Assembly: GCA_002798255.1 (NCBI GenBank)
Contig: NWQQ01000013.1
Location: 1 to 50,359 of the forward strand
Source of the DNA: Lysobacteraceae bacterium NML95-0200
GTDB lineage: Bacteria > Pseudomonadota > Gammaproteobacteria > Xanthomonadales > Xanthomonadaceae
Direction of reading: 5' to 3'
Length of the DNA: 50,359 nt
Numbering within the stretch: position 1 is the first letter of the stretch; the number at the start of each line of letters is the position of its first letter. The notes under the pieces were generated by a model. That model saw nothing but the letters and a program-made list of their open reading frames with translations, was not told the origin of the DNA and did no database searches. The position numbers and the translations under genes are program-made. Below are positions 1 to 50,359 of this stretch, piece by piece.

Positions 1-96
1 CCACGCCCGCTTCACCTTCAAGTTCTGAGCCTGTTCACGGCATGCGGGTTGAGGCACTCACCCCAACCCGCACACACGCTTGAAGCACGAAGCCAC

Positions 97-130
97 ACAC
101 CCCCGGGAGGAAAATCCCGGGGGTGTTCTT
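97..130 (+). terminator. Intrinsic terminator upstream of trpS
   Basis: A perfect 12-bp stem (ACACCCCCGGGA at 97-108 pairing with 115-126) closes a GGAAAA loop and is followed by TTCTTGTATT. It probably ends a gene lying left of the window on the plus strand, so trpS would start from its own promoter between about 130 and 199. No strong -35/-10 pair is visible there. Confidence 0.75.
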
Positions 131-198
131 GTATTGAGTCTGATGTAGGGCTTAAAACGCATAAAATGCGCACTGATTTCGATATTCAGACGATTCAC

Positions 199-1500
199 AT
201 GTCTTCTTACCGCACCCGAATCCTGACTGGTATCAAGCCCTCGGGGATGCCGCATCTTGGCAATTACGCCGGAGCGATTCGTCCTGCACTTGCCAGTGCC
301 CAGGCAGCAGATGCTGAAAATTTCTACTTTCTTGCCGACCTGCATAGCCTGATTAATACCCATGACCCGGCGCGCGTGCACCGCTCCACGCTGGAAATTG
401 CCGCCACCTGGCTGGCCTGCGGGCTGGATGTGGAGAAAAACTGGTTCTACCGGCAGAGCGACATACCGGAGATTACCGAGCTCACCTGGCTTCTGACCTG
501 CATGGCAGGCAAGGGGCAGCTCAATCGCGCCCATGCCTACAAGGCAGCGGTGGACAAGAACCGCGCTGAAGGCGAGGACGATGATGCAGGAGTGAGCGCC
601 GGGCTTTTCATGTACCCGGTGCTGATGGCGGCGGACATCCTCATCTTTGCTGCCAACAAGGTGCCGGTGGGGCGCGACCAAATCCAGCATATCGAGATGG
701 CGCGCGACTTCGGCCAGCGTTTCAACCATGTATATGGGGCGGATTACTTCGCGCTGCCCGAGGCGGTGATTGACGAGAATGTCGCCACCTTGCCGGGGCT
801 GGATGGCCGCAAGATGTCCAAGAGCTACGACAACACCATCCCGCTGTTCTGTCGCCCTGCCGAGCTTGAAAAGCGCATCATGTCCATCCTGACCGACTCG
901 CGCGCGCCGGGTGAGCCGAAAGACATCGAAGGTTCGGCACTGTTCCAGTTGTATCAGGCTTTCGCCACGGCTGAAGAAACCACTGCCATGCGTCAGGCAT
1001 TTGCCGAAGGCATTGGCTGGGGCGATGCCAAAAAGCGGCTGTATCAGCGTATGGAGGCGGAAATCGCGCCCTTGCGCGAGCGATATGACGCACTGATTGC
1101 CCGCCCGGATGCGATTGAAAGCATCCTGCAGGACAATGCCCATCGTCTGCGCGAGCGTTATGCCAAACCGCTGCTGGAGAAGTTGCGCGATGCCGTGGGC
1201 TTGCGCAACTTGAGTGCGGTGCCGGTTTCTGCGGCTGAAAATACGCGGGAAAAAACCGCCGTCCCCATGTTCAAGCAATACCGCGAGCAGGACGGCAAGT
1301 TCTATTTCAAGCTAACCCTGGGCGATGTATTGCTGCTGCAAAGCCGTGGCTTTGATTCTCCCAAAGAGGCCGGGCAGTGTGTGGCGGCACTTAAAGCAGG
1401 CAACACGCAGGGCTTGGGGCAGGACTTTGTGCTGGCCGATGGGCAAACACCGCAGGCGCTGGCTGATGCGCTGGCGTATTTTGCTCAAGAGCCGTCGTAA
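199..1500 (+). CDS. trpS: Tryptophan--tRNA ligase
   Basis: Class I aminoacyl-tRNA synthetase that charges tRNA-Trp in the cytoplasm. The HIGH-like motif appears as PSGMPHLGNY near residue 15 and the KMSKS loop as GRKMSKSYDN. The ATG at 199 (MSSYRTRIL) is chosen because it puts the Rossmann strand and HIGH motif where they sit in the family; the frame is open further upstream and an ATG at 166 is an alternative. No good Shine-Dalgarno is visible. At 433 residues it is about 100 longer than the E. coli enzyme (334). The extra length is a C-terminal tail whose residues 358-400 (FKQYREQDGKFYFKL onward) resemble the small UPF0339/DUF1508 beta domain. Long TrpS forms are usual in pseudomonads and xanthomonads. 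Enzyme identity is certain; the tail assignment is inference. Confidence 0.97.
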   Translation: MSSYRTRILTGIKPSGMPHLGNYAGAIRPALASAQAADAENFYFLADLHSLINTHDPARVHRSTLEIAATWLACGLDVEKNWFYRQSDIPEITELTWLLTCMAGKGQLNRAHAYKAAVDKNRAEGEDDDAGVSAGLFMYPVLMAADILIFAANKVPVGRDQIQHIEMARDFGQRFNHVYGADYFALPEAVIDENVATLPGLDGRKMSKSYDNTIPLFCRPAELEKRIMSILTDSRAPGEPKDIEGSALFQLYQAFATAEETTAMRQAFAEGIGWGDAKKRLYQRMEAEIAPLRERYDALIARPDAIESILQDNAHRLRERYAKPLLEKLRDAVGLRNLSAVPVSAAENTREKTAVPMFKQYREQDGKFYFKLTLGDVLLLQSRGFDSPKEAGQCVAALKAGNTQGLGQDFVLADGQTPQALADALAYFAQEPS

Positions 1501-1570
1501 TGGCTGCGAAGCGCCGTGTCATGTGACGCGGCATCAGGAGGCTGGAGAAGCCAGCAAGAAGCAAGCTGCC

Positions 1571-1635
1571 AGCGTAGTCGTAGAATCTTCCAGAGGCTTT
1601 TGAGCAGACCCTGCGACTACGCGCAGGGTGACGGG
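1571..1635 (+). repeat. Dispersed palindromic repeat, copy A (3' part)
   Basis: Contains GTAGTCGTAGAATCTTCCAG, then a segment ending CCCTGCGACTACGCGCAGGG. The same string recurs with few changes at 1953-2036. Self-complementary blocks (CCCTGCG with CGCAGGG) mark it as a REP-like intergenic element. Any open frame through it is incidental. Confidence 0.7.
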
Positions 1636-1649
1636 TCTAAAAATCAATC

Positions 1650-1699
1650 GTCATTCTGCGCAAGCGTAAGCGCCGTCGCAGAATCTTCTGGGGTTTCCG
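1650..1699 (+). repeat. Dispersed palindromic repeat, copy B (5' half)
   Basis: Begins GTCATTCTGCGCAAGCG and continues to CGCAGAATCTTC. ATTCTGCG and CGCAGAAT pair as an inverted repeat. It matches the first half of the copies at 1953 and 2093 and lacks the second half. Confidence 0.6.
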
Positions 1700-1709
1700 A
1701 TGTGTGTTC

Positions 1710-1935
1710 AATGCCGGGACTGCGCCCGGCGGCGCACCTCCTTTCTTTGCTGGCAAAGAAAGGAGGCAAAGAAACCAGCCCTGGCTACCGCGCCTTGCTA
1801 CGCAAGGTGCCCTGCGTTCCTCGCGTCAAATGGCGGCAGGGCAAACTCGCTGCGCTCAAACATGCCCTGCCTTGTTTCCATTGGCCGCTGCGGTACTCGG
1901 CGCGTCCGAACAGGGCGGAAAGTCAAAAGCAATGG
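1710..1935 (+). repeat. Long structured dispersed repeat, copy 1
   Basis: About 225 bp, homologous to 29883-30098. It starts with a GCCGGG...CCCGGC palindrome, followed by a 14-bp stem (CCTCCTTTCTTTGC at 1737-1750 with 1753-1766), a CCTTGC-TAC-GCAAGG hairpin and a degraded long hairpin around CAAATGGCGGCAGGGCA. It ends in CGGAAAGTCAAAAGC. The gap 1501-2208 holds this element plus four copies of a shorter repeat and no convincing gene; reading frames across it have no recognisable domain or ribosome site. Confidence 0.75.
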
Positions 1936-1952
1936 CAACAGCAAAATCAGCC

Positions 1953-2036
1953 GTCATTCTGCGCAAGCGCAGCGTAGTCGCAGAATCTTCCAGAGGCTTT
2001 TGAATAGACCCTGCGACTACGCGCAGGGTGACAGGT
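1953..2036 (+). repeat. Dispersed palindromic repeat, copy C (complete)
   Basis: The fullest copy of the roughly 83-bp element. It has a GTCATTCTGCGCAAGCG start, a CGCAGAATCTTCC centre and a CCCTGCGACTACGCGCAGGG hairpin end. About 60 bp of it repeats 1571-1635 with only a few substitutions. Confidence 0.7.
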
Positions 2037-2092
2037 TGTGGGTGTGGCTTGCGCAAGGCGACAGGGGTTTGTCGAAGCTGAAAAAACGACCT

Positions 2093-2180
2093 GTCATTCT
2101 GCGCAAGCGTAGCGCAGCCGCAGAATCTCTTGGAACTTCCACCAAAGAGACCTAAGCGACTACGCGCAGGGTGACAGGCT
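2093..2180 (+). repeat. Dispersed palindromic repeat, copy D
   Basis: Starts GTCATTCTGCGCAAGCG and ends CGACTACGCGCAGGGTGAC like copy C. The middle has diverged (CTTGGAACTTCCACC). It lies 28 bp beyond the 3' end of the minus-strand E2 gene, where it could also affect transcript ends. Confidence 0.65.
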
Positions 2181-2208
2181 TGCGATTGCGTGTAGGGGCA
2201 GGGCTTGC

Positions 2209-3528
2209 TTAATTCGGCAGCGCCAAATCGTCCAGCAGGGCTTTCAGGAAGCGTGCAGCCTCACCGCCGGTGGCGGCGCGGTGGTCAAAGGTCAGCGAAA
2301 TCGGCAGGCGGCGGTGCACTTCGATGCCCCCCATCACGGCGACCACATCATGCGAGAGTTTGCCGGCGCCGATGATGGCCACGCACGGCGGTACGACCAC
2401 CGGGGTGGCGTAGCGGCCTGCGAACATGCCGAAATTGCTGAGGCTGATGGTATAGCCGGTCAGCTCGCTGGCCGGGATGCTGCGTTCTTCCACCTGTGCG
2501 CGCAGGCGCTGGATGGCGGCGCGCACGCCCTGGGCATCGAGCATGTCGGCATTGCGCAGGGCCGGGACAAACAGGCCGTCTTCGGTGTCCACGGCGATGC
2601 CGATATCCACATGCGGGTGCAGGGTGCGGCTGAGTTTTTCGCCATCGAACCAGGCATTGAGTGCAGGCACGGCGCGGCAGGCGGCGACGATGGCGCGGAT
2701 CAGGCGGGCGGTGATGTCCTGTTTGCCAATCCAGGCGTGCAGGTCGGCATCGTCCACCAGGGTGGTGGGCACGACATGGGCATGGGCATCGGCCATGACC
2801 CGCGCCATATTGCGGCGCACGCCCTTGAGCTGTTCCGGTTGGCCGGTCACGGCCACGCCCGGCGGTTGGGTGCGCATCGGTTTGCCGCTTTGCGAGAGGG
2901 TGCTGCGCTGCGCGGCTATTGGGGCGGCTGTGGCAACGGCCGGTGCTGCCGCAGCAGGCGCTGTAGCTTGCAGCAAGGCCGGATTGGCGGCGGCAGCTTT
3001 GACATCCTGCATGGTGACCGTGCCGTCCACGCCGGTGGGGCGTACGCGGCTCAAATCCACGCCCAGCTTGCGGGCGGTAGCGCGCACTGCCGGGACGGCC
3101 TTCACGCCGCCGGAGGCCACGGCCGCTTCGGTGATGACGGCATCACCCACCTGCATGGCGCCGACTACGGTGCCTGCATCGGCCTTTTCGGGTTTTGCCG
3201 CAGGCTCGGGCGTTGCCGCAGGCGGCGGCGCGCTGCCGCCGTGATGGTGGCCGGTGTCCTGGCCTTCGGCGCGTTGCGGCATGGACATGTCCATTTCAAA
3301 TTCGGCCAGCCAGTGGCCGGTGACGATAACATCACCGGCTGCGCCTGCCAGTCGCAGCACCTTGCCGCTGACCGGCGAGGGCACATCGACGACCGCCTTG
3401 GCGGTTTCCATGGAGACCAGGTTGTCGTCCAGGCGGATGATGTCGCCCTCCTTGACATGCCATTCGACGATGGTGGCATCGGGCAGGCCTTCGCCCAGGT
3501 CGGGCAGGTTGAAGATTTTTTTGCTCAT
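2209..3528 (-). CDS. 2-oxo acid dehydrogenase E2 (dihydrolipoyl acyltransferase)
   Basis: Core acyltransferase of a 2-oxo acid dehydrogenase complex (439 aa). An N-terminal lipoyl domain (residues 1-80) carries the lipoylation site SMETAKAVVDVP, with Lys44 as acceptor. A Pro/Ala-rich linker follows, then an E3-binding domain (about 144-178, VPAVRATARKLGVDL) and a second linker. The C-terminal catalytic domain ends with SLTFDHRAATGGEAARFL. The catalytic His is present, but the usual HRxxDG block reads HRAATGG, a variant known in some branched-chain-type E2 proteins. It is the last gene of the E1alpha-E1beta-E2 operon, 23 bp after E1beta; no E3 gene is in the window. Branched-chain 2-oxo acids are the likely substrate given the iso-fatty acids of this family, but pyruvate cannot be excluded. 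Confidence 0.9.
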   Translation of the reverse strand: MSKKIFNLPDLGEGLPDATIVEWHVKEGDIIRLDDNLVSMETAKAVVDVPSPVSGKVLRLAGAAGDVIVTGHWLAEFEMDMSMPQRAEGQDTGHHHGGSAPPPAATPEPAAKPEKADAGTVVGAMQVGDAVITEAAVASGGVKAVPAVRATARKLGVDLSRVRPTGVDGTVTMQDVKAAAANPALLQATAPAAAAPAVATAAPIAAQRSTLSQSGKPMRTQPPGVAVTGQPEQLKGVRRNMARVMADAHAHVVPTTLVDDADLHAWIGKQDITARLIRAIVAACRAVPALNAWFDGEKLSRTLHPHVDIGIAVDTEDGLFVPALRNADMLDAQGVRAAIQRLRAQVEERSIPASELTGYTISLSNFGMFAGRYATPVVVPPCVAIIGAGKLSHDVVAVMGGIEVHRRLPISLTFDHRAATGGEAARFLKALLDDLALPN

Positions 3529-3551
3529 GATGTTTTCCGAAAGAGGGGATT

Positions 3552-4541
3552 TCAGCGATATGCCATGCTGCGTTTGGCGGCCTCGACGATTTTGTCCACG
3601 CTGACCAGGAACTTCATTTCCAGCCGGAACAGCGGGATATGGGTGTCATAGCCGGTGACGCGCTCCACTGGCGCGAGCAGGTCAAACAGGCATTCTTCGG
3701 CCACCCGTGCGGCGATTTCCGCGCCAAAACCGGCGGTTTTGGCGGCCTCGTGAACAATCACGCAGCGACCGGTTTTGGCGACCGACTCGGCGATGGTGTC
3801 AAAGTCCAGCGGCGTCAGCGTGGCCACATCAATCACTTCGGCGCTGATGCCCTCGGCGGCGAGTTTTTCTGCCGCTTCCAGGGTTTCCTTCACCTGCGCA
3901 CCCCAGGTGACCAGGGTGATATCGCTGCCATCGCGCAGCACGAAGCACACATCCAGTGGCAGCGCCTCGCCATCGTCCGGCACATGCTCCTTGTACTGGC
4001 GATAGATGCGCTTGGGCTCCATGTAAATCACCGGGTCCGGGTCGCGGATAGCGGCCAGCAGCAGGCCATAGGCGCGCTGCGGGCTGGAGGGCATCACCAC
4101 GCGCAGGCCGGGGACATTGGTGAAGATGGACTCGTTGGCCTCGCTGTGATGCTCCGGGGCGCGGATACCGCCGCCCCAGGGCACGCGCAGCACCATCGGG
4201 CAGCTCAGGCGGCCACGGGTACGGTAGCGCATGCGCGCGGCGTGGCAGACGATGAAGTCCACCATCGGATAAACAAAGCCGTCGAACTGCGCCTCGGCGA
4301 CCGGCTTCATCCCCTGCGAGGCCATGCCGACGGTGAGCCCGGCGATGGTGGTTTCATCCAGCGGCGTGTCCAAAACGCGCTCGGCACCAAAGGTCTGCTG
4401 CAAGCCGGCGGTGGCGCGGAACACGCCGCCATTGACGCCCACGTCTTCACCCAGCACCACCACTGAAGGGTCGTTGCGCATTTCATGCGCCAGCGCCTGG
4501 GTGATGGCCTCAATCAGGGTAATCGGCGTTGCGGTGCTCAT
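3552..4541 (-). CDS. 2-oxo acid dehydrogenase E1 component, beta subunit
   Basis: Transketolase-like beta subunit (329 aa) of the thiamine-diphosphate E1 decarboxylase. It has the N-terminal VVVLGEDVGVNGGVFRAT block, a central GGGIRAPEHHSEANE loop that shapes the active site with the alpha subunit, and a C-terminal transketolase domain (VTWGAQVKETLEAAEKL). The ATG at 4541 (MSTATPITLIEAI) is chosen over a longer frame because it gives the family N-terminus and overlaps the E1alpha stop by 4 nt (ATGA), indicating translational coupling. Its place between E1alpha and E2 fixes its role. Bacterial branched-chain and Gram-positive-type pyruvate complexes share this split E1. Confidence 0.93.
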   Translation of the reverse strand: MSTATPITLIEAITQALAHEMRNDPSVVVLGEDVGVNGGVFRATAGLQQTFGAERVLDTPLDETTIAGLTVGMASQGMKPVAEAQFDGFVYPMVDFIVCHAARMRYRTRGRLSCPMVLRVPWGGGIRAPEHHSEANESIFTNVPGLRVVMPSSPQRAYGLLLAAIRDPDPVIYMEPKRIYRQYKEHVPDDGEALPLDVCFVLRDGSDITLVTWGAQVKETLEAAEKLAAEGISAEVIDVATLTPLDFDTIAESVAKTGRCVIVHEAAKTAGFGAEIAARVAEECLFDLLAPVERVTGYDTHIPLFRLEMKFLVSVDKIVEAAKRSMAYR

Positions 4542-5623
4542 GCGTGTTGCTCCCGGGCAATGGCGGCAGTGCGCTGGCGTTGCAGGTCCAGCGGCATATC
4601 GGCGTAGAGATGGTCGAACATCGCCTCTACCGGCTGTACCGGGGTTTGCAGATAGGCGTTGATTTCCGCATCCACGCGCGCTGCGCATTCCTCAAGCCAG
4701 GCTTTCTCCTGTGCCTCATCCCAAAGGCCAAGCCCGGTGAGATAGTTGCGCAGGCGGATAAACGGCTCGCGCCCCCAGGCATCGTTGACTTCGGCCTCGT
4801 CGCGGTAGCGGCGGGCATCATCGGCGGTGGTGTGGTCGTGCAGGCGATAGGTGAGGAACTCAATTACGCTGGCGCCCTTGCCGCTGCGGGCGCGCTCGTT
4901 AGCGCGGCGCATGGCTTCGAGTACGGCAATCAGGTCATTGCCATCGACTTGCAGGCAGTAAAGCCCACCGGCAATGCCTTTTTGTGCCAGGGTTTCAGCG
5001 CCGGTCTGCGCCTTGCGCGGCACCGAAATCGCCCAGCCGTTGTTGATGACGCACAAAATCAGCGGCAGTTGATAGGCACCGCCGGAATTGACTGCGGCAT
5101 AGAAATCGGTTTTGGACGAGCCGCCATCGCCGCAGCAGGCCACCGCGACCCGGTCTTCGCCACGCAGCTTGAAAGCCAGCGCCGCCCCTGCGGCCATCAG
5201 CATTTGCGTGGAAATCGGCACGCACCAGGGGTAGTCATGGCGCGGCACTTCAAAATCGTTGCCGCGCTCGTCACCACCCCAGTACAGCAATACCTCACGC
5301 GGCTTCACCCCGCGCATGAACTGCGCACCGTATTCGCGATAGCTGGGGGCGAACACGTCTTCTGCCCGCATCGAAGCGCCGATACCCACATGGGTGGCCT
5401 CATGCCCCAGGCTGGCAGCATAAGTGCCGAGCTTGCCGGTGCGCTGCAAGGCGATGGCCTTGCCGTCGAAAGTGCGCACAAACAGCATTTGCTTGAAAAG
5501 TGATACCAGCTTGGTGGGGTCTTTGACCGCTTCGGGCAGCGGAGCGACCAGCTCGCCATCCGGGGAGAGATATTGCAGATGTTCGATTTGGAACTGTGCC
5601 GTGATTGTCATTGACGCATCCAT
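4538..5623 (-). CDS. 2-oxo acid dehydrogenase E1 component, alpha subunit
   Basis: Alpha subunit (361 aa) that binds thiamine diphosphate and decarboxylates the 2-oxo acid, passing the acyl group to lipoyl-E2. The diphosphate motif is clear: GDGGSSKTDF followed about 30 residues later by NNGWAISVP. Phosphorylation-loop-like TYRLHDHTTADDARRYR is also present, as in branched-chain E1alpha. It is the first gene of the minus-strand operon and overlaps E1beta by 4 nt. The start at 5623 (MDASMTITAQ) has no strong Shine-Dalgarno; Met5 at 5611 is an alternative. The 268-bp gap to the divergent TonB receptor must contain its promoter, which I could not assign. Confidence 0.93.
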   Translation of the reverse strand: MDASMTITAQFQIEHLQYLSPDGELVAPLPEAVKDPTKLVSLFKQMLFVRTFDGKAIALQRTGKLGTYAASLGHEATHVGIGASMRAEDVFAPSYREYGAQFMRGVKPREVLLYWGGDERGNDFEVPRHDYPWCVPISTQMLMAAGAALAFKLRGEDRVAVACCGDGGSSKTDFYAAVNSGGAYQLPLILCVINNGWAISVPRKAQTGAETLAQKGIAGGLYCLQVDGNDLIAVLEAMRRANERARSGKGASVIEFLTYRLHDHTTADDARRYRDEAEVNDAWGREPFIRLRNYLTGLGLWDEAQEKAWLEECAARVDAEINAYLQTPVQPVEAMFDHLYADMPLDLQRQRTAAIAREQHA

Positions 5624-5891
5624 GTTGAGAAGCGCCGGAGATGATAACCATTGCCATGTAAAGTTCCGTTGCGCAGTGCCGCATGCAGGCCGGGTTTTCG
5701 CGCAAAGACAAAAGCTGAATGGGGGATGTCCGCTATTCAGGTTTCAGGGGCGAAACCTGAATGCATTTTCAAATCAATAACTTGATGAAAAGCTCATGAA
5801 TGGCGTGCAAAATTTGTTCAACTTGCGTTAATGTCGGTTCCGGCCTTGCGCCAAATATCTCCTGAAACCCAACTTGAGGATGGATTTCCGT

Positions 5892-8756
5892 ATGAACCTC
5901 AAAAGCAACAAATTGCGTGACGCGGTACTTCTTGCCCTGCTGACTACCGGCGGCTTTGCTGGTGCGGCGATGGCGCAGGAGCAGCCGCAACAAGATGCCA
6001 AGACCCTTGACACCATCCAGGTGACCGGCACCCGCATTCAAAGCCAGACCATGACAGCGTCCAGCCCGGTTTCGGAAATCGAGCAGGAAGCCTTTGCGCA
6101 GACCGGCGCGACCCGCGCTGAAGACCTGGTTAACCAGTATCCGCAGATGTCGCTCAGCTTTGACTCGTTCGACAATAACGGCGCAACGGGTTATCCCACG
6201 GTCGATTTGCGCTCACTGGGCGCAGGTCGCACCCTAACCCTGGTGAACAGCCAGCGCCTGCCTCCAGGCACCAATGAAGACCGCGATATTTCCATCGTGC
6301 CCGCGGCGCTGATCAAGCGTGTGGACCTGCTTTCCGGTGGCGCTTCGGCCGTGTATGGCTCCGATGCCATCGCCGGTGTGGTGAACTTCATCCTCGACAC
6401 CGATTTTGAGGGGGTGAGCCTCGGCGCCGGGATGTCGGCTTACCGGCACAGGAATGACAACAGCTATATCCAGGGGCTGATGGACAAGCGTGGCTTTGAG
6501 TATCCCAAGGGCGATTCGGGTTTTGACGGCTTCTCGCGCAATATCGACGTGGCGCTGGGTGGCAAGTTCGGCGATGGCCGCGGTCATGCCATGGCCTGGC
6601 TGTCCTGGCGCAAGAACGAGGCGCTGTTCCAGGGTGAACGTGACTATTCTTCCTGTGCGCTGAATGCAGCGGGCAAGGGCTGCGGCGGCTCGGCAACGGC
6701 GGCCAATCCCAACTTCTTTATCTATGATGGCGCCGATACGCTGGCTGGTGCAGGTTATGCCGCGCATTACGATGCAACCGCCAAGAAATGGACTGCGGGT
6801 ATTGGCGAGTTTTACAACTATGCGCCAATCAATTACTACCAGCGTCCGGATACCCGCTACAACTTTGGCGCGGCGGTGCGCTATGAGGTGAATGATTACT
6901 TCCGCCCGTATGCCGAGCTGATGTATATCAACCGCAAGAGCAGCATCCAGGTGGCCGAGTCCGGTACTTTCTTCGGTCAGGCGCTGACTCTGGATTGCAG
7001 CAACCCGCTGCTCAACACCATGTGTAGCGACCTTGCCCTGGATGCTACGGCTCCGGTGGAAATTTATGTCGGCAAGCGCAATGTGGAAGGCGGCCCGCGT
7101 AACTTTGCCCACAGCACCAGCTCCTGGCGCATCGTCGGCGGGGTGGAAGGCGATATCAATGAAGACTGGAGCTATAACGCTGCCTATGTGTTTGGCCGTA
7201 CCGAAAACACCGAGACCGCGCGTGGCGACTTCCTGAGCGACCGGGTGGAAGCAGCACTGCTGGGCTGTCCGGCTGGCTCCTTCACCGGCTGCATTCCGTA
7301 TAACGTCTGGCAGCCGGGCATGGTGACGGTAGACGCCGCCAAGGCACTGGAAGGCGTCGGCATGTCGCGCACCAGCACCTCGATGGCCGTGCTGAACGGC
7401 TATGTCAGCGGCAACCTTGGCTTTGGCTTTGCCAGTGCCCAGCATGACCCGGTCAAGCTGGTGGTCGGCTATGAATGGCGCAAGGAAAGCTATGACTATG
7501 CCGCCGACAGCAATATGGCCGCAGGCAACTTCACCGGCTCCGGTGGTCCCAGCCTGCCGCTTTCCGGCGACATCACCGTGCGCGAGCTGTTCATGGAATC
7601 GGCGATTCCGCTGGTGGCCAGTGAAGACGGCTTCCTGAAGAACCTGTCGCTGGACTTGGGTTATCGCATGTCCGATTACAGCCATGCCAAGCGCCGCGCC
7701 GATACCTGGAAAATCGGTGCCAATGCCGACTTCGGCATGTTCCGCCTGCGTGGCGGCTATAACAAGGCGATCCGTGCACCCAGTGTTGGCGAGCTGTATG
7801 CCAGCAACCGCATTGCCCTGTTCAATGGCGAAGACCCCTGCTCCGGCAGCAATCCGGCTCTGTCGCAGGCGCAGTGTGCGCTGATGGGCGTGACGGCTGC
7901 GCAGTACGGCAATATTAGTGCCAGCCCGGCCGGCCAGTACAACCAGTTCATTGGTGGCAATCTCAACCTCAGCCCGGAACAGGCCAAGACCTGGACCTTT
8001 GGTGTGGCCGCCACGCCGCTGGAAAACCTGGACATCAGCCTGGACGTGTATGACATCAAGATGGAAGATCGCATCGGCACGGTGGGTGCGCAAACCATCC
8101 TCAACCTGTGTGCACAAACAGGCAACCCGGAGCTGTGCGGCTTAATCAAGCGCAGCGCCAATGGCGATTTGTGGCTGGGCTCCAGCCCGGAAACTTCCGG
8201 CTATGTCAACAACATGAGCGGCAACTTCGGTAAGTCGCACCATCGTGGCCTGGACTTCACCGTCGCCTATGGCTGGAATGTGCTGGGTGGCCGCCTGTCC
8301 ACCAGCTTTACCGGCACCCGGGTGCTGAAGGCCGAATATGACAACCTGCCGCTGATGGTCAACACCAAGTATGACTGTGCGGGCAAGGTCAATGCCTCCT
8401 GCCAGATGCCGAAATGGCGGCATATCGCCAATATCGGCTTCTCGCTGGATCGCTACCGGGTCGGCCTGCGCTGGCGGCATATCGGCGCGATGGACTATGT
8501 CGATGCTGTCACCGGCGCCAAGCTGGACACCGATACCCTGGTGGTCGGCAATGGTCACAAGCTGTCCTCGGCCAATTATCTTGACCTGTCCGGCACTGTC
8601 TCGCTGGGTTCGGTGGACTGGACGGTGGGCGTGAACAACATCGCCGACAAGGCACCGCCGATGGTGGGGAATACCCTCTCCAACAACGGTAATGCCCCCG
8701 GTGGTTATGATCAGGCTGGCCGTTACTTCTTTACCGGCATCAGCATGAAGTTCTGA
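5892..8756 (+). CDS. TonB-dependent outer-membrane receptor
   Basis: A 954-aa gated outer-membrane barrel. Residues 1-25 are a signal peptide ending AGAAMAQ. The TonB box is DTIQVTGTRI. The plug domain (about 50-180) has the family blocks GATRAEDLVNQYPQ, LRSLGAGRTLTLVN and SGGASAVYGSDAIAGVVN, and the rest is the 22-strand barrel ending in a C-terminal Phe (TGISMKF) as needed for BAM insertion. The ATG at 5892 is preceded by TTGAGGA at 5874-5880. The family is the large xanthomonad type (about 900-1000 aa) with many paralogues; the substrate cannot be told from sequence. Neighbouring kynA is on the same strand but separated by a terminator, so a functional link is unproven. Confidence 0.93.
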   Translation: MNLKSNKLRDAVLLALLTTGGFAGAAMAQEQPQQDAKTLDTIQVTGTRIQSQTMTASSPVSEIEQEAFAQTGATRAEDLVNQYPQMSLSFDSFDNNGATGYPTVDLRSLGAGRTLTLVNSQRLPPGTNEDRDISIVPAALIKRVDLLSGGASAVYGSDAIAGVVNFILDTDFEGVSLGAGMSAYRHRNDNSYIQGLMDKRGFEYPKGDSGFDGFSRNIDVALGGKFGDGRGHAMAWLSWRKNEALFQGERDYSSCALNAAGKGCGGSATAANPNFFIYDGADTLAGAGYAAHYDATAKKWTAGIGEFYNYAPINYYQRPDTRYNFGAAVRYEVNDYFRPYAELMYINRKSSIQVAESGTFFGQALTLDCSNPLLNTMCSDLALDATAPVEIYVGKRNVEGGPRNFAHSTSSWRIVGGVEGDINEDWSYNAAYVFGRTENTETARGDFLSDRVEAALLGCPAGSFTGCIPYNVWQPGMVTVDAAKALEGVGMSRTSTSMAVLNGYVSGNLGFGFASAQHDPVKLVVGYEWRKESYDYAADSNMAAGNFTGSGGPSLPLSGDITVRELFMESAIPLVASEDGFLKNLSLDLGYRMSDYSHAKRRADTWKIGANADFGMFRLRGGYNKAIRAPSVGELYASNRIALFNGEDPCSGSNPALSQAQCALMGVTAAQYGNISASPAGQYNQFIGGNLNLSPEQAKTWTFGVAATPLENLDISLDVYDIKMEDRIGTVGAQTILNLCAQTGNPELCGLIKRSANGDLWLGSSPETSGYVNNMSGNFGKSHHRGLDFTVAYGWNVLGGRLSTSFTGTRVLKAEYDNLPLMVNTKYDCAGKVNASCQMPKWRHIANIGFSLDRYRVGLRWRHIGAMDYVDAVTGAKLDTDTLVVGNGHKLSSANYLDLSGTVSLGSVDWTVGVNNIADKAPPMVGNTLSNNGNAPGGYDQAGRYFFTGISMKF

Positions 8757-8766
8757 TTGCGGCACT

Positions 8767-8814
8767 AATGGCAATCATGGAAACGGCGGGCAAGTCCCGC
8801 CGTTTTCATTGCCA
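8767..8814. terminator. Terminator after the TonB receptor gene
   Basis: AAACGGCGGG (8781-8790), a CAAGT loop and CCCGCCGTTT (8796-8805) form a 10-bp GC stem ending in a TTTTC run. Outer TGGCAAT/ATTGCCA arms extend it. It is 24 bp past the receptor stop and works on the plus strand. Confidence 0.8.
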
Positions 8815-8862
8815 CTGCGGTCGCAATGGCCGGAGTGGATGGCTGTGACACAGGCGCGGGCT

Positions 8863-8868
8863 TACAAT
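8863..8868 (+). promoter_or_regulatory. -10 box of kynA, leaderless arrangement
   Basis: TACAAT lies exactly 7 nt before the kynA ATG (8876), and no Shine-Dalgarno sequence is present. Initiation at the A of the ATG would give a leaderless mRNA. No good -35 is seen 17 bp upstream. The same spacing is found before tgt. Confidence 0.4.
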
Positions 8869-8875
8869 CTTGCGC

Positions 8876-9748
8876 ATGAGCCAACAAAACAACGAACGCG
8901 AGCTGGAAGGCGGGATTCATGTGGACTTGTCCGGGCGCATGACCTATGGCGGCTATCTGGATCTGGACACGTTGCTCTCGGCGCAACAGCCGCTGTCAAA
9001 CCCGCCGCATCATGACGAGATGCTGTTCATCATCCAGCATCAGACTTCCGAGCTGTGGATGAAGCTCCTGATTCATGAATTGACTGCTGCCATTGAGCAT
9101 CTGCGCCACGACCGGGTGTGGCAGTTTGGCAAGGTGGCAGCGCGCTGCAAGCGGGTGCTGGAGCAATTGATCTCGCAGTGGTCGGTGCTGGAGACATTGA
9201 CCCCTGCCGAATACATGCAGTTCCGCGATGTGCTGGGCCCTTCCAGTGGCTTCCAGTCGCTGCAATACCGGCAAATCGAATTTTTGCTGGGCAACAAGAA
9301 TGCGGCGATGGTGAAGGTGTTTGCGCATGATGAGGGCGCGCATGTACGGCTTTCCGAGGTGCTGAACGCTCCCAGCCTGTATGACGAGTTCCTGCGCTAT
9401 CTGGCGCGCTGGGGACATGCGGTGCCGCAGTCGCTGCTGGGGCGGGATGTGGCAAAAGCCCATGTATTTGATGCCGAGCTTTTGCCGGTGTTTGCCAATA
9501 TCTATCAGGATACCGACCGTTTCTGGCGCGAATATGCGCTATGCGAGGACTTGGTAGATCTGGAAACCCAGTTCCAGATCTGGCGCTTTAGGCATATGCG
9601 CACGGTGATGCGCGTTATCGGCTTCAAGCCCGGCACCGGCGGCTCATCGGGGGTGGATTTCTTGAAGCGCGCGCTGGATTTGACATTTTTCCCGGAACTT
9701 TTTGAAGTGCGTACCGGCATTGGCCTTGTCGATGCTCGCCCGCAATGA
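8876..9748 (+). CDS. kynA: Tryptophan 2,3-dioxygenase
   Basis: Haem enzyme that opens the indole ring of L-Trp with O2 to give N-formylkynurenine, the first step of the kynurenine pathway. With the ATG at 8876 ([10 protein letters not shown]) the key residues match X. campestris TDO numbering: His55 ([11 protein letters not shown]), Tyr113 and Arg117 (substrate carboxylate), His240 (haem ligand, [10 protein letters not shown]) and Thr254 (GTGGSSGV loop). Length 290 aa is normal. The upstream in-frame TTG at 8870 is rejected on that basis. It overlaps the next gene by 4 nt (ATGA). No kynureninase or kynurenine formamidase gene is nearby. Confidence 0.97.
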
Positions 9749-10401
9749 AAATACCCACGCCCTTGCCGCTATCGCCGGAACTACAGTGGCTCAGCACCGG
9801 GCTTGCGGTACTGGTTCTGCTGTGGGCGGTCGTGCGCCTGCCCTGGTACAAGGTGCAGGGTGATAGCGAGGCGCAGCGGATTTTCGCCATTTTCATCGCG
9901 GTGATGATTTTGATGCGCGGCCTGGGCACGCAGGCGGTGCTGGGGGTGAATCTGCACTTTTTGGGGGCCTCCATCGCTACCTTGATGTTTGGCGCGCGTT
10001 TTGCACTGCTGGCACTGGCCTGCGTCAGCGCCGCCTGGGCGGTGCTGGGGCGGGTCTGGCTGGGCTGGGGGGCGGATTTTCTCGTCAACGATGCCCTGCC
10101 GGTTGCGGTCACGGTCGGCATGGGGCTTTTGGTGCGGAAGCTGCCCGCCCATATTTTGATTTATGTACTGGGCAATGGCTTTTTTGCCGCCATCATGGCG
10201 ATGTCGGTGTCGATATTCGCCAAAGCCCTTGGCACGCATCTGCTGGGCGGCAATGCCATGCCCTATCTTGCCGCCGCGATTCCGCTGTCGTTTGCAGAAG
10301 GCTTTTTTACCGGCGGGGTGATGGCGCTGGTGGTTACTTATCGCCCGCAATGGTGCGCCACGTTTGATGATGAGGTTTATCTTGCCAGGCGCGAAGACTG
10401 A
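9745..10401 (+). CDS. CbiM-like energy-coupling factor permease, integral membrane protein
   Basis: A 218-aa inner-membrane protein with six or seven hydrophobic segments, for example [43 protein letters not shown] and [13 protein letters not shown]. The [17 protein letters not shown]-like block ([16 protein letters not shown]) and the [16 protein letters not shown] end resemble the CbiM/NikM substrate-binding family of ECF transporters for cobalt or nickel. Its start overlaps the kynA stop (ATGA), so the two are co-translated. No ATPase or CbiN/Q partner is nearby, as is common for stand-alone relatives in gammaproteobacteria; its substrate is unknown. The C-terminal tail is charged. Confidence 0.75.
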
Positions 10402-10450
10402 ATGATGCCCGCGACTGGCAAGATACCAAGGCTACTGCATCGGTGGTAAC

Positions 10451-11848
10451 TTAGTCGGCAATCGCCACGCGGGCGCGCAGTGAATTGGGCATCGCTTCGG
10501 TAATCACTACATCAACGAAATGACCAATCAGGCGTGCCGGGCCGGGGAAATTCACCTGACGCATGTTCTCGGTTTTGCCGGTTAGTTCATTGGCGTCTTT
10601 CTTTGAGCGGCCAGTGACCAGGATGCGCTGGGTGCTGCCGACCATCGACCTGGAAATCTCGAAGGAATGTGCATTGATATGCGCTTGCAGGCGCGAGAGC
10701 CGGGCGTGTTTTTCAGCCTCGCTGACATCATCGGGCAGGTCGGCGGCCGGGGTGCCGGGGCGGCGTGAGTAGATGAAGCTGAAAGACTGGTCAAAACCGA
10801 CATCCTCAATCAGTTTCATGGTTTTTTCAAAGTCCGCATCGCTCTCGCCGGGGAAGCCGACGATAAAGTCGGAGCTGATGGAAATATCCGGGCGCACCGC
10901 GCGCAGCTTGCGCACTTTCTGCTTGAACTCCAGCGCGGTATAGCCGCGTTTCATCGCGGCCAGAATGCGGTCGCTGCCGGACTGCACCGGCAGGTGCAGG
11001 TAATTGGCGAGCTTGGGCACATCGCGGTAGGCCTCAATCAGCGAATCGGAAAACTCCAGCGGATGCGAGGTGGTAAAGCGGATACGCTCCACGCCGTCGA
11101 TTTCGGCAATGGCGCGGATCAGCAGTGCCAAGTCGGCGGTTTCCTCGGACTCACTGATCGGCCCGCGGTAGGCGTTGACGTTCTGGCCGAGCAGGTTGAT
11201 TTCGCCCACGCCCTGGGCGGCCAGTTGCGCCACTTCCACCAGTACATCCTCAAACGGACGGCTGACTTCCTCGCCACGGGTATAGGGCACCACGCAGAAG
11301 CTGCAATATTTGCTACACCCTTCCATGATGGAGACGAAGGCGGTCGGGCCTTCGGCGCGCGGCTCGGGCAGGGCGTCGAATTTTTCGATTTCCGGAAAGG
11401 AAATATCCACCTGCGCCTTGCCGGATTGGCGGCGCGCGCGGATCAGCTCCGGCAGGCGGTGCAGGGTTTGCGGGCCGAACACCAGGTCCACGAATGGCGC
11501 GCGCTTGATGATGCCTTCGCCCTCCTGCGAGGCCACGCAGCCGCCGACGCCGATGATGACATTGCGGCCATTTTCTTTCAGTTGCCGCCAGCGTCCCAGT
11601 TGGCTGAACACCTTTTCCTGCGCCTTTTCGCGGATGGAGCAGGTGTTGACCAGAATCACGTCGGCTTCTTCGGCATTCTGGGTCAGCACAAGTCCCTCGT
11701 GCTCGGCCAGCACATCGGCCATGCGCGAGGAGTCGTATTCGTTCATCTGGCAGCCGTGGGTCTGGATGAACAGCTTGCCGGTGGGCTGGCTAGGGGTAGG
11801 GCGGGGTGAAGTGCCGTCAAGCACGGCGAGCGGGATACGGTCGGTCAT
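10451..11848 (-). CDS. miaB: tRNA-2-methylthio-N6-dimethylallyladenosine synthase
   Basis: Radical-SAM methylthiotransferase that adds the 2-methylthio group to i6A37 in tRNAs reading UNN codons. The N-terminal UPF0004 domain carries cluster cysteines C33 ([11 protein letters not shown]), C70 ([10 protein letters not shown]) and C104 (GGCVASQEG). The radical SAM domain has C178, C182 and C185 ([10 protein letters not shown]). A C-terminal TRAM domain covers about 395-460. At 465 aa it is full length. It is convergent with the CbiM-like gene (49-bp gap) and divergent from the lytic transglycosylase gene. Confidence 0.97.
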
Positions 11849-11959
11849 GGCGTTGTCCGGGGCACGGTGCGGATTCCGGGCCGGGTGTGAAAAAGGTGAT
11901 AAAGTGTGACAAGTGTACGGGTAATGTTCCTGTTGGAACAGAATTTCGGGTGGAAAGCG

Positions 11960-12844
11960 ATGCGAGCGGCAATCTTGTGGATATGTGCAGGCATGGCCTT
12001 GCTGGGCGCGGACAGCGCATTGGCAGGCACGCTGTACCGCTGCGATAGCCCGGATGGCACGCGCAGTTATTCCAACAAGCGGGTGCGCGGCGCCAACTGC
12101 CAGGCAGTGGCGAGTTATACCCGGCAGCCTGCTGCCAGTTGGCGCCCGGTGGCCAGTGCGGCTGCGGCCAGCATCAAGCCCGAGCCGGTGAGCGCGCCGC
12201 CAGCAACGATACAGCCACTCACGGCTGCCAGACCTGCAAACTCCAGCGTGTCATCCACGCCCGGAGGCGGGCGTCGGGTAACCGGGCAAATCTATACCTA
12301 CACGGTCAATGGCGTGACCTATTCCACCAACCAGCGCCCCCAGGGCGTGGCTGCGGCGGCCATCAAAACCACGCCTTACAGTTTCATCGAAACCTGCTAT
12401 GCCTGTGCTGCACAGCCCGGGGTGAACTTCGGGCGGCTGCGCCTGAATACCAATGCCTATCAGGCCGAGATTGCCGAGGCTGCACGTCGGCACGGGGTGG
12501 ATGAGGCGATTATCCGCGCCATCATGCATGCAGAGTCGGCCTATAACCCCAATGCGCTCTCACGCGCCGGTGCACAGGGTCTGATGCAGCTGATGCCTGC
12601 GACCGCGCGCCGTTTTGGCGTCACCAATGCCTTTGACCCGCGCCAGAACATTGATGGCGGCGTGCGCTATCTGGCCTGGCTGTTGCGCCGCTTCAATGGT
12701 GACCTGACCTTGGCATCTGCCGGTTACAACGCCGGGGAGGGCGCAGTGGACCGCTACAAGGGCGTGCCGCCCTACAACGAAACCCGCCGCTATGTGGAGC
12801 GCGTACGGGTGCTGGCCGACCGTTATCGCGCCGAGCGGCGTTGA
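11960..12844 (+). CDS. Lytic transglycosylase (SLT family) with DUF4124-like N-terminus
   Basis: Exported murein-cleaving enzyme (294 aa). The signal peptide is [23 protein letters not shown]. Residues 24-50 ([18 protein letters not shown]) are a DUF4124-type motif and residues 60-130 are a Pro/Ala-rich linker. The C-terminal goose-type SLT domain has the catalytic Glu in MHAESAYNP, then [13 protein letters not shown] and [14 protein letters not shown]. The ATG at 11960 is chosen because it starts the signal peptide and follows GGGTGGAA. It lies 111 bp from the divergent miaB start. The role is turnover of peptidoglycan, possibly for assembly of an envelope machine; no partner genes adjoin. 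Confidence 0.9.
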
Positions 12845-12960
12845 GGCCTTGAACAGGTTATGAGTGCCTGCTGGCAACAGGAGCAAGCATTTGTAATGCT
12901 TGAAAACGGGTTTTGAGCTGTAGAAATCATGCTTTTTTGCTGCAAATTTGCGCCAGGTCA

Positions 12961-12990
12961 TTGTCCCGCGCTTTCAGCTTCCGTTACACT
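12961..12990 (+). promoter_or_regulatory. Probable sigma-70 promoter of petABC
   Basis: TTGTCC at 12961-12966 and TACACT at 12985-12990 are separated by 18 bp. Transcription would begin near 12997, giving a 70-nt leader before petA. This is a pattern match in the only gap upstream of the operon. Confidence 0.4.
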
Positions 12991-13067
12991 TTGTCGCCTT
13001 TGTGACCGAGCTCGCCCAAGCGGCTTGGTTGCCAGCTAATCGCCAGCAACAACAATCGGAGTGCCGA

Positions 13068-13679
13068 ATGGCCCACGATGAAATTCATCCCCCGGTTGAT
13101 CCGGGTCGTCGCCGGTTTCTGACCGCAACCACCGCTGTGGTGGGCGCTGTCGGTGCCGGTTTTGCCGCAGTTCCGTTCATCAAGAGCTGGAATCCCAGTG
13201 CCCGGGCCAAATTGGCCGGTGCGCCGGTGATCCGCTCGGTATCGGATATCGAAGTAGGTAAGCAGGTCGAAGTGATCTGGCGTGGTCAGCCGATTTTTAT
13301 CGCGCGCCGCAGCCAGGCCATGCTTGAGACGCTGCCGGACATGAATACCAAGGTGGTTGACCCGGATTCGGACAACGCCGACCAGACACCTGCATTCGCC
13401 AAGAACCAGCATCGCTCGATCAAGCCGGAAATCCTGGTGCTGGTCGGTGTGTGTACCCACCTGGGCTGTGCGCCGCAGTTCATCCCCGAAGTCAAGCCGC
13501 AGGCTTTTGACCCGGACTGGAAGGGCGGTTATTTCTGCCCCTGCCACAAGTCCAAGTACGATATCGCCGGGCGCGTGTATCACGCGCAGCCTGCACCGCT
13601 GGCATTGCCGGTGCCGCCGTATCACTTCCAGGACGATGAAACCCTGGTGATCGGTATCGAACCACAGGGGGGCGCATAA
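13068..13679 (+). CDS. petA: Ubiquinol-cytochrome c reductase, Rieske iron-sulfur subunit
   Basis: The 2Fe-2S subunit of complex III (203 aa). It carries electrons from ubiquinol at the Qo site to cytochrome c1 on the periplasmic side. A twin-arginine-like segment (GRRRFLTATTAVVGAVGAG, residues 12-30) serves as both Tat signal and membrane anchor. Cluster boxes CTHLGC and CPCHKSKYD supply the two Cys and two His ligands. The ATG at 13068 follows GGAG with a 6-nt gap, so the longer open frame is rejected. It is the first gene of petABC, 3 bp before petB. Confidence 0.97.
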   Translation: MAHDEIHPPVDPGRRRFLTATTAVVGAVGAGFAAVPFIKSWNPSARAKLAGAPVIRSVSDIEVGKQVEVIWRGQPIFIARRSQAMLETLPDMNTKVVDPDSDNADQTPAFAKNQHRSIKPEILVLVGVCTHLGCAPQFIPEVKPQAFDPDWKGGYFCPCHKSKYDIAGRVYHAQPAPLALPVPPYHFQDDETLVIGIEPQGGA

Positions 13680-13682
13680 GTC

Positions 13683-14951
13683 ATGTCCAAGATCATGCAA
13701 ATCACCCATAACCTGATGGATTGGTTCAACGAGCGTGCGCCCGGCTTCATGCCGTTCTACCGCAAGCATATGACGCATTACTATGCGCCTAAGAACTTCA
13801 ACATCTGGTACATCTTCGGCGTGCTGTCGATGGTGGTGCTGGTCAACCAGATTCTGACCGGCATTTTCCTCACCATGCACTTCAAGACCAGCGCCAAGGA
13901 AGCGTTCGACTCGGTCGAATACATCATGCGCGATGTCGAGTGGGGCTGGCTGATCCGCTATATGCACTCCACTGGCGCTTCTCTGTTCTTTGTGGTGGTG
14001 TATCTGCACATGTTCCGTGGCCTGATGTACGGCAGCTACCGCAAGCCGCGCGAGCTGGTGTGGATTCTCGGCATGCTGATTTACCTGGTGCTGATGGCTG
14101 AAGCCTTCATGGGTTATGTGCTGCCCTGGGGACAGATGTCGTTCTGGGGTGCGAAGGTCATCATCTCGCTGTTCGGTGCGGTGCCGGTTATCGGCGGTGG
14201 CCTGACCGAGTGGATTATGGGTGACTACAATCCTTCCGATGCCACCTTGAACCGTTTCTTTGCCCTGCATGTGATTGCCCTGCCGCTGGTGCTGCTGCTG
14301 CTGGTCGTGCTGCACCTGGGGGCGCTGCATGAAGTTGGCTCCAATAACCCGGACGGCGTTGAAATCAAGAAGGGTCCGAAGGGCAACCGCTGGTCGCCGA
14401 CCGCACCGGCCGATGGCATTCCGTTCCATCCGTATTACACCGTCAAGGACACTTTCTTTGTTGGCTGTTTCCTGATGGTGGCCGCATTCATCATCTTCTT
14501 CGTGCCGGCCTTTGGTGGCTGGTTCCTGGAGCATGACAACTTCACTGCGGCCAACGAGCTGGTGACGCCGCCGCACATCAAGCCGGTATGGTATTTCACC
14601 CCGTATTACGCCATGTTGCGCGTGGTGCCTTCATTCTTCGGCATCAAGCTCTGGGGCGTGCTGGTGATGGGTGGCGCGATCGCAGTGCTGTTCCTGCTGC
14701 CGTGGCTGGACAAGTCGCCGGTCAAGTCCTACCGCTATCGCGGCTGGCTGTCGTGGACACTGCTGATCCTGTTTGCCATCGCCTTCCTGTGGCTGGGCAA
14801 GATTGGCGGCGGCCCCGGTACCGATCCGAAAGAAGAAGTCATTGGCCGCATCCTGACGGTGTATTACTTCCTGTTCTTCCTGACCATGCCAATCTGGAGC
14901 AAATGGGACAAGACCAAACCCGTCCCCGAGCGCGTTACGGGGGGGCACTGA
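13683..14951 (+). CDS. petB: Cytochrome b of the bc1 complex
   Basis: The membrane core of complex III (422 aa) with eight or more transmembrane helices and two b haems. Ligand pairs are His95/His196 and His109/His211, with the expected 101-102 spacing. The ef-loop motif at the quinol-oxidation site reads PVWY at residues 301-304 instead of the textbook PEWY, the variant seen in many beta- and gammaproteobacterial cytochromes b. The gene is downstream of petA and ends 2 bp before petC, so one transcript is expected. Confidence 0.97.
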   Translation: MSKIMQITHNLMDWFNERAPGFMPFYRKHMTHYYAPKNFNIWYIFGVLSMVVLVNQILTGIFLTMHFKTSAKEAFDSVEYIMRDVEWGWLIRYMHSTGASLFFVVVYLHMFRGLMYGSYRKPRELVWILGMLIYLVLMAEAFMGYVLPWGQMSFWGAKVIISLFGAVPVIGGGLTEWIMGDYNPSDATLNRFFALHVIALPLVLLLLVVLHLGALHEVGSNNPDGVEIKKGPKGNRWSPTAPADGIPFHPYYTVKDTFFVGCFLMVAAFIIFFVPAFGGWFLEHDNFTAANELVTPPHIKPVWYFTPYYAMLRVVPSFFGIKLWGVLVMGGAIAVLFLLPWLDKSPVKSYRYRGWLSWTLLILFAIAFLWLGKIGGGPGTDPKEEVIGRILTVYYFLFFLTMPIWSKWDKTKPVPERVTGGH

Positions 14952-14953
14952 TA

Positions 14954-15700
14954 ATGAATATGTTGATTCGTAATGCGCTGCTTGCACTGGTTGCCGCCAT
15001 TGGTTTTGCCGGTACGGTACAGGCGGCAGATGATGTGCCGTTGATGCACGCGGGTATTGACCTGAGCGACAAAGCCTCGCTGCAGCGTGGTGCCAAGTAC
15101 TACATGAACTACTGTGCCGGCTGCCATTCGCTGAAATACCAGCGTTACTCGCGCATGGCCGAGGACCTGGAGCTGACTGAAGAAGAGGTCAAGGAAAACC
15201 TGATCTTCAACAGCGATACCCAGATGGGTGAAAACATCAATACCGGCATCGACCCGAAACTTGGCGAGGAATTCTTCGGCAAGGCGCCGCCGGATTTGTC
15301 GGTGATTTCCCGCGTACGTGGTGATGACTGGATTTACAGCTATCTGAAGTCGTTCTACCTGGACGATACCCGCCCGCTGGGCTGGAACAACACCATCTTC
15401 CCGAACGCCTCGATGCCGAATGTGTTGTGGGAGCTGCAAGGCCTGCAACATCCGCAGTACGGCATGCTGGATGAAACCGGCGAACGCCCGGTGACTGGCA
15501 TGGTGGTCACCCAGGCAGGCCGTCTGAGTGCCGAGGAGTTTGACCAGGTGGTGCGTGATATCACCGCTTTCCTGGCTTATACCGGTGAGCCGGTGATTCT
15601 CAAGCGCCAGCAATTGGGCATTTGGGTGCTGCTTTTCCTCGCAGTCTTCACCTTCTTTGCCTGGTTGCTCAAGCGTGAATACTGGAAGGATGTACATTGA
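14954..15700 (+). CDS. petC: Cytochrome c1 of the bc1 complex
   Basis: The c-type haem subunit of complex III (248 aa). It has a Sec signal peptide (MNMLIRNALLALVAAIGFAG to VQA), a haem attachment site Cys54-Ala-Gly-Cys57-His58, and a C-terminal membrane anchor (LGIWVLLFLAVFTFFAWLL) ending KREYWKDVH. The ATG at 14954 lies 2 bp past the petB stop; the frame is open earlier only as an overlap with petB. It passes electrons from Rieske to soluble cytochrome c. Confidence 0.97.
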   Translation: MNMLIRNALLALVAAIGFAGTVQAADDVPLMHAGIDLSDKASLQRGAKYYMNYCAGCHSLKYQRYSRMAEDLELTEEEVKENLIFNSDTQMGENINTGIDPKLGEEFFGKAPPDLSVISRVRGDDWIYSYLKSFYLDDTRPLGWNNTIFPNASMPNVLWELQGLQHPQYGMLDETGERPVTGMVVTQAGRLSAEEFDQVVRDITAFLAYTGEPVILKRQQLGIWVLLFLAVFTFFAWLLKREYWKDVH

Positions 15701-15708
15701 TGGAAATC

Positions 15709-15734
15709 CGACGCGAGCCTGATGGCTCGCGTCG
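15709..15734 (+). terminator. GC-rich hairpin between petC and sspA
   Basis: CGACGCGAGCC (15709-15719), loop TGAT, and GGCTCGCGTCG (15724-15734) form a perfect 11-bp stem 9 bp after the petC stop. There is no T-tract, so it may protect the 3' end of the petABC mRNA or slow polymerase rather than terminate cleanly. Confidence 0.5.
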
Positions 15735-15788
15735 CGTATCATGCGTGCTGATATCTGGCGCGGTGGATAAGGTCAAAGGAGTCAAGCA

Positions 15789-16433
15789 GTGATGATGTCA
15801 GTCAGTTCCAGAATACGAAACAATCTGACGCTGTTTTCCGGTGTGGATGATGTGCTCTCGCATCGTATCCGCCTGGTGCTGGCGGCCAAGGGCGTAAGCT
15901 ATGACTTCATTCCGGTCGATCCGATGCGGCCACCGGAAGACCTGATGGATCTGAACCCCTATCATTCGCTTCCTACCCTGGTTGAACGTGATCTGGTGCT
16001 GTATTCGGCAAGTGTGGTCAGTGAATATCTGGATGAGCGTTATCCGCATCCGCCGCTGATGCCGATTGAGCCGATTGCCCGTGCCCGCCTGCGCCTTGCC
16101 ATGCTGCGCATCGAGCACGACTGGGTGCCGCAAGTGCAGGCGATGCAACTAGGCAACAAGGCACAAGCTACGGCGGCGCGCAAGCGTTTGACTGAACTGC
16201 TGGTGCAGTCAGTGCCGGTATTCAAGGCCAGCAAGTTCTATCTCAATACCGAAATGAGCCTGGCCGACTGCGCCATGGCACCGATTATCTGGCGCCTGGA
16301 GGCGCTGGGGATTCCGCTGCCCAGGGACGGCGCCAAGGCAATCGAGGAATATGGCAATCGTATTTTCCGCAATCCCGGTTTTCTCCGCAGCTTGACCGAA
16401 GAAGAAAAGAAGCTGCGTGAAATCCCGGAATGA
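15789..16433 (+). CDS. sspA: Stringent starvation protein A
   Basis: RNA-polymerase-associated, GST-fold transcription factor (214 aa) that acts in starvation and acid stress. The N-terminal thioredoxin-like half has LFSGVDDVLSHRIRLVL and NPYHSLPTLVERDLVLYSASVVSEYLDE; the helical half runs from about residue 90. GTG, ATG and ATG at 15789, 15792 and 15795 are all possible starts. AAAGGAG at 15775-15781 is best spaced for the first two. sspB follows 34 bp downstream, the usual pair, and petABC upstream is also the conserved neighbour. Confidence 0.95.
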   Translation: MMMSVSSRIRNNLTLFSGVDDVLSHRIRLVLAAKGVSYDFIPVDPMRPPEDLMDLNPYHSLPTLVERDLVLYSASVVSEYLDERYPHPPLMPIEPIARARLRLAMLRIEHDWVPQVQAMQLGNKAQATAARKRLTELLVQSVPVFKASKFYLNTEMSLADCAMAPIIWRLEALGIPLPRDGAKAIEEYGNRIFRNPGFLRSLTEEEKKLREIPE

Positions 16434-16467
16434 TGTCCGCCACTGCTTTGCAAGACGAGGGATGGGC

Positions 16468-16968
16468 ATGAGTGATATGCCGGAGATGACCAGCCAAAGG
16501 CCGTATCTGCTGCGTGCCATGCACGAATGGATCAGCGATAACGGCATGACGCCCTACCTGCTGGTCAATGCCAACTTCAAAGGCGTGCACGTGCCACCGC
16601 ATACCATCAAGGATGGGCAGGTGGTGCTGAATATCGCCGAACGCGCAGTGCACATGCTCAGCCTTGGCAATGAATACATCACCTTCAATGCTCGCTTTGG
16701 CGGTGTCAGCCATGAGGTATTTGTGCCGGTAGGCGCGGTGCTGGCGATTTATGCGCGTGAGACCGGGCAGGGGATGGGGCTGCCGCCTGATTTGGATGTC
16801 AGTGATGAATCCGAAGCGGACACAGGCTCTTCGTCGTCAGCAACAGATGATAAATCTGTGGCAGCAACAAAACTTGTTTCAATTCCTTCTGATGATAGTG
16901 GTGATGAGCCGCCATCGAACAGCCCGACTCCTACCTCCAAGCGTGCCCATTTGCGGGTTGTCAAGTAA
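16468..16968 (+). CDS. sspB: ClpXP adaptor protein SspB
   Basis: Adaptor that binds the ssrA tag on stalled-ribosome products and delivers them to ClpXP (166 aa). The substrate-binding core is residues 1-110 (RPYLLRAMHEWISDNGMTPYLLVN, LNIAERAVHML, FNARFGG). It is followed by an acidic, Ser-rich flexible linker and the ClpX-docking tail RAHLRVVK. The ATG at 16468 follows GAGGG with proper spacing; the ATG at 16462 is possible. smpB, which adds the ssrA tag with tmRNA, lies elsewhere in the window. The gene converges on the 2OG oxygenase gene with a 7-bp gap. Confidence 0.95.
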   Translation: MSDMPEMTSQRPYLLRAMHEWISDNGMTPYLLVNANFKGVHVPPHTIKDGQVVLNIAERAVHMLSLGNEYITFNARFGGVSHEVFVPVGAVLAIYARETGQGMGLPPDLDVSDESEADTGSSSSATDDKSVAATKLVSIPSDDSGDEPPSNSPTPTSKRAHLRVVK

Positions 16969-16975
16969 ACGGATT

Positions 16976-17596
16976 TTATCGGCGCAGCCAGGCCGCAATG
17001 CTGAGTCTGTCTCTGTGGGTGGGAAGTACTTCGTGTTCCAGCTCGCTCAAAAAGCATAAGGACGTGCTGATATGGGGGTAAACGTCGATATGACCTTCAT
17101 TTCTGTACAGGCGTAATTGCCCCCCATCGTCTGTCTGCCACTCCGGGTTGAGGTAGCTCACCAGAGTGACGACCCGAGCATCGCTATCGCGAAAACGGTC
17201 ACGGTGCCGGGTGTAGCGTGTGCCCGGTGAATATAGCGCATAGTGCGCCTCAACTTCTTTCAAGCCCAGAAACAGGAGTCGGTTGAGTGCGCAGCGGAGT
17301 GTGTCGAGCTGTGTGAGATATTCTCTTGCAGATCCGCCACAGCGGGGATCATCAAGCCAGAGGGTATTGTCGCCTCGGAGATCAGTGCGCTCCTGATGGT
17401 TGCCTGCGCGGCCAATTGCGGCGGGTTTTAGTTGTCCTTCTGCTGCAAGATGTTGCAAGTCTGTGCGTAACTGCTCGGAATCTCCGGGCGCTGGAAAACC
17501 TTCAATCAGGCAGGCGCCATGCTGTGCCAAAGCTTCGGCGATAGATTCCGGAGCAAATGCGGTGCGCGGAAGTGAATACGTATCTGAGTGCGACAT
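16976..17596 (-). CDS. 2-oxoglutarate/Fe(II)-dependent oxygenase
   Basis: A 206-aa prolyl-4-hydroxylase-type (SM-20/Egl-9 fold) enzyme. The metal site is His-x-Asp in YTRHRDRF (about residues 129-132) with the distal His in ELEHEVLP. The 2-oxoglutarate-binding Arg is likely in THRDRLSIAAWLRR. The double-stranded beta-helix core is about residues 110-206. Its substrate is unknown; relatives hydroxylate protein prolines. It is transcribed toward sspB and divergently from the rhomboid gene, whose start is 34 bp away. Confidence 0.85.
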   Translation of the reverse strand: MSHSDTYSLPRTAFAPESIAEALAQHGACLIEGFPAPGDSEQLRTDLQHLAAEGQLKPAAIGRAGNHQERTDLRGDNTLWLDDPRCGGSAREYLTQLDTLRCALNRLLFLGLKEVEAHYALYSPGTRYTRHRDRFRDSDARVVTLVSYLNPEWQTDDGGQLRLYRNEGHIDVYPHISTSLCFLSELEHEVLPTHRDRLSIAAWLRR

Positions 17597-17629
17597 CAGG
17601 CTATCATAGCCTCGCTTTCAGGAATCATC

Positions 17630-18274
17630 ATGTTCAGCCGCCTTCCTCCCGCAACGAAAACCTTGCTGATTACCACGGTGGTGGTGTTCATCCTCCAATA
17701 TCTATTGGGGGATGCCCGAATGGCGCCCTTCATGCTTTGGCCGCTGGGGGCAGAGTTCAGCCCATGGTCGTTTCTGCCTTGGCAGCTGTTGAGCTATGGC
17801 TTCCTGCATGGCAGCTTTTTCCACTTGTTTTTCAATATGCTGGCACTGTTCATGTTTGGCTCGGTATTGGAACAAGTCTGGGGTAAGAAACGATTTACCT
17901 GGTTTTACCTGCTTTGTATCGTCGGTGCGGGGGTATGCCAGTTGGCCGTGGGCTGGTGGATGATGTCCAACGGCGAGTCCGCTTACCCCACAATCGGTGC
18001 TTCGGGCGGCGTGTTGGGATTGGTATTGGCCTTCGGCATGGTCTTTCCCAAGCAAAAAATCATGATTTTCCCAATACCGTTTTTCATTCCAGCCAAGATC
18101 GCCGTGCTATTGATGGCTGGCTTTGCCCTGTTTGCGGGCTTTACCGGCAGTGTGCCAGGGATTGCACACTTTGCACATTTGGGCGGGATGTTGACAGCCT
18201 GGCTGCTCATTCGCTACTGGCGCGGGCAACCTCCCTTTGGCAAAGGAAAGCCCCGACACTTGCGTAGTGTTTAG
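17630..18274 (+). CDS. Rhomboid family intramembrane serine protease
   Basis: A 214-aa membrane protease with six hydrophobic helices. Family landmarks are HGSFFHLFFNMLALFMFG (oxyanion/L1 region), the catalytic Ser in TIGASGGVLGLV, and the catalytic His in AHFAHLGGM on the last helix. The ATG at 17630 follows AGGA. The C-terminal RYWRGQPPFGKGK tail ends where a degraded transposase begins, so the last few residues may have been replaced by the insertion. It cleaves single-pass membrane proteins; the target is unknown. Confidence 0.9.
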   Translation: MFSRLPPATKTLLITTVVVFILQYLLGDARMAPFMLWPLGAEFSPWSFLPWQLLSYGFLHGSFFHLFFNMLALFMFGSVLEQVWGKKRFTWFYLLCIVGAGVCQLAVGWWMMSNGESAYPTIGASGGVLGLVLAFGMVFPKQKIMIFPIPFFIPAKIAVLLMAGFALFAGFTGSVPGIAHFAHLGGMLTAWLLIRYWRGQPPFGKGKPRHLRSV

Positions 18275-18281
18275 CGGTTTG

Positions 18282-18402
18282 CCCACCGTTTTGGGATTGA
18301 TGCCATAATGCTTGGCCAGCGCTCTCAAGCGCTTTGGCCTTTCTTGTATTGCAGGCGGCTTGCCTCTACCCTGGTAGCACGTGCATGGAGTACCTGACCC
18401 AT
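18282..18402 (-). pseudogene. Remnant of an IS481-type transposase N-terminus
   Basis: Reading from 18402 on the minus strand gives MGQVLHARATRVEASRL and then, after a frameshift, LRALAKHYGINPKTV. Both blocks match the start and helix-turn-helix of IS481-family transposases (MGQVLH...LAxRYGINxKTVAKW). The similarity ends before 18282, the frame is broken and the catalytic DDE domain is absent. The neighbouring stretch 18403-18542 shows no gene. Confidence 0.65.
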
Positions 18403-18542
18403 AGTGCCTCCTTCCAATCCGGGAATTGAAACCATTAACACCCGCAACCTTACACCTGGATTCAATTGGCGCGGCTAAAGGGGCAGGTTACCCTCATTTG
18501 TAGATTCAACAAAAGTATAATGTGCCATTTTCTGGCTTTTGA

Positions 18543-18575
18543 CAAAGAAAAAGCCCCGAAAAATCAGGGCTTTGC
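18543..18575 (-). terminator. Terminator downstream of the tRNA genes
   Basis: On the minus strand AAAGCCC (18573-18567) pairs with GGGCTTT (18556-18550) across a short A/T-rich loop and is followed by TTCTTTG. It lies 12 bp past the 3' end of tRNA-Cys and fits an intrinsic terminator for the tRNA pair. Confidence 0.7.
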
Positions 18576-18587
18576 TTAACTTTTCGA

Positions 18588-18661
18588 TGGAGGCCGGAGT
18601 CGGAATCGAACCGGCGTACACGGATTTGCAATCCGCTGCATAACCACTCTGCCATCCAGCC
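18588..18661 (-). tRNA. tRNA-Cys (GCA anticodon)
   Basis: A 74-nt cloverleaf on the minus strand. It starts GGCTGGATGGCAGAGTGG, has the anticodon loop TTGCAAA (GCA) in a GCGGA/TCCGT-type stem, a GGTTCGATTCC T-arm, and ends GGCCTCCA with CCA encoded. It is 71 bp downstream of tRNA-Gly and probably co-transcribed with it. Confidence 0.95.
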
Positions 18662-18732
18662 ATCGAGCATTTTGTCCAATAGTCAACTCCTATCAGGCTT
18701 GGAGAAGCCCTAGCAGCCTGGACTTTGAAAAG

Positions 18733-18808
18733 TGGAGCGGGAAACGAGGCTCGAACTCGCGACCTCAACCTTGGCAAGGTTGCGCTCTACCAACTGAGCT
18801 ATTCCCGC
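18733..18808 (-). tRNA. tRNA-Gly (GCC anticodon)
   Basis: A 76-nt cloverleaf on the minus strand. Acceptor stem GCGGGAA pairs with TTCCCGC. The D-arm is AGCTCAGTTGGTAGAGC, the anticodon loop is TTGCCAA (GCC), the T-arm is GAGTTCGAGCCTC, and CCA is encoded. It is the first gene of the tRNA pair. Confidence 0.97.
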
Positions 18809-18918
18809 GCCGCTAGACGGTTAACTATAGATGATATCCTGGACTTGTCAATATTTATTTCTTCAGGCGGATTCATCCTTTAACGCATCATTGTTGTTAG
18901 GTTCGAGTGGTACGGCTA

Positions 18919-18939
18919 AGAGACCTTGAACAGGCTCTA
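18919..18939 (+). repeat. 21-bp motif shared with 22931-22951
   Basis: AGAGACCTTGAACAGGCTCTA differs at two positions from 22931-22951. It lies between the tRNA genes and a dead transposase fragment, so it may be the terminal inverted repeat of a lost insertion sequence. Confidence 0.45.
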
Positions 18940-18971
18940 AAGGGGCAGGTCAGCCGTTCTCTACCCAGTGC

Positions 18972-19049
18972 TCAACTTCTGCTGGGTAGCAAGTCTTTAG
19001 TCCGTTCCCATTGGGCATCTGTGAGGGCATATCGACGTGTCATAACCAT
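18972..19049 (-). pseudogene. Remnant of an IS5-type transposase N-terminus
   Basis: On the minus strand from 19049 the frame reads MVMTRRYALTDAQWERTKDL and LLPSRS, then stops at 18972. MxRRYALTDxQWxRIxxLLPG is the start of IS5-family transposases. Only the first 25 codons remain. The flanks 18809-18971 and 19050-19102 show no gene apart from the 21-bp motif. Confidence 0.7.
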
Positions 19050-19102
19050 TATATTGTAACAGCGTCAGCTTGATTTGATAGCCGGCCCTAACGCTTTGAG
19101 TT

Positions 19103-20344
19103 TCAGCGCGTTTGCCAGGCTATCGCGTCGCGGGCGGCGATGAGGCCGCTGGCAAAGCAAGCTTGCAGCAGGTAGCCGCCGGTGGGGGCTTCCCAGTCCA
19201 GCATTTCCCCGGCGCAGAACACGCCGGGGCGGGCGTCCAGCATCAAGGCATCATTCAGCGCTTCAAGGCGCACGCCGCCGGCGCTGCTGATGGCTTCAGC
19301 CATCGGGCGCGCAGCTTTCAGCGTCAGCGGCAGATGCTTGATGGTGCGCGCAAGCAGCAGGCTGTCATCGGCCGGGTTTTTGCCCAGCACCTCAAACAGC
19401 AATGCAGTCTTGGCCGCATCCAGCCCGGTTTGCCGACGAATATGCTCGCCCAGGCTGCGTTTGCCGCGCGGTTTGCTCAGGGCTTCGAGCAGTTTTTCCA
19501 GGCTGCGCGCTGGCGCCAGGTCAAGGTGCAGCCGGGCGCTGCCATCGCGGGCAATCAGGCGGCGCAATTCGGCAGAGGCGGCATAGATCGCGCTGCCTTC
19601 AATGCCGTATTCGCTGATGACACATTCGCCTTGCAGGCGGTGTGGCTGGCCGTGCAGATCCTGCCAGCCAAGCACGATGGGCTTGAGCGGCGCGCCGGCA
19701 AAACGGCTGGCAAGATGCGCGCTCCAGTCGATATCGAAACCGCAGTTGCTGGCCTGCAAGGGGGTGATGTCCACACCGCAACCGGCAAGCAGTTCGCACC
19801 AGCCACCGTCACTGCCGAGCTGTGGCCAGCTGCCGCCGCCCAGCGCCAGCACCGTGGTCTTGGCATGGCAGCGGTATTGGCCTTCGGCTGTGGCAAAGCG
19901 CAGCGCGCCGTCCTCATCCCAGCCCAGCCAGCGATGCTGGACATGAAAGCGCACGCCGGTTTCGCGCAGGCGACGTACCCAGCCGCGCAGCAGGGGGGCG
20001 GCTTTCCTGTCCAGTGGGAACACCCGGCCGGAACTGCCGACATAGGTGTCAACGCCCAAGCCTTGCGCCCAGGCGCGTAGCGACCCGGCATCGAAGGCGT
20101 CCAGCCACTTGCCCACCTGTTCGGCGCGTTCGCGGTAACGGGCATCAAAAGCCGGACGTGATTCGGAGTGGGTGAGGTTGAGCCCGCCTTTTCCTGCAAT
20201 CAGAAATTTACGGCCCACCGAGCCTTTGGCTTCGAACAGATCAACCTCGATGCCCGCAGCGCGGATGGTCTCGGCTGCCATCAGACCGGCTGGCCCGCCG
20301 CCGATGATGGCGATGCCGGGAAGTTTGGGGGCATATTGGGGCAT
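19103..20344 (-). CDS. HI0933-like FAD-dependent flavoprotein (TIGR03862 type)
   Basis: A 413-aa NAD(P)/FAD-dependent oxidoreductase of unknown substrate. The dinucleotide fold is at the N-terminus (IAIIGGGPAGLMAAE). Family blocks are GRKFLIAGKGGLNLTHSE, ALGGGSWPQLGSDG and, at the C-terminus, GVFCAGEMLDWEAPTGGYLLQACFASG. The length is usual. Its ATG overlaps the mgtE stop (TGATG), so it is the second gene of an mgtE-flavoprotein operon. The pairing gives no clear functional clue. Confidence 0.9.
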   Translation of the reverse strand: MPQYAPKLPGIAIIGGGPAGLMAAETIRAAGIEVDLFEAKGSVGRKFLIAGKGGLNLTHSESRPAFDARYRERAEQVGKWLDAFDAGSLRAWAQGLGVDTYVGSSGRVFPLDRKAAPLLRGWVRRLRETGVRFHVQHRWLGWDEDGALRFATAEGQYRCHAKTTVLALGGGSWPQLGSDGGWCELLAGCGVDITPLQASNCGFDIDWSAHLASRFAGAPLKPIVLGWQDLHGQPHRLQGECVISEYGIEGSAIYAASAELRRLIARDGSARLHLDLAPARSLEKLLEALSKPRGKRSLGEHIRRQTGLDAAKTALLFEVLGKNPADDSLLLARTIKHLPLTLKAARPMAEAISSAGGVRLEALNDALMLDARPGVFCAGEMLDWEAPTGGYLLQACFASGLIAARDAIAWQTR

Positions 20345-21702
20345 CAGAGCAGAATCAGCGTGGCAAGGCCGAGGAAGGTGAGAAAGCCAAGGGTGTCGGT
20401 GATGGTGGTGAGAATCACGCCTCCGGCAAGTGCCGGGTCAAAGCCAAAGCGTTTGAGCGTGACCGGCACGAATACGCCGCCCAGGGCAGCAAAACAGAAG
20501 TTCAGGGTCAGTGCCGTGGCAATTACCGCAGCCAGTGTCGGGCTGCGGAACCAGAGCAGCACCACCAGCCCCAGCACGATGCCGAGAATCACGCCGTTGA
20601 TCAGCGCCACGCGGACTTCCTTCCAGATCAGGGTGGGGACGTTGCTGGCGCCGATTTGCCCGAGCGCAAGGCCACGCACCATCAGCGTCAGCACCTGGGT
20701 GCCGGCATTGCCACCCATGCCGGCGATGATCGGCATCAGCACTGCCAATGCGGTGAGCTGGGCGATTGCGCCTTCGAACTTGTCCACCACCGAGGCGGCA
20801 AGAAATGCAGTGATGAGGTTCACACCCAGCCAGATCAGGCGGCGACGGAAGGCGCGATGCACGGGCGAGAACAGGTCTTCTTCATCATCCAGACCCGCAG
20901 CCGACAGCGCCTGATGCTCGGCCTGTTCGCGGATGATGTCGATCACATCGTCCACGGTGATACGCCCGAGCAGCACATTGGCATCATCGACCACGGGCGC
21001 CGATACCCAGTCGTTGTCGGAAAAGCGGCGCGCGACTTCATCGCTGGATTCATCGACATGGATGGATTCCAGCTCATCATCAATCAGCTGGTTGATGGCG
21101 GTGCCGCCATCGACCGTCACCAGATCCTGCAGCGCCACCCAGCCCATCAGCTGGTGGCGCTTGTTGACCACATACAGGTGGTCGGTATTCTCCGGCAGCT
21201 TGCCGCGCAGGCGCAGATAGCGCAGCACCACGTCCACCGTGGTATCAGCACGTACCGTCACCACATCCGGATTCATCAGGCGGCCTGCGCTGTCTTCCTG
21301 ATAGGACAGCACTTGCTCAAGGCGTTCGCGGTTTTCGCGATCCATCGACTTCAGGACTTCGTCGATGACCGTGTCCGGCAGGTCTTCCACCAGGTCAGCC
21401 AGGTCGTCGATGTCCAGGTCTTCAACGGCGGCGACCAGCTCGTCATCGTCCATTTCGGCAATCAGGCTTTCGCGCACCTCATCGCCCACATGCACCAAGA
21501 CTTCACCGTCGTCCTCAGCATCCACCAGGCCCCAGACGATGCTGCGCTTACGTGGCGGTAGAGACTCCAGCAGATTGCCGATTTCCGCCGCCGACAGCGT
21601 ATTGATCATGCGTTTGACCGGCCCAAGACGCCCGGTATCAAGCGCATCAGAAAGCAAGCGCAGCTGGCGCACGGTTTTTTCGTGGCGGAGCGTTTCGGCC
21701 AT
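20344..21702 (-). CDS. mgtE: Magnesium transporter/channel MgtE
   Basis: Dimeric Mg2+ channel (452 aa) of the inner membrane. The cytosolic N-domain (residues 1-130) is acidic (AEMDDDELVAAVEDLDIDDL). Two CBS domains (about 140-260) sense Mg2+; five membrane helices follow from about 285. The conserved pore region is LMPIIAGMGGNAGTQVL. Length and order match the family. It is translationally coupled to the downstream flavoprotein gene. No M-box-like riboswitch is seen in the 190 bp upstream, but an inverted repeat lies at 21807-21839. Confidence 0.96.
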   Translation of the reverse strand: MAETLRHEKTVRQLRLLSDALDTGRLGPVKRMINTLSAAEIGNLLESLPPRKRSIVWGLVDAEDDGEVLVHVGDEVRESLIAEMDDDELVAAVEDLDIDDLADLVEDLPDTVIDEVLKSMDRENRERLEQVLSYQEDSAGRLMNPDVVTVRADTTVDVVLRYLRLRGKLPENTDHLYVVNKRHQLMGWVALQDLVTVDGGTAINQLIDDELESIHVDESSDEVARRFSDNDWVSAPVVDDANVLLGRITVDDVIDIIREQAEHQALSAAGLDDEEDLFSPVHRAFRRRLIWLGVNLITAFLAASVVDKFEGAIAQLTALAVLMPIIAGMGGNAGTQVLTLMVRGLALGQIGASNVPTLIWKEVRVALINGVILGIVLGLVVLLWFRSPTLAAVIATALTLNFCFAALGGVFVPVTLKRFGFDPALAGGVILTTITDTLGFLTFLGLATLILL

Positions 21703-21806
21703 GGCTGGAGTTCCGTTGGATGATGCCGGCAGGCTGGATGGGCAAACTCGCGCCTGAGGTAAGGCGCGATGGCGGGTGACATTATCGCCCCAGCCTGCGG
21801 GGCGTG

Positions 21807-21839
21807 GAAGTACAAATACGACTATACGCCTTGTACTTC
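21807..21839. promoter_or_regulatory. Inverted repeat upstream of mgtE
   Basis: GAAGTACAA (21807-21815) and TTGTACTTC (21831-21839) are perfect 9-bp arms with a 15-nt spacer. They lie between the 3' end of the outer-membrane protein gene and the mgtE start. It could be an operator or a weak terminator for the upstream gene; no T-tract follows. Confidence 0.4.
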
Positions 21840-21891
21840 CGGGCAGAGAGCTGTGCTTACCTTCATCAGATCAAGCCGCCCTCAGAAGCGC

Positions 21892-22635
21892 TCAATTGAG
21901 GGCAATGGAGATACCCAATCCACCCTGCCAGTCCTCGGTACGGCTATCAAGCCCGCGCAGGATGGAGGCATCGAGCTGTACACGCGGGCTGGCCATCCAG
22001 GTCATGCCGGCGCCGATAGCGCGCATATGCTGATGGCCGTGACCAATGCCGCCTTCCACATATACCCAGGTACGTGAATTCACGGCATGGCTGTAGCTGG
22101 GGGAGAGCAGCCAGCCGTTTTCTTGCCGGTCGCGGCTGATGCTGGCAAAAAGGGCAAGGCTCTGCGTTTCGGCAGGGGCATGTGTGATGCTCAGCCCAAG
22201 CTCATGGGTGGCGGCATCACTTGCCAGCGGCTCGCGACCGGTGGGCTGCTGGCGGGTGAACATCACGCCCCAGCCAAAGGCATCGCTATTGTTGGGCGAG
22301 GCATATTTCAGGCTGATATGACTGTCACCGGCACCTTGCCAGCGCTGTTTCTGGCCACTCTCGCGTACGCTCAGCCGTTGCCAGAGGACGCTGCCCAGCT
22401 GCACTTCAAAACCGCGGCCAAGGCCAATGCGCAGCAGGCTGTCGGCACTGAGGCTGCGACTCTCACCATCGTGACTGAAACTTGGCAACCCCTGCTCCCA
22501 GGTCATTTCCCCGGCAGGTAATACCTGGCTGCCAAAACCGATGCCCGGGCGGTCAAATTCAATCGCTTGCTCTTCAAGCGCCAAGGCAGATGGTGAGCCA
22601 ATCAACAGCAAGAGGGCAAGCAAGCGGGAAGTCAT
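21892..22635 (-). CDS. Predicted outer-membrane beta-barrel protein, MetA-pathway/transporter-like
   Basis: A 247-aa exported protein. The signal peptide is MTSRLLALLLLIGSPSALALEE. The rest alternates polar and hydrophobic residues as in a barrel: GFEVQLGSVLWQRLSV, DSHISLKYASP, WGVMFTRQQP, TQSLALFASIS, WVYVEGGIGHG, and the end DWQGGLGISIALN. This fits the family of putative outer-membrane transporters (phenol MetA-pathway type). The ATG at 22635 is chosen because it begins the signal peptide; the long upstream open frame overlaps the divergent gene. The function is unknown. Confidence 0.75.
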   Translation of the reverse strand: MTSRLLALLLLIGSPSALALEEQAIEFDRPGIGFGSQVLPAGEMTWEQGLPSFSHDGESRSLSADSLLRIGLGRGFEVQLGSVLWQRLSVRESGQKQRWQGAGDSHISLKYASPNNSDAFGWGVMFTRQQPTGREPLASDAATHELGLSITHAPAETQSLALFASISRDRQENGWLLSPSYSHAVNSRTWVYVEGGIGHGHQHMRAIGAGMTWMASPRVQLDASILRGLDSRTEDWQGGLGISIALN

Positions 22636-22725
22636 CGGGCTTTGGCCTGTATCGGTTCGGGTAGCGCTAATGATAGGCTCAGTCCGGCCATTAAACTTGT
22701 GCCTCACATTACAGCGGAGAGAAAT

Positions 22726-22920
22726 ATGCAATTCCAGATTGATGACATGAGCTGCAGTGCTTGCGTGCGCAGCATTGAAAAGGCGGTGGCGGCCGTGGAT
22801 GCCCAGGCCGTTGTTGAGGCGGATTTGGGGACGCGACAAATCCGCGTGCAAACAAGCGCCGACAAAGCGCAAATTGTGGCAGCACTGCAAGAAGCGGGTT
22901 TTCCGCCAAAGCCGTTATAA
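22726..22920 (+). CDS. Small heavy-metal-associated (CopZ-like) protein
   Basis: A 64-aa single HMA domain. The metal loop is MSCSACV (residues 8-14, the MxCxxC pattern) with the ferredoxin-like betaalphabeta-betaalphabeta signature (SIEKAVAAVD, ALQEAGFPP). It starts at ATG 22726, with GGAGA 5 nt before it. Such proteins carry Cu(I) to P-type ATPases, but no ATPase gene is near. It diverges from the outer-membrane protein gene across a 90-bp shared control region. Confidence 0.85.
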   Translation: MQFQIDDMSCSACVRSIEKAVAAVDAQAVVEADLGTRQIRVQTSADKAQIVAALQEAGFPPKPL

Positions 22921-22930
22921 AGCGGATGCA

Positions 22931-22951
22931 AGAGACCTTGAGCAGGCGCTA
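22931..22951 (+). repeat. 21-bp motif shared with 18919-18939
   Basis: AGAGACCTTGAGCAGGCGCTA, two mismatches from the other copy. It lies 10 bp after the stop of the HMA gene. The rest of the gap 22952-23194 shows no gene. Confidence 0.4.
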
Positions 22952-23194
22952 GACCCATCATGGCGTAGTTGGGCAAGGGGTACGCCAATGCGTTCATCCG
23001 ACCTTGGCGACAAATGCGCCTGTCATTTGCCGTATCATGGCGGCGCTCGCGCAGGTTAGGTTCGTTTTCCTCAAGTTTGTTGCTGTCGCTCTAGGTCGGC
23101 GCATTCTCCGCATCCCCTTCATGCGCGGCCATGCCCATCGGGTGTGTTTCATTACAGGATCTCGCAGCGCGGCAGGAAAGCTCCGGGTTTCAAA

Positions 23195-23215
23195 CATGCA
23201 GAACGTTTCTGCATG
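23195..23215 (+). promoter_or_regulatory. Hairpin in the leader of the DEAD-box helicase gene
   Basis: CATGCAGAA, loop CGT, TTCTGCATG make a perfect 9-bp stem ending 8 bp before the GGAG ribosome-binding site at 23224. It could modulate translation of the helicase, whose substrate is RNA structure. No T-tract follows it. Confidence 0.45.
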
Positions 23216-23232
23216 CCAATACTGGAGTTTTC

Positions 23233-24501
23233 ATGAGTTTTGAATCGCTCGGGCTTTCGCCCGCCTTGTTGCGCGCCTTGACCGAAGCCGGTTACAGCAC
23301 GCCCACGCCTATCCAGCAGCAGGCCATCCCGCAGGTATTGGCAGGCCACGACTTGCTGGGCGGGGCACAGACCGGTACGGGCAAAACGGCTGCGTTCGGT
23401 CTGCCGATGCTGCAACGTCTGGCCAGGCAAACTCCGGCCAAAGGCCCGCGCAAACCGCGCGCATTGGTATTGGTGCCAACCCGCGAGCTGGCGGTGCAGG
23501 TGGCGGACAATCTGAAAACCTATGCCCGTCATTTGCGCCTGAATATCACCCTGCTGTTTGGCGGTGTTGGCATGCAGCCGCAGGTCGACAATCTCAAGCG
23601 CGGCGTGGATGTGCTGGTGGCTTGCCCTGGGCGCTTGATTGACCATCTTGAGCGCGGCACTGCCAAGCTCGATGCGGTGGAAGTGCTGGTGCTGGACGAG
23701 GCCGACCGGATGCTGGACATGGGCTTTTTGCCCGCCATCAAGCGCATCCTGGCACGGGTGCCGGCTGAGCGTCAGTCGTTGCTGTTCTCGGCCACCTTCG
23801 AGCCGCGCATCAAAGCATTGGCGATGGACTATCTGAAGTCGCCGGTAGAAGTGCAGGTGGCGGCGCAAAATGCCGTGGCCGACACCATCGTCCATCGCGT
23901 GCATCCGGTGGATGGCAATAAAAAGCGTGACCTCTTGGTGGACATTCTGGCTGCCCGTCATACCGAGCGCGTGCTGGTGTTCGGCAAGACCAAGCATGGT
24001 TGCAATCGCCTTGCCGAACAGCTGGAAAAAGCCGGCCTTCCGGCGCTGGCCATCCACGGCAACAAGAGCCAAGCGGCGCGTCAAAAAGCGCTGGATGCGT
24101 TCAAATCCGGCAAGACGCGTATTCTGGTGGCGACCGATGTGGCGGCGCGCGGGCTGGATATTCCGGCGCTGCCACTGGTCATCAACCATGATTTGCCGAT
24201 GGTGGCCGAAGACTATGTGCACCGCATTGGCCGTACCGGCCGCAATGGCGTGCAGGGCGAGGCGATTTCATTGGTGGCGCAGGAAGAAGCGGCGTTGCTG
24301 CGGCAAATCCAGCGACTTTTGAAAACCGAAATCGAAATCAAGACCGTGCGCGGGTTTGAGCCGGAAAAACCGTTGCGCCTGGAAGGCCATCTGCCCAAGC
24401 CCGGCCGCGGACGCCCACAAGGTCAGCGCCGGGCACCAAAGCCGCGCCGTGAAGGGCAGGGCGCGCGTCCGGCAAAAGGCGGGCAAAGGCCGCAGCGTTG
24501 A
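23233..24501 (+). CDS. rhlE: ATP-dependent RNA helicase, RhlE type
   Basis: DEAD-box helicase (422 aa) for ribosome assembly and RNA turnover. It has a Q motif (TPTPIQQQAIP), motif I AQTGTGKT, Ia PTRELAVQ, II DEADRMLDMGF, III SATF, V ATDVAARGLDI and VI HRIGRTGR. The tail from about residue 385 is Arg/Lys/Gly-rich (GRGRPQGQRRAPKPRR), typical of RhlE. The ATG at 23233 has GGAG 5 nt upstream; the longer open frame lacks domain support. A 9-bp hairpin sits in its leader. Confidence 0.93.
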   Translation: MSFESLGLSPALLRALTEAGYSTPTPIQQQAIPQVLAGHDLLGGAQTGTGKTAAFGLPMLQRLARQTPAKGPRKPRALVLVPTRELAVQVADNLKTYARHLRLNITLLFGGVGMQPQVDNLKRGVDVLVACPGRLIDHLERGTAKLDAVEVLVLDEADRMLDMGFLPAIKRILARVPAERQSLLFSATFEPRIKALAMDYLKSPVEVQVAAQNAVADTIVHRVHPVDGNKKRDLLVDILAARHTERVLVFGKTKHGCNRLAEQLEKAGLPALAIHGNKSQAARQKALDAFKSGKTRILVATDVAARGLDIPALPLVINHDLPMVAEDYVHRIGRTGRNGVQGEAISLVAQEEAALLRQIQRLLKTEIEIKTVRGFEPEKPLRLEGHLPKPGRGRPQGQRRAPKPRREGQGARPAKGGQRPQR

Positions 24502-24512
24502 TTGGCGTATTT

Positions 24513-24537
24513 CATGGCAGGCGCTCAACCTGCCATG
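24513..24537. terminator. Hairpin between convergent genes
   Basis: CATGGCAGG (24513-24521) pairs with CCTGCCATG (24529-24537) across a 7-nt loop. It lies in the 39-bp gap between rhlE and the convergent DUF502 gene and may end both transcripts. There is no clear T-tract. Confidence 0.55.
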
Positions 24538-24540
24538 ACG

Positions 24541-26405
<1,865 letters not shown>

Positions 26406-26445
26406 AAATCATGCGGCTCGAGCTGGCCTTCCCTTGGAGCGGTTT

Positions 26446-27645
26446 TCAGGCGTTGGCAGGATTGGCGGCAGCAGTAAACAGAATATCGGTGGAGGAGTTC
26501 AGCGCCGTTTCTACCGAATCCTGCACCACGCCGATGATGAAGCCGATGGCGACCACCTGCATGGCGATTTCGTTGGGGATATTGAAAAGGCTGGTGGCCA
26601 GGGGAATCAGCAGCAGCGAGCCACCGGCCACGCCGGAAGCGCCGCAGGCACCGAGCGTGGCAACGAGCGATAGCAAGAGCGCCGAGCCAAAATCCACTTG
26701 AATCCCCAGGGTATGCGCAGCCGCCAGGGTCATGACATTGATGGTGATGGCCGCACCGGCCATGTTGATGGTGGCGCCCAGCGGGATACTCACCGAATAC
26801 AGATCCGGGTTCAGTCCCAGCTTGCGTGCCAGATTGATGTTGACCGGGATATTGGCCGCCGAGCTGCGGGTGAAAAATGCGGTTATGCCCGATTCGCGCA
26901 GGCAGGTGAACACCAGCGGATAGGGGTTGCGGCGGGTTTTGATGAACACAATCAAGGGGTTGACCACTAGCGCGATAAACAGCATCGAGCCCACCAGCAC
27001 CCCCAGCAAGCGCGCATAGCCCAGCAGTGCGGAAAAGCCGGTTTCGGCCACCGTGCCTGCCACCAGCCCCAGAATGCCGACGGGGGCGGCGCGAATCACC
27101 CAGCGCACCACTTGTGAAACGGCATCGGCCAAATCGCCAATCAGCTCGTGGGTCGGTGCCTTTGCCCGGCGCAGAGCCAGGCCAAGCAGGATGGCCCAAG
27201 TGAGGATGCCGATGTAATTGGCATTGGCAAGTGCCGCTACCGGGTTGGCGACCAGATTCATCAAGAGCCCCATCAGCACCTCGTGCAGGTTGGCCGGAGC
27301 AGCTTGCTGGGCGGCATCAAGACTCAGTTCCAGCCGGGTGGGGAACAGGAAACTGGCCGCAACGGCGGTGAGGGCGGCCAGGAATGTGCCGGCCAGATAC
27401 ATCACCAGTACCGGACGGATATGGCGCCCGGATGCGGCCTGAAAACGGCATAGCGCGGCGAGCACCAGTACGAAAATCAGCACCGGGGCGAGAGCCTTGA
27501 GCGCGCCGACAAACAGGTTGCCCAGCAGCGAAAGTGCGGAACCTGTAACGGGCAAAAACGTGCCAATCAGTGCGCCCAATAGCAGTGCCAGCGCGATTTG
27601 TGGCACCAGGCCAAAGCGTTCGGCGGGCGTGGCGGCAGTATCCAT
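26446..27645 (-). CDS. sstT: Serine/threonine:Na+ symporter SstT
   Basis: Dicarboxylate/amino acid:cation symporter family member (399 aa) with about eight membrane helices and re-entrant loops. Family signatures are [39 protein letters not shown] and [18 protein letters not shown]. These match SstT more closely than GltP, since the TINM(A/N)G block and C-terminal [21 protein letters not shown] are typical of it. The ATG at 27645 follows AAGGA. It imports serine and threonine with sodium. Confidence 0.92.
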
Positions 27646-27787
27646 GGGTATTCCTTGACAGGCAGGGAGGTGCAAAGAGTAGGGCAAAACAGCGGCTTGT
27701 CCAAAAAAGGCAGCGATGCCCGAGCAATGGGCTTGTCATCTTGCCCTGTGGCATTCAAAGTGAGCGCAGGTTTCCAGGGAGCACTCC

Positions 27788-29806
27788 ATGAAGATGATGA
27801 AAATCGCGCTGGCAAGCACGATGCTGTTTGCCGGTAGTGTGGCCATGGCACAGTCCGGCATGAACTTGCAGCAATTGGCCGAATTGCGCTCGGTCACGCA
27901 AGTGAAAATCAGCCCGGATGGGCGGCAACTGGCCTATGCCCTGGCGGTGCCGCGCCAGCCAGGTGTGGATGCAGACGGTGCGGCGCGTGTCGAGCTGCAT
28001 ATCAGCGATGCCCAGGGTGTGAGCCGCGGCTTTGTCACCGGCCAGGTGAATGTCGGTGCGCTGAACTGGCAGGCCGATTCTGCGGCGGTCACCTATCTTG
28101 CCAAGCGCGAAGGCGACGATACCCGCAGGCTGTACCGCATCCCGGTGGCCGGTGGCGAGTCGCAGCCGCTTGTCAAGCTGAAAACCGATATCCGCAGCTA
28201 CAGCTTCTCGCCTGATGGCCGCAGGGTGGCGCTGTTGGCATCGGTGCCGGAAAGCAAAGAAGTGGAGGCATTGAAGCAAAAAGGCTTCAGCCAAAAGGTG
28301 TACGAAGAAGACTGGCGACCGGTGGGGGTCTGGATTGCCGAGCTTGGCGAGGGCAAGGCAGCGCCGCGCCTGCTGCCGGTACAAGGCAGCGTGCAGTCGG
28401 TGAGCTGGAGCCCGGCCGGTGACCGTCTGGCGCTGGCAATGGCGCGCACCGAGCTGACTGATGACATCATGGTCAATACCCGCATCCAGATAGTTGCGCC
28501 CGATGGCAGGCTGCTGGGGCGGGTGGATAATCCCGGCAAGCTGGGCAAGCTCGCCTGGAGCCGTGATGGTGAGCATCTGGCCTTTATTTCTGCCGCCGAC
28601 AAGCATGACTCGATGCAAGGCAGGCTGATGCTGGCTGGCAAGCGTGGCGGCGAATTCCGTGATGTATTGCCCGGCCTGTTGGGGCAAGTGGTGGATATGG
28701 AATGGCTTGAAGGCAGCAGACTGCTGTTTGTCAGCCACGAAGGCGTGGAGGCGCGGGTAGGCGAAGTTGCTGCCACGGGCGGTGCGGCGCGCGATGTGCT
28801 GGCACTGGGCGGGCCGATTTGGACGGGTATCTCCGCAAGCCGTGATGGTAAGCTGGGGCTCCTGGGCAGCACGGCGCAGCATCCTGCCGAGGCCTTCATC
28901 GCCGAAACGGGTAATGCCAGACGGCTGACACAGAGTAATCCGCAACTGGCGCAGATCGCTCTGGCGCGGCAGGAGGTGGTGCGCTACAAGAGCCGTGACG
29001 GGCTGGAGCTGGAAGGCTTGCTGATTCACCCGCTGAGGCGGCGTGGCAATGCCCGCGTGCCGCTGGTGACCATCGTTCATGGCGGCCCGGAATCGCATTA
29101 TTCCAACGGCTGGCTGACGGCGTATTCGCAGCCGGTACAGGTACTGGCCGCAGAAGGCTTCGCCTCGTTCCTGCCCAATTACCGCAGCAGCACCGGGCGC
29201 GGGGTGGAGTTTTCCAAACTTGGCTTTGGCAAGCCGGGCATGGGTGAGTTTGATGACATCGTCGATGGCGTTGACCATCTGATTGCCAGCGGCCTTGTGG
29301 ACAAGGATAAAGTCGGTATCACCGGCGGCTCCTATGGCGGCTATGCCAGCGCTTGGGGCGCAACTTATTACAGCGAGCGCTTTGCCGCATCAGTCATGTT
29401 TGTCGGTATTTCCGATCAGTCCAGCCTGATTACCACCGGCGATATTCCCTGGGAGCAGTATCTGGTGCATATGGGCAAATGGCCGTGGGAGGATGAGGCC
29501 ATGTTCCGCCAGCAAAGCCCGGTCAATCATGCCGCCAAATCACGCACGCCGACCTTGATTTTGCATGGCGAGGCCGACCCGCGCGTGCCGGTGATGCAGT
29601 CCTACATGATGTATCGCTATCTGAAACTGGCCGGTCAAGCACCGGTGCGGCTGGTACTGTATCCGGGCGAAGGCCACGGCAACCAGCGCGCCGCTTCACG
29701 CTATGACTATTCGCTGCGGCTGCTGCGCTGGATGCAGCATTATCTGACTGGCCCCGGTGGCGAGCCGCCGCCGTATGCGTTGGATTATCAATTGCCAAAG
29801 AAGTGA
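27788..29806 (+). CDS. S9 family prolyl oligopeptidase-type peptidase, secreted
   Basis: A 672-aa periplasmic serine peptidase. The signal peptide is MKMMKIALASTMLFAGSVAMA. The N-terminal beta-propeller (about 25-400) shows repeated WD-like blades (VKISPDGRQLAYAL, SFSPDGRRVALLA, WSPAGDRLALAM). The C-terminal alpha/beta hydrolase has nucleophile GGSYGGYAS, the Asp in HGEADPRVPVMQS and the His in GEGHGNQRA. This is the acylaminoacyl/dipeptidyl-peptidase-like group abundant in xanthomonads. A GGGAG ribosome site precedes the ATG. It degrades oligopeptides outside the cytoplasm. Confidence 0.93.
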   Translation: MKMMKIALASTMLFAGSVAMAQSGMNLQQLAELRSVTQVKISPDGRQLAYALAVPRQPGVDADGAARVELHISDAQGVSRGFVTGQVNVGALNWQADSAAVTYLAKREGDDTRRLYRIPVAGGESQPLVKLKTDIRSYSFSPDGRRVALLASVPESKEVEALKQKGFSQKVYEEDWRPVGVWIAELGEGKAAPRLLPVQGSVQSVSWSPAGDRLALAMARTELTDDIMVNTRIQIVAPDGRLLGRVDNPGKLGKLAWSRDGEHLAFISAADKHDSMQGRLMLAGKRGGEFRDVLPGLLGQVVDMEWLEGSRLLFVSHEGVEARVGEVAATGGAARDVLALGGPIWTGISASRDGKLGLLGSTAQHPAEAFIAETGNARRLTQSNPQLAQIALARQEVVRYKSRDGLELEGLLIHPLRRRGNARVPLVTIVHGGPESHYSNGWLTAYSQPVQVLAAEGFASFLPNYRSSTGRGVEFSKLGFGKPGMGEFDDIVDGVDHLIASGLVDKDKVGITGGSYGGYASAWGATYYSERFAASVMFVGISDQSSLITTGDIPWEQYLVHMGKWPWEDEAMFRQQSPVNHAAKSRTPTLILHGEADPRVPVMQSYMMYRYLKLAGQAPVRLVLYPGEGHGNQRAASRYDYSLRLLRWMQHYLTGPGGEPPPYALDYQLPKK

Positions 29807-29882
29807 GCTTCTGGAAAGCACTGCCAAATTGCCTGCATCCCCGTACTTTGCTGCGGGGATGGGAGGTGTTTTTGCGGTATTT

Positions 29883-30098
29883 CAGTGCCGGGATATGCGC
29901 CCGGCAGCGCACCCACTTTCTTTTAAAAAGAAAGTGGGCAAAGAAACTGCCCTGGCTGACGGCCCCGCTACGCGGGCTACCCTGCGTTCCTCGCGGCAAA
30001 TGGCGACAGGGCAAACTCGCGCTGCTCAAACATGCCCTGTCGCCATTTGCCGCTGCGGTACTCGGCGCGCCAGAACAGGGCGGAAAGTCAAAAGCAAA
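29883..30098 (+). repeat. Long structured dispersed repeat, copy 2
   Basis: Homologous to 1710-1935 over its full length. It contains GCCGGG...CCCGGC, a 13-bp stem CCCACTTTCTTTT (29912-29924) with AAAAGAAAGTGGG (29926-29938), and a CCCGC-TAC-GCGGG hairpin. A perfect 21-bp inverted repeat follows (29993-30013 with 30033-30053, 19-nt loop), then the CGGAAAGTCAAAAGC end. It fills the gap before the M14 peptidase gene, whose start is 39 bp further on. Confidence 0.8.
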
Positions 30099-30137
30099 AG
30101 CGGCTAAGCCGCAGCCATCAAGCCAAGCAAACCCAAC

Positions 30138-31055
30138 ATGAGCCAGACCTATCCCATCGGAACCCCCGGCACGCCCTGGGACGCAACAGAAAAACAGCAG
30201 TGGCGCACCCGGCAACAGCGCCAGCGCAGCTATGCCGAAGAAGTGGAACGCGCCATCTGCGCATTGGCTGCTGACTTTGAGCTTGTCCAGTATGGTGAGC
30301 TTGATTACCGCAGCGATGGCCGCTTCCCGCTTTGGGGATTGAAATCCCGTCCCTGGGATGAGGTACTGGATGTGGCGCTGATAACCGGCGGCGTGCATGG
30401 CTATGAAACCAGTGGCGTGCATGGCGCCTTGTTGTTTGCCCGCGAACATGCAGCCCGTTACGCCGGGCGTATCAATCTTTTGATTGCGCCATGTGTCAGC
30501 CCCTGGGCTTATGAGCGCATCCAGCGCTGGAATGCCGATGCCATTGACCCAAACCGCTCGTTCTATCCGCAAAGCCCGGCACAGGAGGCGGCGCTGTTGA
30601 TGGCCTGGGTGGCGCAGCAACCCGGCAAAATACGGTTGCATATTGATTTGCATGAAACCACTGACAGCGATGAGACCGAGTTTCGTCCGGCGCTGGCCGC
30701 GCGCGATGGCAAGCCGTTTGTGCCCGGCACCATTCCCGATGGCTTTTATCTGGTGGATGATTCAGGCCGGCCACAACCAGCTTTCCAGCGCGCCATCATT
30801 GAGCGTGTGGCGGGCGTGACTCATATCGCAGCGGCTGATGCGGACGGCACACTGATTGGCTCGCCAGTAGTGGCCGAAGGTGTGATTGAATACGACTGCA
30901 AGGGACTGGGGCTGTGCGCAGGTCTTAGCGATGCGCCATATGTCACCACCACCGAGGTCTATCCCGACAGCCCCAGAGTCACGTCCGAGCAATGCAACCG
31001 GGCACAGGCCGCGGCGGTTTGTGCCGCACTGGACTTTGTACTGGCGGCGAATTGA
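30138..31055 (+). CDS. M14 family zinc carboxypeptidase-like protein
   Basis: A 305-aa carboxypeptidase/succinylglutamate-desuccinylase-fold protein. Zinc ligands fit GGVHGYETSG (His and Glu) and RLHIDLHETTDSD (His), and a catalytic Glu fits VTTTEVYPDSP. There is no signal peptide, so it acts in the cytoplasm. The substrate is unknown; relatives trim peptides or deacylate amino acids. The ATG at 30138 has a weak ribosome site. Its leader is the end of a dispersed repeat, so its promoter may lie in or before that element. A lipoprotein gene follows after 26 bp. Confidence 0.85.
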   Translation: MSQTYPIGTPGTPWDATEKQQWRTRQQRQRSYAEEVERAICALAADFELVQYGELDYRSDGRFPLWGLKSRPWDEVLDVALITGGVHGYETSGVHGALLFAREHAARYAGRINLLIAPCVSPWAYERIQRWNADAIDPNRSFYPQSPAQEAALLMAWVAQQPGKIRLHIDLHETTDSDETEFRPALAARDGKPFVPGTIPDGFYLVDDSGRPQPAFQRAIIERVAGVTHIAAADADGTLIGSPVVAEGVIEYDCKGLGLCAGLSDAPYVTTTEVYPDSPRVTSEQCNRAQAAAVCAALDFVLAAN

Positions 31056-31081
31056 GGCAGTTTTCAGCAAGGTGATGTGAC

Positions 31082-32101
31082 ATGAAACATAAATTATTGG
31101 CGATGGTGGCTTTGGGGTTTTCCCTGCTCCTGCCTGCCTGCCAGTGGCAAAATGAACAAGCAGGAGCGGCCGAATACGACTGGTCGCTACCGCAAGTGGT
31201 ATATCAACAGGCGGGCAAAATTTATTTTCATGACCCGGTGACCGGAAAAAGACGCCTCCTGCAAGAAGAGGATAGCGAAGTTTTCAATCTGGTATTCGAT
31301 GAAGCCAGCCGGACGCTTTATTACACGGTGGTGAGCGACGGCCTTTTGGCGCTTAAAAAAGCAACGCTTGCCAATGGCCAAATCCAAATACAGCCCTTGC
31401 AAGGGCTGGATATTGCCAAAGAAAAATTCATCGCCGAAATTTACGGTGAATATAGCCCGCTGAAGATTCGCGGTGAAAAACTGGTGCTGATGAGTGACTT
31501 CAACTGGGATGGCTATGGCTTTAGCCAATACAACATCTACTCGCCAACGGAAAATAGCTGGACAAAAACGGATGACTGGGCGCAGCTCGACAAACTCCTC
31601 GGCGGTATAGCGCTTTGGGGAGATGATGTGGGCCAGCCCTTTGAAGTGCGCGACCAGCAACTGCTTTATAGCGGCGGCAAAACGCAGGTGCCGGTCAGCG
31701 ACAAGCTGGACTTGAAACTTGACCCGGAATACGGCGTGGAAGAAATCGAATACAGCAATTTTTCGGTTTCACCCGATGGCAGCAAGGTCAGTTTCATGGC
31801 GCTTCTGGCAATGGGGGATTTGCCGCATGGGCCATTGTGCATCGCCAATGCCAATGGCAGTGGCCAGCGCATCTTGGTCGAAGATGGTATGGCCGGATTA
31901 TTGAAACCGCAGTGGTTAGGCTCGGCACTGGTATTTCCGGCGCCAGCTCAAGACCTGGCCGAAGACGCGCAGGCAGAGGATGAGCAAAGCGAACAGGCGG
32001 CAGGCAAATTCAGGCTGATGATGAGCCATGGCCGCAGCAATAATGGCAAGCTGCTCGCTGAAGGCGTGGCCGCATTTACCTTGATTCAAGGCGGTTATTG
32101 A
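31082..32101 (+). CDS. Lipoprotein of unknown function
   Basis: A 339-aa protein with a lipoprotein signal MKHKLLAMVALGFSLLLPAC; Cys20 would be the lipidated residue. The mature part resembles a TolB/WD-like beta-propeller (IYFHDPVTGKRRLL, FNLVFDEASRTLYYTVV, NFSVSPDGSKVSFMALLA) and has an acidic stretch near residues 295-308 (AEDAQAEDEQSEQAA). I do not recognise the family. It follows the M14 gene with a 26-bp gap and may be co-transcribed. Its base composition is lower in GC than its neighbours. Confidence 0.7.
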   Translation: MKHKLLAMVALGFSLLLPACQWQNEQAGAAEYDWSLPQVVYQQAGKIYFHDPVTGKRRLLQEEDSEVFNLVFDEASRTLYYTVVSDGLLALKKATLANGQIQIQPLQGLDIAKEKFIAEIYGEYSPLKIRGEKLVLMSDFNWDGYGFSQYNIYSPTENSWTKTDDWAQLDKLLGGIALWGDDVGQPFEVRDQQLLYSGGKTQVPVSDKLDLKLDPEYGVEEIEYSNFSVSPDGSKVSFMALLAMGDLPHGPLCIANANGSGQRILVEDGMAGLLKPQWLGSALVFPAPAQDLAEDAQAEDEQSEQAAGKFRLMMSHGRSNNGKLLAEGVAAFTLIQGGY

Positions 32102-32212
32102 AGAACCTCTCACCCTGCACGCAGTTGCAGGGTCTTGTTGGAAGCTCAAGAAAATTCTGTAGCTGCTTCAGTCTTGCGCAGAATGATGGATTAATTGAGG
32201 CGCCTGTCAACA

Positions 32213-32239
32213 CAAAGCCCCCGGATTTTGGGGGCTTTG
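32213..32239. terminator. Bidirectional terminator-like hairpin
   Basis: CAAAGCCCCC (32213-32222) pairs with GGGGGCTTTG (32230-32239) around GGATTTT. It lies between the convergent lipoprotein and LolA-like genes. A reversed half-copy of the short dispersed repeat (TCTTGCGCAGAATGAT) precedes it at 32172-32187. Confidence 0.65.
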
Positions 32240-32252
32240 CTTGGGGTGTTGC

Positions 32253-33026
32253 TTATTTTTTCAGTAGCCCCTGGATGGCAGGCGGCAGGGTAAAGACTTC
32301 ATCGCCGGGCGGGGTGGTGTCAAAGCCGGTGAACTTTAACACCTGGGTCTGCCCCATCATCTGCATTTCAGAATGCACCGGCATTTTGTGGCCGGAAAGC
32401 TCGCCATATTGTTTGATGACGGTAGTGACTTCGATTTCTCCCATGGGCGAGCTGGTCTTGCCGCCGCTGGCAAGCAGCAGGCCATCATCCACGGCATAGC
32501 AATCCCAGCTTTCGCGGCCGGATTTCCACTTGATATTCACTTTGTGGCAGCGCTTGCCGTTGTATTCGGCAGTGCCGGCACTGCTCATTTCGGTCACGAA
32601 GCTGGGCAGGCGGCGAATGGCATCGGGGTGATAGCTTTCCAGTTGCTGGGCGCGCTCGCTGCCTTCCAGAAGCCGCGGTCCCTGGAACGGATCCATCATC
32701 CACACGGTTCCATCAATGATGCCGGACTGGATGGCACCGACACCGGGCAGCTCGACCTTGCTGATGATTTTTTCATGGCTGCTGAATGAAACCGTCATCG
32801 GCGCATTGATACCGGCAGCCGGCATGGAAAAGGTGCCGGTCAAGGTGCCGGTTTGGCTTTTCTGAATATCCTCCATGCCGCCCAGCGCCTGGATATGGCG
32901 CTCCACCAGCGCATGCGGCTCGGGGCTGGTGGTGCTATCGGTGGCGCTGGCAGGCGTTTTCGCCATCAGCGGCATGGCGCTCGCCAGTGCCAGCAGGGTG
33001 GGGTGCAGTGGGCGGATTTTCATCAT
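32253..33026 (-). CDS. Exported LolA-like protein of unknown function
   Basis: A 257-aa protein with an N-terminal signal sequence (MMKIRPLHPTLLALASAMPL to AKTPASA). The body begins HALVERHIQALGGMEDIQKSQT and continues with short antiparallel strands (TLTGTFSMPA, GTVWMMDPFQGPRLL, CHKVNIKWKSGRESWDCYAVDDG), a pattern of the LolA/outer-membrane-lipoprotein-sorting fold. The ATG at 33026 overlaps the stop of the S41 peptidase gene (ATGA), so the two proteins are coupled. The function is not known. Confidence 0.7.
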   Translation of the reverse strand: MMKIRPLHPTLLALASAMPLMAKTPASATDSTTSPEPHALVERHIQALGGMEDIQKSQTGTLTGTFSMPAAGINAPMTVSFSSHEKIISKVELPGVGAIQSGIIDGTVWMMDPFQGPRLLEGSERAQQLESYHPDAIRRLPSFVTEMSSAGTAEYNGKRCHKVNIKWKSGRESWDCYAVDDGLLLASGGKTSSPMGEIEVTTVIKQYGELSGHKMPVHSEMQMMGQTQVLKFTGFDTTPPGDEVFTLPPAIQGLLKK

Positions 33027-34378
33027 CGAGTCTCCTGGGGGGGCACGGTGTCGGCTTGCAGCCATTGCTGCAAGGCCAAAAGTGTAGCGTCCTGCCCGGC
33101 GTGTAATGTTTCAAAAGTGTTGGGCGCAAAGATGTCCGGAGTAATGCCGATACCTTCCAGGCGTTGGCCATTGGGGGCGGTGAGGTCAGCCACCGCATAC
33201 AGCAGGCGGTCGCCATTGGGCAGGGTGTTCATCAATGATGGCAAGGCCATGCCAGCCGAGGGCGTGCCGATGATGGTGGCGCGCCCGGCTTGTTGCAGCC
33301 CTGAGGCAAAGACTTCCGAAGTGCTGGCCGAACGTCCATCCAGCAAGATGGCGAGTTTGCCGCTGTAAGGCGTGAGCGGCTTGCCATCATCGCTGACCCG
33401 GCGTGGCAGCGCGGGCAGGCGTGCGCTGGCGCCCCCGGCACTGAAGTAGCCAAGCGGGGTGGGTTCGCTTACCAGATAGCCGCCCACCCCCATCGCTATG
33501 CCAATCACCCCGCCGGGATTGCCGCGCAGATCAATGGCGATGGCCTTGCAGTCACGTACTTCGGCCAAGGCTTTTGGGAAGGCATGGCTGAGTGCCGGTG
33601 CCCAGAGATTGAAGCGGATAAGTCCCAGACAGCCGCCATCGGCCAGGGCAAGGCGCCGCTGCTGGATGTGGAACAGAGCAGGCGGCAATAGAGGGATATT
33701 CACCAGCTCGCCGCTGGCCGGGGCAGGCACGATTTCAAGCGTATGCGCCCGGTTTTGTACATCACGCAAGCCCAGTGTCAGCTTGCGCGCCTGTGCACTA
33801 GGTTCCAGTTGGCTGGCAATGGCCGACTCGAAATACATCTGCGCAGTACGCCGTGTCCTGGGCTCAAGCGCGGCGATTTCTGCCAGTGTGGGCGCTATCG
33901 CGCGGCCATGGATGCTATCAATCCGCCAGCCGGGCTGGATGCCCTGGGCGGCTGCGGGCGAGCCGGGCGCCACCCGCAGTACTGCGAGCTCGCCTTCTAC
34001 CATGCCAGCGACCAGTCCACTATCACGGAAGCCGCTTAAGACCGGCTCAAGCTTGCCGCTATGGGCAATATCCACGGTATCGGCGGGAATCAGGTTGAAG
34101 TGGGATTCGCCGATTTCATCCAGCATCGCTTGAATGCTTTGCCGCAGCTCGCCCATATTGCGGGCGCGTGCTGCCGCCGGGCGATGGCGGCGGGCAACCG
34201 CATCCCAGTCGATGCCGCGCTTGCGCACGGCATAAGGGCTTTCGTCCACCAGCCACCAGGCGGTATCGAAGGTTGCAACGGCCAGCCGGGTATCCAGCTT
34301 TTCACGCTGCCGGGCTTCTGTAGCCGTTGCGCTGAAAAACAAAACAGCCAGACTTGAAACAAGCAGGGTGCGAAGCAT
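33023..34378 (-). CDS. S41 family C-terminal-processing-like peptidase
   Basis: A 451-aa exported protease. The signal peptide is MLRTLLVSSLAVLFFSATATEA. A PDZ-like region is at about 135-190 (VAPGSPAAAQGIQPGWRIDSIHGR). The S41 domain has AIDLRGNPGGVIG and the nucleophile segment ILLDGRSASTSEVFASGL, followed by IIGTPSAG. The general-base Lys found about 25 residues after the Ser in CtpA is not visible, so it may use the tricorn/IRBP-type catalytic set. It is transcribed first in a pair with the LolA-like gene, overlapping by 4 nt. Confidence 0.85.
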   Translation of the reverse strand: MLRTLLVSSLAVLFFSATATEARQREKLDTRLAVATFDTAWWLVDESPYAVRKRGIDWDAVARRHRPAAARARNMGELRQSIQAMLDEIGESHFNLIPADTVDIAHSGKLEPVLSGFRDSGLVAGMVEGELAVLRVAPGSPAAAQGIQPGWRIDSIHGRAIAPTLAEIAALEPRTRRTAQMYFESAIASQLEPSAQARKLTLGLRDVQNRAHTLEIVPAPASGELVNIPLLPPALFHIQQRRLALADGGCLGLIRFNLWAPALSHAFPKALAEVRDCKAIAIDLRGNPGGVIGIAMGVGGYLVSEPTPLGYFSAGGASARLPALPRRVSDDGKPLTPYSGKLAILLDGRSASTSEVFASGLQQAGRATIIGTPSAGMALPSLMNTLPNGDRLLYAVADLTAPNGQRLEGIGITPDIFAPNTFETLHAGQDATLLALQQWLQADTVPPQETR

Positions 34379-34442
34379 GCGGCGCTGTCCTGGAAAAGGC
34401 TCGCAGCATAGCCGGGTTTGCAGCGATATGCCGAACGTGCGT

Positions 34443-34946
34443 TCAGGCATACTTGTTGTGTGAGCGCATCAGTTGCTGTTTTTCCCGGCTCCAGTCACGC
34501 TCCTTGCTGGCAGCGCGCTTGTCATGTGCCTGCTTGCCCTTGGCCAGCGCGATTTCGGCCTTCACCTTGTTGCCTTTCCAGTACAGTGCGGTGGGGATGA
34601 TGGTGTAGCCATCGCGCTGCACCCGGCCAATCAGGTTGTCGATTTCGCGTCGGTGCAGTAGCAGCTTGCGGCTGCGGCGCTCATCGGCACGGATATGGGT
34701 GGAGGCCTGAATCAGCGGCGTGATTTGCGCCCCAAACAGGAACATCTCGCCATCCTTGATGATGGCGTAGCTTTCGCCGATATTGGCGCGTCCTGCGCGG
34801 ATTGCCTTCAGCTCCCAGCCTTGCAGCGCAAGCCCGGCCTCAAAACGCTGCTCCAGGTGATATTCATGTTTGGCACGCTTGTTGAGCGCGATGGTCGGGT
34901 TCTTTGCCGTATCCTTTGCGCCCTTGTTTTTTTGATTCTTGCTCAT
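34443..34946 (-). CDS. smpB: SsrA-binding protein
   Basis: Small tmRNA-binding protein (167 aa) needed for trans-translation. Core motifs are NKRAKHEYHLEQRFEAGLALQG, GWELKAIRAGRANI and HIRADERRSRKLLLHRREI. The basic C-terminal tail (KGKQAHDKRAASKERDWSREKQQ) inserts in the mRNA channel. The true start is the ATG at 34946 (MSKNQKNKG); the frame stays open far upstream across ratA. GACAAT sits 6 nt before the ATG, another possible leaderless start. Divergent from ratA by 48 bp, the usual arrangement. Confidence 0.96.
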   Translation of the reverse strand: MSKNQKNKGAKDTAKNPTIALNKRAKHEYHLEQRFEAGLALQGWELKAIRAGRANIGESYAIIKDGEMFLFGAQITPLIQASTHIRADERRSRKLLLHRREIDNLIGRVQRDGYTIIPTALYWKGNKVKAEIALAKGKQAHDKRAASKERDWSREKQQLMRSHNKYA

Positions 34947-34994
34947 GGCGGCATTGTCGCCGATGAGCCGGGAAATTGCAGTGAGGATGTTGGT

Positions 34995-35429
34995 GTGGCA
35001 AACCGGATTGAACGCAGCGCCCTGGTCAAGCGCCCGGCCGAAGCGATGTATGCACTGGTGGTGGATGTCGAGGCCTACCCGCGCCGTTTTGGCTGGTGCC
35101 AGGCCGCGCAAGTGCTGGAGCGGGAAGAAAACCGCATGAAAGCCCGACTGGATATTGGCTTGGCGGGCTTCAAAACCTGGTTCATGACCGAAAACCGCAT
35201 GCAGCCGGGGCAGTGGATGGACATGCAACTGGCCGATGGACCATTCAAATCCCTGCATGGCCGCTGGGAGTTCAAGACGCTTGCTGACGATGCCTGCAAG
35301 GTATCGCTGCTGCTGGAGTTCGAGCCGGCCTCCAGCCTGCTGGGCCCGGCACTGAAACTGGGCATGAAAGGGCTGGCCGACCGCATGGTGGATGATTTCG
35401 TGCGAGCTGCCATGGCGACAAACCCATGA
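34995..35429 (+). CDS. ratA: RatA/Coq10 family START-domain protein
   Basis: A 144-aa polyketide-cyclase/START-like protein. Blocks: RSALVKRPAEAMYALVVDVEAYPRRF, LDIGLAGFKTWFMTENRM, LHGRWEFKTLADDACKVSL and GLADRMVDDFVRAA. E. coli RatA was described as a 50S-binding association inhibitor, while relatives bind ubiquinone; the true role here is unsettled. The start is GTG 34995 (VANRIERS), with GAGG at 34983-34986; no in-frame ATG fits. It overlaps rnfH by 4 nt and diverges from smpB. Confidence 0.92.
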   Translation: MANRIERSALVKRPAEAMYALVVDVEAYPRRFGWCQAAQVLEREENRMKARLDIGLAGFKTWFMTENRMQPGQWMDMQLADGPFKSLHGRWEFKTLADDACKVSLLLEFEPASSLLGPALKLGMKGLADRMVDDFVRAAMATNP

Positions 35430-35716
35430 AAATTGAAGTCTTGGCGGTATGGGCTGAACGCATGGAAAGCCAGACGCTGACGCTTGCCGATGGCGCCACC
35501 GTGGCCGATGCACTGGTCGCTTGCGAGTTTGTCCGGGATTTTCCACTGGCCGGGATGGCGGTATTTGGCAAGCGCGTGACTGAAACCACCGTGCTGCACG
35601 AAGGTGACCGCCTGGAGCTGCTGCGCGCACTGCTGGCCGATCCCAAACAAAGCCGCCGCAAACGTGCCGAAGCCGCACAGGCGGCAAAAATCGCGAAGAA
35701 CAAAGCCCGCGGATAA
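35426..35716 (+). CDS. rnfH: RnfH family ubiquitin-like protein
   Basis: A 96-aa beta-grasp protein (UPF0125). Strands MKIEVLAVWAERME and QTLTLADGATVADAL, FPLAGMAVFGKRV and the HEGDRLELLRALLADPKQSRRKRA motif typify the family. The ATG overlaps the ratA stop (ATGA). The function is unknown. In xanthomonads bamE and fur commonly follow this locus on the far side; here the CRISPR-Cas cassette begins 210 bp downstream, so this is one edge of the acquired region. Confidence 0.92.
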   Translation: MKIEVLAVWAERMESQTLTLADGATVADALVACEFVRDFPLAGMAVFGKRVTETTVLHEGDRLELLRALLADPKQSRRKRAEAAQAAKIAKNKARG

Positions 35717-35866
35717 ATCTGCACATCCTCCCCACACCCGCCGCCCCGCGGCGCGTATTGTGCTGGAGACTCCGAATCCAAAGACGCTTTGCTGCGTAAT
35801 ATGGAGGCGGCAGCTGGCTTTTCCTTGTACAAAAGCAACGCAAGTCTCATTTTGCAAAACCTGCCC

Positions 35867-35895
35867 TTGGCATTTCACCTGAAGTATTGGATAAA
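35867..35895 (+). promoter_or_regulatory. Likely sigma-70 promoter of cas3
   Basis: TTGGCA (35867-35872) and GATAAA (35890-35895) have a 17-bp spacer and would start a transcript about 25 nt before the cas3 TTG codon. The preceding gap 35717-35866 shows no gene, only a short GC palindrome after rnfH. Confidence 0.45.
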
Positions 35896-35926
35896 GGGAA
35901 AGGGATAATCAGGCAGGGGAAAGCGC

Positions 35927-38224
35927 TTGCGAAAAGTCTATTACGCACACTCGGCAGAAAACCTGCCCCAATCACACTGGCAGACCTTGTCAAGCCATCT
36001 TGTGCAAGTTGGCGAGATGGCCGCAGGGTTTGCCGCTTTTTTCGGCGCGCAGGAAATGGCGCGCTATACCGGCCAATTGCATGATTTGGGCAAATACACG
36101 CCGGAATTTAACCGCCGCTTGCATGGCGGCCCATCGGTCGACCATGCCACGGCGGGCGCAAAAATCGCTTTTGATCGCTGGGACGTGCAGGGCAGATTGA
36201 TGGCATTTTGCATCGCCGGTCATCACGCGGGTTTGGCCAATGGAGACGGCGAAGGCGACAACCGCCGCACCTTGACTCAACGCCTGGCCGTACCGTTCGG
36301 TACAGGCATCCACGATATTCCCAAGCTGGATGAGGTGTGGCGGCAGGAGATTCAGCTGCCTGAAAAATTGCCGATGCCGGGTGTCAAGTTTGGCGTTGCC
36401 GATTCTGCGGACAAATATGCCAAGTCCTTCAGCGTGGCTTTTTTCACCCGCATGCTGTATTCCTGTCTGGTCGATGCCGATTATCTCGACACCGAAGCCT
36501 TTTATGCGGGGCTGGAAGGCAAAACCGTGCAACGCGGCGGTCATCCCGATTTATTGCAACTACAGCAACGCTTTAACCGCTTTATCGCCGATTTCAGGCG
36601 GCTTGTCGCCGAAAAACCGCAGCAGACCGAAGAAGATAAGCGCAATGCCGCACTGAACCGCCTGCGCAGTGACATTCTCGATCATGCCGTGGCACAGGCT
36701 GCGCAAGAGAAAGGGTTGTTCACCCTGACCGTGCCCACCGGCGGCGGCAAAACCTTCACTTCGATGGCCTTCGCCCTCGAACATGCCAAGCGCCACGGCA
36801 TGCGCCGCGTGATTTACGTGATTCCCTTTACCAGCATCATCGAGCAAAACGCCGCCGAGTTCCGCAAGGCTTTTGGCGATTTGGGCAAGGATGCCGTGCT
36901 GGAGCACCACAGCACGTTTGACGACAGCAAACTCAAAGACCAGCACAGCAAAGACAAACTGCGGCAGGCTTCTGAAAACTGGGATATGCCCGTTATCGTG
37001 ACCACTGCCGTGCAGTTTTTCGAATCGCTGTTTGCCGACCGCTCCTCCCGCTGCCGCAAGCTGCACAATATATCCGGCAGCGTGATTATCCTCGACGAAG
37101 CACAAATGCTGCCACTCAAACTCTTGCTGCCCATCATGCAGGCCATCAAGGAGCTGGCGCGCAACTATCATTGCTCGGTAGTGATGTGTACCGCCACCCA
37201 ACCGGCTATCCAGGCCGAACACGGCTTTTATCGCGGCCTGGAAAACACCCGCGAGCTTGCCCCCAATCCGCCCGAACTGTTCGACAGACTGCGCCGCACT
37301 ACCGTGAAGCATATCGGTACCCAAACCGATGCCCAGCTGCTCGAAAAACTTGGGCAGCACCCGCAAATCCTCATCATCGTCAACAACCGCCGCCACGCCC
37401 GCAGCCTGTACGACAGCGCCAAACAGCTTGATGGCGTTTTCCACCTCACCACCCTGATGTGCGCTAAACACCGCAGCCAAGTGCTGGAAACCATCCGCGC
37501 CCGTCTGAAAAACGGCGAACCCTGCCGTGTGATTGCGACTTCTTTAATTGAAGCCGGTGTCGATGTGGACTTTCCCTTGGTCATGCGCGCCGAAGCCGGA
37601 TTGGACAGCATTGCCCAAGCCGCCGGACGCTGTAACCGCGAAGGCAAAAGGTTGCCCGAAGAAAGTTTCGTTTGGGTATTTGCGCCCGAAGCACGATGGA
37701 AAGCCCCGCCCGAGCTCGGCCTGCTGGCTGCCGCCATGCGCGAAGTCGTGCGCCACCACGCCGAGGATCTGCTCTCACCACAGGCCATCTGCCGCTACTT
37801 CCAATATGTTTACGCAGAAAAAGGCAAAGAGCTGGATGGCAAAGGCATTCTCGATATGCATAAGAAGGCAGGCAGCAGCTTCAACTTCCCCTTCCAAACC
37901 ATCGCCCGCGAATTCCGCATGATCGAAACCCATATGCAGCCGCTGATTATCCCGTTCGACCAAGAAGCCGAACGCCTGATCGACAGCCTGCGCCACGCCG
38001 ACCAAATCGGCGGACTACTGCGCAAGCTCCAGCCCTACACCGTGCAAGTGCCCGAGCGCGCCATGCGAGAGCTTCTCAAAGATGGCTGCATTGAGCCTGT
38101 CAATGAAAAGCGATTTGGCGCACAGTTCTATCGCCTGATTGGGCTAGATGGTCTGTACGACAAGGTGGCGGGCTTGAACTGGAAGAATTCAGAATTTTTG
38201 AAGTTAGAAGAATTGGTTTTTTGA
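35927..38224 (+). CDS. cas3: CRISPR-associated helicase-nuclease Cas3 (type I-C)
   Basis: Cleaves and unwinds DNA marked by Cascade (765 aa). The HD nuclease domain has His52-Asp53 (QLHDLGKYTPEF), Asp72-His73 (VDHATAG) and His99-His100 (AGHHAGL). The SF2 helicase has Walker A VPTGGGKTF (Lys275), motif II DEAQ (390-393), and motifs V/VI ATSLIEAGVDVDFP and QAAGRCNREGK. The start is TTG at 35927 with AGGGGA 8 nt upstream; it gives the expected VYYAHSAEN beginning and no nearby ATG does. It is first in the cassette. The next cas gene is unusually far (322 bp). Confidence 0.95.
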   Translation: MRKVYYAHSAENLPQSHWQTLSSHLVQVGEMAAGFAAFFGAQEMARYTGQLHDLGKYTPEFNRRLHGGPSVDHATAGAKIAFDRWDVQGRLMAFCIAGHHAGLANGDGEGDNRRTLTQRLAVPFGTGIHDIPKLDEVWRQEIQLPEKLPMPGVKFGVADSADKYAKSFSVAFFTRMLYSCLVDADYLDTEAFYAGLEGKTVQRGGHPDLLQLQQRFNRFIADFRRLVAEKPQQTEEDKRNAALNRLRSDILDHAVAQAAQEKGLFTLTVPTGGGKTFTSMAFALEHAKRHGMRRVIYVIPFTSIIEQNAAEFRKAFGDLGKDAVLEHHSTFDDSKLKDQHSKDKLRQASENWDMPVIVTTAVQFFESLFADRSSRCRKLHNISGSVIILDEAQMLPLKLLLPIMQAIKELARNYHCSVVMCTATQPAIQAEHGFYRGLENTRELAPNPPELFDRLRRTTVKHIGTQTDAQLLEKLGQHPQILIIVNNRRHARSLYDSAKQLDGVFHLTTLMCAKHRSQVLETIRARLKNGEPCRVIATSLIEAGVDVDFPLVMRAEAGLDSIAQAAGRCNREGKRLPEESFVWVFAPEARWKAPPELGLLAAAMREVVRHHAEDLLSPQAICRYFQYVYAEKGKELDGKGILDMHKKAGSSFNFPFQTIAREFRMIETHMQPLIIPFDQEAERLIDSLRHADQIGGLLRKLQPYTVQVPERAMRELLKDGCIEPVNEKRFGAQFYRLIGLDGLYDKVAGLNWKNSEFLKLEELVF

Positions 38225-38233
38225 AAATTTCCA

Positions 38234-38247
38234 TATCATTCATAGAA
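38234..38247 (-). promoter_or_regulatory. Predicted Cascade binding site for the crRNA-like RNA
   Basis: On the minus strand, TTC (38247-38245, the usual type I-C PAM) is followed by TATGAATGATA (38244-38234). The first 11 nt of the spacer-like segment at 38479 are TATGATTGATA. Positions 1-5 and 7-11 match and only position 6 differs, the base that type I crRNAs flip out and do not read. Beyond position 11 there is no meaningful match, so binding without full R-loop and without Cas3 cutting is expected. The PAM ends 1 bp before the -35 box at 38249. Confidence 0.7.
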
Positions 38248-38248
38248 G

Positions 38249-38276
38249 TTGATTTTTTGACTGAGCCGTCTACAAT
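38249..38276 (+). promoter_or_regulatory. Strong promoter between cas3 and cas5
   Basis: TTGATT (38249-38254) and TACAAT (38271-38276) with a 16-bp spacer. Transcription would start near 38283 and read through the small ORF and, lacking a terminator, into cas5. The Cascade site adjoins its -35, so bound Cascade should exclude RNA polymerase. Confidence 0.6.
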
Positions 38277-38308
38277 GATGCTATGGAAATTTCATGGTAG
38301 GGCGATAG

Positions 38309-38446
38309 GTGCGCAAAAAGGCAAAGTGGCTGCTTTGTGTCGGCAAGGTGGATGGTGGTTTCTGGCTATGGGTGAACCTTAGGAGCTTTAGGGCCTGTAT
38401 CTTTATGTTGGTTTTCTTGATTGGGCTATATGGTCAAATCTTTTAG
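38309..38446 (+). CDS. Small basic-hydrophobic ORF, candidate CreT-like toxin
   Basis: A GTG-started frame of 45 codons with GGTAGGG at 38296-38302 as ribosome site, 26 nt after the predicted transcription start. The product begins MRKKAKWLL, has aromatic residues (GGFWLWVNL), and ends with a hydrophobic segment, residues 29-45 (ACIFMLVFLIGLYGQIF). It has the look of small membrane-acting toxins. It also carries two AGG Arg codons at positions 25 and 28, likely rare here; the first known CreT is an RNA that sequesters a rare Arg tRNA. I recognise no homologue. Its placement between a Cascade-controlled promoter and the crRNA-like RNA is the main support. It could still be a chance ORF in a long leader. 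Confidence 0.45.
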   Translation: MRKKAKWLLCVGKVDGGFWLWVNLRSFRACIFMLVFLIGLYGQIF

Positions 38447-38449
38447 CCT

Positions 38450-38534
38450 GTGCTCCTTGCAGGGGAGTGTGTTGAAACTATGATTGATAGATTGAAGATG
38501 GTTGCACCCCTCTTTTGAGGGGTGAGTGTTAATC
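38450..38534 (+). ncRNA. crRNA-like RNA: degenerate repeat - short spacer - degenerate repeat (CreA-like)
   Basis: The first degenerate repeat (38450-38478) ends GTGTGTTGAAAC, 11 of 12 identical to the repeat tail GCGTGTTGAAAC, and is preceded by a CTCC/GGAG stem. With G-U pairs the stem becomes 8 bp with a 5-nt loop, as in the array repeat. The spacer-like segment (38479-38503) is 25 nt, shorter than the 33-39-nt array spacers. The second degenerate repeat (38504-38534) has an 8-bp stem CACCCCTC/GAGGGGTG, loop TTTT and tail AGTGTTAATC, like CGTGTTGAAAC. Cas5 of this locus could cut at both stems to release a guide. Its seed targets 38234-38247. A separate promoter is uncertain (TATATG at 38427 is a weak -10 candidate). 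Confidence 0.75.
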
Positions 38535-38546
38535 AAGGGAGATATG

Positions 38547-39218
38547 ATGAATAGGATCAAATTGCACATCTGGGGCGACTACGCCTGCTTTACCCGCCCG
38601 GAAATGAAAGTAGAGCGTGTCTCTTACGATGTGATGACGCCCTCGGCGGCGCGGGGGATTTTGGCGGCGGTGCATTGGAAGCCGGCGATTCGTTGGGTGA
38701 TCGACAAGATTCATGTGCTGAAGCCGATTCGTTTCGAGTCGGTGCGGCGCAATGAGCTGGGCAGCAAGATTTCGGCCAGCAAGGTCAGCGGGGCGATGCG
38801 GCGCAAGCGTGTGGAAGATTTGTATGCGCTGATTGAGGATGACCGCCAGCAGCGCGCGGCTACGGTGTTGAAAGACGTGGGCTATGTGATTGAAGCGCAT
38901 GCGGTGTTGACTGCACGGGCGGGTGAGGGCGAAACCATTGCCAAGCATATCGAAATGTTCAAACGTCGCGCTACAAAAGGGCAGTGTTTCCAGCAGCCTT
39001 GCATGGGTGTGCGCGAGTTTCCGGCGCATTTTGCGTGGGTGGATGAGGATTCACTGCCGGAGTCGGAGTTGCCTGAAAACGAGCGCGACCGTGATTTGGG
39101 CTGGATGCTGCACGATATTGATTTCGACGGCAGCAATCTGCCGCATTTCTTCCGTGCGGAGATGAAAAACGGGGTGGTTGAAGTACCGCCGTTCTTTACG
39201 GAGGAGGTGAAAAAATGA
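38547..39218 (+). CDS. cas5: Cas5 (Cas5c/Cas5d) pre-crRNA endoribonuclease
   Basis: A 223-aa RAMP protein. In type I-C, which lacks Cas6, it cuts the repeat RNA at the base of the hairpin and stays on the 5' handle in Cascade. Typical sequence: LHIWGDYACFTRPEMKVERVSYDVMTPSAARGILAAVHW and, near the C-terminus, DLGWMLHDIDF. The ATG at 38547 has AAGGGAG 5 nt upstream; the ATG at 38544 is too close to it. The leader contains the crRNA-like element, so Cas5 may process its own mRNA. It overlaps cas8c by 4 nt. Confidence 0.95.
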   Translation: MNRIKLHIWGDYACFTRPEMKVERVSYDVMTPSAARGILAAVHWKPAIRWVIDKIHVLKPIRFESVRRNELGSKISASKVSGAMRRKRVEDLYALIEDDRQQRAATVLKDVGYVIEAHAVLTARAGEGETIAKHIEMFKRRATKGQCFQQPCMGVREFPAHFAWVDEDSLPESELPENERDRDLGWMLHDIDFDGSNLPHFFRAEMKNGVVEVPPFFTEEVKK

Positions 39219-41104
39219 TTTTGACCTCTCTTGCGCGTTATTACCGCCGTTTGGCCACTGAAAACGATGTAGCGGGCAATCCGAAAGTACCGCCGTATGG
39301 TTTTAGTGAGGAAAAAATCGGCTGGGTGCTGGTGTTGGATGCAGATGGCCTGTTGGTGGATGTGGTGCCGCATCTGACGGATGAGAAAAAACCGCAGCCC
39401 CGCCTGATGAGTGTGCCGCGCCCTGAAAAGCGCACGTCGGGTGTGAAGTCCAATTTTTTGTGGGACAAAACCGCCTATGCGTTGGGCGTGGAGGCTAATA
39501 AAGACAAGGCTACTGCCAAAGAACAGCCGTTTGTGACGTGTGAAAAAACTTTTGCCGCTTTCCGCGAGCTGCATTTGGAATTGCTGAAAGAAACGCAGGA
39601 CGAAGGCTTGCTGGCCTTGCGCCGTTTTTTGGAGCGTTGGCAGCCCGAGCAGTTTGCCCATCCGCCGTGCCAGCCTGACATGTTGGATGCGAATGTGGTG
39701 TTCAGGCTGGACGGTACGCGCGGCTATATCCACCAGCGTGAAGCGGCTCAGGCATTGTGGGCCAATCGCTTGAAAAACGATGAGGCGGAGCAGGGCTTGT
39801 GTTTGATTAGCGGTGAGTCAGCACCGATTGCGCGATTGCATCCGGCGATCAAAGGCGTATTTGGCGGGCAGAGCTCGGGCGGCTCGATTATTTCGTTCAA
39901 TAAAGAATCGTTCACTTCTTTCGGCAAGGAGCAGGGCGCGAATGCGCCGGTTTCGGAAGTGTCTGCCTTTGCCTATACCACCGCACTCAATTACTTGTTG
40001 CGCCGCGAGAACGGCCATTGTCTCACCATTGGCGATGCCAGCACCGTTTTTTGGGCGGAGGCCGATACTCCCGAACAGGCCGCCGCTGCCGAAGCCTGTT
40101 TTGCTGATATGGCTGACCCGCCTGACGACGAGGAGGAAAACCAAAAAATCTTCAATATTTTGGAGCAAGTGGCCAAAGGCCGCCCGCTTCGGGAAATCGA
40201 TCCGAAGTTGGACGACCAAACCCGCTTTTACATTCTGGGCTTGGCGCCGAATGCTTCGCGCATTTCCATCCGCTTTTGGCATCAAAGCACATTTGGACAA
40301 TTGGCTGAAAATTTTGCAAAGTATCGGCGCGATTTGATACTTGAGCCTCCTGCATGGGGCGTTAAGCCCCCTTCCGTGTGGCGGATACTGCTTGAAACCA
40401 CGCCAAAGCGCAAAGGAGCGGATGGCCGTCTGAAAAAGTCCGACAGCAAGGACATACCGCCGCAGCTGGCAGGGGAATACATGCGCGCGATACTCACCGG
40501 AAGGCCATATCCTAAAACCATGCTGTCACGCATGATTGGGCGTATTCGTGCAGATGGGTATATTTCAGGATTGCGTATCGCGGTCATCAAAGGTGTTATT
40601 AATCGTAACGGCTTGTATAAAGAGGAGCTTAGTATGGGACTCAATGAAGAAACTCGGGATATTCCTTATCGCTTGGGGCGCTTGTTTGCCATTATCGAGT
40701 TGGCGCAATCGTCTGCGCTGGGTGAATTGAATGCTGGTGTGAGAGATAAGTTCTACGGTGGCGCATCCAGCTCGCCACATAGTACTTTCCCGCTATTGCT
40801 GGATAATTACCGTACGCATATCTCCAGCCTGAGAAAAGGGAAGAAGGCCAAGTGGGTAAAAGGGGATTCTAAAAAGTTGGCAAATTGGTTGGAAAGCAAA
40901 GTGGGAGAAATTGTTGGTGTTTTTGATGCCGAAACCCCGTTTCCTCGCCATTTGTCTTTAGAAGAGCAAGGGCGTTTTGTGGTTGGGTACTATCAGCAAA
41001 GGTTTAAGAAGTACAACAAGCAAGAAGATGCCAATACGCCTGAAGATATCGAACAAGCGAATCACCTGACTGACGAAACCGATTCGGAAGATGAAGAAAA
41101 CTAA
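39215..41104 (+). CDS. cas8c: Cas8c (Csd1), large subunit of type I-C Cascade
   Basis: A 629-aa PAM-recognising large subunit. The family pattern is seen in [96 protein letters not shown] and [13 protein letters not shown]. Length is near the usual 580-630. The start overlaps the cas5 stop (ATGA). An exact Neisseria uptake 10-mer lies within it at 40435-40444. In type I-C an internal start in cas8c also makes Cas11; candidates exist in the last third, but I cannot choose one. Confidence 0.95.
40435..40444 (+). other. Neisseria-type DNA uptake sequence (DUS) 1
   Basis: GCCGTCTGAA, the exact 10-mer DUS core of Neisseria, inside cas8c. The two preceding bases are TG, giving 11 of 12 matches to the AG-DUS dialect. 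Confidence 0.75.
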
Positions 41105-41115
41105 GGAGATACAAA

Positions 41116-41982
41116 ATGACTGCTATTCAAAACCGCTATGAATTCGTGTTTTTCTTCGATGTAACCAACGGCAACCCCAACGGCGACCCCGATGCAGGCA
41201 ATATGCCGCGCCTCGACCCCGAATCCAGCAAAGGCTTGGTAACCGATGTGTGCCTGAAGCGCAAAATTCGCAACTTTGTAGAGCTGGTCAACGAAAACCA
41301 AGCGGGCTATGAGATTTACGTGAAAGAAAAAAGCGTGCTCAATCTACAAAACAAGCGCGCTTATGAAGCCCTCGGTATCGAATCCGAAGCCAAAAAACTG
41401 CCCAAAGACGAAGCCAAAGCCCGCGACATCACCGCATGGATGTGCAAAAACTTCTTCGATATCCGTACCTTCGGCGCAGTGATGACCACCGAAGTCAACA
41501 GCGGCCAAGTGCGCGGCCCCGTACAGCTCGCCTTCGCCCAATCCATCGACCCCATCGTGCCGCTGGAAGTCTCCATTACCCGCATGGCCGTGACCAACGA
41601 AAAAGACCTCGAAAAAGAACGCACCATGGGGCGCAAATACATCGTGCCCTACGCACTCTACCGCGTGCACGGCTTCGTTTCCGCCAACCTTGCTGCCAAA
41701 ACCGGTTTCTCCGATGAAGACCTGCAACAGCTGTGGAATGCCTTGAAGCTTATGTTCGAACACGACCGATCCGCCGCCCGTGGAGAAATGGCCGCCCGCA
41801 AACTTATCGTCTTCAAACATGACAGCGCACTCGGCAACGAACCCGCCCATAAATTGTTTGAAGCTGTTAAAGTCAAGCGCATCCATGGGGAAAGCGGTAC
41901 GCCCGCCGCCGCATTCAGCGATTACGCTATCAGCGTGGATGAAGACGGGCTTAAGGGTGTAACCGTAGAAAAACTGCTGTAA
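41116..41982 (+). CDS. cas7: Cas7 (Csd2), Cascade backbone subunit
   Basis: A 288-aa RAMP backbone protein that coats the crRNA spacer. It begins with the family block [32 protein letters not shown], then [16 protein letters not shown], and has [13 protein letters not shown] and [22 protein letters not shown] at 41104-41107 gives a good ribosome site. It lies 11 bp after cas8c and 3 bp before cas4. Six or seven copies per Cascade are expected. Confidence 0.96.
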
Positions 41983-41985
41983 ACC

Positions 41986-42597
41986 ATGCCTTCCATACCG
42001 CTCTCCGCCCTGCAACACTACGCCTTCTGTCCGCGGCAGTGTGCCTTGATTCATAACGAGCAAGTATGGGCGGAGAACTATTTGACCGCACAGGGCCGTG
42101 CTCTGCATGAGCGGGTGGATTGCGGCGAGCCGGAAACGCGCAAGGGCGTGCGCTTTGAGCGTAGCGTGCATGTGTCAGCAGAAAACATGGGCGTGCACGG
42201 CGTGTTGGATATGGTCGAACGTGATATTCAGACAGGCCGTCTGAAGCCTGTTGAATACAAACGCGGCAAACCCAAGCCCGAACCGTTCGATGAAATCCAG
42301 CTCTGCGCCCAAGCCTTGTGTTTGGAGGAAATGACCGGGCAAACGGTGGCAGAGGGTGCATTGTGGTATATGCAAACCCGCCACCGCTTGCCGGTTGTCT
42401 TTTCAGACGGCCTCAGGGCGGAAACGCTGCATACCATCGCACAAGTGCGCGGGCTTTTGGAAAGCGGCATCACCCCGCCGCCAGAATACGGCAAACGCTG
42501 TAAATCCTGTTCGTTGATTGAGGTTTGCCAGCCGAAATTGATGGAGAGGGATAGGTCGGTGGGGTATGTGGCGGGGTTGTTTGACGGACGTGGATGA
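41986..42597 (+). CDS. cas4: Cas4, PAM-selecting exonuclease (type I-C)
   Basis: A 203-aa RecB-like nuclease with a 4Fe-4S cluster from Cys15 (FCPRQC) and Cys172, Cys175, Cys181 (CKSCSLIEVC). Nuclease residues include LHERVD, GVHGVLDMVE and PVEYKRGKPK. It trims prespacers and checks the PAM with Cas1-Cas2. It starts 3 bp after cas7, so coupling is likely. Two exact Neisseria uptake sequences lie in it (42236 and 42412). Confidence 0.95.
   Translation: MPSIPLSALQHYAFCPRQCALIHNEQVWAENYLTAQGRALHERVDCGEPETRKGVRFERSVHVSAENMGVHGVLDMVERDIQTGRLKPVEYKRGKPKPEPFDEIQLCAQALCLEEMTGQTVAEGALWYMQTRHRLPVVFSDGLRAETLHTIAQVRGLLESGITPPPEYGKRCKSCSLIEVCQPKLMERDRSVGYVAGLFDGRG
42236..42245 (+). other. Neisseria-type DNA uptake sequence (DUS) 2
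   Basis: GCCGTCTGAA preceded by AG, a complete 12-mer AG-DUS. A facing TTCAGAC at 42227-42233 makes a short inverted pair with it, a common DUS arrangement. Confidence 0.8.
42412..42421 (-). other. Neisseria-type DNA uptake sequence (DUS) 3
   Basis: TTCAGACGGC on the plus strand is the reverse complement of GCCGTCTGAA; with the next bases CT it reads as a full AG-DUS 12-mer on the minus strand. It lies inside cas4, 166 bp after DUS 2. Confidence 0.8.
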
Positions 42598-42652
42598 AGT
42601 GAATACCTGTTAAGTACCCAAAAGTGCGCTCAAAATCCGAGGAGTTTTTATC

Positions 42653-43666
42653 ATGCGAAAACTTCAAAACACGCTCTACATCACCACGCAGGGCAGTTAT
42701 CTGCATAAGGAGCGGGAAACGCTGGTGGTGGAGCAGGAGCGCAAGAAGGTGGCGCAGTTGCCGGTGCATGCGATCGGGCATATTTTTTGTTTCGGCAATG
42801 TACTTGTGTCGCCTTTTTTGATGGGGTTTTGCGGTGAAAACAATGTGAATCTGGCGTTTTTTACCGAAAACGGGCGGTTTTTGGGGCGTTTGCAGGGGCG
42901 GCAGAGTGGCAATGTGTTGCTGCGGCGGGCGCAGTATCGGCTGTCGGAGCAGAATCCTGTGCCGATTGCGCGGCATATTATTGCGGCGAAGATTCAGTCG
43001 GCCAAGCGGGTGTTGCAGCGGCGTTTGCGCAATCATGGCGAGCATACGGAGGTGCAGGCGGCGGTAACGGCGTTGAATTTCAGTTTGCAGCAACTGAAGC
43101 GGGCGGAGTGTTTGGACAAGGTTCGCGGGATTGAGGGCGATGCGGCGGCGCGTTATTTCGGGGTATTCCGCTATTTGCTTGCAGAGAAAAGCGGTTTTGA
43201 TTTCGACGGCCGCAACCGCCGCCCGCCGCGCGATGGGGTGAATGCGCTGCTGTCTTTTCTGTATGCGGTGCTGGGCAAGGACATCAGCGGGGCGTTGCAG
43301 GGCGTGGGTTTGGATCCACAAGTGGGGTTTCTGCATGCCGACCGGCCGGGGCGTGACAGTTTGGCGCAGGATATTTTGGAAGAGTTTCGCGCGTGGTGGG
43401 GGGATAGGCTGGTGCTGTCGCTCATCAATCGCGGGCAAATCAAGCCGCAGGATTTTCTGCATGAGGCCAGCGGCGCGGTAAATATCAAACCCGAGGCGCG
43501 CAAGCTGGTTTTTCAGGCCCTGCAGGCGAAAAAGCAGGAGAAGATTGTGCATCCGTTTTTGCAAGAAGAGGTGGAAATTGGCTTGCTGCCGTATATTCAG
43601 GCGATGCTGCTGGCGCGCCATTTGCGTGGGGATTTGGCGGAATATCCGCCGTTTTTGATGCGCTGA
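42653..43666 (+). CDS. cas1: Cas1 integrase (type I-C)
   Basis: A 337-aa metal-dependent integrase that inserts spacers with Cas2. Catalytic residues are Glu161 (RGIEGDAAARYF), His228 (VGFLHADRPG) and Glu243 (AQDILEEFR). It starts with LQNTLYITTQGSYLHKERETLVVE, as in type I-C relatives. GAGGAG precedes the ATG. It is separated from cas4 by 55 bp and from cas2 by 29 bp. Confidence 0.97.
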   Translation: MRKLQNTLYITTQGSYLHKERETLVVEQERKKVAQLPVHAIGHIFCFGNVLVSPFLMGFCGENNVNLAFFTENGRFLGRLQGRQSGNVLLRRAQYRLSEQNPVPIARHIIAAKIQSAKRVLQRRLRNHGEHTEVQAAVTALNFSLQQLKRAECLDKVRGIEGDAAARYFGVFRYLLAEKSGFDFDGRNRRPPRDGVNALLSFLYAVLGKDISGALQGVGLDPQVGFLHADRPGRDSLAQDILEEFRAWWGDRLVLSLINRGQIKPQDFLHEASGAVNIKPEARKLVFQALQAKKQEKIVHPFLQEEVEIGLLPYIQAMLLARHLRGDLAEYPPFLMR

Positions 43667-43695
43667 GTTTTTCAGCTTGCCTGTGGGAGTGAGCG

Positions 43696-43989
43696 ATGCT
43701 GATGTTGATTACGTATGATATTTCGTTGGAAGATGCGGCAGGACAGGCGAGATTGCGGAGAGTCGCCAAACATTGCCTCGATTATGGCGTGCGTGTGCAA
43801 TATTCGGTATTCGAGTGCGACGTAACGCCGGATCAATGGGTGAAACTGAAGGCCAAGCTGCTGGATACTTACCAGCCCGAAACCGATAGTCTGCGTTTTT
43901 ACCATTTAGGCAGCAAATGGCGGGGCAAGGTGGAGCATCACGGTGCGAAGGCAGCGGTGGATGTGTTTCAGGATACGTTGATTGTATGA
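43696..43989 (+). CDS. cas2: Cas2, spacer-acquisition subunit
   Basis: A 97-aa ferredoxin-fold protein that bridges two Cas1 dimers. It begins MLMLITYDIS with the conserved Asp8, followed by RLRRVAKHCLDYGVRVQYSVFEC. GGGAGTGA precedes the ATG. It is the last cas gene, directly before the leader and array. Confidence 0.97.
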   Translation: MLMLITYDISLEDAAGQARLRRVAKHCLDYGVRVQYSVFECDVTPDQWVKLKAKLLDTYQPETDSLRFYHLGSKWRGKVEHHGAKAAVDVFQDTLIV

Positions 43990-44178
43990 ATCGCTAATCT
44001 GTGGTTCTCATGAAAATATGGGCAGCTTAGCGATTTCTTCAAGCTCTTTGAAAACAGATGGTTAGAGGAGATAAGTGTGGCTGAAGAAGTTGCCTTACAC
44101 TTGCGGAATGTCTTTTGTGATGCTGTTAGCGAACCAGGATGCTTTAGGCCTTGTGCTGCTTAGGCTATACAAGAGGCC
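43990..44178 (+). promoter_or_regulatory. CRISPR leader
   Basis: The 189-bp A/T-richer stretch between cas2 and the first repeat. It should hold the array promoter and the integration signals. It opens with an inverted repeat (AATCGCTAA at 43989-43997, TTAGCGATT at 44027-44035) and a TTCAA...TTGAA palindrome at 44038-44052. No protein gene is convincing here. Confidence 0.75.
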
Positions 44179-47100
44179 GTGCCCGCCTCGCGCGGGCACG
44201 CGTGTTGAAACACCATGTTCGCGCAGGACGCGGAGAGCCGCCCTGCGTGCCCGCCTCGCGCGGGCACGCGTGTTGAAACTATGCCGCAATCCAGTACACA
44301 GGAGAGGGGTGGAGTGCCCGCCTCGCGCGGGCACGCGTGTTGAAACGACCACTGAGGACACCATGAACGTCATCCCCTTCGTGCCCGCCTCGCGCGGGCA
44401 CGCGTGTTGAAACCAAACGGATGGCTTGAGTTTGTCGATATACTCTCGTGCCCGCCTCGCGCGGGCACGCGTGTTGAAACAAGAATGATGATGGCGAGAA
44501 TGTAAGTTGGACGGGTGCCCGCCTCGCGCGGGCACGCGTGTTGAAACTTGGCGCTCAAATTCAGATGATGAATTTGAGAAAAGTGCCCGCCTCGCGCGGG
44601 CACGCGTGTTGAAACATCGCGATGGAGATGAGCGCATGAGTTATGTGACTGTGCCCGCCTCGCGCGGGCACGCGTGTTGAAACGTCCCGGCCGTGAGTCT
44701 GGCCAGCACCACGGCGGTGCCCGCCTCGCGCGGGCACGCGTGTTGAAACGCTGCCTGCCGGGGCGTTTGTCCCGGCCGTGAGGTGCCCGCCTCGCGCGGG
44801 CACGCGTGTTGAAACCGCTGGATGCTCTCCAGCCGCGAGGAGTTTGCCCGTGCCCGCCTCGCGCGGGCACGCGTGTTGAAACTGTGGATAGAGTGTGTGC
44901 TGCTGTGTTAACAACGTGCCCGCCTCGCGCGGGCACGCGTGTTGAAACGTGAAGAACATGGTCACCATTCTGGCCGAAGAACGTGCCCGCCTCGCGCGGG
45001 CACGCGTGTTGAAACCTTAGCTCATCAAGTAACGTGCATATTCGTCGATGTGCCCGCCTCGCGCGGGCACGCGTGTTGAAACGTATCCGCGCAACACACT
45101 GCGGCTGGCGGTGTCACGTGCCCGCCTCGCGCGGGCACGCGTGTTGAAACTTGTTAAGACCCATTTTACTGCCTGTTGAGTAGCGTGCCCGCCTCGCGCG
45201 GGCACGCGTGTTGAAACTACTTACTCCTGCCCATTGCGGGCTTTGTACCCGGGTGCCCGCCTCGCGCGGGCACGCGTGTTGAAACTGCTTTGCACATATC
45301 TTTAGATTTGTCAAGCAAAAGTGCCCGCCTCGCGCGGGCACGCGTGTTGAAACAATCAAACCGCGCAGGGTGCTGATGCCCTCACGGTGCCCGCCTCGCG
45401 CGGGCACGCGTGTTGAAACCGCTCTTTGACAAAGGCCATGAAGCTGAAGCCCTTGCCCGTGCCCGCCTCGCGCGGGCACGCGTGTTGAAACAGGCAGAAG
45501 CTGCAATATGCCCGCGATGTTCGGGGTGCCCGCCTCGCGCGGGCACGCGTGTTGAAACAATGGGTTGTAAGCGATGGTGCGCTTACTCAACAGTGCCCGC
45601 CTCGCGCGGGCACGCGTGTTGAAACGTCCAAATCGGCGACAGGCAGGCCATCACCGTATGTGCCCGCCTCGCGCGGGCACGCGTGTTGAAACCTGTTCAC
45701 GGCGCAAAAGATGTAAAAGTCGGCACGTGCCCGCCTCGCGCGGGCACGCGTGTTGAAACAGGATGGATACGGTGGCGCGGTCGGCAGCGGGGGGTGCCCG
45801 CCTCGCGCGGGCACGCGTGTTGAAACAATGGCAAGACGGACACGATATTGGCGCGTGTCCGGTGCCCGCCTCGCGCGGGCACGCGTGTTGAAACTCCTTA
45901 GCGGGTACGTTCGCCGCGCTGGACGGGAAGTGCCCGCCTCGCGCGGGCACGCGTGTTGAAACGGCAAAAACCGCTACTGGTGCGAGGCACTGCCGCGTGC
46001 CCGCCTCGCGCGGGCACGCGTGTTGAAACTCGCTGGCTGGCGACGATGAAGCGCCGGAGGCATGTGCCCGCCTCGCGCGGGCACGCGTGTTGAAACCTGT
46101 CTGTGCCCCGAGTCATTGCGGGGCAACTCCTGTGCCCGCCTCGCGCGGGCACGCGTGTTGAAACAACCGGAGCTGGCGCTGGCCGTAGCAGCAATGCCGT
46201 GCCCGCCTCGCGCGGGCACGCGTGTTGAAACGTCGCCGAGACGCCGATCGCACAGCCGGGGTTTGTGCCCGCCTCGCGCGGGCACGCGTGTTGAAACCGC
46301 GCTCATCTTCATTTCGAGCTGCGAAGCGTCGGTGCCCGCCTCGCGCGGGCACGCGTGTTGAAACGTTTACTTCAATTTGTGAAATGTTGGCGAGTGCGTG
46401 CCCGCCTCGCGCGGGCACGCGTGTTGAAACTCCAGCATCGGGAGGTGCTGGCCGAGCCGGATATGTGCCCGCCTCGCGCGGGCACGCGTGTTGAAACTAC
46501 TTGCCGCAAGGAAAAAAGCTACGCATCGCGCGTGCCCGCCTCGCGCGGGCACGCGTGTTGAAACCTCTTGATGCCGCCCGCGCCTGGACGCGGGCAGGTG
46601 CCCGCCTCGCGCGGGCACGCGTGTTGAAACGTTTTCCCGCCCTCAGTCGTGCGAGGGATGATGTGTGCCCGCCTCGCGCGGGCACGCGTGTTGAAACTTC
46701 TGATTGCGTTGGCAAGTGCTGATAGCGGCAGGTGCCCGCCTCGCGCGGGCACGCGTGTTGAAACCGGCGGCCACCGCATCATTGACAGCGGTTTCCACGT
46801 GCCCGCCTCGCGCGGGCACGCGTGTTGAAACCTGACTCCCGAGCTACAGGGATTGGAGTTCAAGCAGTGCCCGCCTCGCGCGGGCACGCGTGTTGAAACA
46901 CGCAATCAGCAGGGCGATGGCAATGAGGATGAGTGCCCGCCTCGCGCGGGCACGCGTGTTGAAACATCAAGAAAAGGTTGCAACCGGGCTTTTGATGACT
47001 CGTGCCCGCCTCGCGCGGGCACGCGTGTTGAAACAGCGGATGATTAACTCATCAGATAACGCGCGAATGTGCCCGCCTCGCGCGGGCACGCGTGTTGAAA

Positions 47101-50100
47101 CCAGCTGGTTGACCCAGCCTGCGGCGGGGGCTTCGGTGCCCGCCTCGCGCGGGCACGCGTGTTGAAACTCTTGCCGCAACAATGATGATGTATCGCGGCG
47201 GGGTGCCCGCCTCGCGCGGGCACGCGTGTTGAAACAGCACGAAAACGTAGCTGGCGATGTATGGCCAGCGTGCCCGCCTCGCGCGGGCACGCGTGTTGAA
47301 ACGCGTTTTGCGAGCGTACATTTTTGCCTATTGCGAACATGTGCCCGCCTCGCGCGGGCACGCGTGTTGAAACTGCGCCTGTCTTTGATGACAGGCCGGT
47401 ACAATCCGTGCCCGCCTCGCGCGGGCACGCGTGTTGAAACCCATCTTTGGATGCCTGCATTGCTACGGCTGGCCGGTGCCCGCCTCGCGCGGGCACGCGT
47501 GTTGAAACGGTATAACCGGCAAAGCATAACGGAGCGCCCCAAGTGCCCGCCTCGCGCGGGCACGCGTGTTGAAACGACTGGCAGAGCGGTTCGGTATTCG
47601 CTATCGGAGTGCCCGCCTCGCGCGGGCACGCGTGTTGAAACGACTGGCAGAGCGGTTCGGTATTCGCTATCGGAGTGCCCGCCTCGCGCGGGCACGCGTG
47701 TTGAAACTCAGGTCAAGTCGTAAGTGGACACATCAAAAGAACGTGCCCGCCTCGCGCGGGCACGCGTGTTGAAACTTGGGTGGGTACTCGGCTCCTGCGA
47801 TTGATCCAGTGTGCCCGCCTCGCGCGGGCACGCGTGTTGAAACTAGAGCGGGTTGGCCGGGGTCTGCAGCAGGGCAGTGCCCGCCTCGCGCGGGCACGCG
47901 TGTTGAAACTGATGTGACGATGGATGCGGTTAAATATCTTGAGGTGCCCGCCTCGCGCGGGCACGCGTGTTGAAACCCGCCCGCAATGCCGCGCCTAAAA
48001 GTAAGCCGAAGTGCCCGCCTCGCGCGGGCACGCGTGTTGAAACGGGGGGATGGTGTGCTGCCCGGTGTAGTTGAGCGGTGCCCGCCTCGCGCGGGTACGC
48101 GTGTTGAAACCTCCATGCGGTGCAAGAGGTAGCTGGAAATCGCCGGTGCCCGCCTCGCGCGGGCACGCGTGTTGAAACAGACAGTGCAAACCCCTGCAAA
48201 ACGTCGTTTTTTTGTGCCCGCCTCGCGCGGGCACGCGTGTTGAAACGCTGATGGCTGCCGGGATGCTGCAACTGTCCGAGGGTGCCCGCCTCGCGCGGGC
48301 ACGCGTGTTGAAACTTGGGCTTGTCTCTTGTGACCACACATTTTGCCGGTGCCCGCCTCGCGCGGGCACGCGTGTTGAAACAGGTCGGCATGGCGCTGCA
48401 CAGTACCGAAAGCCATGTGCCCGCCTCGCGCGGGCACGCGTGTTGAAACCCGATACCATCAACGCATCCCACGCCATCGCCTTCGTGCCCGCCTCGCGCG
48501 GGCACGCGTGTTGAAACTGCCTCTCGCGCTGGTACTGAGCGTAAAGCTGAGTGCCCGCCTCGCGCGGGCACGCGTGTTGAAACTTCGGCAGACTGTAAGC
48601 CTCATCTACTGTCCGATGTGCCCGCCTCGCGCGGGCACGCGTGTTGAAACAAAAATGACGATGGCGAGAATGTAAGTTGGACGGCCGTGCCCGCCTCGCG
48701 CGGGCACGCGTGTTGAAACATCAGCCCCTGCAACCCGGCAGGCGGTTGCGGCGGGTGCCCGCCTCGCGCGGGCACGCGTGTTGAAACCATCAAAATCAAA
48801 TAACACCCCTGAAGATTAAAGTGCCCGCCTCGCGCGGGCACGCGTGTTGAAACTGGTGGGCGCTCGGCGGGATGGGGGAGCGGCTGGGGTGCCCGCCTCG
48901 CGCGGGCACGCGTGTTGAAACTTTGCAGGGAAAGTTGACAAACAGATAGCTATCAGTGCCCGCCTCGCGCGGGCACGCGTGTTGAAACACTTGCATTGCT
49001 GATTTGCGACTCACTTCATGGTAGTGCCCGCCTCGCGCGGGCACGCGTGTTGAAACTGGCGTGCTCGGCGCGTTACCCGGCAGATTGCCCGTGCCCGCCT
49101 CGCGCGGGCACGCGTGTTGAAACCACAAATGAGGTGACGCTCACTCTCAGTAATCGGGTGCCCGCCTCGCGCGGGCACGCGTGTTGAAACCTGGCAAGAG
49201 CTGGAGCCCGAACCCAAAACCGAGGTGCCCGCCTCGCGCGGGCACGCGTGTTGAAACCGGTATACGCAAATTCATCTTCTGAAGTCGTCCGTGCCCGCCT
49301 CGCGCGGGCACGCGTGTTGAAACGATGAAATTACATGGGATTGAAATAATGGGATAAGTGCCCGCCTCGCGCGGGCACGCGTGTTGAAACGGCACCCAGC
49401 AGCGGTTGGCACCTGGGCGCGCTTGTGCCCGCCTCGCGCGGGCACGCGTGTTGAAACGCGCAGGCTATCCTAATCATATCGACGTGGTATGTGCCCGCCT
49501 CGCGCGGGCACGCGTGTTGAAACGCGGCATGGGATAGTTCGGCGTGGATTTGCAGCAGGTGCCCGCCTCGCGCGGGCACGCGTGTTGAAACGTCAAGCTG
49601 GAAGAATGGTTGATGGAGCTGCTGGAGTGCCCGCCTCGCGCGGGCACGCGTGTTGAAACTGCGCCTGTCTTTGATGACAGGCCGGTACAATCCGTGCCCG
49701 CCTCGCGCGGGCACGCGTGTTGAAACACCAACCCGCCGGCCAGCACAACCGTGGCTGGCGGTGCCCGCCTCGCGCGGGCACGCGTGTTGAAACGTTGGGC
49801 TCAATGATATAGGGCTGCGTGCCCTCTGTGCCCGCCTCGCGCGGGCACGCGTGTTGAAACTATACTGGCTTGCAGCTTTTGCGCCGCAGCCTTGGTGCCC
49901 GCCTCGCGCGGGCACGCGTGTTGAAACAGCGTGTTGCTGCGCCTGCCGGTCGAGCTGGTGAGTGCCCGCCTCGCGCGGGCACGCGTGTTGAAACGGCGGC
50001 GGCTTGATGTCCCAGGGCAAGCCTGACACGTGCCCGCCTCGCGCGGGCACGCGTGTTGAAACCGTCGTACTCTCGGGCAGGCCGAGTGCGGCCACGATGT

Positions 50101-50359
50101 GCCCGCCTCGCGCGGGCACGCGTGTTGAAACTCGCATTTGATGCAGAAGTCCATGCGCTGCTCCGGTGCCCGCCTCGCGCGGGCACGCGTGTTGAAACTC
50201 TCCCGTGGTGAACGGCAGGCACGCGAGGCCATGTGCCCGCCTCGCGCGGGCACGCGTGTTGAAACTCTCCCGTGGTGAACGGCAGGCACGCGAGGCCATG
50301 TGCCCGCCTCGCGCGGGCACGCGTGTTGAAACTCTCCCGTGGTGAACGGCAGGCACGCG
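44179..50359 (+). CRISPR. Type I-C CRISPR array, at least 92 repeats, truncated by window end
   Basis: I counted 92 full 33-nt repeats (first 44179-44211, last 50300-50332) and 91 complete spacers plus a partial one. Each repeat is stem GTGCCCGC, loop CTCGC, stem GCGGGCAC, then tail GCGTGTTGAAAC. Spacers are mostly 33-35 nt, up to 39. Repeats are nearly invariant; repeat 59 (48078-48110) has C to T in the second stem arm. Orientation follows the leader at 43990 and the GTTGAAAC 3' end, so transcription is rightward. Duplicate spacers occur at 47576/47642, 47374/49660 and 50199/50266/50333. Long reading frames across the array merely translate the repeats. Confidence 0.99.

Follow-up and report, generated by a model that had tools for sequence, protein, structure and literature searches.

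A candidate CreTA/CrePA-like module between cas3 and cas5 of a type I-C CRISPR-Cas locus, with matching guide units in related loci

Modules in which a crRNA-like guide is directed at a nearby promoter have been described in several CRISPR-Cas types, and are compared here with the cas3–cas5 gap of a type I-C locus. The type I-F CreTA of Acinetobacter occupies the cas3–csy1 gap and shares with the present locus a position between cas3 and the effector genes, a psiR1–psiS–psiR2 unit, a PAM-flanked partial match near a promoter and a mini-ORF with a Shine-Dalgarno (SD) sequence; it differs in its CC PAM, in a creA divergent from creT and in a CreT that is an RNA (PMC10097628), whereas the present module is type I-C, uses TTC, lies entirely on one strand and has its guide in the cas5 leader. 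The type I-E system of Citrobacter rodentium, in the cas3–casA gap, likewise pairs a translated small ORF (96 bp) with a crRNA-like RNA that has a promoter target, but its PAM is ATG, its guide lies upstream on the opposite strand, and its toxicity has been demonstrated (PMC12055562), whereas toxicity is predicted here. The type I-B CreTA of Haloarcula resembles the present module in its degenerate repeats, an 11-bp seed at a TTC PAM and Cas3-free repression, the last of these predicted here (PMC8501985, PMC9458426, PMC12055562, PMC10097628); unlike it, the type I-B module sits in the cas6–cas8 gap (PMC12055562, PMC10097628) and has an RNA toxin that sequesters a tRNA (PMC8501985, PMC9458426). 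In CrePA, a protein toxin is repressed by a CreA-guided effector and an anti-CRISPR acts as the trigger, an arrangement predicted from sequence for the present locus, but the described toxin is a KilA-N protein acting on FtsZ (PMC12737573), whereas the candidate here is a 45-aa hydrophobic peptide without a known family. CreR autorepressors are mini-CRISPRs that, like the present guide, show limited complementarity to a cas-locus promoter; they have been described for types I-B, I-E, and V-A, with the cas promoter proper as the target (PMC12737573, PMC13131331, PMC12948488). CRISPR-suppressed immune systems (CRISIS; PMC12409349) fit the cargo found in relatives of this locus, but the cargo ORF of the window itself matches no known defence gene. 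A December 2025 review asks if CreTA/CrePA-like coupling extends to further CRISPR types and to different cellular targets (PMC12737573). Among the matches listed in a literature search that covered titles and the starts of abstracts, with preprints and most subscription papers outside its scope, none described a CreTA, CreR, CrePA, or CRISIS of type I-C, and the CRISIS preprint (10.1101/2024.12.27.630466) may already cover this type. CreTA, CrePA, CreR, and CRISIS are themselves already known.

The window, i.e., the whole 50,359-nucleotide stretch of DNA that was analysed, carries the full complement of type I-C genes (cas3, cas5c, cas8c, cas7, cas4, cas1c, and cas2; NCBIfam). On the plus strand, cas3 (35927–38224; 765 aa with HD and helicase domains; TIGR01587/TIGR01596) is followed by cas5c (38547–39218, with its start at 38544 or 38547; TIGR01876), cas8c (39215–41104; TIGR01863), and cas7 (41116–41982; TIGR02589). 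The CRISPR array of the locus, also on the plus strand, spans 44179–50359, with 91 repeat copies counted in 44101–50300, and may continue past the window end; two of its adjacent spacers (47542–47707) are identical. The candidate module is the cas3–cas5 gap (38225–38546), in which a promoter-like site, a small ORF, the psiR1–psiS–psiR2 guide unit, and the likely cas5 SD sequence all lie on the plus strand. When 37600–39300 was used as the query in a plasmid search, 16 records were returned, none covering 80% of the query.

Direct reading confirmed the degenerate repeat at 38450–38478, the 25-nt spacer-like segment, and the second repeat ending at 38534 of the original prediction, an arrangement that corresponds to creA, a degenerate repeat-guide-repeat inside a type I cas locus. 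psiR1 (38450–38478) is a degenerate repeat with a conserved 3′ handle, its last 11 nt (TGTGTTGAAAC) differing at a single position from the handle of the array repeat (CGTGTTGAAAC). The guide segment psiS (38479–38503) is followed by the degenerate repeat psiR2 (38504–38534), which contains a perfect 8-bp hairpin (38505–38524) and whose tail end is no longer GAAAC. The fold of the guide-unit RNA has a z of −3.16, and in the minimum free energy structure the psiR2 hairpin is present and the tail of psiR2 is paired with some of the guide, so that the isolated strand is not simply two repeat hairpins and a free guide. Directly 3′ of psiR2 on the plus strand is AAGGGAG (38535–38541), the likely cas5 SD sequence as identified by eye; Cas5 cleavage of psiR2 would therefore trim the cas5 leader. 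The psiR2 tail runs into AAGGAG in several relatives. The 85-nt guide unit is unchanged in a sister genome (L017), where the 322-base cas3–cas5 gap has four differences and cas3 and cas5 differ at 140 of 2224 and 29 of 672 positions, respectively. One of the four gap differences lies in the protospacer, at position 12, which is not read by the type I effector in Cascade structures.

The target seed TATGAATGATA lies on the minus strand at 38234–38244, next to a TTC PAM (38245–38247, minus strand) that is also the favoured flank across the loci surveyed below. Over its first 11 positions the guide TATGATTGATA departs from the target solely at position 6, and all 10 read positions agree, so the match that had been claimed beside TTC was upheld on direct reading. 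TTC is described as a type I-C PAM (PMC8406640). The further claim that such a match would be unlikely by chance also held: with 12 TTC sites in 38195–38449, 10/10 was reached by 15 of 200,000 shuffled guides, and the combined seed and PAM pattern TTCTATGANTGATA occurs once in the 2.38-Mb genome, at the target. One base separates the PAM from a promoter-like TTGATT-16-TACAAT on the plus strand (38249–38276; −35 at 38249–38254, TACAAT at 38271–38276) that agrees with 9 of 12 consensus bases. The predicted spacing between PAM and −35 therefore stands, but the promoter itself is weakly supported, as 38100–38600 holds one promoter-like hit versus a mean of 0.7 in shuffles. The seed match thus falls on a PAM-flanked site at a nearby promoter, as in CreTA, the promoter being a consensus hit. 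This site is upstream of both the small ORF and cas5, could serve the two of them, and is the single consensus promoter in 38100–38600.

Between the promoter-like site and psiR1 is a 45-aa hydrophobic ORF that was absent from the original prediction (38309–38446, plus strand; best Kyte-Doolittle 17-residue mean 2.24). It begins with GTG, 6 nt downstream of a weak possible SD sequence (AGGG, 38299–38302, plus strand), and is the predicted cargo of the module. Searches of Pfam, NCBIfam, and PADLOC returned no match, so in these collections the ORF is not a recognizable protein toxin of the CrePA kind (KilA-N in the described case) nor, in PADLOC, a recognizable defence system between cas genes of the CRISIS kind. 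Alignment with the other small ORFs found at this place in relatives is weak, at 13–29% identity. A phage homologue was considered, and the best match (Vibrio phages, E = 0.3) was not accepted as homology. Judged by its size, hydrophobicity, and position, from which its toxicity is predicted, the peptide is most likely a membrane-acting toxin.

To place the module among related loci, a Cas5 scan of genome contigs was used, from which the best 80 of at least 576 confirmed matches were taken. Cas5 was also searched for in 120 genomes related to the window, in the families to which a Neisseria, a Rodentibacter, and a Cardiobacterium genome belong, and in even draws taken across the class and across the phylum. 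In all, 185 loci were tabulated; cas3 was present for 156, and the 29 without it (15 with a unit) were excluded from the pairing test. L001–L003 and L016 were left out, and shorter loci gave way to longer versions of the same place. Guide units were detected as a psiR1 handle with a downstream hairpin. A unit was found in 0 of 72 loci with a cas3–cas5 gap of less than 100 bp and in 60 of 84 loci with a longer gap (counts include duplicate genomes), several of the 24 long gaps without a detected guide holding defence cargo. The 60 unit-bearing loci represent 51 distinct guides, that of the window included. The even class draw gave a unit call at 5 of 21 loci (cas3 present for 19), one of which (L133) we think is a false detection, and the even phylum draw at 1 of 20 (cas3 present for 16). 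Up to the psiR2 stem the guides have a median length of 27 nt, shorter than the array spacers as deduced from periods of 65–68 nt and repeats of ∼32–33 nt. psiR1 was compared with the host's own repeat handle in 17 stretches, of which 13 contained an array: identity was 9–10/11 in 12 of the 13 and 7/11 in L220/L113, indicating that the handle does not exactly track the host repeat. The psiR1 hairpin, which is not part of the detection, reached a stem score of at least 5 in 34 of 51 guides versus 20% of shuffles.

Pairing between guide and cas3-proximal sequence was assessed by scoring, at guide positions 1–5 and 7–11, the TTC-flanked sites that lie between −30 and +150 relative to the cas3 stop. 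At least 9 of 10 positions matched for 34 of 51 guides, and all 10 for 21, as compared to 0 of 2286 swapped guide and gap pairs with unlike seeds, 5 of 5100 shuffled guides, and 2 of 2550 decoy 24-mers taken from these loci on their cas5/cas8 side. When all 64 trinucleotide flanks were compared, TTC gave 34 guides and the next best, TTA, gave 4. With a TTN flank, 41 of 51 guides matched at 9 or more positions (swapped pairs, 3/2286), corresponding to 18 of 22 seed clusters, 17 with TTC; with no flank required the figures were 42/51 versus 52/2286, and the test loses power. Selection itself raises the match at positions 1–5 and 7–11, which leaves position 6 and those from 12 onward as the informative ones. 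At the 34 TTC sites, positions 6 and 12 each matched at 0.24, i.e., at background, in agreement with the prediction for a type I R-loop. Positions 13 and 14, neither of which was used for selection, matched at 0.82 and 0.79, and the match fell from 0.59 to 0.41 over positions 15–18 and was at background from 19 on. The seed-target pair, on whose conservation in related loci the original prediction depended, is thus conserved, and the pairing together with the 6/12 signature supports the central proposal, in which a crRNA-like guide targets a neighbouring promoter in a CreTA-like or autorepressor module.

The 34 TTC sites are on the minus strand in 28 cases, and 31 are located 8–55 bp after cas3. 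The start of the best promoter-like hit falls between −10 and +9 of the PAM edge in 22 of 41 TTN loci, a count made afterwards, and promoter scores near the sites are modestly above those of shuffles (at least 9/12 in 46% versus 23%). Among the guides that lack a TTC site near cas3, seven have a site flanked by TTA (four) or TTT (three), a flank that perhaps lowers cleavage. Such sites, with a 9–10/10 seed match, were seen in L097, L099, L100, L202, L209, L116, and L075. For 10 of 51 guides no TTN site of at least 9 was present near cas3 (L218, L059, L133, L084, L090, L074, L051, L203, L101, and L029); the best sites of L051 and L203 there reach 8/10 each, L101 and L029 have a 10/10 TTC site farther from cas3, and L218, L059, and L133 are, we think, false detections of the guide unit.

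The cargo between target and guide varies among relatives. Small ORFs with an SD sequence and a hydrophobic stretch occur in the window and in L043, L045, L052, L058, L080, L088, L091, L116, L126, and L179, and further small ORFs were seen by eye in L051, L077, and L093. Elsewhere this place is held by PDC-S16/DUF2188 proteins (L021 and L023 by Pfam, L021 by PADLOC, L018 and L107 by sequence), Gabija GajA/GajB (L204), SIR2-HerA (L099 by PADLOC; L100 and L203 by blastp to L099), Kiwa KwaA/KwaB (L216; L211 by blastp), a PDC-M48B protein with a metallo-beta-lactamase domain (L202), PD-T4-4_A (L024), type III R-M pieces (L097 and L104), NA37-domain sets (L103 and L209), or ORFs without a clear family (L105 and L212). 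Some relatives therefore carry an embedded recognizable defence system, as in CRISIS, its repression by the CRISPR effector being predicted from the guide–target match. From these comparisons it is about an even call whether many type I-C loci constitute a swappable cargo slot, with a lock after the cas3 stop, any cargo, and a key in the cas5 leader; the lock would read Cascade sufficiency and open on inhibition, and cargo would be exchanged while lock and key stay. Guides that are nearly identical support such a slot: L099/L202, L024/L100, and L103/L160 share 23/24 bases each, yet their cargo proteins (at least 70 aa) gave no mutual blastp match at E 0.001, consistent with lock and key persisting through exchange of unrelated cargo. 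The guides of L097/L204 share 21/24 bases.

Given the observed anatomy, seed and PAM match, conservation, and 6/12 signature across relatives, 38225–38546 is probably a type I-C CreTA/CrePA-like module in which Cascade and the guide repress the peptide until Cascade is lost or inhibited; its transcription, processing, repression, toxicity, and triggering are inferred from sequence. The psiR1–psiS–psiR2 RNA would presumably be cut by Cas5 and loaded into a Cas5–Cas8–Cas7 Cascade, which would be guided by 10 seed bases and the TTC PAM to the target next to the −35 of the promoter that immediately follows cas3. The match ends after position 11 in the window, and at ∼17–18 in some of the relatives, a length that presumably does not suffice for cutting by Cas3; the bound complex would therefore repress. 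The repressed transcript would start with the 45-aa hydrophobic peptide, and the peptide would be made once an anti-CRISPR blocks Cascade or Cascade is lost. As the guide lies within the cas5 leader, guide and Cascade may share one message. The survey yielded 51 distinct guides, the majority of which have a matching site, as well as a position-resolved Cascade signature and concrete cargo, and suggests that for type I-C the answer to the question raised in the review is yes. If true, inhibiting type I-C Cascade would turn on a second line, a toxin or a whole defence system, which would matter for anti-CRISPR biology and for the ways in which type I-C systems serve as tools.

The main rival to this reading, possible but doubtful, is a CreR-like autorepressor in which the promoter mainly feeds cas5–cas8–cas7, the guide tunes the Cascade level, and the 45-aa ORF is incidental. 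The common strand of promoter, ORF, guide, and cas5, the single consensus promoter in 38100–38600, and the position of psiR2 within the cas5 leader would all suit such an autorepressor. So would two kinds of relative: L101 (from the same Cricetibacter genome as L028), whose 10/10 site lies 3648 bp after cas3, past a DSR2-like gene and just before the guide, an autorepressor-like layout; and L063, L068, L071, L137, and L138, which have no ORF between target and guide. Tuning of cas5 expression fits poorly with the location of 31 of 34 TTC sites 8–55 bp after cas3, with the kilobases of cargo that separate site from cas5 in several loci (up to ∼11 kb in L199, where the site is TTT-flanked), and with the lack of a unit in all 72 short-gap loci, though there is little room there. 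Both the cargo ORF of the window and the cargo of relatives favour the CreTA/CrePA-like side, but these relatives, L101 included, have no cargo gene between target and guide and look like autorepressors.

It is unlikely, but again within reach, that guided repression operates as proposed on a harmful product that is an RNA, as in classical CreT, rather than a peptide. The known I-B and I-F CreT toxins are RNAs (PMC12737573, PMC10097628), and the gaps of L065, L074, and L087 resemble, by eye, strongly structured RNA with mini-ORFs, possibly RNA toxins; set against this, small ORFs with an SD sequence and a hydrophobic stretch recur in the slot, and the I-E CreT of C. rodentium is described as needing translation (PMC12055562). 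The hairpin of psiR2 directly 5′ of the cas5 SD sequence, with a tail that enters AAGGAG in several loci, would also be expected if psiR2 were only a Cas5 cleavage site for posttranscriptional control in the cas5 leader, with guide matching secondary; this is very improbable, as the seed, PAM, and 6/12 match at the cas3-proximal site would be left unexplained. Hardly credible is a decayed array remnant or a chance match, to which the degeneracy of the repeats could point: it was rejected on the swapped (34/51 real versus 0/2286), shuffled, and decoy controls, and the guide unit is unchanged in the sister genome.

Other arrangements were also seen in the survey. In L063, L084, and L090 the guide unit directly follows cas3 and HicA-like ORFs lie downstream (by eye); the HicA-like ORF of L084 had no match in PADLOC, and L063 alone of the three has a site of at least 9. 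Defence-type or unknown cargo was found where the guide unit was undetected in L025, L027, L033, L200, L201, L207, L208, L210, and L213, the long gaps in question holding GmrSD (L033 and L201), OLD-like genes (L208 and L213), AAA_15 ATPases (L025 and L200), Thoeris (L027), and SIR2 (L207). With defence genes also in guide-less gaps, the slot appears to draw defence genes generally, only part of which look gated.
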